The notes under the pieces: model-generated | The model's input: the letters and a program-made list of their open reading frames with translations, nothing else | Database searches by the model: none | What the model was told of the DNA's origin: nothing | Position numbers and translations under genes: made by a program | Source of the DNA: Prochlorococcus sp. AG-315-D17 | GTDB lineage: Bacteria > Cyanobacteriota > Cyanobacteriia > PCC-6307 > Cyanobiaceae | Assembly (NCBI GenBank): GCA_003283685.1 | Contig: QBWD01000006.1 | Location: forward strand, 1-48,698 | Direction of reading: 5' to 3' | DNA: 48,698 nucleotides | Shown: positions 1 to 48,698 of the stretch, piece by piece | Numbering within the stretch: the first letter of the stretch is position 1 | Layout of the letters: each line of letters starts with the position of its first letter

Positions 1-560
1 GGAAGACTTCCTAGATCCTCTGGAGGATTCATGTAATCAGTTACGAAATTCGACATTTCTTTAGGAGTTGAATGTTCAGTTGGTAGGGCTCTACCGATCC
101 CTATGGATTTGAAATCCGCGGGAATCGGGCAGATGCTTAGCTCATGCGGTTGCCATGAGACTGCCCTTGTTGTCTCGTCTTCTTGCTCGGCTTCTGTTAT
201 TACATAACCTGTTGAAATACCTCTTAGAATCCCTGCCTCTACGTCTTTACGAACTTCTAAAGCTTTTGGATTAGTTGCCCATTCAATCTCTGCGCGACCT
301 TTTCGATCCTGTATCCATGCCTTTCTAACTCTGCCAAGAATTGAGTCAGGATTGTGATTTAGCAATAACGGAGCAGTTCCAGAATTAAGACGGCTTAGGT
401 CAACGGAACCCTCACCATGATCTAAAACCTCATCCCCGAAATATCGTTTTACAGGCTCTTCAGATGAGAAGGAAAATTCAAGTCGGTCAGACCTATCTTT
501 AGGCGCATCAATTTCAATGAAGCGATGTTGTAATTCAATCGCTGTAGTCGAAGCAGTCAT
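1..560 (-). CDS. HK97-type prohead protease (partial, C-terminus off window)
   Basis: This reading frame starts at 560 and stays open to the left edge (186 codons), so the C-terminal part is missing. It matches the HK97/U35 prohead (capsid maturation) protease family, which cleaves scaffold and major capsid protein during phage head assembly. Visible hallmarks are LLLNHNPDSILGRV with the presumed catalytic His at about residue 69, GISTGY with the presumed catalytic Ser at about residue 116, and the following WQPHELSICPIPAD and IGIGRAL segment, all in family order. A GAGG sequence lies just 5' of the ATG. The gene overlaps the 45-aa ORF upstream by 26 bp. In some phages this domain is fused to the major capsid protein, which cannot be judged here. 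Family call is from motifs, without a database search. Confidence 0.85.
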   Translation of the reverse strand, partial: MTASTTAIELQHRFIEIDAPKDRSDRLEFSFSSEEPVKRYFGDEVLDHGEGSVDLSRLNSGTAPLLLNHNPDSILGRVRKAWIQDRKGRAEIEWATNPKALEVRKDVEAGILRGISTGYVITEAEQEDETTRAVSWQPHELSICPIPADFKSIGIGRALPTEHSTPKEMSNFVTDYMNPPEDLGSL

Positions 561-672
561 CTTCCTCTAGTAATTGTTTTTGATAACGTCGAAATTGAGC
601 CGACTTAAGAACGTCATCCAACGGCGAGGGAGGCCGTGGCGCGTCATCATCGACTAAAATAAAGTCAGTCAT
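535..672 (-). CDS. 45-aa acidic small protein of the element
   Basis: A 46-codon frame starts ATG at 672 and ends TGA at 535-537, inside the 5' end of the prohead protease gene. The product begins MTDFILVDDDAPRPPSPLDD and continues with a short basic stretch (QFRRYQKQLL) and an acidic end (EEDDCFDYSD). It has no membrane segment and no family I recognise. The 26-bp overlap in a different frame suggests translational coupling to the protease. No clear Shine-Dalgarno sequence precedes its ATG, and short open frames occur by chance, so this is a plausible rather than certain gene. The composition and position would fit a small accessory or scaffold-like morphogenesis protein, but that is speculation. 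Confidence 0.45.
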   Translation of the reverse strand: MTDFILVDDDAPRPPSPLDDVLKSAQFRRYQKQLLEEDDCFDYSD

Positions 673-1009
673 ATAGCAGATTCTACGGAGTTTTGTTGCC
701 TGAGAAGGGTTGCAAATACTGAATTAACAGGGGCAAAACCTAAAAACTAATTAACGAGCAGTAAAAGACATTAAAAGTTGCTGTTTATCGCCTTTATGTC
801 TCTTAAATCGTCTTATTTTCGCTTAATTAATTATTTCAATTTCATGATCAAGGCGTAATAATTGCGATTCCTTCGGCACCTTCGGCACTTTTTGCGAAAC
901 TTTTCTCTCGCATTACCACTCTCTAATACTTCATACCTTTTATCTAAATAAGTGGTGAGTGCTGAAGGAGTTGGTTTATATCCCTGTCGGTGAAATCGTT
1001 TTCAAACCT
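673..1009. other. 337-bp non-coding interval, candidate replication origin of the element
   Basis: No convincing reading frame occupies this interval, which lies directly downstream of the VapE gene. It contains an AT-rich tract around 803-848, a perfect 9-bp tandem repeat CCTTCGGCA (870-878 and 879-887), an inverted relative AGTGCTGAAGG at 958-968 (one mismatch to the reverse complement of CCTTCGGCACT), and a further inverted pair ACCACT (916-921) / AGTGGT (951-956). Repeats next to an AT-rich segment beside the replication gene resemble satellite and plasmid origins, where a Rep/primase-helicase binds iterons. Origin function is inference. The repeats might instead form a terminator or a promoter region for the capsid gene cluster. 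Confidence 0.4.
870..887. repeat. tandem 9-bp direct repeat (iteron-like)
   Basis: The unit CCTTCGGCA occurs twice without spacing, followed by CTTTTTGCG. A degenerate inverted copy lies at 958-968, and a CCTTCAG core recurs at 1007-1013 in the end of the VapE gene. Only two exact units are present, so an iteron role is tentative. Confidence 0.6.
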
Positions 1010-2275
1010 TCAGGACATTTCTAACTGCTGAGGGTCCCGATTGATTTTGTACCACTTACGAGGAATAGTTACACCGCCTTTTGTTGTCTGATTGTGTTGC
1101 TCAAAACCCAAATCTTTCAACGCACTAGAAGCTAATTTCAGATCAGGATTTTTTACTTGATTGCGATCTCTACAGCCCGACTCAGTCACGGCTTGAGCAG
1201 TTGTAAACCCTTTTTCCTTTCCCTTTTCGTAATAATCAACCTTCCATTTTGGATTGTTTATCCATTGATAAATTTGGAAGTAAAACGGATTCTCGGCCTC
1301 ATATAGATGATTGTTTTCATTTGATTCTCTTTGCTCCTCTTCCGTTAATCGTGGCTTTTCTCCCTCGCGATATGCCAGAACTGCCGCTTTCAAAATCCTC
1401 TCTCTATCCCTCATCAATTTCTTGAGATCAATCAGATTGTCCTTTAAATCAATAATCCAAAATCTTCTAGAGCCTGTTGGGTCATTTAAGAAGTCGGAAG
1501 CGTTACAGGAACCGACCAAAACAGAAGGTCTTGGATGCTTGCCAATAGTTCTTGCATAAGGACGTTTAAAAGTATCAACCGAGGAACTAAGAATTGCTTT
1601 TATTTCTCCCTGATCCTTTTTAGTGGTCATTGAATCAAGCTCTGCTATTTCCATAAACCAGCAAGTTTGAATGGCCATGTATAGGTCTTGATGTTTTTCC
1701 TGCCACGTATCGCAGAACCAATCATCACTAGCGAGCAACCGCCAAAAACTACTTTTCCCTATACCTTGTGAACCTTTTAAAACGCAGCAAGTATCAAACT
1801 TACAGCCTCGATCAAAGACCCTTGCAACTGCCCCGATAAGAGTTGCTTTGAGCATCGAATCATAAAGAGGTTTATCCGTGCCGAGGTAATCAGTCGAAAT
1901 TTTATTGAGGTCTATTCCTTGTATATTTTCGTTTTTTTCTAACTCCTCTAAATACTTAACGACTGGATGAAAAGCATTTTTTTGAGCCGCAACTAATAGG
2001 GCATCTTGAGCGCATCCTTTACTTACTTCATATCCCAACTCAGAGAGAAAAACATAGTAGTTTTCAATTAAGTCATTAGGGATTGGATCACCATCAAATT
2101 CAGGTTCAAGATTTAACAGGTTGTATCTCAGTCGCGTTTCATAGTGGATTTTCAAAAGGGCCGATAAATCACCAGCTCTAAAATTTTTCCTTGTATCTTC
2201 CATCTCTCCAGAATCCTTATTTCTTTTCTGGAACCAGCCACTAGGTAAAGAATGAACGATCGATAATTCAGACAT
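1010..2275 (-). CDS. VapE/VirE-family replication ATPase (phage-satellite helicase)
   Basis: The 421-aa product has the core of the virulence-associated E family (SF3/AAA+-like ATPases found in phages, satellites and pathogenicity islands, where they act as the replicative helicase module). The Walker A loop GSQGIGKS is at residues 168-175, a Walker B-like hydrophobic acidic stretch (CWFMEIAELD) at about 205-214, a sensor-1-type Asn in SVLVGSCNAS near 258, and the conserved PTGSRRFW arginine motif near 266-273. The C-terminal 80 residues look like a winged-helix region (TTAQAVTESG...SSALKDLGFEQH). There is no recognisable primase domain at the N-terminus, so it may need a separate primase. 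It is the last gene of a leftward run and overlaps the upstream gene by 8 bp. It very likely replicates the element from the adjacent repeat region. Confidence 0.9.
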   Translation of the reverse strand: MSELSIVHSLPSGWFQKRNKDSGEMEDTRKNFRAGDLSALLKIHYETRLRYNLLNLEPEFDGDPIPNDLIENYYVFLSELGYEVSKGCAQDALLVAAQKNAFHPVVKYLEELEKNENIQGIDLNKISTDYLGTDKPLYDSMLKATLIGAVARVFDRGCKFDTCCVLKGSQGIGKSSFWRLLASDDWFCDTWQEKHQDLYMAIQTCWFMEIAELDSMTTKKDQGEIKAILSSSVDTFKRPYARTIGKHPRPSVLVGSCNASDFLNDPTGSRRFWIIDLKDNLIDLKKLMRDRERILKAAVLAYREGEKPRLTEEEQRESNENNHLYEAENPFYFQIYQWINNPKWKVDYYEKGKEKGFTTAQAVTESGCRDRNQVKNPDLKLASSALKDLGFEQHNQTTKGGVTIPRKWYKINRDPQQLEMS

Positions 2276-2666
2276 GATTCTCCTCCGCTAAGTGTCGGCG
2301 GATTGCTTTTAAAGTTTTTGGTTTTGTTAAAGGACGAGGCTTAAAGATCTTCGGAATATGTCTTTGCGTTTTCTGCTCAGGGTCATAGTTCGACCAGAAC
2401 TCATCTAAAACTTGATGCTTCAATCTGGTGTAATGACCTTTTTCAGCCAAGTAAGGATTGAACTTGTCATTAGGTGGCAAGACTCGATGGATGTAAACCA
2501 AGTCTTGAAAGAATCTTTCCTCTTCTGACTCTGGAAATTTGCCCATAGGCGACCAGAAATCACTTTGTTGAATTGGGTTTAATCCTCTTCTAATTCCCGT
2601 AATTGTTACCGCGCATTCAAGAGCAAGATGGACTTGCTCTTCTCTTAGTAATTCCTTGAGGTCCAT
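2268..2666 (-). CDS. unknown 132-aa protein of the element
   Basis: No family recognised. The product begins MDLKELLREEQVHLALECAV, is mixed in charge, and has a basic, proline- and lysine-rich C-terminal third (HIPKIFKPRPLTKPKTLKAI) that could contact nucleic acid. There is no signal peptide or membrane segment. It sits directly upstream of the VapE gene with an 8-bp overlap and one base after the preceding gene, so it is almost certainly co-transcribed and translationally coupled with the helicase. A primase-associated, helicase-loading or DNA-binding role is possible from context only. Confidence 0.7.
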   Translation of the reverse strand: MDLKELLREEQVHLALECAVTITGIRRGLNPIQQSDFWSPMGKFPESEEERFFQDLVYIHRVLPPNDKFNPYLAEKGHYTRLKHQVLDEFWSNYDPEQKTQRHIPKIFKPRPLTKPKTLKAIRRHLAEENHV

Positions 2667-2667
2667 T

Positions 2668-3036
2668 TCAGAACCCCGCTCTTTTTAGTTTTGTGTTTGT
2701 CTCATCAATGAATTGGTTGTGACCTTCTTTGATCTTGATTAACGAGTGATAACACTGGTTATGTTTACGGCAAAGATCAGCGCACATTTGCTCAACATGC
2801 TTTACGCGCGCATGGAGGTTTTGATTTTCTGCTCGGAGAATGTCGTTATCTCGGACAAGATGAGCCACCGTTGCAGTTGTAATCGCTAGCCTTTTTCCAA
2901 GTAATTGAGTTCCTTCAAATCTGAGGACTGGTTTCCAACATTCGTAATATTCCTCAGCCAGATCGACTAAACTTGCTTCTACATCATTATTTATTGGAGC
3001 CTCGTTGGAAGCGGGGCTTTTTTCTTGTTCAGTCAT
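2668..3036 (-). CDS. unknown 122-aa coiled-coil protein of the element
   Basis: No family recognised. The acidic N-terminus (MTEQEKSPASNEAPINNDVE) is followed by a helical region and, at about residues 62-100, a heptad-like stretch (DNDILRAENQNLHARVKHVE) typical of a short coiled coil. Cys and His residues follow (QMCADLCRKHNQCYH), spaced so that metal binding is conceivable but unproven. It overlaps the upstream 78-aa gene by 4 bp (ATGA type) and is one base from the downstream gene, so it belongs to the same operon. A dimeric regulator or DNA-bridging protein would fit the shape; no function is claimed. Confidence 0.7.
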   Translation of the reverse strand: MTEQEKSPASNEAPINNDVEASLVDLAEEYYECWKPVLRFEGTQLLGKRLAITTATVAHLVRDNDILRAENQNLHARVKHVEQMCADLCRKHNQCYHSLIKIKEGHNQFIDETNTKLKRAGF

Positions 3037-3269
3037 TTGCCCTCGATGATGTCTAGGGCCTGTCGGGTTAGTTCAGGGTTTTCTACTAGCCTTTCTGCTA
3101 TTTCTTCAGGTCTGTATTGACTGGCTCCCACGCTGGTTCTTTCTCGGAAAACATCCTTAAAGAGTTCCATTACTGACTGCTTTCTATCGCAGAAATGGAC
3201 ATAATCGATTGCCTCTTGCTCAGTATCAAAAGTTTGATAACCGACAGTGAAAGTAGATTTAATATCCAT
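3033..3269 (-). CDS. unknown 78-aa protein of the element
   Basis: No family recognised. The first 25 residues (FTVGYQTFDTEQEAIDYV) look like a small alpha/beta segment in which a short strand pair precedes a helix. The remainder is helical and charged, ending in EIAERLVENPELTRQALDII. It overlaps the upstream RHH gene by 11 bp and the downstream gene by 4 bp, which argues that the frame is real and translationally coupled. It is too small and too featureless for a functional call; early-gene accessory proteins of satellites are often of this size. Confidence 0.65.
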   Translation of the reverse strand: MDIKSTFTVGYQTFDTEQEAIDYVHFCDRKQSVMELFKDVFRERTSVGASQYRPEEIAERLVENPELTRQALDIIEGK

Positions 3270-3456
3270 TGATTTTCACCTCATGACGCTTAAGGCAGTC
3301 AAGAATGCACGCGCGCATTAGTTCCGCTCTGGTGCAGTTGTATTTACTAAGGGCTAACTGATCAAAGGCTGTTTGAATCTCTGGTGGAACCTTGCAAGCG
3401 ATGATCGGATCGGGTACAACTTTCCGCGTTGGTCTGTCTATTTGAAGCAATGACAT
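3259..3456 (-). CDS. ribbon-helix-helix (CopG/Arc-like) regulator
   Basis: The 65-aa product has the pattern of a ribbon-helix-helix DNA-binding protein: a short strand (DPIIACKVP, about residues 17-25), helix A (PEIQTAFDQLALSKYN), a turn with CTRAE, and helix B (LMRACILDCLKRH). Such proteins bind DNA as dimers of dimers, inserting the strand into the major groove of inverted or tandem half-sites. It is the first gene of the leftward operon. A perfect 7-bp inverted repeat lies 2-23 bp before its ATG, so autoregulation and control of the element's replication genes is the natural inference. No Shine-Dalgarno sequence is seen; the palindrome occupies that position. Confidence 0.7.
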   Translation of the reverse strand: MSLLQIDRPTRKVVPDPIIACKVPPEIQTAFDQLALSKYNCTRAELMRACILDCLKRHEVKINGY

Positions 3457-3457
3457 A

Positions 3458-3503
3458 AGAGAACAAAAACGAGTTCTCTCTACGTTTAATGGCTCCTGAG
3501 AAC
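3458..3503 (-). promoter_or_regulatory. putative operator/promoter of the element operon
   Basis: AGAGAAC (3458-3464) and GTTCTCT (3473-3479) form a perfect 7-bp inverted repeat with an 8-bp spacer immediately 5' of the regulator ATG. A third half-site, GAGAAC on the + strand, is at 3498-3503. On the minus strand a weak -35-like TTGCAA (about 3504-3509) precedes this half-site. The arrangement fits a repressor that covers both promoter and ribosome-binding region. Alternatively the palindrome is an RNA hairpin hiding the start codon. Confidence 0.45.
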
Positions 3504-3556
3504 GATTGCAATTACTAGGTTATCGTGAATTATTGGTTAGTTGGTAAAGAGGAGTG

Positions 3557-4309
3557 CTAACTCATTACCATGCCACCGTCAACTTGAATGGTTTGTCCAG
3601 TTATATAAGCAGCAGATGGATCTGCCGCTAAAAATCTTACAGCCCCTGCAACATCATCTGGATTACCAAAACGCCCAAGAGGTATAGCAGATAGAATTAC
3701 TTCGCTGTTGAGATCTTTAGTCATGTCAGTTGAAATAAAACCTGGAGCTACTGCATTAACAGTTATCCCCCTGCTAGCAAATTCTTTAGCTGCACTTTGT
3801 GTTAGACCAATTACACCTGCTTTGGCTGCAGAATAATTAGCTTGACCGGGATTACCCATTAATCCAACTACAGAAGTAATATTGATTATTCTTCCTTTCT
3901 TTTGTTTCAACATCTGCCTTGAAACTGCTCGTGTGCAATAAAAAACGCCACTTAAATTAAGGTCTAGTACATTTTGCCAATCGTCAGTTTTCATCCTCAT
4001 AAGAAGTCCATCTTTAGTTATTCCTGCGTTGTTAACCAAAACATCAATTTGATTGTTTTTTTCTAAAACTGCTTTTATCAATTCATTAACTGAGTTTTCA
4101 TTGGAAATATCAGCTTGGAGGGCATACGCTTTTCCTCCAAAAGACTTTATTTCTGAAACGACTTTATTTGCATTTTCTAGAGAAGAAGAATAATTGATGA
4201 TTACTTCTGCTCCTTCCTTTGCTAAAAATATTGCAATTGCCTTACCAATTCCTCTACTAGCACCTGTCACAACGGCAGTTTGTCCTTCAAGTAATTCTGA
4301 TGAGGTCAT
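3557..4309 (-). CDS. fabG: 3-oxoacyl-[acyl-carrier-protein] reductase
   Basis: FabG reduces 3-oxoacyl-ACP to 3-hydroxyacyl-ACP with NADPH in type II fatty acid elongation, in the cytosol. The 250-aa length is standard. The glycine-rich nucleotide loop TGASRGIGKA is at residues 15-24, NNAG at about 93-96, the catalytic Ser in INITSVVG near 146, and YSAAK with catalytic Tyr159 and Lys163. The C-terminus ends in QVDGGMVMS, the usual FabG ending, so the gene looks intact despite lying at the edge of the mobile element. It is divergent from ispD across 151 bp. Other SDR enzymes are alternatives, but the FabG-specific ending and length make this call strong. Confidence 0.93.
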   Translation of the reverse strand: MTSSELLEGQTAVVTGASRGIGKAIAIFLAKEGAEVIINYSSSLENANKVVSEIKSFGGKAYALQADISNENSVNELIKAVLEKNNQIDVLVNNAGITKDGLLMRMKTDDWQNVLDLNLSGVFYCTRAVSRQMLKQKKGRIINITSVVGLMGNPGQANYSAAKAGVIGLTQSAAKEFASRGITVNAVAPGFISTDMTKDLNSEVILSAIPLGRFGNPDDVAGAVRFLAADPSAAYITGQTIQVDGGMVMS

Positions 4310-4432
4310 AATCTTGTGATTTTTGATTTGGTTGGATTTATTCTTTTTTAACTTACTATTCTGAGTTTTGATTTTAGAGAAGTTTTTAGACTATATCTTA
4401 AAAGTAGTTATTTCTATTGGTCGAATATATTA

Positions 4433-4454
4433 GATAATGAATTCATGAGAGGAA
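4433..4454 (+). promoter_or_regulatory. putative -10 box and Shine-Dalgarno of ispD
   Basis: GATAAT at 4433-4438 is a good -10 match, and AGAGGAA at 4448-4454 is a Shine-Dalgarno sequence correctly spaced to the GTG at 4461. If this -10 is used, the leader would be very short. No clear -35 is seen. The ribosome-binding site is the main reason for choosing the GTG start. Confidence 0.4.
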
Positions 4455-4460
4455 TCAGTT

Positions 4461-5135
4461 GTGCATTTGTTGATTGCAGCTGCCGGAAGCGGAAGTCGAA
4501 TGGGTGCCGATCGAAATAAACTCTTATTAAAGATCGCAGGGAAGACGGTCATAGAGTGGACTTTGAAGGCAGCTTTTGCCTCTAAATCAATAAAGTGGAT
4601 TGGAATTGTTGGTCAACCAAAAGATAAAAGCTCAATCTTTCAAATTCTTGAAAACTCAATTAACTCGGTTAGATGGATCAATGGGGGAGAAACAAGACAG
4701 GAGTCAGTTCAACTAGGCTTGTCGGGGTTACCCGATGATGCGAAACATGTTCTGATTCATGATGGAGCAAGATGCTTGATTAGCCCATTAGTTTTTGATG
4801 AGATTTCAAGAATTGTCTCTAATGGAGATGCTGTTATTGCCGCTTCTCAAGTGTCAGACACTATTAAAAGGGTGAATAAAGATGGAGAAATAATTGATAG
4901 CCCTCCTCGTGAAAATCTTTGGTGCGCACAAACACCTCAGGGCTTTCCAGTGAAAAAATTAAAGGATGCACACAGTAAAGCGATATCTAATGGGTGGCGT
5001 GTCACGGATGACGCATCCTTATTTGAGCGTTTAGGTATTCCTGTGAAGATATTTAATGCAGGCCCATCAAATATTAAAGTTACAACTCCATTTGATTTAG
5101 TTATAGCAGAGTCTTTGTTGGGAGCTGACAAATAA
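4461..5135 (+). CDS. ispD: 2-C-methyl-D-erythritol 4-phosphate cytidylyltransferase
   Basis: IspD joins CTP and MEP to give CDP-ME, the third step of the plastid-type MEP isoprenoid pathway that feeds carotenoids, phytol and quinones. The 224-aa product opens with the CTP-binding loop [19 protein letters not shown] at residues 5-23. It continues with the family segments [24 protein letters not shown], and [11 protein letters not shown] followed by TDDASLFE. The start is GTG with a good AGAGGAA sequence 6 bp upstream. The 3' end overlaps the convergent LD-carboxypeptidase gene by 35 bp, so the two mRNAs are antisense over their last codons. Confidence 0.95.
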
Positions 5136-6024
5136 CACTAAGTCTACCTCTCTTGCCATCAATGATACCTTTAAATCCTAATGGCATTGATGCATTTCCA
5201 TGGCAATGTCCTATGGGTAAATTGGAAAGGATAGGGATATTAAGATCTTTTGTTCGATCTCTGAAGATCTCATTAAGTTCAAACGTCTTATTTTTATCGA
5301 CGTTATCATTGTCATCACATTTAGAAAAAGACCCAAAGCCTAAACCAGAGATCTCTTTTAAAATACCAGTTAATCTTAATTGAGTTAACATTCTATCAAT
5401 TCTATAAGGAGCTTCTCCAATATCCTCAAGAATGAGAATTGCTTCTTTGAAGATAGGCAGATGCTTTGTACCAATCAAATGAGTCATTACTGTAAGATTC
5501 CCAACGATTAAATGTCCTTTTGAAACTCCTCCTCCCCAAGGGTCTCCATAAATATCAGGTATGGAATTTCCAAATAAAATTGATTTAAGTCTGTTTTTGC
5601 TCCAATCTGGTTCATTCCCTAAAGTTGTAACTAGTGGTCCGTGAACCCCTCCAAGAAATCCACTTGCAAGTCTTGCAAAAAGTATCGAAGTTAAGTCTGA
5701 GTAGCCAATCAACCATCCTTGTTTCCATGGCTGGACTCTTTCTAATAATCTGGCAGAACCCCATCCTCCTCTGGCAAAAGCTAGAAGAGGAAATAATTTT
5801 TCTGGATGTAGTTCCTTAAATCTGACTTCATCGTCTCCGGCTAAATAACCCCAATATCTATCTATAGAATCAATATCATTGCAAATCAAGCCCCATTCTT
5901 CAAGTACTTTAATCCCAGATGAAAGATCTTCTTTGCTATTAATTGGAGAACTTGCGGCAACTATATGAAAAACGTCACCTTTTTTTAGAGGTCTAGTTGG
6001 TTGATATGATTTTAGTAAAGACAT
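5101..6024 (-). CDS. ldcA: LD-carboxypeptidase (peptidase S66 family)
   Basis: Family S66 enzymes remove the terminal D-Ala from muropeptide tetrapeptides during peptidoglycan recycling; MccF-like self-immunity enzymes share the fold. The 307-aa length is typical. Visible markers are [12 protein letters not shown] near residue 84, the nucleophile elbow GYSDLT with Ser109, the segment [29 protein letters not shown] with Glu200, and IGHCHGN with His273, which together give the Ser-Glu-His triad. No signal peptide is present, consistent with a cytosolic recycling enzyme. It starts three bases after the ubiA stop, so the two are likely one leftward transcript. The gene symbol is by family resemblance. 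Confidence 0.85.
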
Positions 6025-6027
6025 TTA

Positions 6028-6894
6028 TTAATTTACTTTGCTTAGAACCATGCCCAAAAGTATTAAGCTTCCGATCCATACTTGATTCTTAAAATGTTTC
6101 CCTGAAGCTTTGATCCCTTTTTGCTTGAACTTAAGTAAGTATATTTCTCGTTGCATTCCAAAAGTTGATAGCAACCAAAAAGGCCAGAAAGACCACCCTA
6201 AACTTGCTTTGAATGCTCCAAAACCTAAGAAAACACATGATAAAAGGTAGCTTAAAGAAACAGCATTGAATGACTTGTCGCCGAGACTTAGAGCACTACT
6301 ATTGAGACCAATCTTTTTATCATCGAGTTCATCTGCCATGGCATAGACAGTATCAAATCCAAAAGTCCAAAATACTGTTGCAAGCCAACAATAAAGAAGA
6401 GATATATCTCCTGATAAAGAGGATTGGCTTGCCGCCCAAGGAATTAAAACTGAGAAACCCCAACATATTGCAAGAATAAATTGAGGAAATTTAAACCATC
6501 TTTTTGCTGAGGGATAAAAAAGAATTAAGGGCAAAGACAATAAAGCAAGTTGAAGGCAAAGATTTCTACTCTCCATTGGAAGTAACAGGACAACAAACAA
6601 ACTCAATAACAAAAATACAAAAAGAAGAAAACACGCTGTGTTGATAGAGACAGTTCCTTTAGCTAAAGGCCTTTCTTTTGTTCTTGTAACTTTTTCATCA
6701 AAACGTCTATCCCATAAGTCGTTTGCAATACATCCAGCACCACTTACGAAGAGGCCCCCTAAGAGTATCAACCCAAATATGAATATAGAAGGGGGCGCGG
6801 ATGGTGTTAACCAAAGTGCCCATCCAGCTGGAATTAGCAGTATCAATCTTCCACTTGGCTTATTCCATCTGAATAATTGAATCCAATATCTCAT
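6028..6894 (-). CDS. ubiA: 4-hydroxybenzoate polyprenyltransferase (UbiA family)
   Basis: This integral membrane prenyltransferase attaches a polyprenyl tail to 4-hydroxybenzoate; in cyanobacteria the homologue acts in plastoquinone synthesis. The 288-aa protein is rich in hydrophobic helices. It has the first Asp-rich motif NDLWDRRFDEKVTRTKERPL at about residues 58-77 and the second, DTVYAMADELDDKKIG, near 180-195, both of which bind diphosphate-Mg2+. Other UbiA members such as chlorophyll synthase or homogentisate prenyltransferase are alternatives, but the TKERPLAKG segment and length fit the 4-hydroxybenzoate type. It lies upstream of the LD-carboxypeptidase gene and divergent from ppx. 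Confidence 0.9.
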   Translation of the reverse strand: MRYWIQLFRWNKPSGRLILLIPAGWALWLTPSAPPSIFIFGLILLGGLFVSGAGCIANDLWDRRFDEKVTRTKERPLAKGTVSINTACFLLFVFLLLSLFVVLLLPMESRNLCLQLALLSLPLILFYPSAKRWFKFPQFILAICWGFSVLIPWAASQSSLSGDISLLYCWLATVFWTFGFDTVYAMADELDDKKIGLNSSALSLGDKSFNAVSLSYLLSCVFLGFGAFKASLGWSFWPFWLLSTFGMQREIYLLKFKQKGIKASGKHFKNQVWIGSLILLGMVLSKVN

Positions 6895-6934
6895 TTTATT
6901 TTGAAAAAATAAAATTACTCATTCACAATTGAAT

Positions 6935-6997
6935 TTGACAAACATTGCTTGCCCCTTCTCAATATGGGGCTGTTAATGCCAGAGTAATCAAGGTGAT
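6935..6997 (+). promoter_or_regulatory. putative ppx promoter and ribosome-binding site
   Basis: A consensus -35 TTGACA lies at 6935-6940. The best -10-like bases are CAATAT at 6960-6965 with a long 19-bp spacer. AAGGTGAT at 6990-6997 is a good Shine-Dalgarno match before the GTG at 7003. The promoter assignment is weak; the RBS is convincing. Confidence 0.35.
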
Positions 6998-7002
6998 CCT
7001 AC

Positions 7003-8643
7003 GTGGTTATGTTAGGTGAATCAACAAATGATTCTTTTAAGGAGAATTCAATAGAAGTGGATTCCGCTCAGAATCAAGATAGAGGCATCTGTCGAATAGG
7101 AACAATAGATATTGGTACTAACTCAACTCATTTATTGATTGCAAAGCTAGATCAAACACTAAATACTTTTAGTATTGAGCTGGCAGAGAAATCAACAACT
7201 CGCTTAGGAGAGAGAGATTCAGAGACTGGAGAACTTACTTCGTTAGCAATGAATAGGGCTTTTGAAACACTAAAAAGATTTAAAGAGTTATCTACCAGTT
7301 ATAAAGTAGAAAGTCTTTTAATTGCAGCCACAAGCGCTGTAAGAGAGGCTCCAAATGGGAAACATTTTTTATCTCAGATAAAAAAAGAAATTGGATTAGA
7401 TGTTGAATTAATCAGTGGTACGGAAGAAGCTAGGTTGATTTATTTAGGTGTACTTTCAGGAATGCAGTTTGGGAAGGAGCCTCATTTAGTTCTTGATATA
7501 GGAGGAGGCTCAACTGAATTAATTCTTGCCGATAGTACTGATGCAAGAGCATTAACAAGTACAAAAATAGGAGCAGTACGTTTGCAAAGAGAGTTCATAA
7601 AAAAAGATCCATTATCGTCGGAGAACTTGTTATTTTTAAGATCATTTATTCGAGGTTCAATGGAGGCTGCAACTGATAAGATCTCTAAGAGGATTGGATC
7701 AAATGAACAACCAGTTTTAGTTGCAACAAGTGGAACGGCAATGGCAATTGGCGCATTAATATCGAATAAAGAAAATAATATTCAAACAAAATTACAAGGA
7801 TATAAAATCTCTAAGAGAAGTTTAGATAGGGCAATTGATGACTTGTTGAAAATGTCTCCATCTGAACGGTGTAATCTGCCCACATTAAGTGAGCGAAGAG
7901 CTGAGATTATTGTCCCAGGGGCTTTGATTTTGCAAGTGGTAATGAATATGTTTAATATTAACGAGTTTGTTTTAAGTGAAAGAGCTCTTCGTGAAGGCTT
8001 AGTAGTTGATTGGATGTGTCGAAATAATTATTTGCAGGATCGGTTAAGTTTTCAAGGTTCAATAAGGGAAAGAACAGTTTTACATCAATGTCAGAGATTT
8101 GGAGTCAATTCAAAACGATCAAAAATAGTAGCAGAATTTGCACTTTCTTTTTATGATCAAACCAAAGGAATCTTACATAATGATAAGGGTCAAGGTAGAG
8201 ATCTTCTTTGGGCTGCCGCTAAACTTCACTCCTGCGGAAAACATATAAATATAAGTTCTTATCATAAGCACTCATGGTATTTAATTAAACATGGAGAATT
8301 ATTAGGCTATTCACAATCTGAGCATTTAATGGTAGCAGCAATTGCTAGATATCATAGAAAAGGTTTTCCTAAGAAAAGGCATGAATCTTGGCAATTGTTG
8401 ATTGATTCCAATCAAAGGCAATTGGTAAATGAAATGTCCTTGCTACTTAGGTTGTCATGTGCGATTGATAAAAGACCAGAACCATTGATCTCTAAATTGA
8501 TGATTAAGGTGAGAAATGAACGAGTTGAGATTGAATTAATCCCAAATCAATTAGGTCAAAACTTAGATCTAGAAAAGTGGAGTCTTAATAATGTAATTTC
8601 TATAGTTAGAAAGAATAATGATAAGGATATTACTGTCCTTTAG
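7003..8643 (+). CDS. ppx: exopolyphosphatase (Ppx/GppA family)
   Basis: Ppx/GppA phosphatases hydrolyse terminal phosphates of polyphosphate (and pppGpp in some members). The 546-aa product has the actin-like ATPase fold markers IGTIDIGTNSTHLLIAKL (about residues 32-49), a central LVLDIGGGSTELIL near 165, and ATSGTA near 245. A C-terminal HD-type region follows with LWAAAKLHSCGKHIN and AAIARYHRKGFP, as in full-length Ppx. The GTG at 7003 is preferred over the ATG at 7009 because AAGGTG is 6-8 bp upstream; both give almost the same protein. It overlaps the convergent RodZ-like gene by 4 bp. In a phosphate-limited ocean cell it would mobilise polyphosphate reserves. Confidence 0.93.
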   Translation: MVMLGESTNDSFKENSIEVDSAQNQDRGICRIGTIDIGTNSTHLLIAKLDQTLNTFSIELAEKSTTRLGERDSETGELTSLAMNRAFETLKRFKELSTSYKVESLLIAATSAVREAPNGKHFLSQIKKEIGLDVELISGTEEARLIYLGVLSGMQFGKEPHLVLDIGGGSTELILADSTDARALTSTKIGAVRLQREFIKKDPLSSENLLFLRSFIRGSMEAATDKISKRIGSNEQPVLVATSGTAMAIGALISNKENNIQTKLQGYKISKRSLDRAIDDLLKMSPSERCNLPTLSERRAEIIVPGALILQVVMNMFNINEFVLSERALREGLVVDWMCRNNYLQDRLSFQGSIRERTVLHQCQRFGVNSKRSKIVAEFALSFYDQTKGILHNDKGQGRDLLWAAAKLHSCGKHINISSYHKHSWYLIKHGELLGYSQSEHLMVAAIARYHRKGFPKKRHESWQLLIDSNQRQLVNEMSLLLRLSCAIDKRPEPLISKLMIKVRNERVEIELIPNQLGQNLDLEKWSLNNVISIVRKNNDKDITVL

Positions 8644-9137
8644 GAATAGATATTTGGTGTAATATTTAAAGTATTAATTTGAAGTCGAGATTCATTTATC
8701 GATTGTTCTTGCTCGAAATATCTTAAAGTTAATAGTGAGGTAATTAGTCCTAATATCCCAGGAATTATTACCATGATAATTGGATTTAATTTATTTTTTT
8801 TAAAAGAAGTATTATTTTTTTGAACTGGTTTATATTCAATACTTTTTATGACTCTTCCATTAAGCTCTTCTAAAATAAAGCTTGTATCTAAGTTTAGTTT
8901 TTCTGCTATTCGTCTAACCATAGCTTTGATAAAAACTTTTTCAGGTAAAGATTTTTCATCTCCAGCTTCAAGAGCAATTAATTGTTCTTGCCCAATTCTG
9001 AGGGATGAAGATAAATCTTCGATAGAAAGATTTCTTCCTCGTCGAGCTTCTTTTAGGAATTCCCCAACTTTCTGTAAGGATGTTTTTTCCTTGGGAGAAT
9101 TGTTTTTATCGCTTTTCCCTGATTCACTTTTTTCCAA
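8640..9137 (-). CDS. RodZ-like membrane-anchored HTH protein
   Basis: The 165-aa product has an N-terminal Xre-like helix-turn-helix of the RodZ type (VGEFLKEARRGRNLSIEDLS...IGQEQLIALEAGD...LPEKVFIKAMVRRIAEKLNL, about residues 25-85). A lysine-rich linker follows, then one membrane helix (IIMVIIPGILGLITSLLTL, about 119-137) and a short extracytoplasmic tail. RodZ links MreB filaments to the cell-wall elongation machinery. This version is shorter than enterobacterial RodZ and lacks a large periplasmic domain, so it could also be a membrane-bound regulator. It faces ppx convergently with a 4-bp overlap. Confidence 0.7.
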   Translation of the reverse strand: MEKSESGKSDKNNSPKEKTSLQKVGEFLKEARRGRNLSIEDLSSSLRIGQEQLIALEAGDEKSLPEKVFIKAMVRRIAEKLNLDTSFILEELNGRVIKSIEYKPVQKNNTSFKKNKLNPIIMVIIPGILGLITSLLTLRYFEQEQSINESRLQINTLNITPNIYS

Positions 9138-9258
9138 TTAAAAACTCATCAATCAATAAACTTATTCTAGTGCGTTTGTAAAGTGATTTATGTTTGAAAG
9201 ATCATTTTCAGTTATTATGAAAAAAATTAAAGAATATTTTTAATTTCTTTTGTATTAT

Positions 9259-10011
9259 TTAGTCTGGTCTAAATAAATGGGAATGCCTAGAATTATATAG
9301 CTTTGATCTGTTTTTATTTGTATTTAATGTAGGGCTAATTATATATAATGTGGTTCTAATTAATTTTTCTTTCTTGGAAGTTTTTGCCATTTGATGAAGA
9401 GGGACTACTTTTATCCATTCGTCTGGCCAAGTTATTCTGTAGGCAATAGCTACAGGAGTATCTTGAGGATAGTATTTTAACAGCTCCAATTGAACTTCTT
9501 CAACATGTCTAGCACTTAAATAGAGGCATAACGAGCCTTGAATGGAGGCAATATTTTGAAGACTTTCTTTGGCTGGCTTCCCTGTACGGCCTTCTGCTCG
9601 GCTTAGGATTATTGTTTGGGTTAAATCGGGGATAGTAAGTTCAACTCCTAATGTTGCTGCTGTTGCTTGATAAGCACTTACTCCAGGTATGATTTCCACT
9701 TGAATTCCTGCATCATTTAGTCTGCAAATCTGTTCAGAAATTGCTCCATATAAGCATGGATCTCCGTCATGAAGACGTACTATTCTTTTTCCTTCTTTGT
9801 ATTTAGCTATTAAAATAGAAAGTATTTCTTCTAGAGTTAAATCACTTGTCTTTACCTTTTCACAATCATTTTTGACAATATTTGCTATTTGAATTGGAAT
9901 TAAAGAATCAGTCCAAACTAATACTTCAGCATCCTTAAGTCTCTGCTGTGCTCTAATTGTCATTAAGTCTAAAGCTCCTGGCCCTGCTCCTACAATTGAA
10001 ATTGGGTTCAT
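9259..10011 (-). CDS. cobM: precorrin-4 C(11)-methyltransferase
   Basis: CobM methylates precorrin-4 at C-11 using S-adenosylmethionine, in cobalamin synthesis. The 250-aa protein starts with the tetrapyrrole methylase motif [20 protein letters not shown]. It also shows [16 protein letters not shown] (the SAM-binding region), [20 protein letters not shown] and [14 protein letters not shown], all typical of CobM/CbiF. It overlaps the lgt gene by 4 bp (ATGA), indicating a lgt-cobM operon. The early-methylating CobM rather than anaerobic CbiF name is by convention; sequence alone does not separate them here. Another cobalamin gene, cobK, begins at the right edge of this window. Confidence 0.92.
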
Positions 10012-10919
10012 GATTTTCTAGATTTACTTAAGGAAGGATCTGGAAGTGCTTTTTTTAAAATATATATTCTCCATATACCAATAACTCCTACACTTATTGA
10101 AAACAAACTAATATATTGTGCGATTCTAATACCCCCATTGCAAAATGGAGGTAGTCCTCCAAAGCATAGTGGATCTATCCTTAAAGCTTCTATCCAAAAT
10201 CTTCCCAGGCTATAAGTGATCAAATATATACAACTTAAACTGCCCGGTGGAAGATTTAGAGATTGTTGATTTGACCTTCTTAAAAGATAAATAAGGAATG
10301 CAAATATAAAAATATTCCATATTGATTCATAGAGAAAAGTTGGATGAAAAAAATCTTCAGACGAGAAAATCTGTGGTCTATAGTTATATGGGATAAATAA
10401 TTTCCAAGGAAGGTTTGTAGGGAAACCAAATGCTTCATTATTAAAAAAATTACCCCACCTTCCTATTGATTGTCCTAAAGCAACAGATGGGACTAAGACA
10501 TCAAGAACATCCCAAAAAGATTCTTTACGCCATCTGCAAAAGAAGATTACAGATATTGAACCTAGTATTAATGCTCCATGAATTGCTATGCCCCCTCCCC
10601 ATATTTCTAAAGCAGTGGGAATTGGGATTCTTAAACTAAGAAAATTAATAGAGCTCCAAAAGTTACTACCGCTGAAATGTTTCCACTCAAATGCAACATA
10701 GTAAATCCTTGCACCAATGACAGAGGCAAAAACTAAGATTGGAAGTAAATCATTTATTATTCCTTTTTTTAATCCTTTTTTATTAGCTAATAAACTTGAT
10801 AAGTTAAGACCAATTAAAACTGAGATAGCTATTAGTAGTCCATACCACCTCAATGAAAAAGGACCAAGTTTAAATAACTCAGCCCCTGGAGATGTCAGAG
10901 TCAGAAATATGTCTTGCAT
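10008..10919 (-). CDS. lgt: prolipoprotein diacylglyceryl transferase
   Basis: Lgt transfers diacylglycerol from phosphatidylglycerol to the lipobox Cys of prolipoproteins in the plasma membrane. The 303-aa polytopic protein begins with [20 protein letters not shown], has [15 protein letters not shown] with the conserved His region near residue 115, and the Lgt signature [17 protein letters not shown] near residues 148-164. [11 protein letters not shown] and [12 protein letters not shown] follow, as expected. It sits between petA and cobM; the petA 3' end is 15 bp upstream and cobM overlaps by 4 bp, so all three may be read together. Confidence 0.93.
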
Positions 10920-10934
10920 TGAAACTTTGTTGTT

Positions 10935-11867
10935 CTATACCCCTTCAGCAGATTGAACTTTTTCTACTTGTTTCTTTTTAAGGACAAGCATTATTTGTGA
11001 TAAGCCAACTCCTATAAAGAAGATTATCAGTCCAATTACTCTTGCTTTGCTTTGTAGAACTATTTCAGTATCAAGCTGACCAAACCCCCCAACATTTGGA
11101 TCATCAGTTAATTGGTATCCTGCTTCAATCGTTTCACCTTCTTTAACTAACAGAGTTGTTCCAGCAGGAATATTCTCAGCAAAAGTTTCACCTTCATCAT
11201 TACTTAAATTTATAACTTGTGTCCCATCTTCGTTAGTCTTAATGGATGTTATTGTCCCCGCTTTGCTTGAAGTGAATAAGTTGTTATTACTCTTTTCTCC
11301 AGTTGGATACACCTGACCTCTCCCTCTGTTTCCTCCTACATGAATTTGATATTTTCCAAAGTGAATGTTTTTGTCTTTAGTAGGATCTGGAGAAAGTATT
11401 GGAAAAACGATTTCTCTGTTTTGATCTCCTGGTAACGGACCTACTAAAAGGATATTTTCTTGATCTTCACTGTATTGAGTGAAATATACACCTTGGGTTT
11501 CTTCTTTTATTTCATCAGTCCATCTTTCTTGAGGAGCAAGTTTAAATCCATCAGGAAGCATCACAACTGCGCCTACTTGAAGTGGAACTTTGCTTCAATC
11601 TGCCCCAATTTCTTGTAAATCTTTTTTATATGGAATTTCTACTACAGTCTTGAAAACACTATTAGCGGCAACAGATTGAGGGACTTCTGCTCTGGTTGAC
11701 ATGCTTGCGATATGGCAATTAGCACAAACTATTTTCCCAGTAGCTTCTCTCGGATTTTCAAATTTTTGTTGAGCCCAAAAAGGGTAAGCCCATGTTGGTT
11801 GAGGAGTTGTAATTAGTGAAATTACAAAAAGAAAAGAACAAAGAAGAAATTTTATTAGGTGACTCAT
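10935..11867 (-). pseudogene. petA: apocytochrome f, interrupted by an in-frame TGA
   Basis: Cytochrome f is the c-type haem subunit of the b6f complex, passing electrons from the Rieske protein to plastocyanin or cytochrome c6. The frame starts at 11867 with a signal peptide ending TWA before the mature N-terminus [18 protein letters not shown], whose Tyr is the haem ligand, and has CANCH as the haem site. After residue 90 (EIGAD) a TGA at 11595-11597 interrupts the frame. The same frame then continues as [10 protein letters not shown] and [10 protein letters not shown] through [24 protein letters not shown] and a C-terminal membrane anchor to KKKQVEKVQ. Relatives have Gly (ADGSKV) at this spot, so one GGA-to-TGA change explains everything. 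No frame change is needed. Since photosynthesis requires it, a sequence error is the likeliest reason; true loss or readthrough is less likely. Confidence 0.93.
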
Positions 11868-11912
11868 TTTTTGATCGAGATTAATTGAAATTTGTTTGAT
11901 TTTTAAGTTTAT

Positions 11913-12449
11913 TTATCCCCACCATGGCGCATCTCCAGTTCGGAAATCAGTTTCTGTCCACTGACTTAAAAGGACGTTATCGTCTTCGAGTGTTACATGA
12001 GCTATCGCCAATGAGAGTGGTGCTGGACCTCTAACCACCTTGCCTGTTGAGTCATATTGACTTCCATGACATGGACACATGAATTTATTAGCACCACTGT
12101 TCCACGGAACTACACAACCCAGGTGGGTACAAATTGCATTAATTCCATAACTAGTAATTGCATCTTCTCCTTCAACAATTAAATATGTTGGATCTCCTTT
12201 AAGACCTTGGACAAGACTCCTATCTCCTACTGGGTGATTTGAAAGCCATCCACTTGCATTAACAATGTTTCCTAATTCATCTTTTGCATTTGTACCACCG
12301 CCACCCCCTCCTGCTCTATAAGGAGTGAAGAATTGGGCCACTGGATATAAAGCCCCTAAGGCAACTCCTGTAACTGTGCCAAAAGTAAGAAGGTTCATGA
12401 ACTGCCTTCTTCCCATTGAGGGCACATCTGAAGAAGTCATTTGTGTCAT
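11913..12449 (-). CDS. petC: cytochrome b6f Rieske iron-sulfur protein
   Basis: PetC carries the 2Fe-2S cluster that oxidises plastoquinol in the b6f complex. The 178-aa product has a twin-arginine motif (GRRQFMN, about residues 13-19) before one membrane helix ([20 protein letters not shown]) and a glycine-rich hinge (AGGGGGGTN). The two cluster-binding boxes are CTHLGC (near 107-112) and CPCHGSQY (near 125-132). All four ligands are present. It is upstream of petA in the same direction with a 45-bp gap, the usual cyanobacterial petCA operon. The Tat substrate lies near tatC, which reads the same way further upstream. Confidence 0.97.
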
Positions 12450-12531
12450 TACAGATGTTCACCTGGACTTTAATCTTAAACCAAAATGGACACTATATGG
12501 TTATCAATCTCTGCCAAGACTGGCTTTTGAC

Positions 12532-12894
12532 ATGACTGATAAATACAACATTGACAATTTTGAAGGCTACTCATCTTCAGTTCCTTTAGTAGTGGAGGAG
12601 GTAATGGATTGTTTAAGAAGGAGATGGGGTGTTACCTATGATTTGAAATTATTGGTTAAAGGTAAGCGTGTTTATTTACAAATGATGTGGCGATTCTTAG
12701 AACAACAGTCATTCCCTATGGACGAAGAAACCTATAAAGAGAATTTAAATCAAACTTTAGAAATAATTAATCGTGGAGGTCAATCTGAGGTTGTGAGAGC
12801 TTGGTTGCAAAATGTTGAATCCAAGCCAAGACTTGGACGAGCGATTTCCTTGCCACTGTTTATGGATGAACGTTTGGGCGAATTTGTTCTTTGA
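12532..12894 (+). CDS. DUF3067 family protein
   Basis: The 120-aa product matches DUF3067, a conserved family of cyanobacteria and plastids whose plant member has been linked to photosynthetic complex assembly. Family-like segments are RRRWGVTYDLKLLVKGKRV, LQMMWRFLEQQSFPM, EVVRAWLQNV and KPRLGRAISLPL. The frame is open upstream to 12325, but that part is antisense to petC. The ATG at 12532 gives a product of normal family length, so it is preferred. It is divergent from petC (83 bp between starts) and its 3' end overlaps the convergent tatC gene by 35 bp. Its position between petC and tatC may reflect a b6f-related role; this is inference. Confidence 0.82.
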   Translation: MTDKYNIDNFEGYSSSVPLVVEEVMDCLRRRWGVTYDLKLLVKGKRVYLQMMWRFLEQQSFPMDEETYKENLNQTLEIINRGGQSEVVRAWLQNVESKPRLGRAISLPLFMDERLGEFVL

Positions 12895-13579
12895 ATTTTG
12901 CTGTTATAGCTACTAATGCAACTCCAATGAAAAATAAAAAAGTAATCGAGGAAGAGAGCAAAAGCATTGTTATTGGATCAGTCGAAGGTGTAAGAACTGC
13001 TCCTGCAATTGCAGAAGTTATTATTACCCATCGCCAAGCTGAAATCATCTTTTCCCATGAAATCAGTCCAAAAAAGCCCAAAATCAATTGAAGTATTGGC
13101 AACTGAAATGCCAGACCAGTAGAAAGCATTAGTAGAAGTATAAAATCTAAATATTTTTCTATTGACCAAAGTGGTTCAACAACTTCGGATCCATAACTTA
13201 TAAGGAATCCAAGAGCAGCAGGTATTAAAGCTTTCCATGCAAAGAAAATCCCAAAGAAAAACAAAACAGCTGAACCAGCAACTGAAGGAGCAATTAGGAG
13301 TTTTTCTTTTTTAGTAAGACCTGGAAGAATGAACTTTAGAAATTGGTAAAGTATGTATGGAAGAGAAACAGTTAAGCCTGCATAACCTGCAACTTTTATT
13401 GAAATAAATAAAAATTCACCTGGTGCAACCTGCAAAAAATGTATTGTTCCTGCAGGTATTTCTAATGTTTTGACAAGCTTTCTAACAAATAACAAGCAAA
13501 AACCTGATGATAGAACAATTGCTATAAGACTCCTGAAAACTCTTTGACGGAGTTCTTCAAGGTGATCAACCAAAGACAT
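12860..13579 (-). CDS. tatC: Sec-independent protein translocase subunit TatC
   Basis: TatC recognises twin-arginine signal peptides and forms the core of the Tat translocon in the plasma and thylakoid membranes. The protein begins MSLVDHLEELRQRVFRSLIA, the conserved TatC N-terminus. It has six hydrophobic helices and contains FLQVAPGEFLFISIKVAGYA and VLTPSTDPITMLLL, both family signatures. I chose the ATG at 13579 because AAGGG lies 6 bp upstream and it matches the family start; a GTG at 13600 would add seven residues. Its neighbour petC encodes a Tat substrate. The 3' end overlaps the DUF3067 gene by 35 bp. Confidence 0.95.
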   Translation of the reverse strand: MSLVDHLEELRQRVFRSLIAIVLSSGFCLLFVRKLVKTLEIPAGTIHFLQVAPGEFLFISIKVAGYAGLTVSLPYILYQFLKFILPGLTKKEKLLIAPSVAGSAVLFFFGIFFAWKALIPAALGFLISYGSEVVEPLWSIEKYLDFILLLMLSTGLAFQLPILQLILGFFGLISWEKMISAWRWVIITSAIAGAVLTPSTDPITMLLLSSSITFLFFIGVALVAITAKFKEQIRPNVHP

Positions 13580-13743
13580 CTCAAGCCCTTGTGATGACAC
13601 ATTTGAATTAGAATCGCTTCCAATCCTTAATGGAGGGGGAGCTATTGGAATATCTTTTTTTTTAGAGCTAGTCAGTTTGAATTAAATTCCTTCAATCATA
13701 TTAATAGAAAATTTGCTTATTAGTATAGTTAATGAGTAATTAA

Positions 13744-13763
13744 ATCAATCATCATTGATTGAT
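13744..13763 (-). terminator. hairpin downstream of the 82-aa gene
   Basis: ATCAATCA (13744-13751) and TGATTGAT (13756-13763) form a perfect 8-bp stem with a 4-base loop, in an AT-rich 225-bp gap between tatC and the 82-aa gene. It could end the leftward transcript of the latter. The stem is weak and no clean U-tract follows on the minus strand. Confidence 0.35.
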
Positions 13764-13825
13764 GATTAGAAATTAAATATAAAAAATAATTTTTTTATAT
13801 TCTAAAATAAATAGCGTTATCTTTC

Positions 13826-14074
13826 TTATTTATTAGTTGGATCCGGCAAAATGAATGGGGGACAATCATTGAGAGAAGACTCTCCATAACTTGCATACTC
13901 TTTATAGCCCCCCATCTTTCCATTGGTTTTCATTAAAGCACTAGTGAAAGCTAATAAAAGAAATACAGTAGGTGCTCCAATAATTAAGGCTGCTCCAAAT
14001 AGATATCCAATTAAGAATTCAGGAAAAGTGTGATTTCCAAGGAATTCATGAGTGCCTAACAAAAAGTCAATCAT
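13826..14074 (-). CDS. conserved small membrane protein, unknown function
   Basis: I do not recognise the family. The 82-aa product has one clear membrane segment (FLIGYLFGAALIIGAPTVFL, about residues 20-45, extending through LLAFTSAL) and a polar C-terminal tail with YKEYASYGESSLNDCPPFIL containing a single Cys. Size, one helix and location near petA/petC, psaF/psaJ and tatC are compatible with an accessory subunit of a thylakoid complex, but nothing in the sequence identifies one. It lies 43 bp downstream of the rqcH gene in the same direction. The frame is well formed, with an ATG and no competing overlap. Confidence 0.65.
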   Translation of the reverse strand: MIDFLLGTHEFLGNHTFPEFLIGYLFGAALIIGAPTVFLLLAFTSALMKTNGKMGGYKEYASYGESSLNDCPPFILPDPTNK

Positions 14075-14117
14075 TTTTGGAACTATTTATATGGGTTTGA
14101 TAGTAAGACATTGGAGT

Positions 14118-15824
14118 TCAATTCTGGTGAAAATGTTTCTCTGCTCTATCTGATTCTCCCCATACAACCTTTCCTCCTCTGTGACGAACTGTTCCTGGTA
14201 AAGCACCTGAGATCCTTTGAAGGTTTTCAATTGGGACCATAATGACTGGAGTCACTTTGTTCCCTCGTGCACGACTAAAAAGGGAAGCCATATCAGCAGC
14301 TAATTGTATGTCTTGTTCCTCAGCAATTCCATTGGAAGATTTAAGAACAATATGACTACCTGGTGATTCTTGTGCATGGAACCAAAGATCCCCTTTCCTT
14401 CCTTTTTTTAAACTGATTAATTCATTTTGGCAGTGGTTTCTTCCTATTTGTATTGACAACCCGCTAGGACTTTGAATTTCGGTGCAAGATAATGATTTAT
14501 TCTTAGATCTTTCAGATCTTCTATTGGGTTTGTTTTTTCTTGTCATGAAAATGTATTCTTCAATCTCTTCTTCTAATTCAATCATTCTGTCTAATCTTTC
14601 TTGATTATCACTAATTTGGTCATTGATTAAAGAGATAAGAAATAATTCGCTTGATTCAATGTCATTTATTCGTTTTCTGTGATATGTAATTCTATCGATG
14701 ATTGAATCTCGAGATCTTTTTTTTCTTTTAGCTTCTTTAAATAAATTCTGTGCCTCGATAATTTGGCTTTTTTGGGGATTTTCTAAAGAGAGAATATTAT
14801 TAGCCTTTTCTTGCATTATTAAGTATTCCTCTATTCCCTCAAGTAGTGAGATTTGACCTTTTAATTGATTTAATTGATCTGTCTTTAGACCAATAAGACC
14901 TTTTTCTATTTTATTTTTGATATTTATTAGTTTTCTATTTATTAATTTTTTCTTATAGTATGAACCTAGAAAAAGACTTATATCTTTTTTCTCCTTATGT
15001 AATTGGTTATTTCCCCATACAATGAATTCTGTTGGACCTTCTAAGCTGATACTGAAATTCTTATCTTTTATTGTTAATAACCATTTTGTCCATCTTTTGA
15101 AAATATTTTCCCAGTTCTCTTGTGATATTTCATGGACAGGTTGATTTATAATACTTTTAGCTTTCTTATAATTCATATCTGCTAGTTGTAAGGTTATTGA
15201 TGGACTTATCCCCTGATAAGTATTTCTAAGGGCATCTTTAAAAGTACTTGGTACTAAGCATAGATTTTCTTTCCAGATTTTAAAAGATTCATTCAAATTA
15301 GGGGCGATTCCTTTAAGTCCGGGAGGGCTGATATAGCTATCACCTGTGCCTATTGGCCTTAGTCTTGATTGTGAGTCTTTAACTTGTTTCCCCAGTGTTA
15401 TAACTTTAGATTTTTTGTCCAAAATCATTAAATTACTATGTCTTCCCATTAGTTCGACAATTAATACTTTTTCGATGACACTCCCTGGTCGACTAGCTAA
15501 TCCAAATTTAACTATTCTTTCAAATCCAGTTTGTTTTATTTCTATTAAAGCTAAATGGGATAGTAAATGATGAAGTTGCTTTGCTAGTGTACTTTTATCT
15601 CCAATTCTCTTTGGAGAATCTATTTTTACGATTCTTGGAGCATCTGCTAACCAACTGATTTCAATCCAAGTAAGATTTTCTAAAGTTCGGAAACCCAGTT
15701 GGATTGTATTTGAATCAGGTTGTTGTGCCTTCTCGAATCGGCTAGGAATTATTGTGCTATCTAATTCAAATACAACAGCCTTAAGGGTTGTCAAGTCCAT
15801 TATTTGAATTGGATTTCTTTTCAT
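14118..15824 (-). CDS. rqcH: NFACT family protein, Rqc2 homologue RqcH
   Basis: RqcH binds stalled 50S-peptidyl-tRNA complexes and directs C-terminal alanine tailing in ribosome quality control; older names are fibronectin-binding protein or FbpA. The 568-aa product has the N-terminal NFACT-N domain (MDLTTLKAVVFELDSTIIPS...), RPIGTGDSYISPPGLKGIAP near residue 157, a long lysine-rich coiled-coil middle, and a C-terminal NFACT-R domain with IQIGRNHCQNELI and GDLWFHAQESPGSHIVLK. The last two contain the conserved residues of the domain. The ATG at 15824 is used; a second in-frame ATG at 15800 matches the usual family start and cannot be excluded. It is divergent from gmk by 66 bp. Confidence 0.9.
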   Translation of the reverse strand: MKRNPIQIMDLTTLKAVVFELDSTIIPSRFEKAQQPDSNTIQLGFRTLENLTWIEISWLADAPRIVKIDSPKRIGDKSTLAKQLHHLLSHLALIEIKQTGFERIVKFGLASRPGSVIEKVLIVELMGRHSNLMILDKKSKVITLGKQVKDSQSRLRPIGTGDSYISPPGLKGIAPNLNESFKIWKENLCLVPSTFKDALRNTYQGISPSITLQLADMNYKKAKSIINQPVHEISQENWENIFKRWTKWLLTIKDKNFSISLEGPTEFIVWGNNQLHKEKKDISLFLGSYYKKKLINRKLINIKNKIEKGLIGLKTDQLNQLKGQISLLEGIEEYLIMQEKANNILSLENPQKSQIIEAQNLFKEAKRKKRSRDSIIDRITYHRKRINDIESSELFLISLINDQISDNQERLDRMIELEEEIEEYIFMTRKNKPNRRSERSKNKSLSCTEIQSPSGLSIQIGRNHCQNELISLKKGRKGDLWFHAQESPGSHIVLKSSNGIAEEQDIQLAADMASLFSRARGNKVTPVIMVPIENLQRISGALPGTVRHRGGKVVWGESDRAEKHFHQN

Positions 15825-15890
15825 TTATCTTCTTTACGACTTCGAAAGAATGCAATTAACTTTTGGCAGTAAATTAACTAGGATTAATTT

Positions 15891-16448
15891 ATGTCATCTC
15901 TAGGAAAGCTTACTGTTCTTACCGGCCCTAGCGGAGTAGGTAAAGGAACAATTGTAAAAAGAATCCTTGATAAATATAGTGATGTCTGGCTTTCAATTTC
16001 TGCAACAACCAGAAAGCCTAGGCAAGGGGAAATTGACAAAAAACATTACCTTTTCTTAGATGAGAAGGAATTTAAAAAGATTATTGATAGAGGAGGGTTC
16101 CTTGAATGGGCTTCATTTGCGAATAATTTTTATGGAACACCTAAAGATGTAGTTAAAGAAAAAATTGAAAAAGGTATTAATGTTTTACTAGAAATTGAAT
16201 TAGAAGGTGCAAGACAAGTTAGGAAATCCTTTCCTCAAGCATTACAAATATTTATAGCCCCACCTAATTTATCTGAACTTGAAAAAAGAATTAGAGGTAG
16301 AGGAACTGAGTCTGAAGAATCTATTAGACAACGTTTAGCTATTGCTAAAAAAGAATTAATTGCACAAAAAGAGTTTGATGCAGTAATTATTAATGAAGAT
16401 ATAGATAATACTTTTTCTGAAATTGAAAGATTAATGGGGTTAAATTAA
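15891..16448 (+). CDS. gmk: guanylate kinase
   Basis: Gmk phosphorylates GMP to GDP with ATP, an essential step of guanine nucleotide synthesis. The 185-aa length is normal. The P-loop GPSGVGKGT is at about residues 12-20. The GMP-binding segments follow: SISATTRKPRQGE, KKHYLFLDEKEFKK, FLEWASFANNFYGTP and LLEIELEGARQV. It ends 15 bp before the convergent psaJ stop. No odd features. Confidence 0.96.
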   Translation: MSSLGKLTVLTGPSGVGKGTIVKRILDKYSDVWLSISATTRKPRQGEIDKKHYLFLDEKEFKKIIDRGGFLEWASFANNFYGTPKDVVKEKIEKGINVLLEIELEGARQVRKSFPQALQIFIAPPNLSELEKRIRGRGTESEESIRQRLAIAKKELIAQKEFDAVIINEDIDNTFSEIERLMGLN

Positions 16449-16463
16449 TCCTTAATTTACTTA

Positions 16464-16601
16464 TTAAAAAGACATTGGGTGGAAAAGTAGGTCTGGAAAG
16501 AATCTCTGGAATTCAACAATAATACCAGCGGTCATAACGATCCAGATAGTAGCTACTACTGGAGCAGATCTAAACCACTTGGTGCGAAATAACTGAAACA
16601 T
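16464..16601 (-). CDS. psaJ: photosystem I subunit IX (PsaJ)
   Basis: This 45-aa gene is short but clear. The product begins [20 protein letters not shown], has one membrane helix ([20 protein letters not shown]) and ends in [12 protein letters not shown], the characteristic PsaJ C-terminus. PsaJ is a single-helix peripheral subunit that stabilises PsaF at the edge of photosystem I. It follows psaF in the same direction with a 43-bp gap, the usual psaFJ operon of cyanobacteria. The stop lies 15 bp from the gmk stop on the other strand. Confidence 0.95.
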
Positions 16602-16644
16602 GATTTGAAAAAGTTAGTTTTTTGTAAAGGAGAAATAAATTTAC

Positions 16645-17202
16645 TTAACCTCTTGGTCCATTAAGAGTGACATTATTATCTTTCTCTCTTAGTCCACCAT
16701 TCCTTCCTTCTCTATTAGCATGTAGAGGCCATGCTGCTCCTCTCTTTAGGCATTGCCATGCAAGAGATGTGTCAATAATAATCTCAGATTCGGCAGCATT
16801 CTTTTGCCCTCTAACAGCTCTCACGTACTCTCTTCCTGACCAGCCAATAATGCCTGCTATATAAAGAAAAATATGACCAGGAATTAAGAGATCACCCTCA
16901 TGACCTCTGTTAAACCAAGCACCCCATGGTTCGATAGTCGCACCAATAATTAAATGAGGAAGTCCATCATCTCCACATGAAGCTTTGCTATATCTATTAA
17001 ATCTTTTTATATCCTTTGGTGTAGAGGCAACGCTTGCTCTTTCTTGGAAGCGGGCATTCTCAGAGCAAGGCATTAATGCAGAAGCAGTGAATTCGGTGCT
17101 AGCCCTGTCAGCATTTAGTGCAGGACCAGGCCTGGCATTTGCTATTGGAGCGATCCCTAGAAAAAGGAATGCTGAAAGCAGAATTGATAAAAGACGACTC
17201 AT
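16645..17202 (-). CDS. psaF: photosystem I subunit III (PsaF)
   Basis: PsaF is the lumen-exposed photosystem I subunit near the plastocyanin/cytochrome c6 docking side. The 185-aa precursor has a signal peptide (SRLLSILLSAFLFLGIAPIA, cleavage about after NARPGPA or nearby). The lumenal domain has two Cys residues (MPCSENARF and KASCGDDGLPHLI), then comes the membrane helix HIFLYIAGIIGWSGREYVRA and the conserved ALAWQCLKRGAAWPL-like segment (SLAWQCLKRGAAWPLHA). It is first in a psaF-psaJ operon and divergent from tsaD over 72 bp, where both promoters must lie. Confidence 0.97.
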   Translation of the reverse strand: MSRLLSILLSAFLFLGIAPIANARPGPALNADRASTEFTASALMPCSENARFQERASVASTPKDIKRFNRYSKASCGDDGLPHLIIGATIEPWGAWFNRGHEGDLLIPGHIFLYIAGIIGWSGREYVRAVRGQKNAAESEIIIDTSLAWQCLKRGAAWPLHANREGRNGGLREKDNNVTLNGPRG

Positions 17203-17274
17203 GAGTTCTGATTTCTTTCTGTGGCCTGTTTAAATAGGCTTTCAATATATAACTTAATTGATAACTAGTACCGA

Positions 17275-18345
17275 ATGCCAATAGTTCTCTCCCTCGAAAC
17301 AAGTTGTGACGAGTCTGCAGTGGCTTTGGTTTCTAATGAGACTGGAAAAAATGTTGTATTAGCTAGTGAAATAGCTTCTCAAATTGCCGAACATGCTAAG
17401 TGGGGAGGAGTTGTTCCAGAAATAGCGTCTAGAAGGCATTTGGAGAATCTTCCATTTTTAATAGAGGAAGTTTTTTCTAAATCAAAATTGAAAATAAGTG
17501 AAATAGATGCTGTAGCAGCGACTGTTACACCAGGTTTGACTGGGTCACTTTTGGTTGGATCAGTCACAGCAAGAACTTTTGCTAATTTGCATCAAATTCC
17601 CTTTATGGGTGTTCATCATTTAGAAGGGCATCTTGCCTCTATTTACTTATCAAAAAAACATCCAAAACCGCCTTTTTTGGTTTTATTAGTTAGTGGAGGA
17701 CATACTGAATTGATAAAAGTTGATATTTCTCATAATTACCAACGTCTAGGCAGAAGTCATGATGATGCGGCAGGTGAAGCTTTTGATAAGGTTGCAAGAT
17801 TGTTGGGACTTTCCTATCCAGGCGGTCCAGCTATCCAGCAAATAGCCAAATTGGGAGATCCCAATAGGTTTTCATTTCCAAAATGCCGAGTTTCGAATCC
17901 GAAAGGAGGTTTTTATCCTTATGACTTTTCATTTAGCGGCTTAAAAACATCTGTATTCCGTCAAATAGAAACCCTTAAATTACAGGATAAACAATTACCA
18001 ATAGAGGATATAGCTGCAAGTTTTGAAAACGTCGTTGCTGAAGTCTTAGTAGAAAAAAGTTTACGCTGTGTTTTAGATCAAGATTTAAATTGTCTTGTTT
18101 TGGTTGGCGGAGTTGCAGCTAACCGCCGCTTAAGGGGAATGATGATTGAAAAAGCATCTAAGGAATCAGTAGAAATAGCTCTTGCCCCAATGGAATTTTG
18201 TACTGATAATGCTGCAATGATAGGCTCTGCAGCATTGTTAAGATTAAATTCTGGTAAGAATAAAAGTTCAATGGAGCTCGGAGTGGCAGCCCGCTGGCCT
18301 CTAGAACAATCAGATTTACTTTATGATTTAACACCTCCTTTTTAA
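17275..18345 (+). CDS. tsaD: tRNA N6-threonylcarbamoyladenosine transferase subunit TsaD
   Basis: TsaD transfers the threonylcarbamoyl group to A37 of ANN-decoding tRNAs, with TsaB and TsaE. The 356-aa protein opens with [16 protein letters not shown], then has [15 protein letters not shown] with the metal-binding His pair near residues 112-116, [30 protein letters not shown] and YPGGPAIQQ. The ending includes [10 protein letters not shown] and [10 protein letters not shown]. All expected ASKHA and metal motifs are present. The ATG at 17275 gives a standard N-terminus. A high-light-inducible gene follows 24 bp downstream and may be co-transcribed. Confidence 0.97.
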
Positions 18346-18369
18346 AACGAAAATCTCTGAACCTTTCTT

Positions 18370-18552
18370 ATGTCCTTAAAACAAGGAAACGAATCGAATA
18401 AATCTACTAGGCCTGCAAGCCCTGGAGAACTTAATTCATGGAGAAGAGGTTTTACTCCTCAAGCTGAGATATGGAATGGCAGAATGGCAATTGTTGGATT
18501 GATTCTTTTCTTGGCTATTGTTTTATTATCTAATTCTTTATTTAGAATATAG
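18370..18552 (+). CDS. hli: high-light-inducible protein (one-helix Hlip)
   Basis: The 60-aa product has the Hlip signature FTPQAEIWNGRMAIVGLILF at about residues 36-55, including the Glu and Arg (EIWNGR) that form salt bridges in the dimer and help bind chlorophyll, followed by one membrane helix. Hlips are related to plant light-harvesting proteins and protect photosystem II assembly and chlorophyll under light stress; Prochlorococcus carries many copies. It lies 24 bp after tsaD and is followed by a hairpin that may end the transcript. The number within the hli family cannot be assigned from this sequence. Confidence 0.93.
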   Translation: MSLKQGNESNKSTRPASPGELNSWRRGFTPQAEIWNGRMAIVGLILFLAIVLLSNSLFRI

Positions 18553-18832
18553 TTTTTAATGGAAAGATTTAAAAATCTTTTCACCCTTTTTGTTTCTTTT
18601 TAATTATTGAGACTATTAAAAAAAGAATAATTCCTCAATCTATATAAAATCAATAAATTTGATAAGGGTGATATCTTGTATTTTTAATTTGGAAAAGAAA
18701 GTAATAAGTATTAAATGAATTGATCTTCTAGTTATAACCTAGACTTTTCTAGGTTAAATTAGTTTATTAACTTATTCAATTTTTTAGGTATATTTAATGG
18801 ATACTATTTCATGTCTCAATTGCTAGGTAGCT
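18553..18832. other. 280-bp intergenic region between hli and the antiporter
   Basis: It holds no credible reading frame. Besides the hairpin next to hli, it contains a perfect 8-bp inverted repeat TAACCTAG (18735-18742) / CTAGGTTA (18749-18756) with a 6-base loop. A similar AACCTAA/TTAGGTT hairpin lies upstream of hemC at 40805-40824. The rest is very AT-rich and probably holds the antiporter promoter, but no clean -35/-10 pair stands out. Confidence 0.5.
18563..18580 (+). terminator. AT-rich hairpin after hli
   Basis: AAAGATTT (18563-18570) and AAATCTTT (18573-18580) are perfectly complementary around AA; with a realistic 4-6 base loop the stem is 6-7 bp. It begins 10 bp after the hli stop and is followed by a T-rich stretch (CCCTTTTTGTTTC), which suits an intrinsic terminator in an AT-rich genome. 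Confidence 0.5.
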
Positions 18833-20080
18833 ATGACCCCTGAGCGACTAGGATTGCTTTGGGGGATAACAGTTTTCTCAGGTGCTGTCGCTAGGTTGTT
18901 GTCAGTGCTGACTGGACTTCCCGGCGTCGTTTTATTGTTGTTATCTGGGTTGCTAATTGGTAGATCAGGTCTTGGTTTGGTTGAACCTTTGGACTTGGGA
19001 AAAGGACTCGAAACAATTGTTGGATTATTAGTAAGCCTTGTTTTGTTTGATGGAGGATTAAATCTTCGTCTTCCTGGAGAAACAATCAAATCAATAGTTT
19101 TAAGAATCTCTTTTATAAGATTAGTTATTTCCCTAGCAGCAGGATTTTTAGCAGCGCATTGGTTAGCGGGACTTGGTTGGTCTGTAGCAGCTGTTTATAG
19201 CGCAATTGTTTTAGCTACAGGGCCAACAGTAGTAACTCCTTTAGTGAAACAAATTCGCCTGGCCTCACCCTTAAGTGATGTCTTAGAGGCTGAAGGTTTA
19301 GTTTTGGAACCTATTGGTGCTGTTTTGGCACTTTTATTACTTGAGCTTGTTGTTGGGGATTTGCATGGTTGGAAGGAATTATTAATAGGTCTTCTTTCTA
19401 GGCTTGGGGGTGGAGTTTTACTTGGCTCAATTGCTGGATTATTGCTTTCTGAAGCGTTGAAGCGATTGAGATCAGAACCATATATAGGCATTAGGTTGCA
19501 ATTAACACTAGGTGTGATTTTTTTACTTTATGGATTTTGTGAATGGATATTGCCTGAATCTGGATTGCCTGCGTCTGTAGCTGCAGGATTTGTAGTTGGA
19601 CAAAGGCCTTCAACTCAAGCTAAGGAGCTTGATAAATTAATTAGAGAATTAGCTCAGTTAGCTATAACAATGCTTTTTCCATTGCTTGCAGCAGATGTTT
19701 CATGGGGTGAATTAAGTCCATTAGGTTGGGGAGGTATAACTTGTGTTCTCTTCTTGATGGTAGTTGTCAGACCATTAGCGGTAACAATAGCTACAACTGG
19801 ACTACCTTTAGATTTTAAACAAAGATTGTTTCTGGGTTGGCTTGCACCAAGAGGAATAGTTACAGCAGCTGTTGCCTCTTTATTTTCTATTAGATTGGAG
19901 CAAGCAGGTGTTTTAGGGGCAGGAAAACTTCAAGGTTTGGTTTTTTTAACGATTTTAATGACAGTAGGAATTCAAGGATTGACTGCTCAACCTTTGGCGA
20001 AATTCTTAGGGCTATTGGCAGAAGATGAAAATCTAAATAAATCTACTGATACGAGTTCTGTCGTTACTGACTCTAGATAG
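18833..20080 (+). CDS. Na+/H+ antiporter (CPA1/NhaP-type)
   Basis: The 415-aa protein is hydrophobic throughout with about 11-12 membrane segments. It has the cation:proton antiporter pattern, with [13 protein letters not shown] near residue 64, where the acidic residue in a membrane helix is typical of CPA1 proteins, a central region [13 protein letters not shown] near 128, and [17 protein letters not shown] near residue 340. It would exchange Na+ (or K+) for H+ across the plasma or thylakoid membrane. The C-terminus is short, without a regulatory TrkA domain. Its 3' end overlaps the convergent gltX by 48 bp, the longest overlap in the window. Confidence 0.88.
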
Positions 20081-21463
20081 CAAAATCCAACTTTGAATTA
20101 AGTCTGGACCCTTAAGAGTTCCAAGAAGAGCAGCTCTAAGACTTTTCATTACCAGACCTTTTTTTACTTGACATTCTTTTACTGTTTTATTTATTAAATC
20201 AAGGGCTTGATTCTTGTTAAATAGTGAACAGTCTATCTGTTTTAGTTCTTCGAAAATGAACTTCAGAGCAGTTTTGGCATCCTCTATCTCTAATTGTTTC
20301 TTTCCATCAGCTTGTAAAATTGGCTCTTCAAAAAATGGCAATGCTTCTTTAACCCCATCATTTAAAAGAACCATTGACGGCCCAATTAATTCTGCAAGAT
20401 CCATGCCCCAAGTTTGATTTGGAACTTCCCAGCCTTTTTCTTTAAATAAAGGCTCTATTTTTTTTAAAAGAATTTCTGGAGACATTTCATGAATCACCTG
20501 AGAATTAAGCCAGTTCAGCTTGTCCCAATCAAATTTAGCTCCTGCTTTATTAATTCTTTCAAAACCAAAAACTTGTGAGATTTCGGAAATTCTGAATCTT
20601 TCATTCATACCCTCTGGGATAGACCAGCCAAGAAGAGTCATATAATTAGCCATTGCTTCAGCGGTATAACCCATTTCTTTAAAGTCACTTATTGAAGTGA
20701 CACCGTCTCTTTTTGAAAGCTTCTTGCCTTCACCATTGAGTATTAAAGGCGTATGTGCAAATTTAGGGACTTTAAGCCCAATAGCTTCGTATAGAAGGAT
20801 TTGCTTTGCAGTATTTGCAAGATGATCTTCTCCTCTAATTACATGCGTTATGTTCATTTCTGAATCATCAGCAACTACAACCAGATTGTATAAAGGGTCG
20901 CCGATTGTATTTGCTGGTGCCCTTCTAGCAATAACCATGTCACCTCCTAAATCTTTTCCACTCCAATTCATTTCTCCTCTTATTAAGTCATTCCATGTAA
21001 TTAATTTTTGATCATTAATTTTAAATCTAATAACTGAATATCTACCTTCCTGAATAAAATTTGATTCTTGTTCTGGACTTATATTCCTATGTCTATTGTC
21101 GTATCTTGGAGCTAAACCATTTTTTCTTTGACTTTCTCTCATTTCTTCTAGTTCAGACTCAGTGGCGTAGCACCTGTATGCCAATCCTTTTTTAATAAGA
21201 TTTTTTATAATTAACTTATGTTCAATTATTCTTTCACTTTGAATAATTGGTGATTCATCCCAGTTTATTCCTAACCATTCAAGCCCTTGATAAATATTTT
21301 CTACATACTCTTCTTTTGATCTTTCGATATCTGTATTTTCAATTCTCAAAAGAAAAGCCCCTCCCTCTTTTTTTGCGAATAGCCAGTTAAAAAGAGCTGT
21401 TCTAGCTGTTCCTAGATGTAATGTTCCAGTTGGACTTGGTGCAAGTCTTACCCTAACTGACAA
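20033..21463 (-). CDS. gltX: glutamyl-tRNA synthetase
   Basis: GltX charges tRNA-Glu (and tRNA-Gln in organisms using the GatCAB route). Glutamyl-tRNA is also the first precursor of chlorophyll and haem; hemL and hemC of that pathway are in this window. The 476-aa protein has the HIGH-type motif in [20 protein letters not shown] (residues 9-28), [17 protein letters not shown], and the KMSKS-type loop [10 protein letters not shown] near residue 250, all class I signatures. The tRNA-Asp gene lies 21 bp upstream in the same direction, so the two may share a transcript. Confidence 0.97.
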
Positions 21464-21484
21464 AGTTCTTCATTGATTTGGATA

Positions 21485-21558
21485 CGGGACCGACGGGATT
21501 CGAACCCGCAACTTCCGCCGTGACAGGGCGGTGCTCTAACCAGTTGAACTACGGTCCC
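21485..21558 (-). tRNA. tRNA-Asp (GTC)
   Basis: On the minus strand the 74-nt gene begins GGGACCGTAGTTCAACTGG. It has a 7-bp acceptor stem (GGGACCG / CGGTCCC), a D arm, an anticodon arm CCGCCCTGTCACGGCGG with anticodon GTC, and a T arm GCGGGTTCGAATCCCGT. The discriminator is G. CCA is not encoded. No mobile-element remnants lie beside it. Confidence 0.97.
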
Positions 21559-21762
21559 ATTTGTCCTATTAGTAAGGACCTTGAATTAAATTTGAAGGCT
21601 ATTTAGTAGATACTTAATGAGTATCATCCTTTGAAAGCCCACTAGTCAAATTAGTAATTCACTTTTTTATTAGAAGTCATTATTATTTAATATTTCAATA
21701 ACTCTTATCTATAAGTACGTAGAGTTTAGTTAATGAAATAAAACTAAATAAGTTTAAGACTA
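21559..21762. other. 204-bp gap between tRNA-Asp and the 62-aa gene
   Basis: AT-rich sequence without a reading frame or RNA I recognise. It should hold the promoter for the leftward tRNA-Asp/gltX unit. No strong -35/-10 pair was identified. Confidence 0.4.
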
Positions 21763-21951
21763 CTAAGGACGGAATCCAGCAGGCTCAATAAGCCTTACTT
21801 GATTTCCACGTGCAGTGAATTCGCGGCCTTGATCGCTTTGAACTACGACTCGGCCACCCGATTTTACACGAATAACTCGTGCTCTAACCCAGCCTAATGC
21901 GGCTGATTCAAGCACTTTTACGACATCACCAGGTTGAAGATCCAACTCCAT
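21763..21951 (-). CDS. conserved hypothetical protein with small beta-barrel character
   Basis: The 62-aa product (starting MELDLQPGDVVKVLESAALG) is made of short strands: QPGDVVKVLE, WVRARVIRVKSGGRVVVQ, REFTARGNQVRLIEPAG. This is the pattern of a compact SH3/KOW/Tudor-like barrel, as in many RNA- or ribosome-associated small proteins. It lies between tRNA-Trp and tRNA-Asp genes in the same direction and downstream of rplS. The codons are richer in GC than surrounding intergenic DNA, supporting a real gene. Function is unknown; translation-related context is only suggestive. Confidence 0.75.
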   Translation of the reverse strand: MELDLQPGDVVKVLESAALGWVRARVIRVKSGGRVVVQSDQGREFTARGNQVRLIEPAGFRP

Positions 21952-21987
21952 TCTTTAAACTAAGTAACTGCAGAAAGGGTTTTAGAA

Positions 21988-22060
21988 CGCGCCGTGGAGG
22001 ACTTGAACCCCCGACATCAGGTTTTGGAGACCTGCGTTCTACCAACTGAACTAACGGCGC
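21988..22060 (-). tRNA. tRNA-Trp (CCA anticodon)
   Basis: On the minus strand the 73-nt gene begins GCGCCGTTAGTTCAGTTGGT, with acceptor stem GCGCCGT / ACGGCGC, anticodon stem-loop CAGGTCTCCAAAACCTG (anticodon CCA), and T arm TCGGGGGTTCAAGTCCTCCA. The discriminator is G, as usual for tRNA-Trp. CCA is not encoded. It is 60 bp downstream of rplS in the same direction. Confidence 0.97.
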
Positions 22061-22120
22061 ATTTTATAATCCCTTTAAGCCATTGTCAGGCAATGACTTT
22101 TTTTAGAGGAGGCCGGAACC

Positions 22121-22600
22121 TCAGCGGTCGAAGCGCTGCTTGACGCGTGTGGCCTTGCCCACCCGCTCACGCAGATAGAAAAGCTTCGCTCTTCTTACTT
22201 TACCTCGGCGTTCAACCTTAATGTATGCAACTTGAGGACTGTGAACCATAAAAACTCTCTCAACACCTATTCCTTGGAAAATTCTTCTGATAGTAATTGT
22301 TTGATTTAAGCCTCCATGACGCTTTGCTATTACAACACCTTCGTAAGGCTGAACCCTTTCTTTGTTCCCCTCACTTATCCGCACACCAACACGAACAGTA
22401 TCTCCAACATAGGTATCTGGGAGATCGGTTTTTAATTGAGCTTTTTCAAAAGAACTAATTAGTTCAGATGGTGTTAATTTTTTCTTGATGGAATTTGATG
22501 CAGATGCACTTTTTGCTTCTACTTGGGCAGGAGCTTTTCCCTTCGCTTCCTCTTTGATTTTTTCCTCTTTTAATGAGGTCTCTTGCGAATCAACGGACAT
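22121..22600 (-). CDS. rplS: 50S ribosomal protein L19
   Basis: L19 sits at the 30S-50S interface. The ribosomal core begins around residue 45 ([20 protein letters not shown]) and contains [20 protein letters not shown], the signature [31 protein letters not shown] and the basic end [19 protein letters not shown]. The 159-aa total exceeds the usual 115-120 because of a charged, low-complexity N-terminal extension of about 40 residues ([20 protein letters not shown]). The ATG at 22600 is the first available start and is retained; an internal start would have no better support. tRNA-Trp follows downstream. Confidence 0.95.
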
Positions 22601-22916
22601 CCCGAGTACTCTTTAATGACCAAACATTTATTCTAACCTGTGGGTTCTCAAAAAATAGGAAAAATGCTTTTTTTCAGTGAATTTCAGGGATTTCTAATTT
22701 AGCAATAATGCTTGAGCTTTCTTTTTTGTCTAAGTGGGGTTCAAAAAGATCCTATCTAGGGGTGGATTCATCAAATATAAATTTTATATATTTGAAATAG
22801 CTCTTGAATGTACTTAATTTCCTTTTTAAGAAATCTCCCATTAACTTGTTATGATAATAAAGTGTAACTATTAAGATGTCTTTTCTTTTTTTAAGATTCT
22901 AAATTTTGGTTTAAAA
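22601..22916. other. 316-bp divergent intergenic region between rplS and map
   Basis: No gene or recognised RNA is seen. The map-proximal part has a -10-like TATGAT at 22850-22855 (overlapping GATAAT at 22853-22858), a plausible start for map about 60 bp before its ATG, without a recognisable -35. The rest is AT-rich and must hold the rplS promoter on the other strand. Confidence 0.45.
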
Positions 22917-23756
22917 ATGAAACTTTTTTCAGATTTACTTTCTTCTACTAAATCCAAAAGCTCTAGCAATAATGGTCCGGTTATTAATCAAAGAAAGGGG
23001 ATTGAAATAAAGTCAGAGAGAGAGATAGAAATAATGCGGAAATCAAGCAAAATAGTTGCAATTGTTTTAAGTGAAATTAGAGATTTAGTAAAACCTGGCA
23101 TGTCTACTTTAGATTTAGATATATTTGCTGAGAAACGAATTAGAGATCTTGGTGCAACACCAAGTTTTAAAGGTTATCATGGCTTCCCTGGAAGTATTTG
23201 TTCAAGTATTAATAATGAAGTTGTTCATGGCATACCTAGCAAGAAAAAAATCATAAATAATGGCGACATACTTAAAGTAGATACTGGTGCTTTTTTTAAT
23301 GGATATCACGGAGATAGTTGTATCACCATTTGTATCGGAAAAGTTTCAGATGAAGTTATTAAATTAAGTAAAGTCGCCAAAGAAGCTTTAATGTTAGGTA
23401 TAGATCAAATTAAACCTAAAAATAAACTTCTTGACATAGCAGGAGCTATTGAAGATCACGTACGATCAAATGGATTTAGCGTAGTTGAGGATTACACGGG
23501 GCATGGAGTAGGAAGGAACCTTCATGAGGAACCATCTGTATTTAATTTCAGAACAAATGACTTACCAAATGTCACATTAAGAGAAGGCATGACCATTGCA
23601 GTAGAACCCATTGTTAATTTAGGTGCTAAATATTGTGAAACTCTCAGTGATAGGTGGACAGTAATTACAAAAGACGGAAGTTTGTCTGCGCAATGGGAGC
23701 ATACTGTATTAGTTACTAAGAATGGCTTTGAAATACTTACTGATAGAGGAGACTAA
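22917..23756 (+). CDS. map: methionine aminopeptidase (type I)
   Basis: Map removes the initiator methionine from nascent proteins using a dinuclear metal site. The catalytic domain begins about residue 30 ([20 protein letters not shown]). Metal and substrate residues are visible in [20 protein letters not shown] (His), [17 protein letters not shown] (two Asp), [15 protein letters not shown] (His), AVEPIVN (Glu) and WEHTVLVT (Glu). The 279-aa length includes an N-terminal extension of about 30 residues rich in Ser and Lys, not needed for catalysis. The cell may carry other map genes, so the paralogue is not assigned. It is convergent with the SDR gene, 2 bp apart. Confidence 0.94.
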
Positions 23757-23758
23757 TT

Positions 23759-24532
23759 TTATTTAGTAAGTATTTTCTCTAAGTATAAATAATTTATTAA
23801 TTTAGAATAAATTATCCTTATACATTCTGTAATTGGCATTAATAAATAAGTTAAGGGATTTGGAGTCACAATGATTAAATACTTTTCTCGTTCGGCTAAA
23901 CTTATTATCTTCTTTGCTACAAAATCAGAGCTCATTATACCTATAGGATTTAAATTTGATTTAAAGGGTCCAAGAACTAATTTCCTTATAGTAAAAGCAC
24001 TATTCTTTTCTTGTAATAGATTGCTTTTTTTTAGTGTTACTAATTGACCTAAAAGACGTTTTGTTATCTCATATACTGGACTAAAGGCGATTTGAATCTC
24101 TGCTTCTGATGTGTTAACCCATAGTTCCATTGGCTTTTTTCTTTGCCCATTTTTACTATCTTTTTCTTGTGCTATTTTTTCGAAAATTTGCATTAATCTC
24201 CAGCTACTAAGAGAATTAATTTCAATAGCTTTATTTATTTGATTTGAATCAATAGCTCCCTTTGGATTGATTCCGTGATTAAGTATTAATATATCAAAAT
24301 CAAAAAGTTTTTCTGAGAGTAAGTTTTCTTCCCCGCATGACCAAGAAATCCAATCATCAGGAGTACTTTTATTAGAAATTATATTCTTTTTTTTGTTATG
24401 AGTTAAACCAACAACAAAAGCACCTTTCTCTTTGAATTCTTTAATAAGAGCCTGACCAAGGCTCCCCGATGATCCAGTTATGGCAATTTTTAGGTCTTTA
24501 AACCTTGATTCAATTGATGAGCTTTTTTTCAT
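23759..24532 (-). CDS. short-chain dehydrogenase/reductase family protein
   Basis: The 257-aa product has an N-terminal Rossmann loop of SDR type (AITGSSGSLGQALIKEFKEK, about residues 16-35), LILNHGINPKGAID in place of the usual NNAG-bearing strand, and a YxxxK-like YEITKRLLG near residue 160 that would supply the catalytic Tyr and Lys. A Ser partner is less clear: VNTSEAEI has a Ser in the right region. Substrate unknown. The C-terminal 40 residues are hydrophobic (YLLMPITECIRIIYSKLINY) and could associate with membrane. The gene is convergent with map (2 bp) and divergent from the DRTGG gene (138 bp). Confidence 0.78.
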   Translation of the reverse strand: MKKSSSIESRFKDLKIAITGSSGSLGQALIKEFKEKGAFVVGLTHNKKKNIISNKSTPDDWISWSCGEENLLSEKLFDFDILILNHGINPKGAIDSNQINKAIEINSLSSWRLMQIFEKIAQEKDSKNGQRKKPMELWVNTSEAEIQIAFSPVYEITKRLLGQLVTLKKSNLLQEKNSAFTIRKLVLGPFKSNLNPIGIMSSDFVAKKIISLAEREKYLIIVTPNPLTYLLMPITECIRIIYSKLINYLYLEKILTK

Positions 24533-24670
24533 TTTTGTGGATCCATTCTTTTCTGCCTAAAGATCTCGAATTATGAGGGGATTTAATTTTTTTAGGATTT
24601 TAAGCAAATTTGACCTTGAGAACTTCTAAGCTTATAAAGTTATAGAACTTCTAGTCTAGTTTTTGAATTG

Positions 24671-25762
24671 ATGAGCAATACTTTTCTAATTGGATCATGT
24701 GAGCCTTTTAGCGGTAAGTCTGCACTAGTACTTGGGATTGCAAAAGATTTATTGGCTTCAAATCATTTGGTTCGATTTGGAAAACCGTTAGCCACAAGTC
24801 TTGAATTAAATGCAGCTAATAATGGTTCTCTTGAAGAGATTATTGATGATGATGTCCGGTTTGTGGGAGAGACTTTAAAATTACCCTTAGCAAGCTTGAT
24901 ACCATCTCTTGAATTTTCGGCTTCTTCTACTGCAAATCAAAGAATTCATAATAATATTTTGGATTCTAAAAATGGATTGAATTCTCTAAAAGCTTCCCTT
25001 GATTTTTCTGATAATGGCATCAATATTCTTGAAGCTGCTGGTAGCATGCATGAAGGACTTTTATATGGATTAAGTCTATCTCAGTTAGCAAAAGGTTTAA
25101 ATTCAAAGGTTATTTTAGCTCATTTTTGGCAAGATGCTAGAAGTATAGAGGCATTATTAGCAGCTAAAAATCAACTTGGAAATAATCTAATTGGTGTTGT
25201 TTTGAATGCAGTAAATCCAAATCAGATTAAAAATATTAAGGAAGAAATTGTCCCATCTCTTTCTTCGATGGGCCTGGAAGTTTTTGGAGTTATGCCACGT
25301 TCGCCATTATTGAGAAGCGTAACTGTTAAAGAACTTGTCAGGCGTTTAGAGGCCCGAGTTATATGTTGTTCTGACAAACTTGATTTGATGGTTGAAACAC
25401 TCAGCATTGGCGCAATGAGTGTTAACTCTGCAATGGAATTTTTCAGAAAAAGACGCAATATGGCTGTAGTCACTGGCGCTGATCGAACAGATATTCAGTT
25501 AGCGGCTCTTGAAGCTTCTACTCAATGTTTAATACTTACAGGAGCAGGCGAACCATTGCCTCAGTTAATTAATCGATCTGAAGAATTAGATGTTCCATTA
25601 CTTAAAGTTGATAGAGATACACTTTCAACTGTTGAGGTCATTGAGCAAGCCTTTGGGCATGTTCGCCTTCATGAAGCAGTAAAAGCTTCTTATGCTTTTC
25701 GCTTGGTTAAGGAGCATTGTGATCTTGATAGAATCTTTCGAACTTTAGGAATTTCTTCTTGA
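24671..25762 (+). CDS. BioD-like/DRTGG-domain P-loop protein (phosphotransacetylase-related)
   Basis: The 363-aa product has an N-terminal dethiobiotin-synthetase-like P-loop (FLIGSCEPFSGKSALVLGIA, about residues 4-23) with downstream segments ILEAAGSMHEGLLYGLS and GVVLNAVNP. A C-terminal DRTGG domain is marked by AVVTGADRTDIQLAALEAS near residue 270. This pairing is found in cyanobacterial proteins related to the N-terminal half of long phosphate acetyltransferases; no acetyltransferase catalytic domain is present, so a sensory or regulatory role is likely but undemonstrated. The ATG at 24671 is chosen over an adjacent TTG. It is followed by another Rossmann-like gene 42 bp downstream. Confidence 0.8.
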   Translation: MSNTFLIGSCEPFSGKSALVLGIAKDLLASNHLVRFGKPLATSLELNAANNGSLEEIIDDDVRFVGETLKLPLASLIPSLEFSASSTANQRIHNNILDSKNGLNSLKASLDFSDNGINILEAAGSMHEGLLYGLSLSQLAKGLNSKVILAHFWQDARSIEALLAAKNQLGNNLIGVVLNAVNPNQIKNIKEEIVPSLSSMGLEVFGVMPRSPLLRSVTVKELVRRLEARVICCSDKLDLMVETLSIGAMSVNSAMEFFRKRRNMAVVTGADRTDIQLAALEASTQCLILTGAGEPLPQLINRSEELDVPLLKVDRDTLSTVEVIEQAFGHVRLHEAVKASYAFRLVKEHCDLDRIFRTLGISS

Positions 25763-25804
25763 AGTAGCTATGAATACTGCTAGCTTTAATATATCTGCGA
25801 TGGG

Positions 25805-26323
25805 ATGTCCTTGAGTCGATCACTGGATCTTCCTACCCTGGGTAAGGTAGATATTCTTGCTCAGGAATTGGCCTTGTTACAAGACAAGGGAAAAAGGCGA
25901 ATAGCTTTCTTAGGTAGTAGACATGTCCCTGTTGTCTCTATCCATATTGTTGAATTAATTGCAAGATCTTTGGCTCAAGAAGGACATTCCATAATCACCT
26001 CGGGTTCCCAGGGAGTTAATGCAGCAGTAATTAGAGCGGTTCTAGAGGTTAAACCCTCACTTTTGACTGTGCTGCTTCCGCAGAGTCTTGATAGGCAGAC
26101 ATCAGAAGTACAAGGTCTTCTAAGTAATGTATTGCACCTAATAGAGCAAGAAGACAATAATGATTTACCTTTGCCTATGGCCAGTAGCCTTTGTAATCAA
26201 GAAATAATTAATCGTTGTGATCAACTAATTTGTTTTGCCTTTCATGATAGCGAAACATTATTAAGTAGTTGTCATAGTGCTGAAGATATGGGAAAGGTGG
26301 TAAGTCTAATGTTTTTTGATTGA
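25805..26323 (+). CDS. Rossmann-fold protein related to DprA/LOG nucleotide-binding proteins
   Basis: The 172-aa product contains KRRIAFLGSRHVPVVSIHIV followed by IARSLAQEGHSIITSGSQGV and AVIRAVLEVKPSLLTVLLPQ, the pattern of the DprA/SMF Rossmann domain, in which GSR and SGxAxG loops bind nucleotide or single-stranded DNA. The classical DprA second loop is altered here (TSGSQGVNAAV), and it is shorter than DprA with no winged-helix domain. It is best described as a cyanobacterial DprA-like or LOG-like protein of unknown role. It follows the DRTGG gene by 42 bp and is probably co-transcribed with it. Confidence 0.65.
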   Translation: MSLSRSLDLPTLGKVDILAQELALLQDKGKRRIAFLGSRHVPVVSIHIVELIARSLAQEGHSIITSGSQGVNAAVIRAVLEVKPSLLTVLLPQSLDRQTSEVQGLLSNVLHLIEQEDNNDLPLPMASSLCNQEIINRCDQLICFAFHDSETLLSSCHSAEDMGKVVSLMFFD

Positions 26324-26468
26324 GTTTTTTATATATCAAATATTTTTGATAGCAATAAAAATCGAGTAGAGAGACTAAGTTCAATTTTCTTTTAACAAAT
26401 TCAGGAATAATTCTTCTTTTCGTTCATAATATGGTTTGTAGCCCATAGTCCAGGATTGGAAAGTCTCT

Positions 26469-26966
26469 ATGCCATCTTCTTATTCTTTTGACGTTGTTTC
26501 TGAATTTGATCAACAGGAATTGATTAATGCTATTGATCAATTGAGAAGGGAGGTTGACCAAAGATATGATTTGAAAGATTCTAAGACTAAGATAGATATT
26601 CAGGAAAATGAGATCTCAATAATTTCTCTTAGTGATATGACTATTCAATCTGTTAATGATATTTTGAGGCAGAAAGCGACCAAGAGAAATTTATCTTTGA
26701 AGATTTTTGATTTTGAGGGGATAGAGTCTATTGGTGGAAATATGGTTAAGCAAAATGTTTTATTAAAAAAAGGATTATCACAAGAAATAGCAAAAAAGTT
26801 AAGTAAATTAGTTCGAGATAATTTGAAAAAAGTGACCCCCTCTATTCAAGGAAATAAATTGAGGATTACTGCTAAAAGTAAAGATGATTTGCAATTGGCT
26901 ATTAATTTAATAAAAAACGAGGAAGATTCCTTAGATATTGCTCTTCAGTTTGAGAACTATAGATAA
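26469..26966 (+). CDS. YajQ family cyclic-di-GMP-binding protein
   Basis: The 165-aa product is a full-length YajQ: it opens with SYSFDVVSEFDQQELINAID, continues with QRYDLKDSKTKIDI, GGNMVKQNVLLKKGLSQEIA and KLVRDNLKKVTPSIQGNKLR, and ends in LDIALQFENYR. These are hallmarks of the two-domain ferredoxin-like YajQ fold. Members bind cyclic-di-GMP or nucleic acid and act as transcriptional co-regulators in some bacteria; the cyanobacterial role is unknown. The start ATG at 26469 fits the conserved N-terminus. Confidence 0.92.
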   Translation: MPSSYSFDVVSEFDQQELINAIDQLRREVDQRYDLKDSKTKIDIQENEISIISLSDMTIQSVNDILRQKATKRNLSLKIFDFEGIESIGGNMVKQNVLLKKGLSQEIAKKLSKLVRDNLKKVTPSIQGNKLRITAKSKDDLQLAINLIKNEEDSLDIALQFENYR

Positions 26967-27018
26967 ACTATCTAATGCTTGATTGGCTTAAGGCTTATTT
27001 TTTTATTTAAAGCTTGTT

Positions 27019-27219
27019 ATGGATTTTTTAATAGAGAAACTCGCTATTAAGGGAATTAACTTGTCAGGTAAATCTAAAAAAGAATTAGAGAGAGCCTGTT
27101 GGATGATTGTTCATGAAAATAAGCATGGAGTTATGCCCTCAGAATATGATGTTAGGGATATTGATGAGTCCTTGTATTTAAAAGTTTTAAAAAGAGCTAA
27201 AGAAATGGTTTCAAAATAA
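27019..27219 (+). CDS. conserved hypothetical 66-aa protein
   Basis: No family recognised. The product starts MDFLIEKLAIKGINLSGKSK and is helical and charged, with Lys-rich ends and ACWMIVHENKHGVMPSEYDV in the middle. It begins 52 bp after yajQ and reads the same way, so it may share its transcript. No signal peptide or membrane segment. The low-GC codon pattern matches the neighbours, supporting a native gene. Confidence 0.65.
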   Translation: MDFLIEKLAIKGINLSGKSKKELERACWMIVHENKHGVMPSEYDVRDIDESLYLKVLKRAKEMVSK

Positions 27220-27350
27220 TTATTCTTTTCCCTAGCAGAATCTATTTTTCGATTATTTGATTGCTCAATCAAAATTAATTATTTTTTCTGCCTGACATTT
27301 TTCACTGAAATGACTAAATCAACATAAACTTTATTTAGATAATCTTTTTT

Positions 27351-28157
27351 ATGACAACTCCATTTCGTAATGTGACTCCGAATGGACCAGGTGGAACTGC
27401 AACTCTTCTGCTTGTCCTTTCTTTTACTGGGTTTTTACTTCTAACCCAAGCCTTTTTTGTGGTTCCTGCAGGACAAGTTGCTGTTGTCACTACTTTAGGG
27501 AAAGTAAGTGGAGGCTCACGCAGTCCTGGCTTGAATTTTAAAATCCCTTTTGTTCAAAACACTTACCCATTTAATGTTCAAACACAAGTAAGACCCGAAA
27601 AATTTGATTCATTAACTAAGGATTTGCAGGTCATCTCGGCTACGGCAACTGTTAAATATGCTCTTAAGCCAAATGAAGCGGGAAGGGTATTTAAAACTAT
27701 CTCTTATAATGATAGAGAAATCTATAATCGAATTATTCAACCTTCTTTGGTTAAAGCTCTTAAATCGGTTTTTTCGAAGTATGAGCTTGTAACAATAGCA
27801 AGTTCCTGGAGTGATATATCTGAGTTAGTTGAAGAAACAGTAGCAGATGAACTTAATAAGTTTGACTATGTGGATGTACAAGCTCTTGATTTGACGGGGT
27901 TGAAGATTGCAGATGAGTATAGAGCTGCAATTGAACAAAAACAGATTGCTGAGCAACAATTACTTAGAGCTCAAACTGAAGTTAAAATTGCTGAACAAGA
28001 AGCATTGAGATATGACACATTAAATAAAAGTCTTGATGATAAAGTTCTTTTCAAATTGTTTTTAGATAAATGGGATGGGGAGACTCAAGTTGTTCCTGCT
28101 TTGCCAGGTAATTCGTCAGGAAATGTTCCTGTTATTGTAGGAGGAAGAAATAGGTAG
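27351..28157 (+). CDS. prohibitin-family SPFH membrane protein
   Basis: The 268-aa product has one N-terminal membrane anchor (LLLVLSFTGFLLLTQAFFVV, about residues 20-39) followed by an SPFH/band-7 domain starting VPAGQVAVVTTLGKVSG. A coiled-coil region rich in Glu, Ala and Gln follows (IEQKQIAEQQLLRAQTEVKI), with a short tail that includes GNSSGNVPVIVGG. This is the prohibitin architecture. Such proteins form ring-like membrane scaffolds that work with FtsH proteases; in cyanobacteria they have been linked to membrane organisation and photosystem repair. It ends just before a strong bidirectional terminator shared with hemL. Confidence 0.9.
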   Translation: MTTPFRNVTPNGPGGTATLLLVLSFTGFLLLTQAFFVVPAGQVAVVTTLGKVSGGSRSPGLNFKIPFVQNTYPFNVQTQVRPEKFDSLTKDLQVISATATVKYALKPNEAGRVFKTISYNDREIYNRIIQPSLVKALKSVFSKYELVTIASSWSDISELVEETVADELNKFDYVDVQALDLTGLKIADEYRAAIEQKQIAEQQLLRAQTEVKIAEQEALRYDTLNKSLDDKVLFKLFLDKWDGETQVVPALPGNSSGNVPVIVGGRNR

Positions 28158-28160
28158 GCT

Positions 28161-28216
28161 TAAAAATAAAGGCAATTAAAGTGGGCAAAGCTTCAATTTA
28201 ATTGCCTTTATTTTTA
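28161..28216. terminator. strong bidirectional terminator between prohibitin and hemL
   Basis: A perfect 20-bp inverted repeat (28161-28180 with 28197-28216, core AAAGGCAATTAAA / TTTAATTGCCTTT) encloses a 16-base spacer. The A-rich start and T-rich end of the arms give a U-tract in either direction, so it can end both convergent transcripts. Its right arm includes the hemL stop codon (28214-28216). Confidence 0.85.
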
Positions 28217-29551
28217 TTTAATTTCATCAAAGCTTTCTTGAAAAGCTTGGAGAGTTGAACTTATATCATCTTCAGAATGAGCAAGTGAAGTGAATCCAGC
28301 TTCAAATGCACTTGGAGCTAGGTAAACACCTCTTTTAAGCATTGCTCTATGTAGCTTGCTGAATCGATCAGAATCTGTTTGCTTTGCTTCCTCAAAGTTT
28401 CTAACTGGTCCTTCGCAAAGGTAGAAGCCAAACATTGCACTTATGCTATTTCCGCAAATTGGAATACCAGCATTTTTTGCTGAACTTATAATTCCATCCA
28501 AAAGCGTTTTTGTCATCCCTTCTAGCTTTTCATAAGTTCCTTCTTGTTTAAGAAGCTCAAGAGTTTTAATGCCCGCTGTCATAGCTAGAGGGTTTCCACT
28601 AAGTGTTCCAGCTTGATACATTGGACCTGAGGGAGAAACCATTGACATAATGTCTTTACGGCCTCCATATGCACCAACTGGTAGTCCCCCTCCTATGACT
28701 TTTCCCATTGTGGTCAAATCTGGAGTGACACCAAAACGTGCTTGAGCTCCTCCATAGCTAATCCTAAAACCAGTCATTACTTCATCAAAAACTAGAAGAG
28801 CTCCATTCTCTTCTGTAACTTCTCTTAATCCTTCTAGAAAACCTGGTTCAGGGGTTATGAAACCTGCATTTCCTACAATTGGCTCAAGGATTACCCCGGA
28901 AATTGCATCAGGGTTTTCCGCAAAAAGCTCTTTAACTGCCTCTAAATCATTATAAGGAGCTGTAAGAGTATTGGATGTAGTACTTCTTGGTACCCCAGGA
29001 GAGTCAGGGAGACCAAGTGTTGCTACACCAGATCCAGCTTTAACTAAAAACATATCTGCATGACCGTGATAACAACCCTCGAACTTGATAATTTTATCTC
29101 TTCCTGTAAAGGCTCTCATCAAGCGAAGGACTGACATACAAGCTTCTGTCCCACTGTTGACAAATCTAACCATCTCAACGCTTGGGACAGCATCAATAAC
29201 CATTTCTGCAAGTTGGTTCTCCAGTAAGCATGGAGCGCCAAAGCTTGTACCTTTTTCAAGAGTTTCCTGAAGTGCCGCTATCACCTCTGGATGGGCATGT
29301 CCACAAATAGCTGGACCCCAACTACCGACATAGTCGATATAGCGGTTTCCATCTACATCCCATGAATAAGGACCTTTAACTCGATCAAAAACGATCGGAT
29401 CTCCTGTTACAGATTTAAAAGCTCTTACAGGAGAGCTAACTCCACCAGGCATTAGATCCTTGGCAGCGCCAAAAATTTCTTCAGATCTTTTTGTGTTCAA
29501 CGCGTTTGTCACGGCACCTCTGCTATTGGGCTTATAAACACAGTTCGCCAT
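28214..29551 (-). CDS. hemL: glutamate-1-semialdehyde 2,1-aminomutase
   Basis: HemL converts glutamate-1-semialdehyde to 5-aminolevulinate, the committed precursor of chlorophyll, haem and cobalamin; it is PLP-dependent. The 445-aa protein has the family segments [50 protein letters not shown] and [39 protein letters not shown] and [18 protein letters not shown], whose Lys is the PLP Schiff-base residue, follow. Length is typical, with a short N-terminal extension. Its stop lies in a strong terminator shared with the prohibitin gene. Confidence 0.97.
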
Positions 29552-29781
29552 ATTGCCCTATAAGTGCGTGATTCGTCTAAATTTTCGAATCTGTTCAGTA
29601 TCTGGTTATTTTTTTTTAATATTTTTAGATTTTAAATTTTCAGTGGACCAAAGTTGTAAAACTTGTTTCAGACTGTCTTCTTGGGGGGGGGTGAATAGGA
29701 ACACCTCTCTGATTTTATTGTTTATGAATATTTGATTTGTTAATTCTGTGATGATTTGAAAATAGAAACCTTGCAAATCTT
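29552..29781. other. 230-bp intergenic region with a G9 tract
   Basis: No supported gene. The only notable element is a run of nine G at 29683-29691 on the + strand, rare in an AT-rich genome and prone to length errors or slippage. The region should hold the hemL promoter on the minus strand. Confidence 0.5.
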
Positions 29782-30621
29782 TTATTCATTTTGCTCATAT
29801 GAGAATACATTTTCTTCTTCAATAAAAGGCCAGGCAATATCTAGGACCACAGGTACGTGATCGCTAGGCTTATTATTGGATCGGATTTTTTTATCAATCC
29901 AGCAACTTCTTGCATTGGAAAGAAGCTCTTCAGTTATGTAGATATGATCAATTCTCCATCCATTATTTTTTTCCCATGCGGAGTGACGATAATCCCACCA
30001 TGTCCAATGATTGTCTCCAGGTTCGAAAATTCTAAATACATCTTCTAATTGATCTCCAATGACATTTTTAAGTAATTCTCTTTCAATAGAACTGGCCATA
30101 ACTTTCTCCTTGAATTTATCTGGGCTATGAATATCTTTATCTTCCGGAGCAATATTAAAGTCTCCTAATAAACAAATAGGTTCTTGTCTTGATATATATT
30201 TTTCTATAAAAATTTTCAAAAGACTAATCCATTTCTGTTTATAAATGAACTTTTCTGAATCTAATGATGAACCATTAGGGATATAAACATTTATGATTCT
30301 TATATCATTTATTAAGGCACTTATTACTCTTTTTTGCTCACTTAAGTGTGAGACCTCTTTATTGTTTAAGATTATACCCTCAAAGCCCACTTGAACATCA
30401 TCAATAGAATGACGACTTATTATCGCTACACCATTATAAGATTTTTGCCCTTTAATTGAAAGTTGATAGCCAAGATTAGAAAAAACTTCAACTGGAAAAT
30501 CTTTGTCTTCTACTTTTGTCTCTTGAAGGCAAAGTATATCTGGTTGGTTTTCAATAATCCATTCTTTAACGTGATCTATTCTTGAACGAATAGAATTAAC
30601 GTTCCATGTTGCAATTAGCAA
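29782..30621 (-). CDS. xth: exodeoxyribonuclease III / AP endonuclease
   Basis: ExoIII-family enzymes cleave DNA at abasic sites and trim 3' ends in base-excision repair. The core runs from IATWNVNSIRSR (about residue 3) through ILCLQETKVEDKDFP with the metal-binding Glu, LLGDFNIAPEDKDIHSP (Asp and Asn), RSCWIDKKIR and the terminal SDHVPVVLDI (Asp-His pair). The open frame extends about 90 codons upstream, but that part is antisense to the next gene and lacks family similarity. A TTG at 30621 (LLIATWNVN) gives the normal 279-aa length and is preferred, though no clear Shine-Dalgarno sequence supports it. Confidence 0.9.
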   Translation of the reverse strand: MLIATWNVNSIRSRIDHVKEWIIENQPDILCLQETKVEDKDFPVEVFSNLGYQLSIKGQKSYNGVAIISRHSIDDVQVGFEGIILNNKEVSHLSEQKRVISALINDIRIINVYIPNGSSLDSEKFIYKQKWISLLKIFIEKYISRQEPICLLGDFNIAPEDKDIHSPDKFKEKVMASSIERELLKNVIGDQLEDVFRIFEPGDNHWTWWDYRHSAWEKNNGWRIDHIYITEELLSNARSCWIDKKIRSNNKPSDHVPVVLDIAWPFIEEENVFSYEQNE

Positions 30622-30674
30622 GATACTTAATGTTTGACTGTTTAAGTTATTATCATGGAAATTCAAAAGAAGAA

Positions 30675-31016
30675 ATGGGGACGAATCAAATTTTACGTTT
30701 TTTTCGTTTTCAATTGATGCTGATTTCAGTTCTTGTGTCTTCTTTTGGTTTGATAGTTGGATGGAAGATTCTTTTCTCCAATTTTGGAGAGCTTTCTGAA
30801 TTGAAGAATTTCTCCAATGACAAGAAAGCAGATATACATAATTCTTTTGATTCATATGATCAAAAAGATCAAGGAATTCCCATGAATCCAATGGATTTAA
30901 TGGATCGTCTTAGAAGAGCAGGAACTATGAATGATGCTACAAATCCATCAGATGCAATTGATGATGCCCTTAGTGCTTTTAATGAGTTGGAATATGAAAA
31001 TGTCCCATTTGAATAA
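30675..31016 (+). CDS. conserved membrane-anchored protein, unknown function
   Basis: The product from ATG 30675 is 113 aa: one membrane helix near the N-terminus (QLMLISVLVSSFGLIVGWKI, about residues 13-32) followed by a polar, acidic domain with MNPMDLMDRLRRAGTMNDAT and SDAIDDALSAFNELEYENVP. The family is unknown to me. The frame is open 69 bp further upstream, but that segment overlaps the 5' end of the xth gene, so the later ATG is preferred. The divergent arrangement with xth leaves 53 bp for both promoters. Confidence 0.65.
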   Translation: MGTNQILRFFRFQLMLISVLVSSFGLIVGWKILFSNFGELSELKNFSNDKKADIHNSFDSYDQKDQGIPMNPMDLMDRLRRAGTMNDATNPSDAIDDALSAFNELEYENVPFE

Positions 31017-31081
31017 TATCCGCGCAGAATCTATCAAATTTTGGTTAAATTGAGCATTGGGCACTTATAGCCCTTTTTTAA

Positions 31082-31738
31082 ATGCAAAACCATCCGATCC
31101 CTTCGGTTACAGATCCTTTGCAATATCGTGCAATAGGAATAGTGAGAGGTACCTATAACCCTCACGATAAAGAGAATTTTACTCGTGGATTAATAACCGA
31201 CTCTAATGGCATTGAAATAGATTCCGTTGTTCTTGGAAGAGTTATAACTTTAATTCGCAAGCACGTTTCAATAGAAAAGCCTCATCTTTGGGTAGTCTAT
31301 CCTCGTTGTAGGGACTACCAAAATCTTCACTTGCAAATAGCAGGAATATGGGAACCAAGCTCATTAAGTAATGATTCTAAAGAGATAAAAGAAAAAGAGG
31401 ATGAAGCTGGAGATGAAAGTAAAACTATTAAAGATGTGGTTGATGAATTAGATGAAGGAGACGATTATTTTTCTATTAGGGGAGAATTGATATTTACCAA
31501 GCCAGAAGAAAAGGAAGTAGTTATAAAAATTCGCCAGAAGCCCAGAAATCAAAGTAAAAAGGAGTCACCTTTTAAAATCAGGTTAAAAGGTGACATACCC
31601 ATTAATTATGTTAGACATTTTATAAGTCTTAATGTTCGTCGTGTTGAACAACATCTTCTTATTGAAGATTATGAGATTATAGAACCAATGCCAACTAGAT
31701 CCCGTGTGGAGAAAAAAGAAAAAAATAAAAAAAGATAA
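31082..31738 (+). CDS. conserved cyanobacterial hypothetical protein
   Basis: The 218-aa product has an N-terminal ordered domain (YRAIGIVRGTYNPHDKENFT, later PHLWVVYPRCRD and LHLQIAGIWEPSS), an acidic low-complexity linker (KEIKEKEDEAGDESKTIKDV), and a second half with DYFSIRGELIFTKPEEKEVV and RHFISLNVRRVEQHLLIEDY. The C-terminus is Lys/Glu-rich (KKEKNKKR). This beta-rich layout occurs in a conserved family of cyanobacteria and plastids, but I cannot assign a function. It is 65 bp downstream of the membrane-anchored gene and may share its operon. Confidence 0.7.
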   Translation: MQNHPIPSVTDPLQYRAIGIVRGTYNPHDKENFTRGLITDSNGIEIDSVVLGRVITLIRKHVSIEKPHLWVVYPRCRDYQNLHLQIAGIWEPSSLSNDSKEIKEKEDEAGDESKTIKDVVDELDEGDDYFSIRGELIFTKPEEKEVVIKIRQKPRNQSKKESPFKIRLKGDIPINYVRHFISLNVRRVEQHLLIEDYEIIEPMPTRSRVEKKEKNKKR

Positions 31739-31798
31739 ATAATATTTAATTAAAATCTCATGGAATATGGATAATTTAAAATTACTTCTTAGTAACCA

Positions 31799-33034
31799 AT
31801 GAATTCTATTTTTATTGATTGTAGTATAGGTATTTCTGGCGATATGATTGCCTCTGCATTATTTGATTTGGGTGTTCCAAAGACTATTTTTGAAGAAAAC
31901 TTGGTTAATTTAAAAATACATAATTATTTTAATATTTTTTTCAATGCTGAGCATAGTAAGGGAATAAAAGGAATAAGGTCTTCGCTAAGAACTATTGAAG
32001 AAAAGGAATTTCCTAGAAGTTTAAATGATATTAAGGAAATACTTATTTCTTCTAACCTGAATAAATATGTGAAGGAAAAAGCTATTAAGGTTTTTGAAGT
32101 TCTTGCCAAAGCAGAGGCAGATGTTCATGGCTTAAACATCTCTAATGTGCAATTTCATGAAATAGGTTCCATTGATTCATTAATTGACGTAGTAAATGTA
32201 TGTTCAGCAATTGATTATTTGAAACCACATAAGGTTTATTTTGAAAGGCCGCCTGCTGGATCTGGCATTGTGTCTACCTCTCACGGTGTTTTACCTGTGC
32301 CAGTCCCTACAGTTCTAGAAATAGCAAGGCAAAATAAAATTCCATTAGTTTGTATTGATGAGTTAGGTTCTGGAGAAATAACTACTCCAACTGGTATTGC
32401 TTTAATAGCAGTCTTTGTAGATAAAATAGGCCAACCTTCATCTATGGATATAAAAGAGATTGGTATTGGTTTAGGCCATAAAGATATTTCTCGACCTAAT
32501 TTTTTAAGGGCAATTATGTTTAGTGATTGTGAAAATCAATTTTCGAATAAAGAGGAAAATAATAGACCTATTTGCCAGCTAATTGCTTTTCAAGAGGCTT
32601 GGATTGATGATGCGACTCCTGAGGATATCGCTGTATTAATTGAAAGACTTAGGGCCTCAGGTGCTATTGAGGTTGCTTCTCAATCAATTGATATGAAAAA
32701 AGGTAGAAAGGGTATATGTATAAAAGTAATTTCTGATCCGAAAAATGTATTTTCTTTACGCGAAGTCTGGTTTAATTATAGTTCAACACTTGGGTTAAGA
32801 GAATTAGAGATAAATCGTTGGGTTTTACCAAGACGAATTTGTAAATATGAAACTACTTTCGGGAAAATAACTTTTAAACAATCCAAGAAACCAAATGGTA
32901 AAATGTTAGTTAAACCAGAACATCAAGATCTACTGAAAATCAGTTCGGAAACTGGAATTTCTATAGAAGAGATTCGTCAGCAAGTATTTATGGAATTAAC
33001 AGAATTAGATGAAAACGATGATTGGTCATATTGA
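31799..33034 (+). CDS. larC: nickel-pincer cofactor biosynthesis protein LarC
   Basis: LarC inserts nickel into the pyridinium-bisthiocarboxylate mononucleotide cofactor in a CTP-dependent reaction. The 411-aa protein starts with FIDCSIGISGDMIASALFDL and continues with VQFHEIGSIDSLIDVV, the signature PPAGSGIVSTSHGVLPVPVP and ELGSGEITTPTGIALI. The C-terminal half includes DDATPEDIAVLIERL and LRELEINRWVLPRR. Here it is a single frame, whereas in Lactobacillus LarC is made by frameshifting from two frames. No larA or larB is in the window. The stop overlaps the next start by one base (TGATG). Confidence 0.9.
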   Translation: MNSIFIDCSIGISGDMIASALFDLGVPKTIFEENLVNLKIHNYFNIFFNAEHSKGIKGIRSSLRTIEEKEFPRSLNDIKEILISSNLNKYVKEKAIKVFEVLAKAEADVHGLNISNVQFHEIGSIDSLIDVVNVCSAIDYLKPHKVYFERPPAGSGIVSTSHGVLPVPVPTVLEIARQNKIPLVCIDELGSGEITTPTGIALIAVFVDKIGQPSSMDIKEIGIGLGHKDISRPNFLRAIMFSDCENQFSNKEENNRPICQLIAFQEAWIDDATPEDIAVLIERLRASGAIEVASQSIDMKKGRKGICIKVISDPKNVFSLREVWFNYSSTLGLRELEINRWVLPRRICKYETTFGKITFKQSKKPNGKMLVKPEHQDLLKISSETGISIEEIRQQVFMELTELDENDDWSY

Positions 33035-34008
33035 TGACTAAATTACTTAAGTTTAGAAATCTAAGATACTCTTTTAATTCAGATTTTATTTATAAGATTA
33101 ATATTAAATACCTAGTAACATTAATTTGTTTATCTTTCCTTGGATTCTCAATTTATAATAATGCTGAGGATTTGCGTAATGAAACAATTGGAATTCAAGA
33201 CAGTTTTTGGATTGTTGTAGCTATTATTTTCAGTTTATTAAGTATTATCATTAATGCTTATGCTTGGATGTTTTTAATAGAGAGTCTTGACTGCAAGAGA
33301 AATAATCTAAATATCATAAGAATTTTCCTAAATACTAATATTTATAAATACCTTCCAGGTGGTATATGGCATTTCGTTTCAAGATTTAAGAATTTAAGAC
33401 TTGAGATGTCTATTGAAAATTCGGTTGAATCAATTCTATTAGAACCATTATTGATGCTAGTTTCTGGGTTGATTTTTATACCGTTTGGTAGTTGGAACTT
33501 ATCTGTTTTAATTCTTTGTTGGAGTTCACCTTTGATTTTTCTAATAGGTTTTAGAGAATTAATAATTAGAATCTTGAAGTCTATAAAATCTTCTATCTTT
33601 AGTAATTTTAAAGAGATAAATGAGACTAATCGAAGTCAGAATATAAATCGAGCAAGCAAATCAGTTTATCCATACCGAGCTCTTTTTCTAGAATTAATAT
33701 TTATTTTTGCTAGATTTATAGGCTTTCTTTGCTGTCTTAAAGCCTTTTCTATTGAGACATTAATTTCTCAAGGAGTTCTTATTTCTTCTTTTTCACTTGC
33801 ATGGGTAGTTGGTCTAGTAGTGCCTGCGGCTCCAGGAGGCCTTGGTATCTTTGAAAGTATAATTTTCTTAGGCTTAGGATCTCAGTTGCCAGAAGCTCCT
33901 CTTTTAGCTTCTTTGCTTTGCTATCGTCTCGTTTCTACTTTGGCGGATGTATTGGCAGCATTTGTTTACCCTTTAAGAAGGTTAATTTTCAAGATTAAAT
34001 CAAATTAG
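33034..34008 (+). CDS. flippase-like integral membrane protein (UPF0104/LPG-synthase TM family)
   Basis: The 324-aa product has about eight hydrophobic segments and the pattern of the lysylphosphatidylglycerol-synthetase transmembrane / UPF0104 family: KYLPGGIWHFVSRFKNLRLE near residue 108 and GLVVPAAPGGLGIFESIIFL near 265. Relatives move lipids or lipid-linked substrates across the membrane; the substrate here is unknown. The ATG at 33034 overlaps the larC stop (TGATG), implying translational coupling, and is preferred to an upstream in-frame TTG inside larC. Its 3' end overlaps the convergent iron permease gene by 4 bp. Confidence 0.8.
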   Translation: MTKLLKFRNLRYSFNSDFIYKINIKYLVTLICLSFLGFSIYNNAEDLRNETIGIQDSFWIVVAIIFSLLSIIINAYAWMFLIESLDCKRNNLNIIRIFLNTNIYKYLPGGIWHFVSRFKNLRLEMSIENSVESILLEPLLMLVSGLIFIPFGSWNLSVLILCWSSPLIFLIGFRELIIRILKSIKSSIFSNFKEINETNRSQNINRASKSVYPYRALFLELIFIFARFIGFLCCLKAFSIETLISQGVLISSFSLAWVVGLVVPAAPGGLGIFESIIFLGLGSQLPEAPLLASLLCYRLVSTLADVLAAFVYPLRRLIFKIKSN

Positions 34009-35558
34009 CTTTGTCTTTTTTTGTTATTTAAACTTGGAATAAGTGATAGAGATGCTATCAATCCTAATGCAAGTAATATAATTGAAGGTAATATAGATTC
34101 TGCCAGTCTTTCATCACCTGCATATTGGAATATGCGAACTGAAAGAGTATCAAAATTAAATGGTCTTAATATAAAAGTTAATGGTAATTCTTTAATAGTA
34201 TCAACGAAAACTAGTAGAGAACCAACTACTATTGGCCCTCGTAAAAGAGGTAAATGAATTTTGGAAAGTACTTTTGGCCATTTGCTTCCAAGATTTGTTG
34301 CTGCGTTATCAATACTTGGTGGAATTCTTTCAAATGCAGCGTCAAGCCCACCTTTTGAGACAGCAAGAAATCTAATGCAATATCCCCAAACTAATAAACC
34401 TAGTGTGCTTATATTCCATGGACTTCCAGAAAAAGAAAGAAGTGCAAGGGCTAAAACCGATCCTGGAATTGCATAACCAATTCCAGTCAAGAAAGTTAAG
34501 CCATGAAGAAATTTATTGTCTTGCCATCTTTTAGAAATTGATAAAAATAATGACATGAATAAAGTTATGCTTACAACAATCAAACCTAAAATAAAGCTTC
34601 TTAGAGTTAGCTCAATCAATTCAATATCTAAGCCTTTTTTTATTTGGTCAATATTTACCAATGCCCAACTAATTGGAATACCTAGAGTAAAAATAGGCGG
34701 TATTAAGGTTATAGATTGTGCAAGGAATAGATCAATTCCCACTAATTTCCATTTTGGAGATATTCCTCCTTCTATTCCATCTGCCCAGCGTTTGGTTTTG
34801 CTCCTTGAATGGCGCTCAATTGCCACCAACCCAAAAACCAAAATAAGAGCAATTAAAGCTAAAGCAATTGCCCCAGATGGGTTTTCTTCTTCTACCCAAT
34901 TCTCAAGTATTCCAGCGGAAATACTTGGAATGTTTAAAAGCTGAACAGCACCTAGTTCATTTATAATTTCCATTGCCATCAAGGCCATTCCCGCTGTTAT
35001 TGAAGGAATTGCAATTGGTAATGATATTCGAAAAAAACTTTTCCAAGGAGGAATACCTAAACTTCTGCATGCTTCAATTTGTTTCCTGCCTACTTTTTCA
35101 AAGCTTTCTGAGCTAAGTAAAAACACATAAGGATATGTAGTAAAGGCCATTATTACTACGCCCCAAAACATGCCGTGGATTCTTATTGAATGAATACTTC
35201 CAAGGTCAATTAATGTAGCAGCTAATAAATATGCTGGTGATGCAAGGGGAATTAATTGGCAAATTTTCAGGAACTTTCTTCCGGGAAATTGACAATTTGC
35301 TAATAACCAACCATTAATCGTACCCAAACCGCCTCCTATTATTAATGAGAAAATCACTAATAATAATGTTCCTTTAATTTCTTCTAGGTCATCAAAGCTC
35401 AGAAAAATAGATCCTTGTTTAATCCCATAAAAACCCTCTAATACGAGACCTAATAATGGCCATAAAGTAAGTATTGAAAATGAAATTACTAAGAAGTTTA
35501 GAATGAATCTACTTTTATCCCATTTTAGATTTTTAGGAGTTAGTCTATTTTTCTTCAT
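34005..35558 (-). CDS. futB: iron(III) ABC transporter permease (FutB/FbpB type)
   Basis: The 517-aa product is a double-length ABC permease with about 12 helices, made of two BinT-like halves. The cytoplasmic EAA loops that contact the ATPase are visible as EACRSLGIPPWKSFFRISLP (about residues 158-177) and DNAATNLGSKWPKVLSKIHL (about 420). This fused permease form is typical of Fe3+ importers (FutABC, Fbp). The periplasmic binding protein and ATPase genes are not adjacent. Thiamine-type permeases share the fold, but the iron assignment fits marine cyanobacteria. It is convergent with the flippase gene. Confidence 0.85.
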   Translation of the reverse strand: MKKNRLTPKNLKWDKSRFILNFLVISFSILTLWPLLGLVLEGFYGIKQGSIFLSFDDLEEIKGTLLLVIFSLIIGGGLGTINGWLLANCQFPGRKFLKICQLIPLASPAYLLAATLIDLGSIHSIRIHGMFWGVVIMAFTTYPYVFLLSSESFEKVGRKQIEACRSLGIPPWKSFFRISLPIAIPSITAGMALMAMEIINELGAVQLLNIPSISAGILENWVEEENPSGAIALALIALILVFGLVAIERHSRSKTKRWADGIEGGISPKWKLVGIDLFLAQSITLIPPIFTLGIPISWALVNIDQIKKGLDIELIELTLRSFILGLIVVSITLFMSLFLSISKRWQDNKFLHGLTFLTGIGYAIPGSVLALALLSFSGSPWNISTLGLLVWGYCIRFLAVSKGGLDAAFERIPPSIDNAATNLGSKWPKVLSKIHLPLLRGPIVVGSLLVFVDTIKELPLTFILRPFNFDTLSVRIFQYAGDERLAESILPSIILLALGLIASLSLIPSLNNKKRQS

Positions 35559-35621
35559 TTTATTTATAAATTATTTTCTGGTTATATATAGGAAATTCAT
35601 GAAAAGAAATCTTCAGCATAA

Positions 35622-36632
35622 TTAAATATCAATGCAAGATTCTAGCTGATCTAATAGTCTTATTTCATCAATATCCTTACCAATGAAAACTAGTTTATTC
35701 TTTTTCTTTTTCTCCCAACCACTATCTTCTATAGAAATTCTTTTGCCTGAAAGATGAAAGATATGTCTTCTTTCACTTTCATTAAACCAAAGGACACCTT
35801 TAGCTCTAAAGATATTACTTTTTAATTGATTATCTAGGAAGTTTTGAAACTTCCTGAGTGAAAAAGGTTTTTCAGTTTGAAAAGATACAGATACAAAACC
35901 TTCTATTTTATTTTCTTCTTCTTTATTATGATCATGCCCATGATGATTATGAGAATGCTCATCAGGAGTATTATTTACTTTGATTATACTTGTCTCATAA
36001 AGACCTACACTGAGTAATAAATTCAGAGGGACATTACCCTTAATACTTTTTAAGATCCTTGCATCACTTTTTATTTCTTTCAAAGTATGAATGACATTTT
36101 CTATCTCTTCATCTTTTACTAAATCACATTTATTTAGAAGTAATATATCACCATAAAGTATTTGTGATCTAGCTATATCGCTTTCTGGCGATAGAGTATT
36201 AAAATTCTCGGCATCAATAAGAGTAATAATAGAGTCTAACCTTGTACTTTCTCTAAGATTGCTACCTAGAATTGTCATAGCTACTGGAAGCGGATCTGCT
36301 AATCCGGTCGTTTCAATAATTATATAATCAACAGCTTTCTTGCTAGTTATTAATCTTTCAATTGCTTCTAATAATTCACCATTTATGGTACAGCAAATAC
36401 AACCATTACTTAACTCAACCATGTCGTCAGACGTACTCACAATTAAATCATTATCAATTCCAATTTTTCCAAATTCATTTACTAAGACAGCTGTTTTTAA
36501 ACCCTTCTGATTAGTTAGAATATGATTTAATAGAGTTGTTTTACCAGAACCTAAAAAACCTGAAATTATTGTTATGGGAATAGACTTGTCATCTACTTTA
36601 TTGTCCTTAATCGTTTGATTTGCTGTGTTCAT
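35622..36632 (-). CDS. CobW/COG0523 family GTPase, putative metal chaperone
   Basis: COG0523 GTPases deliver metals such as Zn, Co or Ni to client proteins. The 336-aa product has the P-loop [15 protein letters not shown] at about residues 25-39, the metal-binding CxCC motif in [18 protein letters not shown] near 76, [18 protein letters not shown] (Walker B region) and LLLNKCDLV (the NKxD motif). A His-rich loop [16 protein letters not shown] follows near residues 224-239, consistent with Zn or Ni buffering. The C-terminal CobW_C domain starts [16 protein letters not shown]. It overlaps the PCD-like gene by 4 bp. Confidence 0.9.
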
Positions 36633-36910
36633 TTTAATTTATCAATATCCTCAGCAAGTTTAATATCGTTAGTTGTAATACCACCCATATCATGACTAGT
36701 TAATTTAATTACTACTTTATTATACGTATTTTTCCAGTCTGGATGATGATCCATCTTTTCAGATAGAAGTGCAACTTTGCTCATGAAACCAAATGCAGCA
36801 ATGAAATTTACAAATGTATATTCTTTTTTTATACTCTTATCTGAGATGGTCCAGCTAGGATTCCTTTTCGTAAATGACTTCTGTTGAGCTATATCTAATA
36901 AAGAAACCAT
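36629..36910 (-). CDS. pterin-4a-carbinolamine dehydratase-like protein
   Basis: PCD/PhhB proteins dehydrate 4a-hydroxytetrahydropterin; in many bacteria without phenylalanine hydroxylase the homologue has a different, often pterin- or metal-related role. The 93-aa product has the catalytic signature [20 protein letters not shown] near residues 50-69 and [17 protein letters not shown]. The upstream half contains the helix [17 protein letters not shown] region ([19 protein letters not shown]). It overlaps the CobW gene by 4 bp; the PCD/CobW pairing recurs in bacterial genomes and suggests a link between pterin enzymes and metal supply. Confidence 0.9.
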
Positions 36911-36934
36911 AAAAATTGAATTGGGATAATAAAG

Positions 36935-37396
36935 TTAATCTAAGTCCATATCACCAATTGCATGTAATTGTAATGACCTTGATTTATTAGAAGTTCGATG
37001 CTCCCAAAGGTAAATCGCTTGCCATTGCCCAAGTACTAATCTTGAGTCATCAACACTAAAGCTTAAACTGTTTGCTGTAAGCATAGTTTTTATATGAGCG
37101 GGCATGTCATCCAAACCTTCCTCTGAATGAAGATATTCAACTTTTTTAGTACTTTGATCAATATGAAATAGTTCTTTTTCAGGTACTATGGCTTTCATAT
37201 AACTTGATAGGTCTTTTAGCACATTAATATCAGCATTTTCATTTATAATTAAACTACAGCTTGTATGTTTTAGGAAAATCATGAGTATACCTTTCCTAAG
37301 TTTATTTTTCTTGATCCAATGATTTATTTGATGAGTTATATCTGTAAAGCCTTCTCCGCTGGTTTCAAAATCTAAAAAAGATAAAATTTGTTCCAT
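36935..37396 (-). CDS. YjbQ family protein (UPF0047)
   Basis: The 153-aa product has the YjbQ/UPF0047 markers: ILMIFLKHTSCSLIINENAD, DDMPAHIKTMLTANSLSFSV and RLVLGQWQAIYLWEHR, with the conserved His residues of its probable metal or phosphate site. Family members can complement thiamine-phosphate synthase mutants, hence the name secondary thiamine-phosphate synthase, but the native role is unclear. It lies 24 bp upstream of the PCD-like gene in the same direction, so YjbQ-PCD-CobW likely form one operon. No start codon conflict. Confidence 0.9.
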   Translation of the reverse strand: MEQILSFLDFETSGEGFTDITHQINHWIKKNKLRKGILMIFLKHTSCSLIINENADINVLKDLSSYMKAIVPEKELFHIDQSTKKVEYLHSEEGLDDMPAHIKTMLTANSLSFSVDDSRLVLGQWQAIYLWEHRTSNKSRSLQLHAIGDMDLD

Positions 37397-37547
37397 TTTT
37401 AATTTGTTTAGTATTAATTAAATAATTTCTGGGATATTTAATTATTTAATATAAAAAAATTGGGATTCATATTATTTGCAAATTGAGAAATCTGAGCATT
37501 TTTATTCTATTGCATATTAGGCTTGAAAAAATCTAAAGTCTAAAATT

Positions 37548-39077
37548 TTGACTAAGTGTGCTTGGAATCTTTTAGGAGATTACCTTCGAGATACGCAGTT
37601 GTTGGGATCAATACAAAGCACACTCTATTGGGATCAAAATACTTCAATGCCTATTGCGGGTTCTCCTTGGAGAGGTGAACAACTAAGTCTTCTAGCAAAG
37701 CAACTTCATTCTCGACAAAGTTCTGATGAGTTTGAAGTTTTAATAAAAGAAGCCAAGTCTGAACTTCAAGAATTAATTAAGCAAGATAATTTGGAACCAC
37801 AATTAATGACAGATAGATCTCGCAATCTTGAATTGCTTGAGCAAGACTTTCAAAGACAAAAAAGTTTAGATTCTAAACTTGTTACTCAAATTGCCACTGC
37901 ACAATCTGAAGGTTATATGCTTTGGCAGGAAGCTAAGAAAAATAATGATTATCTATCATTTGCTCCGGCCCTTAAAAAACTCATTTCATTAAGAAAAGAA
38001 CAATCAAGTCAATTGAATGAAAAAAGAAGTTGTTGGGAAACACTAGCTCAGCCTTTTGAACCTGATTTAAATATTAAGCGCGTTAATGAACTATTTGAAC
38101 CGTTAAAGAAAAGATTGCCTGAATTAATCAATAGGGCTTCAACTATTAAAAAGGCTAAAAGTGCTAAATGGGATTTATCAACCTCTGATCAAGAAAATCT
38201 TTGCCAAAGATTGTTGAAGGAATGGGAAAGGGACAGCCGAAATACATCCATCGCAAAATCACCGCATCCTTTTTCAATAACATTAGGACCAGATGATTAT
38301 CGAATTACAACTCGAGTTGTAAAAGGTCAGCCTTTATCTTGTTTGCTCGCTACAGCCCATGAATGGGGACATTCTCTTTATGAGCAGGGATTGCCTTCAA
38401 AAAGTCATCAATGGTTTGCTTGGCCTTTAGGTCAGGCTACATCAATGGCTTTGCATGAAAGTCAGTCTTTATTTTGGGAAAATAGAATTGCTAGAAGCTT
38501 TTCATTCGCAAATTCTTTTTGGCATCATTTTGAGAATGTTGGAGCGCCTATTCATTCAGGAAATGATTTATGGAGGTATCTCAATCCATTGTCTCCAGGA
38601 TTGAATCGAGTTGAAGCAGATGAGCTGAGTTATGGCTTGCACATAATGATTAGAACTGAGTTGGAAATTGACCTTATTGAGAAAGGCCTGTCGGTTGAAG
38701 AGCTCCCTAACGAATGGAATAGGAGGTATTTCAACCTCCTTGGTGTCTTACCTCAAAATGATATTGAGGGATGCTTGCAGGATGTACATTGGAGTGAAGG
38801 TATGTTTGGCTATTTCCCTTCATATTTGATTGGGCATCTTATTAGTGGACAGTTAACTCATACTCTTGAAAAAGATTTAGGTCCAATAGAAAACATTATT
38901 GAGTCAGGTCAAATCTCTACTATATTAAATTGGATGCGTAAAAATGTTCATCACTATGGTCGAAGTATAAATGCTGAAGAACTTGTGAAAAGGGTAACTG
39001 GTTCGACTTTATCCTCAAAATTCTTTCTTGAATATTTAGAAAATAAGGTTGAAAAACTTGCTCTTATTTCTGATTAA
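37548..39077 (+). CDS. carboxypeptidase Taq (M32 family metallopeptidase)
   Basis: M32 enzymes are Zn-dependent carboxypeptidases with broad specificity. The 509-aa product has the metal site ATAHEWGHSLYEQGLPSKSH (HEWGH as HExxH, about residues 271-275), followed by the Glu-bearing ALHESQSLFWENRIARS, and near the N-terminus QSTLYWDQNTSMPIAGSPWR, all family signatures. YVGEADELSYGLHI-like (VEADELSYGLHIMIRTELE) and WSEGMFGYFPSYLIGHL segments support it. The start is TTG at 37548; no in-frame ATG lies upstream, and the length fits the family. Confidence 0.93.
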   Translation: MTKCAWNLLGDYLRDTQLLGSIQSTLYWDQNTSMPIAGSPWRGEQLSLLAKQLHSRQSSDEFEVLIKEAKSELQELIKQDNLEPQLMTDRSRNLELLEQDFQRQKSLDSKLVTQIATAQSEGYMLWQEAKKNNDYLSFAPALKKLISLRKEQSSQLNEKRSCWETLAQPFEPDLNIKRVNELFEPLKKRLPELINRASTIKKAKSAKWDLSTSDQENLCQRLLKEWERDSRNTSIAKSPHPFSITLGPDDYRITTRVVKGQPLSCLLATAHEWGHSLYEQGLPSKSHQWFAWPLGQATSMALHESQSLFWENRIARSFSFANSFWHHFENVGAPIHSGNDLWRYLNPLSPGLNRVEADELSYGLHIMIRTELEIDLIEKGLSVEELPNEWNRRYFNLLGVLPQNDIEGCLQDVHWSEGMFGYFPSYLIGHLISGQLTHTLEKDLGPIENIIESGQISTILNWMRKNVHHYGRSINAEELVKRVTGSTLSSKFFLEYLENKVEKLALISD

Positions 39078-39212
39078 TATATACAAATTGTTATCTCTTA
39101 ATTGATTATTGGATGATTTTAATTTTTGAATTGAAATTTTTCTAAATCATTTACCTTAAGTTCGTTTTGATTTACTTCTGTAACTTAATATACAAGGATA
39201 TAAAAAAATACT

Positions 39213-39800
39213 ATGGCTAATTTTGAAAAAGCACCAAGCAGAAGTATGCCAAATATGCTTCATGTGTTGCCTGCGTTTGCAAAAGAATCTGATTTGCGAG
39301 TAAACACAATCGTAGAGTTGAATTCAAATACCATTAATAAATATGAATTAATTACCGAAACAGGACATTTAAAGCTTGATCGTGTGGGCTATTCATCTTT
39401 GGCCTATCCTTTCGCTTATGGTTGCATGCCTCGTACTTGGGATGAAGATGGAGATCCATTAGATATAGAAATAGTTGGAGTAACTGAGCCTTTGGTCCCA
39501 GGATCTATTGTAGAGGCAAGAATAATAGGGATAATGACTTTTGATGATGGAGGAGAAGTTGATGACAAAGTTATTGGTGTAATAGCAGATGATAAGAGAA
39601 TGGATCACATCACATCCTTTGATCAATTAGGTAAGCACTGGATTAATGAAACAACTTACTATTGGGAACATTACAAGGATCTTAAGAAGCCAGGGACATG
39701 CAAGGTTAATGGTTTCTTTGGAGTTGAGAAGGCAATTCAAATTATTAAATCTTGTGAGGAACGCTATTTATCAGAAATAGAACCTAAATTAATTAATTGA
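39213..39800 (+). CDS. ppa: inorganic pyrophosphatase (family I)
   Basis: Ppa hydrolyses PPi and drives biosynthetic reactions. The 195-aa protein contains the signature DEDGDPLDIEI (metal-binding Asp residues, about residues 72-82), GYSSLAYPFAYGCMPRTW before it, and DDGGEVDDKVIGV after it. Length fits the soluble family I enzyme. ATG at 39213 follows a purine-rich AAGGATAT upstream. It is convergent with hemC (20 bp between stops). Confidence 0.96.
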   Translation: MANFEKAPSRSMPNMLHVLPAFAKESDLRVNTIVELNSNTINKYELITETGHLKLDRVGYSSLAYPFAYGCMPRTWDEDGDPLDIEIVGVTEPLVPGSIVEARIIGIMTFDDGGEVDDKVIGVIADDKRMDHITSFDQLGKHWINETTYYWEHYKDLKKPGTCKVNGFFGVEKAIQIIKSCEERYLSEIEPKLIN

Positions 39801-39820
39801 TTTATAGTTTTTTTCTAATT

Positions 39821-40768
39821 TTAGCTTCTTGCAGATTTAAATATCTCTTCTAATATTTCTCCGGCTCCGCGGCTTTTTAGCTCATTTGCTAATTCAATAC
39901 CTATTTCTTCGGCATTACTTACCGGACCTGATTTCTTATCTCTAATTAATCTTTTACCATCTAAACTCGCAACCATTCCTTCAAGTATTAAATTATTGTT
40001 GAGTACTTCAGTTCTTACACCTATGGGAACCTGGCAACCTCCTTCCAATTCTCTTAAGAAGGATCTTTCTGCTAAGCATCTTTGAGAGGTTGTTTTATGT
40101 TCAAGTGTTTTTAAAATATTAAGAACTTCTTTTTGACCGCTTACACATTCGATTCCTAAGGCTCCTTGTCCTACGGCATGAAGTGAAATATCTGTAGGAA
40201 TCAATTGGTGAATTCTATCAGGAAAACCAAGTCTTTTTAGACCAGCAGCAGCAAGTATTAGACAATCATATTCTTCTGCATCAAGCTTTTCTAGTCTAGT
40301 AATAACATTACCTCTTACATCTTTAAAGATAAGATGTGGGTAGTGATAACGTAATTGAGCCAGCCTTCTTAATGAACTTGTTCCAACAACAGCACCTTTT
40401 GGCAAAGTCTCTAGTTGGAAGATTTCATTTTTCTTATTTACGACTAAGGCATCAGAGGGGTCTTCTCGTTCAGTAATACAACCCAGCATCAAACCTTCTG
40501 GAAGATTAGTGGGTAAATCTTTTAGAGAGTGGACAGCTATTTCAGCACGTCCTATAAGCATTTGAGCTTCTAATTCTTTAGTGAATAAGCCTTTATCTCC
40601 TATTTTTGCTAGAGCTACATCAAGTATTTTATCTCCTTGAGTAGCCATTGCTTCAATAGTTATAGCTAGATTTGGATGAGCTTTTTGGAGCTCATCCTTT
40701 ACCCAGTTCGTCTGAACCATTGCCAGCTGGCTTCGGCGAGAGGCGATGCGCAGTTGGTCGAGTGCCAT
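39821..40768 (-). CDS. hemC: porphobilinogen deaminase (hydroxymethylbilane synthase)
   Basis: HemC polymerises four porphobilinogen units into hydroxymethylbilane. The 315-aa product has [17 protein letters not shown] at the N-terminus, [64 protein letters not shown] and the cofactor-binding Cys in [15 protein letters not shown] [16 protein letters not shown], all family signatures. It precedes nothing obvious in operon; rpoD lies 113 bp upstream in the same direction. With hemL it supplies chlorophyll and cobalamin synthesis. Confidence 0.97.
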
Positions 40769-40804
40769 TAGGAAATATTTACTATTTATTTACCTTAAGC
40801 AGTC

Positions 40805-40824
40805 AACCTAACCAAATTTAGGTT
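40805..40824 (-). terminator. hairpin between rpoD and hemC
   Basis: AACCTAA (40805-40811) and TTAGGTT (40818-40824) form a perfect 7-bp stem with a 6-base loop, downstream of rpoD and upstream of hemC (both leftward). No T-tract follows on the minus strand, so termination is uncertain. It resembles the AACCTAG/CTAGGTT hairpin at 18735-18756. Confidence 0.35.
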
Positions 40825-40881
40825 CTTGGACAATAATTAATAAGGTTGATGCGAATTGAGAATATAAAGATATTTTTTTTC

Positions 40882-42177
40882 TTAATTTAGTTTTATATAT
40901 TCTTTTAATACACCATTTCTATTTGGATGACGAAGCTTGCGAAGAGCTTTAGCTTCTATTTGTCTAATTCTCTCCCTAGTTACATCAAAAATTTGTCCAA
41001 TCTCTTCAAGTGTTTTCATTCTTCCATCATCCAAGCCATAACGAAGTCTAAGAACATCTCTTTCTCTTGGACTTAATGTTGCTAAAACACCTTCGAGGTC
41101 TTCTCTCAATAATGTTTTTGCAACATCTTGTTCTGGATTCTCTATATCTGCTTCGATAAAATCTCCTAGTCTAGAATCCTCCTCTTTCCCAATAGGTGTC
41201 TCTAAAGAAATTGGTAACTGGGCACTTTTAGCAATAAACCTTAGTTTTTCAATTGTCATTTCCATACTCTCAGCAATCTCTTCTTCTGATGGCTTTCGGC
41301 CGAACTCTTGACTTAAAACTTTGGTAGTTTTCTTTATACGAGAAATAGTTTCATACAAATGAACGGGTAATCTAATAGTTCGACTTTGATCTGCAATAGC
41401 TCTTGTAATTGCCTGACGAATCCACCAAGTTGCATAGGTTGAAAACTTATAACCTTTTTCATGATCAAATTTTTCTGCAGCGCGAATTAAACCTAGACTT
41501 CCTTCTTGAATTAGATCTTGAAAAGATAAACCCCTATTCATATATTTTTTAGCAATTGAAACTACTAAACGTAGGTTGGATTGCACCATTTTTTCTTTTG
41601 CACGTCTTCCAAGCATTAACCTTCGACGGAAGCGAGTTAATGGCATTTCGGCAAGAGCAGCCCATTCTTTAGTTGATGGGAAATGGCCATTCTCACTTTC
41701 AAATTGAGCAGCTTCTTCTTCAAGTTGAAGAAGATCAGCTATTTTTCTGGCCAACTCAATTTCCTCATCTGGCCTTAATAATCTTATTCTTCCAATCTCT
41801 TGTAGATAAACCCGGATTGAATCTTCTGTATAAACTCCTTTAGGACCTATTTTTATGCTTGCTAGAGCTTTGGCAGCGGCCTCTTGAGCGCTAGATAAGG
41901 TTGATGCGTTTTCATCCAGATCAATTTCTGATTCAGATACCTTATTCGCTTCGGCAATCAACTTATCTGCCTCTAAATCTAAATCTTGGCTCTTTAGATC
42001 AGCAGGTGCTGTCAGGACGTCAGACTTTGTTGCTTTTGTCACGGTTAACTTTTGTGCAGTTTTTTTAATTTTTTTAGAGCTACTTTTAGCTTCTGGATTG
42101 ATAGCAATGGTTTGAGACTTCTTTTTTGATTTAGAAGTGATTTCCGAGATTGATTTTTTGTCTGTTATTGAACTCAT
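40882..42177 (-). CDS. rpoD: principal RNA polymerase sigma factor (sigma-70, SigA/RpoD)
   Basis: The 431-aa protein has a basic, low-complexity N-terminus, then region 1.2 ([20 protein letters not shown]), the region 2 core ([57 protein letters not shown]), region 3, and a region 4.2 helix-turn-helix ([30 protein letters not shown]). All DNA- and core-binding regions are complete, as in group 1 sigma factors. The ATG at 42177 is chosen; an upstream in-frame TTG would add six residues. The 368-bp upstream region is highly structured (see candidate ncRNA). Confidence 0.95.
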
Positions 42178-42379
42178 GTCATTACCCAGGAACAAGAATA
42201 GTGAGAATCTCCTAGAGGGAAATATTTCAGGAAAAACTATTTAAATTGTGTATTTTCAACGAAAGCACTCTATTTTTGTTTGGACCTAAATATGTGATCT
42301 ATCTAGATAAAAGATCATATACACCCAATAGGGACGAACAAACATCAAAAATGTGTTTCGTTGAAGAAGAATGAGAATC

Positions 42380-42387
42380 AGTATAAA
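42380..42387. promoter_or_regulatory. overlapping divergent -10 elements upstream of rpoD and priA
   Basis: AGTATAAA contains TATAAA (42382-42387) for rightward and TATACT (complement of 42380-42385) for leftward transcription. A TTGAAG at 42361-42366 could be a rightward -35 with a short 15-bp spacer. The rightward start would fall near 42393-42395, at the beginning of the structured region. Confidence 0.4.
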
Positions 42388-42392
42388 AGCAG

Positions 42393-42513
42393 GGATGTCA
42401 GGGGATTTCTCAGACCGGCGCACCTTGACTAAGATGATTCTTATTCAAGGAGAAGCTTCTAGTCTTCCCACTGGGTGGAACCCTGCTAGTTCCACAACAG
42501 CTCTTTTGCTGTT
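42393..42513 (+). ncRNA. candidate structured RNA between rpoD and priA
   Basis: The 368-bp gap holds at least three good hairpins in series. CCTTGA-C-TAAGA pairs with TCTTA-T-TCAAGG (42423-42450, 11 pairs around one mismatch). GTGGAAC / GTTCCAC (42475-42481 / 42489-42495) is a perfect 7-bp stem. AACAGC / GCTGTT (42496-42501 / 42508-42513) is a perfect 6-bp stem. Alternatives exist: TTCCCAC at 42465-42471 can also pair with GTGGAA. Flanking AGAC/GTCT and GGGA/TCCC segments could extend the first hairpin into a rod with bulges. A -10-like TATAAA lies just upstream. It may be a free sRNA, a 6S-like RNA, or (other strand) the rpoD leader. Strand and identity are uncertain; I do not recognise it as a known family. 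Confidence 0.4.
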
Positions 42514-42566
42514 AACAATCTAATGTTAAGAAAACTTTTAGAAGTCCGCAAGTATTAATTTTTTTG

Positions 42567-44809
42567 ATGAGTTGTTTCGAATTTGATATTTGGTTACATG
42601 TGAGCAGAGAAGGACGATGTTTTTCTTATCAAGATGGCAATAGATTGGATATCAACCTGGGAGATGTTGTTTCAGTAAGATTAAAGGGGCGGCCTATGCA
42701 GGGGCTAGTAGTTGCTAAGAGGAAGTTAAAAAAAAACAATTCAACTGATAACTCTAAAGAAAAGTCTTTGCTCAATATTGAGAAGTTGGTCCAAAAGGGA
42801 GCTGTAGAGGAAAAATGGAGAGAATGGATTGAAGAAATTGCTTATACATTTTATGTCAGCCCTTTTCGAATGCTTAAAGCTGCTTTCCCCCCCTGGTTGG
42901 CTGGGTGCTTCAAATCCATCTAACACCTCAAAAAAACTTTGGTGGGTAAAGTTAACTATTGGTAATTCGAAGAAACTTTCTCAAAGACAAGATGAATTAA
43001 GGACTTATATCATTTCGCGTGGAGGTGGGGATTGGCAAAAAGATCTGGAGAAAAATGGTTTTTCTTCTTCATTAATCAGACAATTTATCTCAAATGGCTA
43101 TGGAGATAGGGAGAAACGTTCTTTGATTAGTAATTCGCTTTCCCTTAATCCTTTTAATAAGAATGAAAACTTAACTATTGAAAAGCATCAATCTTTAACG
43201 CCTGAGCAAAAATCCGCTAAAGAAAAATATGAGTCTCTTGATGATGGATCTGTCCTTTTGCTTTGGGGTGTTACTGGGTCTGGAAAAACAGAGGTATATC
43301 TACAAATTGCATCAACAGAATTAGCTGCTGGTAGACATTGTTTAATATTGACACCTGAAATTGGATTAGTACCACAACTGGTGGATCGTTTCAAGCAAAG
43401 ATTTGGATCTAGTGTGTTTGAATATCACAGTAATTGTTCAAACAAAGAGAGAGTTCAAACCTGGCAGAAGGCTCTTAATTCATCATCGCCTAGCGTATTT
43501 ATTGGCACTCGCTCAGCTGTTTTCCTTCCGTTATCCAAATTAGGATTAATTGTTCTTGACGAAGAACATGATAGTTCATACAAGCAAGAATCTCCTATGC
43601 CCTGTTATCACGCACGAGATTTAGCTATACATCGAGCAAAAATGATTGGAGCCAAAGTGATACTAGGAACAGCTACTCCATCATTAAGTGTGTGGAGACA
43701 TGTCGAGCCAAAGGGTAATATTTCTGTTGCCAAATTAAATCAACGAATTTTTAATCGTAATTTACCAACAGTAAAAGTTGTAGATATGCGTAATGAATTA
43801 GCTATTGGTAATCGAAGTTTAATTAGTAGAACTTTAAAAAAAGAGTTTCTAAATTTAAAAGAGAAAGGGAATCAAGCCATCGTGTTAGTTCCTAGACGTG
43901 GTTATAGCAGCTTTTTAAGTTGTCGTAGCTGTGGAGATGTTGTTCAATGCCCTTATTGTGATGTAGCTTTGACTGTTCATCGTTCTAAAGATGAATCTCA
44001 ATGGTTACGTTGTCACTGGTGTGATTTCAGATCAAATATTAAAAATAAATGTGATGAATGTGGCTCAAATGCGTTTAAACCATTTGGGGCTGGGACTCAG
44101 AAAGTCATGGAGCATTTCACAAAAGAATTAGATGGATTTAGTTTTTTGCGATTTGATAAAGATTCGACTAGAGGTCGTGATGGCCATCGGCTCTTGCTTG
44201 ATAAGTTCGCATCTGGCGATGCGGATGTCCTTGTTGGGACTCAAATGCTCTCTAAAGGTATGGATTTACCAAAAGTAACTCTTGCCGTAGTACTTGCTGC
44301 AGATGGATTATTACACCGTCCTGATTTGATGGCGAGTGAGCAAACTCTTCAACTTTTTATGCAATTAGCTGGTCGAGCAGGAAGAGGAGAACAACCTGGA
44401 AAGTTGATAATGCAAACATATTGCCCTGAACACCCTGTAATTCTTCATTTGATTGATGGACGGTATGAAGAATTCCTCAAAAAGGAAGAAAAATTAAGGA
44501 AAGAAGCCTCTATGGTTCCATTTAGCCGAGCATGTCTATTAAGGTTTTCAGGGGAATCTGCTGATTTGACTGCAAAGTGTGCCAAAGATTTTGCATCAAA
44601 AAATCAGGATGATTTGCAATGAAAAAGGATGGACTTTAGTTGGACCGGCACCTTCATTAGTAGCAAGAGTGGCATGTAAAAGTCGATGGCAAATACTTTT
44701 GCATGGACCGGAATTAAGTCCAATTCCGCTTCCTAGTGGACCTGAATTATGGAGAGAGTTACCAAAAGGAATTAGTCTTTCTATTGATCCTGATCCTCTA
44801 CAGCTTTGA
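42567..44809 (+). pseudogene. priA: primosomal protein N' (replication restart helicase), two frameshifts
   Basis: PriA reloads the replisome at stalled forks. All parts of the protein are present but in three frames. Frame 1 (42567 to about 42893) has FEFDIWLHVSREGRCFSYQD and GRPMQGLVV. Frame 2 (to about 44600) has the Walker A LLWGVTGSGKTEVYLQIA, DEEH in LIVLDEEHDSSYKQ, Zn-binding Cys clusters (CRSCGDVVQCPYCD, CHWCDF, CDECG) and GRAGRGEQPGKL. Frame 3 has WTLVGPAPSLVARVACKSRW and RWQILLHGPELSPIPLP to the end. Both shifts need exactly one extra base, at a C7 run (42887-42893, expected C6) and an A6 run (44598-44603, expected A5). The start is ATG 42567, just after a T7 tract. Sequence error is likeliest; slippage or true decay are alternatives. 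Confidence 0.9.
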
Positions 44810-44824
44810 GATGTTCTTATTAAG

Positions 44825-45916
44825 TTAAGGTGGAAGTTCAGGAAAACCAAATCCCATTTGGAGACGTAGTCTTTGAAGAAGAATACTAAAAAGAGTTATA
44901 GAAAAAATTAAAATAATTCCGATGAAAATTCTATTCCATTTCCAATAGTAAACTTCAAGTTGGTTGATCTCACCCTCTTGAAGATGCCAAGATAAAAAGC
45001 CTTTATCAAAAGAGACTGTTAGAGGTTTACTATGAATTTTATTTTCTTGATTAGAGGACTTCATATTTATTGTTAAGTCTAATCCTGGAATCTTTGGAAT
45101 TTCACGTAAGTCAAAATAAAATTTGAATTTTTGTTTTATACCAATTATCCAGTTTTTATTTTCAACAAATATTTTCGGATTGGTTATGTTAATGCCACTT
45201 GCATTTGCTGCTGCTGAAGTTATGTCAATAAGTAATTTATTTGCTTCATTTACGCGAATAGTTTTAGATTCAAAATGTTGTATTTTATTATCATCTTTTT
45301 TTATTCTTAAATCATTTTTATTGGCCTTAAGATTTTTTTCGAATTCTAGTTGCCAGGGAATTATATTTCCGTAGTGACTATTTATATCTAAAGATAGGTT
45401 CAGTTTGTCTGCCCCAGTTAGATCAATTTTTGTTGAAATATTTACACATCCGCTTAAAAGAAAAGTTATTGCAAACAAAATAATTAAAACAAATATAGAA
45501 AAACCTAAATCTAAATTTCTTGTTGGTCCAGTGGAAGGAGGAGGAGGGCCCTTTTTCTTTTTCAGTGTCTTTCTGAATGTTGAGGGGAAAGAGGGGTTTA
45601 TCTCTAAATTTGGAATTTCCACAGACCAGGTAGATGGTCTTGGTAAACACGGTGCTTCAAGTATTGAAAGGAGTTGCTTAGATTGTTGACGAATAGCTAT
45701 TTCCTTGTGATTGAGTAGTAATCGACAAGTCTCGATCGCTTCTTTTTCATTGCCATTACCCATATATGCCGTAACTACAAGAAGTCTTAGCTGAGCGCCT
45801 TTTGAGGTCTCAGCTGAATGATTCACTAATAAAGGCTCTATTAATTTAATACAATAACTATATTCACCTTTATTTAAGGCACCTTCAGCAGTTTTTATCG
45901 CTGAAGCTGTGTTCAT
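44825..45916 (-). CDS. DUF3153 family membrane protein with TPR-like N-terminus
   Basis: The 363-aa product has an N-terminal helical repeat segment (AEGALNKGEYSYCIKLIEPL, later AQLRLLVVTAYMGNGNEKEA) of TPR character, a basic proline linker (KKKKGPPPPSTGPTRN), a membrane helix (FSIFVLIILFAITFLLSGCV, about residues 139-158) whose LSGC resembles a lipobox, a large beta-rich domain of the DUF3153 type (KIDLTGADKLNLSLDINSHY), and a second helix near the C-terminus. The function of DUF3153 is unknown. It ends 15 bp from the repaired priA end, convergent, and its start is 2 bp past the argB stop. Confidence 0.78.
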   Translation of the reverse strand: MNTASAIKTAEGALNKGEYSYCIKLIEPLLVNHSAETSKGAQLRLLVVTAYMGNGNEKEAIETCRLLLNHKEIAIRQQSKQLLSILEAPCLPRPSTWSVEIPNLEINPSFPSTFRKTLKKKKGPPPPSTGPTRNLDLGFSIFVLIILFAITFLLSGCVNISTKIDLTGADKLNLSLDINSHYGNIIPWQLEFEKNLKANKNDLRIKKDDNKIQHFESKTIRVNEANKLLIDITSAAANASGINITNPKIFVENKNWIIGIKQKFKFYFDLREIPKIPGLDLTINMKSSNQENKIHSKPLTVSFDKGFLSWHLQEGEINQLEVYYWKWNRIFIGIILIFSITLFSILLQRLRLQMGFGFPELPP

Positions 45917-45918
45917 AT

Positions 45919-46833
45919 TTAGCTTCTTCCAGTCACCATTGTCCCTATACCTGCATCAGTAAAAACTTCTAATAAGAGTGCATGAGGTGTTCTACCGTCA
46001 ATAATATGAGCAGCTTTTACTCCTTGTGCAAGAGACCGAATACAACATTTTATTTTGGGTCTCATGCCTCCTTTTACTATTCCTTTGTCTAATAAATCCC
46101 TTGCTTCCGATAGACGTAGTTTCTCTATTAGGGAGGAAGGGTCATTTTCTTTCATTAAAATACCGGGAGTATCTGTTAAGAGAATTAATTTCTCGGCCCC
46201 TAATGCTGCTGCCAGCTCCCCTGCAACAGTATCTGCATTGATATTATGTGACCTCCCATCTGCAGAATTGGCAATACTTGAGATTACAGGAACGTAGCCA
46301 TTATTAAGCAAAGGACTCAGGACTTCTGTATTTACTTTTGCAACTTCTCCGACAAGACCATAACTACCATCCCCAAGTGTTCTTGCTTCTATTAAACCTC
46401 CATCTATTCCACATAAACCTACTGACAAACTGCCATGGATATTAATCCCTCCAACGATTTGCTTGTTTACTCGCCCTGCGAGAACCATTTCAACTACATC
46501 CATGGTTTCAGAATCGGTGACACGTAAACCATCAAGAAACTTAGGAGTAATATCTAGTTTTTCTAGCCATTGATTGATTTCTGGTCCTCCACCATGAACT
46601 ACGACTAATTGAACTCCAACGCTCGAAAGAAGTGCAATATCTCTTAGTACTGCATCCTGAAGGCTTTTGTCCACCATTGCAGCACCCCCATATTTTATTA
46701 CGATCCTTTTGGTTTCAAATTTTTGAATATAAGGAAGAGCTTCACTAAGAACTGAAACTCTAATTGAGTCATCTTTTAAAGAACTTTTCTTGTAAATATC
46801 TTTAGAGTTTGGTGGTTGTTTTATTTGTGTCAT
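45919..46833 (-). CDS. argB: N-acetylglutamate kinase
   Basis: ArgB phosphorylates N-acetylglutamate, the second and regulated step of arginine synthesis; in cyanobacteria it is controlled by PII. The protein has [20 protein letters not shown] near the N-terminus, [70 protein letters not shown] and [20 protein letters not shown], the complete amino-acid-kinase signature set. ATG 46833 is preferred to a TTG at 46842 that overlaps the DUF2854 stop. It likely forms an operon with DUF2854 upstream and DUF3153 downstream. Confidence 0.96.
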
Positions 46834-46838
46834 AAATT

Positions 46839-47390
46839 TCAACTAATATCTTCTTCTTTTTTTTGTAATAAAGTTATGTCAATTTCACCCGGTGAAGGGC
46901 AAAATAATTCAGCTTTTAAACCCTTGGCAAAGAATCTGCCTAGACGTTCTTGTTGAGCATTCCATTTCTCAATATTCACTCCAGCCATCTCAAATCTCAT
47001 TCTTACACCATAATCACCATCTTTTAGGAATTCTTCTATTTCTATCATCTGTGGTGGATTGTCTATGTCCCAAAGTTTTAGGACTCTTAAGGAAGATTCA
47101 AGCTGACATGATTGACCATAACGCCATCTGGTAACGTCATTGACTAGATTTTCTAGTTCTTTAGGAGCTTTATTTCTAGCAGAAGCAAATTTTTTTGCTG
47201 AAACTACTCTCTTAGCAGGAGGAACTTCAGTAGTTTTAAGAGATACACCAATTAGGAAAATAGGTACTCCATAAAAGAAAGTTGGGACACTAAGGTTTGT
47301 TGCATTAGTGAAATAAGCAGTTAAGCCAATAGTTGAGAGGGTAGCTCCTCCGATAGTGATTAGGTTCCCTGGTGAAAGAAGTTTATTCAT
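46839..47390 (-). CDS. DUF2854 family protein
   Basis: The 183-aa product matches DUF2854, a family of cyanobacteria and plants. It has two membrane-spanning segments in the first 50 residues ([20 protein letters not shown] and [17 protein letters not shown]) followed by a soluble part with [37 protein letters not shown] and [17 protein letters not shown]. The function is unknown; the plant homologue is plastid-targeted. It is the first gene of a leftward run into argB. It begins 53 bp from the divergent 64-aa gene. Confidence 0.85.
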
Positions 47391-47443
47391 GTATTTAATT
47401 TTGGCTAAAACTGGGGCAAGATGGGTTTTAAGGAGACAGTCTT

Positions 47444-47638
47444 ATGGCCTCACACAAAAACAAATTGTCTGAATTTAATGAACTGATAGAAAATTTAAAT
47501 AAGGATAGGGCCTGGATCCTCGAGCAATTAGATAAAGGTTGTTGGCCTGAGTTTAGACCTGACCTTGCAGCTTTAGAAAGAGAACTTGGTCAACTTTTGA
47601 TTAGAGCTTCAGACTATTCGGAAGAATATTTCAACTAG
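47444..47638 (+). CDS. conserved hypothetical 64-aa protein
   Basis: The product (starting MASHKNKLSEFNELIENLNK) is largely helical and charged, with LEQLDKGCWPEFRPDLAALE and LGQLLIRASDYSEEYF, and has no membrane segment. I do not recognise the family. It is divergent from DUF2854, and its stop is 2 bp from the end of the convergent ssb gene. The AT-rich codons and a purine-rich AAGGAGA sequence about 8 bp before the ATG support a real gene. Confidence 0.7.
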   Translation: MASHKNKLSEFNELIENLNKDRAWILEQLDKGCWPEFRPDLAALERELGQLLIRASDYSEEYFN

Positions 47639-47640
47639 AC

Positions 47641-48075
47641 TCAAAAAGGAATGTCGTCTGTCTCAGGAATTAATGGTGAACTGTCCCATTTGATTCCTTC
47701 GCTTTCTAAAGGGGCAGAAGTATTATTTTTTGTATTGGACTCGGGTATAAAAGGAACTGACGATGATGTAGTAGGTGAAAGTGGGTGAAGTCTAGAAAGG
47801 GTGAATTCAGTTCGCTTTTCCTTCGTACCATCTTTACGAGGAATTGAATTCATTCTTAATCGACCTTCTATTATCAATTTGGAGTTGATCTGAACTTTCG
47901 TTTTTAATTCTTCTGCTAATTTCCCCCAACCAACAACTTTAATTGTGCTTGGAGGATCATCAGCACGAAGACTCTCAAACTGGGCCTCTATTTCGGCTAT
48001 TGGGGTTTTGTTGTCTTGGGTAAATCGAACTGTTGGAGCTGTCTTAACGAGGACTTCAAGAATACAGTGGTTCAT
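47641..48075 (-). CDS. ssb: single-stranded DNA-binding protein
   Basis: SSB coats single-stranded DNA in replication, recombination and repair. The 144-aa product has an OB-fold (LEVLVKTAPTVRFTQDNKTP, TIKVVGWGKLAEELKTKVQI, GRLRMNSIPRKDGTKEKRTE) followed by a disordered, Ser/Pro-rich linker and the acidic tip ETDDIPF that binds partner proteins such as PriA. It is slightly shorter and more divergent than the canonical Ssb, so it could be one of two paralogues. It is divergent from cobK, 28 bp between starts. Confidence 0.88.
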   Translation of the reverse strand: MNHCILEVLVKTAPTVRFTQDNKTPIAEIEAQFESLRADDPPSTIKVVGWGKLAEELKTKVQINSKLIIEGRLRMNSIPRKDGTKEKRTEFTLSRLHPLSPTTSSSVPFIPESNTKNNTSAPLESEGIKWDSSPLIPETDDIPF

Positions 48076-48103
48076 TTTTCTTTGGTTATTGAGGCTTATC
48101 TTG

Positions 48104-48698
48104 ATGGAAGTACAGGGAAAATGCCAGCCACATCTTTGGTTGTTGACAGGAACAAGTGAGGGACGTGTTTTTACTGAGTCTTTATTGCAGGCAGGATGGA
48201 AAATTACTGTGAGTGTTGTTTCAAAAAGGGCTGCATTGTCTTATATGAATTTTCCTTTGGAAAACATATTAGTTGGGCCTTTAAGGGGGGAAAATGAAAT
48301 TAGATCTATAATAGTTGATCAAAGAATTAATCAAAATGGATTTCATTGTGTAGTTGACATAACCCATCCATTCGCAACGATAATTACTTCATCTCTTACA
48401 AAAGTTTGTAAAGAGCTTGATCAACCTTTAATAAGATATGAAAGATCAATAGAGAATACCTCAAACTCTTATTTGCTTAAAAGCTTTAGTGATTTATCTA
48501 ATTATAATTTACATGGTAAATCTATTTTAATGGCTATAGGAGCAAGGAAACTAGAGGAAGCTTTGAAATCAGTAAAGGATTCAGGCGCTATATATTATGC
48601 GAGAGTTTTAGCTAATCCTGAAAGTCTAAAATGGGCATTATCCTCATCGATTCAAAAGAGTAATTTAGCAGTATTAAATCCTTCTATATATAGTAATG
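48104..48698 (+). CDS. cobK: precorrin-6A reductase (partial, runs off the right edge)
   Basis: CobK reduces precorrin-6A to precorrin-6B with NADPH, in cobalamin synthesis. The visible 198 codons start at ATG 48104. They contain WLLTGTSEGRVFTESLLQAG, the substrate- and nucleotide-binding loop of CobK, VVDITHPFATIITSS (the DxTHPFA motif), QPLIRYERS and AIGARKLEEALKSVKDSGA. The C-terminus is missing because the window ends. Together with cobM this shows that the cell makes corrinoid. Confidence 0.9.
   Translation, partial: MEVQGKCQPHLWLLTGTSEGRVFTESLLQAGWKITVSVVSKRAALSYMNFPLENILVGPLRGENEIRSIIVDQRINQNGFHCVVDITHPFATIITSSLTKVCKELDQPLIRYERSIENTSNSYLLKSFSDLSNYNLHGKSILMAIGARKLEEALKSVKDSGAIYYARVLANPESLKWALSSSIQKSNLAVLNPSIYSN

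Follow-up and report, generated by a model that had tools for sequence, protein, structure and literature searches.

The window, by which we mean the whole stretch of DNA analysed (48,698 nucleotides), is an entire Prochlorococcus contig, and its first 3556 positions carry a block of element genes, all on the minus strand, that abuts the stop codon of the host gene fabG (Table 1). This leftward block had been recognized in a preliminary description, and its ORF positions were confirmed, as were its gene families apart from a weak RHH call. The left part of the element lies past the contig end, and with it the recombinase, the excisionase and the C-terminus of the major capsid protein (MCP).

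Table 1. Features of the element and its insertion site in the window
Feature	Position	Strand	Evidence or remark
Fused prohead-protease::major-capsid gene, N-terminal 186 aa	3..560	-	Truncated at contig end; PF04586, PHROG
a45, acidic 45-aa ORF	535..672	-	Overlaps MCP start; HMM matches
Intergenic gap, candidate replication origin	673..1009	-	Tandem CCTTCGGCAC at 870-888 adjoining AT-rich DNA; putative function
TTGCAA-n4-TCTCAG motif, 5' of a45-MCP operon	700..715	-	Motif scan
VapE-type helicase/ATPase, 421 aa	1010..2275	-	PF05272
132-aa gene, function unassigned	2268..2666	-	Syntenic in some relatives
122-aa gene, predicted coiled coil	2668..3036	-	Homologues; AF2 model
78-aa gene, function unassigned	3033..3269	-	ORF only
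RHH-like regulator, 65 aa	3259..3456	-	Weak CopG PHROG; homologues
Inverted repeat AGAGAAC-n8-GTTCTCT, candidate RHH operator	3458..3479	.	Spotted by eye
Second TTGCAA-n4-TCTCAG motif, 5' of RHH operon	3496..3511	-	Motif scan
att half-site: ATGAGTTA core in final fabG codons plus element arm	3536..3565	-	Junction match to L336
fabG, host gene, 3' end = insertion site	3557..4309	-	PF00106, 5.1e-66; empty sites in relatives

The truncated gene, previously described as a prohead protease, matched PF04586 in Pfam (E = 1.9e-7; 31.8 bits, the cutoff being 21) and the PHROG major head/protease families phrog_4523 and phrog_617 (1.3e-36 and 2.5e-36). The assignment stands, with the amendment that this is the N-terminal part of a protease-MCP fusion; PF04586 and PF05065 were both present in all six full-length relatives submitted to Pfam. 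An AF2 model of the MCP had a pLDDT of 45.8 and was left out of the evidence. The VapE-type helicase was likewise confirmed by PF05272 (E = 1.9e-63), with both of the motifs cited for it (Walker A GSQGIGKS, and PTGSRRFW) found in the protein, and a protein search returned 454 matching proteins. Its family is as described, but helicases of the VapE type are no exclusive mark of satellites, because 610 phage records also match.

At the other end of the block, the call of an RHH regulator proved weak (a CopG-like PHROG at 0.0039 being its only family match, with no relevant match in Pfam), although the protein has clear homologues, encoded in 6 of 41 genus-group genomes. Inverted repeats akin to its candidate operator were seen by eye in two other loci, L304 and L336. 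The three intervening small genes of unassigned function were present as described. Homologues of the 132-aa gene occur in L298 (5e-42) and L303 (3e-26), and 30 proteins besides the window's own match that of the 122-aa gene, whereas the 78-aa protein had no meaningful family match in Pfam or PHROG. The AF2 model of the 122-aa protein is a helical hairpin (mean pLDDT 87.9, pTM 0.54); it matched nothing in the PDB at E<=0.001 and so lent no support to a role as small terminase or scaffold.

Directly upstream of the capsid gene is a 45-aa ORF that was absent from the earlier gene list. An HMM for it matched 38 of 313 sequences, each of them at a satellite-type locus; the count includes seven copies that were seeds of the model and some loci that duplicate one another. 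Matches were marginal (E 0.007-0.01) in L002, L003, L142, L185 and L311, and there was none in L172, in L217, in one of the two L180 copies or in any of the 80 best IMG/VR contigs. The idea that a portal gene had been lost and had left its 3' end behind as this ORF was rejected, the 45-aa product being unlike the portal C-terminus of the Synechococcus phage S-LBS1 when compared by eye. The repeat reported in the adjoining gap is real but small, consisting of tandem 8-mers that were reached by 13 of 2000 shuffles. The motif TTGCAA-n4-TCTCAG occurs just twice in the whole window, before the a45-MCP and RHH operons. Exact copies were found in 3 of the 29 other loci scanned: in L303 and L304 the motif again stands before the RHH gene, and in L181 it occurs in two places outside the element.

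The missing part of the element can be judged from its relatives. In ten of the 20 related MCP loci, the MCP is flanked on both sides by repeats of 20-56 nt that consist of tRNA sequence; no such repeat was found in nine others, and L172 was dropped as ambiguous. The ten picocyanobacterial elements bounded in this way span 7.0-9.4 kb, the nearest repeat copies being taken where there were several (L003, L183 and L184). Their gene order is regulator, small genes, helicase, 45-aa gene, protease-MCP, excisionase-like gene and integrase, and the integrase is of the tyrosine type in 14 of the 20 loci. With the TerL, portal and tape measure proteins of S-LBS1 as queries there was no match in the 20 loci, several of which are short, and PHROG scans of eight proteins from L003 and nine from L177/L181 gave no TerL, portal or TerS. 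TerS was found in L185 and L217, the former being the only case among the 20. Decay is common: many of the other MCP matches consist of fragments or contain stops. Scans of IMG/VR for exact words of the window VapE and protease recovered no relatives; alignment-based scans did, and one of the best 80 contigs was satellite-type.

The satellite MCPs formed one clade (support 100/99 in the second of two trees) that excluded all sampled phage MCPs. In both trees the MCP of the window fell inside this clade, with just 34% of the kept columns filled. The first comprised 22 satellite and 72 phage MCPs, where rows lacking TerL and portal on the piece examined were classed as phage by exclusion; the second comprised 21 satellites (one near-copy omitted) and 24 phages, of which 19 came from the 72 and five were new.

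Because the relatives are bounded, because no portal or TerL was detected in them and because their MCPs form a separate clade, we regard the element as satellite-type, and as neither a prophage remnant nor a cf-PICI. The central claim of the preliminary description, a capsid-encoding satellite-type element in a picocyanobacterium, is thus upheld by the defined ends and gene order of the relatives together with the MCP tree. The degenerate prophage that it had offered as an alternative was not borne out, and the layout of a cf-PICI was not seen in the relatives, where the protease-MCP fusion alone was found, and no portal or TerL in the 20 loci. A remnant of a temperate cyanophage akin to S-LBS1 or S-CBS3 might account for the fact that S-LBS1 has homologues of both the VapE (34%) and the protease (44%). 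However, these phages have TerL and portal before the MCP, where the window has VapE and the 45-aa gene, and both lie outside the satellite clade, so we consider this origin very improbable.

The site at fabG, which had been suggested to mark a distinct lineage, is real and recurrent. Following the core, 25 of 27 bases were identical to the fabG-RHH junction of L336, and this junction recurs in G024. We called sites empty or occupied by eye on 22 distinct 3' flanks of fabG, leaving out repeated flanks and matches that stopped short of the fabG end. In this genus group, a large serine recombinase or its att arm is found again and again in the gap between fabG and groEL. For example, G040 encodes a serine recombinase of 627 aa that begins about 60 bp past fabG, and one that is 99% identical occurs in G023, where RHH-PrimPol-VapE lies at the groEL side of the gap on a separate contig; L303 has a joined, palindromic attP-like sequence. 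The element's RHH end adjoins fabG in the window and in G024 but is found towards groEL in G023, G004 and G040; this counts against our favored reading (below), in that it would require a core working in both directions. The matching arm at the fabG 3' end is that of L336; recombinase-side arms match more weakly, the window arm agreeing with seven other fabG-site arms at 10-14 of 25 bases, which was reached by 19 to 610 of 5000 shuffles.

Because the recombinase lies past the contig end, its class has to be inferred, and the integrase end of the element is missing from the window. From the site, it is probably a large serine recombinase, unlike the enzymes of most tRNA-inserted relatives. Among the loci listed, a serine recombinase and an MCP occur together in L173, L182 and L185. 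Alternatively, the element might be an ordinary tRNA-type satellite tycheposon, with its tyrosine integrase and tRNA past the contig end and fabG merely its far boundary. The prevalence of tyrosine integrases and tRNA-sequence ends among the related loci fits this, as does the tyrosine integrase of L298, a close relative whose 45-aa gene and VapE are very similar. We nevertheless think it unlikely, since the junction lies exactly at the fabG stop and recurs in another genome, this site is occupied by serine recombinases and their arms in other genomes, and a scan of 12 fabG-region loci found no tRNA.

Our favored interpretation, in which we place reasonable but by no means full confidence, is that the window holds one end, the one with the regulator, of an integrated element of the phage-satellite type that has its own capsid gene and the following proposed life cycle. 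The complete element would be about 7-10 kb, comprising the regulator, small genes, VapE, origin-like gap, 45-aa gene, protease-MCP fusion, an excisionase-like gene and the recombinase. A helper phage would lift repression by the RHH protein, and the large serine recombinase would cut the element out of the fabG 3' end. VapE would replicate it starting at the gap, and the 45-aa protein and protease-MCP would be expressed from a promoter that shares its motif with that of the regulator operon. The MCP would then mature into a small shell, taking portal, terminase and tail from the helper, and the DNA would be inserted into the fabG-groEL gap of the next cell. Of all this, gene content and order, the MCP clade and the insertion site were observed; the class of recombinase, the helper, the particle, the regulation and the origin are predictions.

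The element might, on the other hand, build no shell at all, its MCP instead spoiling or resizing helper capsids, as in a defence or interference island. With no portal or TerL found in its relatives, it should not package alone, and the available text of PMC12409344 describes another satellite that resizes helper capsids via a protein binding the helper MCP. However, all six relatives tested retain both the protease and the capsid domains. The capsid resizers known to us are, moreover, small proteins and never whole MCPs, and we doubt this explanation.

If the element does build a shell, the MCP, apparently the sole head gene kept in most members, would belong to a satellite shell that docks on a portal and motor of foreign origin. 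Direct handles on that docking mechanism are offered by the conserved 45-aa gene and by the promoter motif that the two operons share, in a host group whose abundance few other photosynthetic groups match. The fabG-groEL site suggests that elements of this type are not confined to tRNA genes. A tentative extension, to which we give limited credence, is that the shell-only satellites of picocyanobacteria form a dedicated lineage going back to one ancient capture of a protease-MCP gene, each with one capsid protein and the satellite-specific 45-aa partner and dependent on helper portal, terminase and tail, while integration systems were swapped; in the window's branch, a serine recombinase acting on a palindromic core (centre AT) would enter the fabG-groEL gap either way. 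Beyond the satellite MCP clade this idea is weakened by L309, one of the 24 phage rows of the second tree and an 8.1-kb contig with an MCP beside a PrimPol-VapE gene and no TerL or portal, which falls far outside that clade, grouped with the prophage-like L308; it could be an independent capsid satellite.

Tycheposons integrate at tRNA genes with a deep-branching tyrosine recombinase, and satellite-type tycheposons of Prochlorococcus were reportedly described by Hackl et al. in 2023. Our literature search, the scope of which did not extend to that study, found no description of the window element, and we make no assertion that it is unpublished. The available text of PMC10803314 and of PMC11389934 names tycheposons as satellites, and that of PMC10872708 mentions seven tRNA genes. 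Satellite tycheposons have in common with the window element the host, small size, tRNA-inserted relatives, satellite-like genes and, in most relatives, tyrosine recombinases. In contrast, its visible end joins the protein gene fabG, a site at which a large serine recombinase acts, and its regulator is RHH-like; as to recombinase type, the evidence from the fabG site favors serine, while L298 favors tyrosine. Charybdis elements were considered as relatives and set aside as unrelated, lacking an HK97-fold capsid according to the available text of PMC12324425. The prototype PICMI, sited by fis in Vibrionaceae, has six genes and no capsid gene in the accessible part of PMC10803314; from the same partial text, it shares small size, an integrase, AlpA-like and replication genes and a gene overlapping int. 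The phages S-LBS1 and S-CBS3 share the protease-MCP fusion, and S-LBS1 also the VapE-type helicase, but they have the gene sets of tailed phages, and their MCPs are 35% and 33% identical to that of L003. The known capsid-making satellites are the cf-PICIs, which supply the complete set of head and packaging components, with portal, connectors, TerL and TerS of their own (PMC10690885, as far as its text was available). Like them, the element is satellite-type with its own MCP and head maturation protease (fused in relatives, the N-terminal part being present in the window); it differs in that a single gene encodes protease and MCP as a fusion and that portal and TerL were not found in relatives. 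Judged by its sequence, the window element is satellite-type, with a predicted particle and a predicted dependence on a helper.

Reading leftward from fabG, the first 3.5 kb contain open reading frames (ORFs) for a 65-residue ribbon-helix-helix (RHH)-like protein, then for proteins of 78, 122 and 132 amino acids and a 421-residue VapE; beyond VapE come an intergenic gap of roughly 340 bases, a 45-residue ORF and 186 protease codons running off the contig end. The window is the entire contig of 48,698 bases, and the element is visible only up to that end. The block of genes in the preliminary description is real: the VapE-type helicase it named was recognized by Pfam (E = 1.9e-63), as was the prohead protease (E = 1.9e-7), which PHROG grouped with major head/protease proteins. 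The gene called an RHH regulator is present, although that label was weak in PHROG. Because VapE also matched 610 of 50,697 phage records, its presence alone does not establish a satellite.

Scanning genomes with a VapE alignment yielded 29 loci, 17 carrying Prochlorococcus or Cyanobium in their titles. Using tblastn with the window proteins, protease homologues were found in four of these 17 (L002, L003, L006 and L010), and also in L018, a phage-like locus from another phylum. L002, L003 and L010 share the order regulator, two small genes, VapE, an ORF of 46–53 residues, a protease-major capsid protein (MCP) fusion of 536–537 residues, an excisionase-like gene and an integrase, with a few additional small ORFs. 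A different ATPase replaced VapE in L173 (AAA_25), L183 and L184. Among 400 genomes of the host family, VapE matched in 78 and MCP in 43; near-full-length MCPs without stops lay at 16 places in 15 genomes (counted by hand), and many other matches were fragments or contained stops. All six MCPs put to Pfam had both protease and capsid domains.

Repeats of tRNA sequence (20–56 nt) flanked MCP on both sides in half of 20 MCP loci (L002, L003, L010, L171, L175, L176, L177, L181, L183 and L184), and these ten elements span 7.0–9.4 kb between nearest repeat copies. L172 was ambiguous and nine loci gave no flanking repeats, several of these being truncated at contig ends. No match to the large terminase (TerL), portal or tape measure of Synechococcus phage S-LBS1 was found in any of the 20, and the small terminase (TerS) gave one tblastn match, in L185. 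PHROG found neither terminase nor portal among eight genes of L003 and two additional integrases, or among nine proteins of L177/L181 and one of L173. TerL or portal was present in 59 of the best 80 IMG/VR contigs carrying a related MCP; of those without either, L217 has integrase, MCP, TerS-like and primase-like genes and was counted as satellite-type, and the other 20 were classed as phage by exclusion. A gene resembling the adenylation domain of NAD-dependent DNA ligase occurs in L184 and also in L006, L010, L173, L177, L180 and L183; in L184, L006, L177 and L173 it shares a few bases with the recombinase gene. The single L180 contig carries a pair of MCP satellites separated by about 13.7 kb.

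In a first tree, 22 satellite and 72 phage MCPs were split by a single branch with support 99. A second comprised 21 satellites and 24 phages, the latter including S-LBS1, Synechococcus phage S-CBS3, one Roseobacter phage, one Rhodobacter phage and two MCPs from host-family genomes; the satellite clade had support 100/99 and was kept in 200 of 200 bootstrap trees examined. Since the phage MCPs were chosen via satellite-derived patterns, an unsampled phage may still fall inside this clade. The window MCP lies within it, with only a third of its columns filled. Its nearest row is L177, whose source is the genus group best matching the window's host DNA, but this pairing is weakly supported (85/74). 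We conclude that the window element is of satellite type with its own capsid gene, and it presumably behaves as a satellite. The MCP of L309 fell outside the clade; this locus, with neither TerL nor portal on its 8.1 kb, may be a separate, independent capsid satellite.

An HMM built from seven copies of the 45-residue gene matched 38 of 313 sequences searched, all at satellite-type loci (some being the same place counted twice), and matched neither the 80 IMG/VR contigs with a related MCP nor the named phages. In the window and at 11 of 21 satellite MCPs listed, the ORF has a start codon and overlaps the beginning of the MCP gene, and in genome G018 (L298) it is kept beside a decayed MCP start. 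Its confinement to satellites suggests a putative capsid partner.

The motif TTGCAA-n2-6-TCTCAG occurs twice in the 48.7-kb window, each time ahead of an operon, against an expectation of about 0.03 (an estimate assuming equal base frequencies). It also precedes RHH in L303 and L304, the only such cases in 29 loci scanned; L181 has it twice, both outside its element. The repeat-bearing gap was borne out, with tandem repeats ahead of the 45-residue gene; these recur in L006, L173, L180 (one of two copies), L181, L183 and L184, and are absent from L002, L003, L010, L177, L178 and L179. Given this mixed distribution, we read the gap only tentatively as a replication origin.

Coordinates of individual features in the window and compared loci
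Locus	Position	Feature
Window	715; 3511	TTGCAA-n2-6-TCTCAG
Window	3458-3479	7-bp inverted repeat ahead of RHH gene, candidate operator
L173	6290-15018	Capsid satellite carrying a serine recombinase; a glyoxalase-like gene lies alongside as two copies plus (by eye) a fragment
L184	2528-3283	DNA-ligase-adenylation-like gene (PF01653, 6e-22)
L217	3372-3935	TerS-like gene
L298 (G018:C1:600001-619900)	11003-11430	45-residue gene very similar to the window's; decayed MCP start, then a 572-residue gene of unknown role
L309 (G287:C46)	4430-8100	Distant protease-MCP adjoining PrimPol-VapE gene

In one genus group, 34 of 41 genomes matched the window's fabG region. We scored by eye 22 distinct fabG 3' flanks, 21 from that group and one from G001: 12 appear unoccupied, fabG being followed by a short ORF and then by groEL, seven have a common arm beside the core (the short sequence in the last fabG codons), and three have other inserts. 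Two of the seven arms continue into the gene for a large serine recombinase with Resolvase and Recombinase domains; it is intact in G040 and truncated at the contig edge in G023. Matching fragments are present in G039 and G016, and G031 has them between fabG and groEL. RHH homologues occur in six of the 41 genomes, at the fabG–groEL site in four (adjoining fabG in G024; at the groEL end in G023, G004 and G040) and elsewhere in G051 and G020. After the core, 25 of 27 bases are equal at the window and G024 junctions; the window arm matched seven other arms at 10–14 of 25 bases. The G024 insert is decayed: neither VapE nor MCP matched there at E 0.01. In L303 the two arms adjoin in TTAACTCATGAGTTAG, a near-palindrome with AT at its centre, which would explain both insert orientations. 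Also in L303, a stretch of 8 kb contains the remains of two or more RHH-type elements together with a fragment of a serine recombinase.

Tyrosine-type integrases were recognized by homology in 14 of the 20 MCP loci, a large serine recombinase in L173, and Resolvase-domain proteins in L182 (551 residues) and L185 (415 residues). Because L173, L182 and L185 do not group together on the MCP tree, the recombinase was probably swapped at least twice. The glyoxalase-like gene at L173 is perhaps another protein-gene insertion site. The window element itself sits at a protein gene and probably uses a serine recombinase; it is a relative of the satellite tycheposons of the literature, but differs from them in its protein-gene site.
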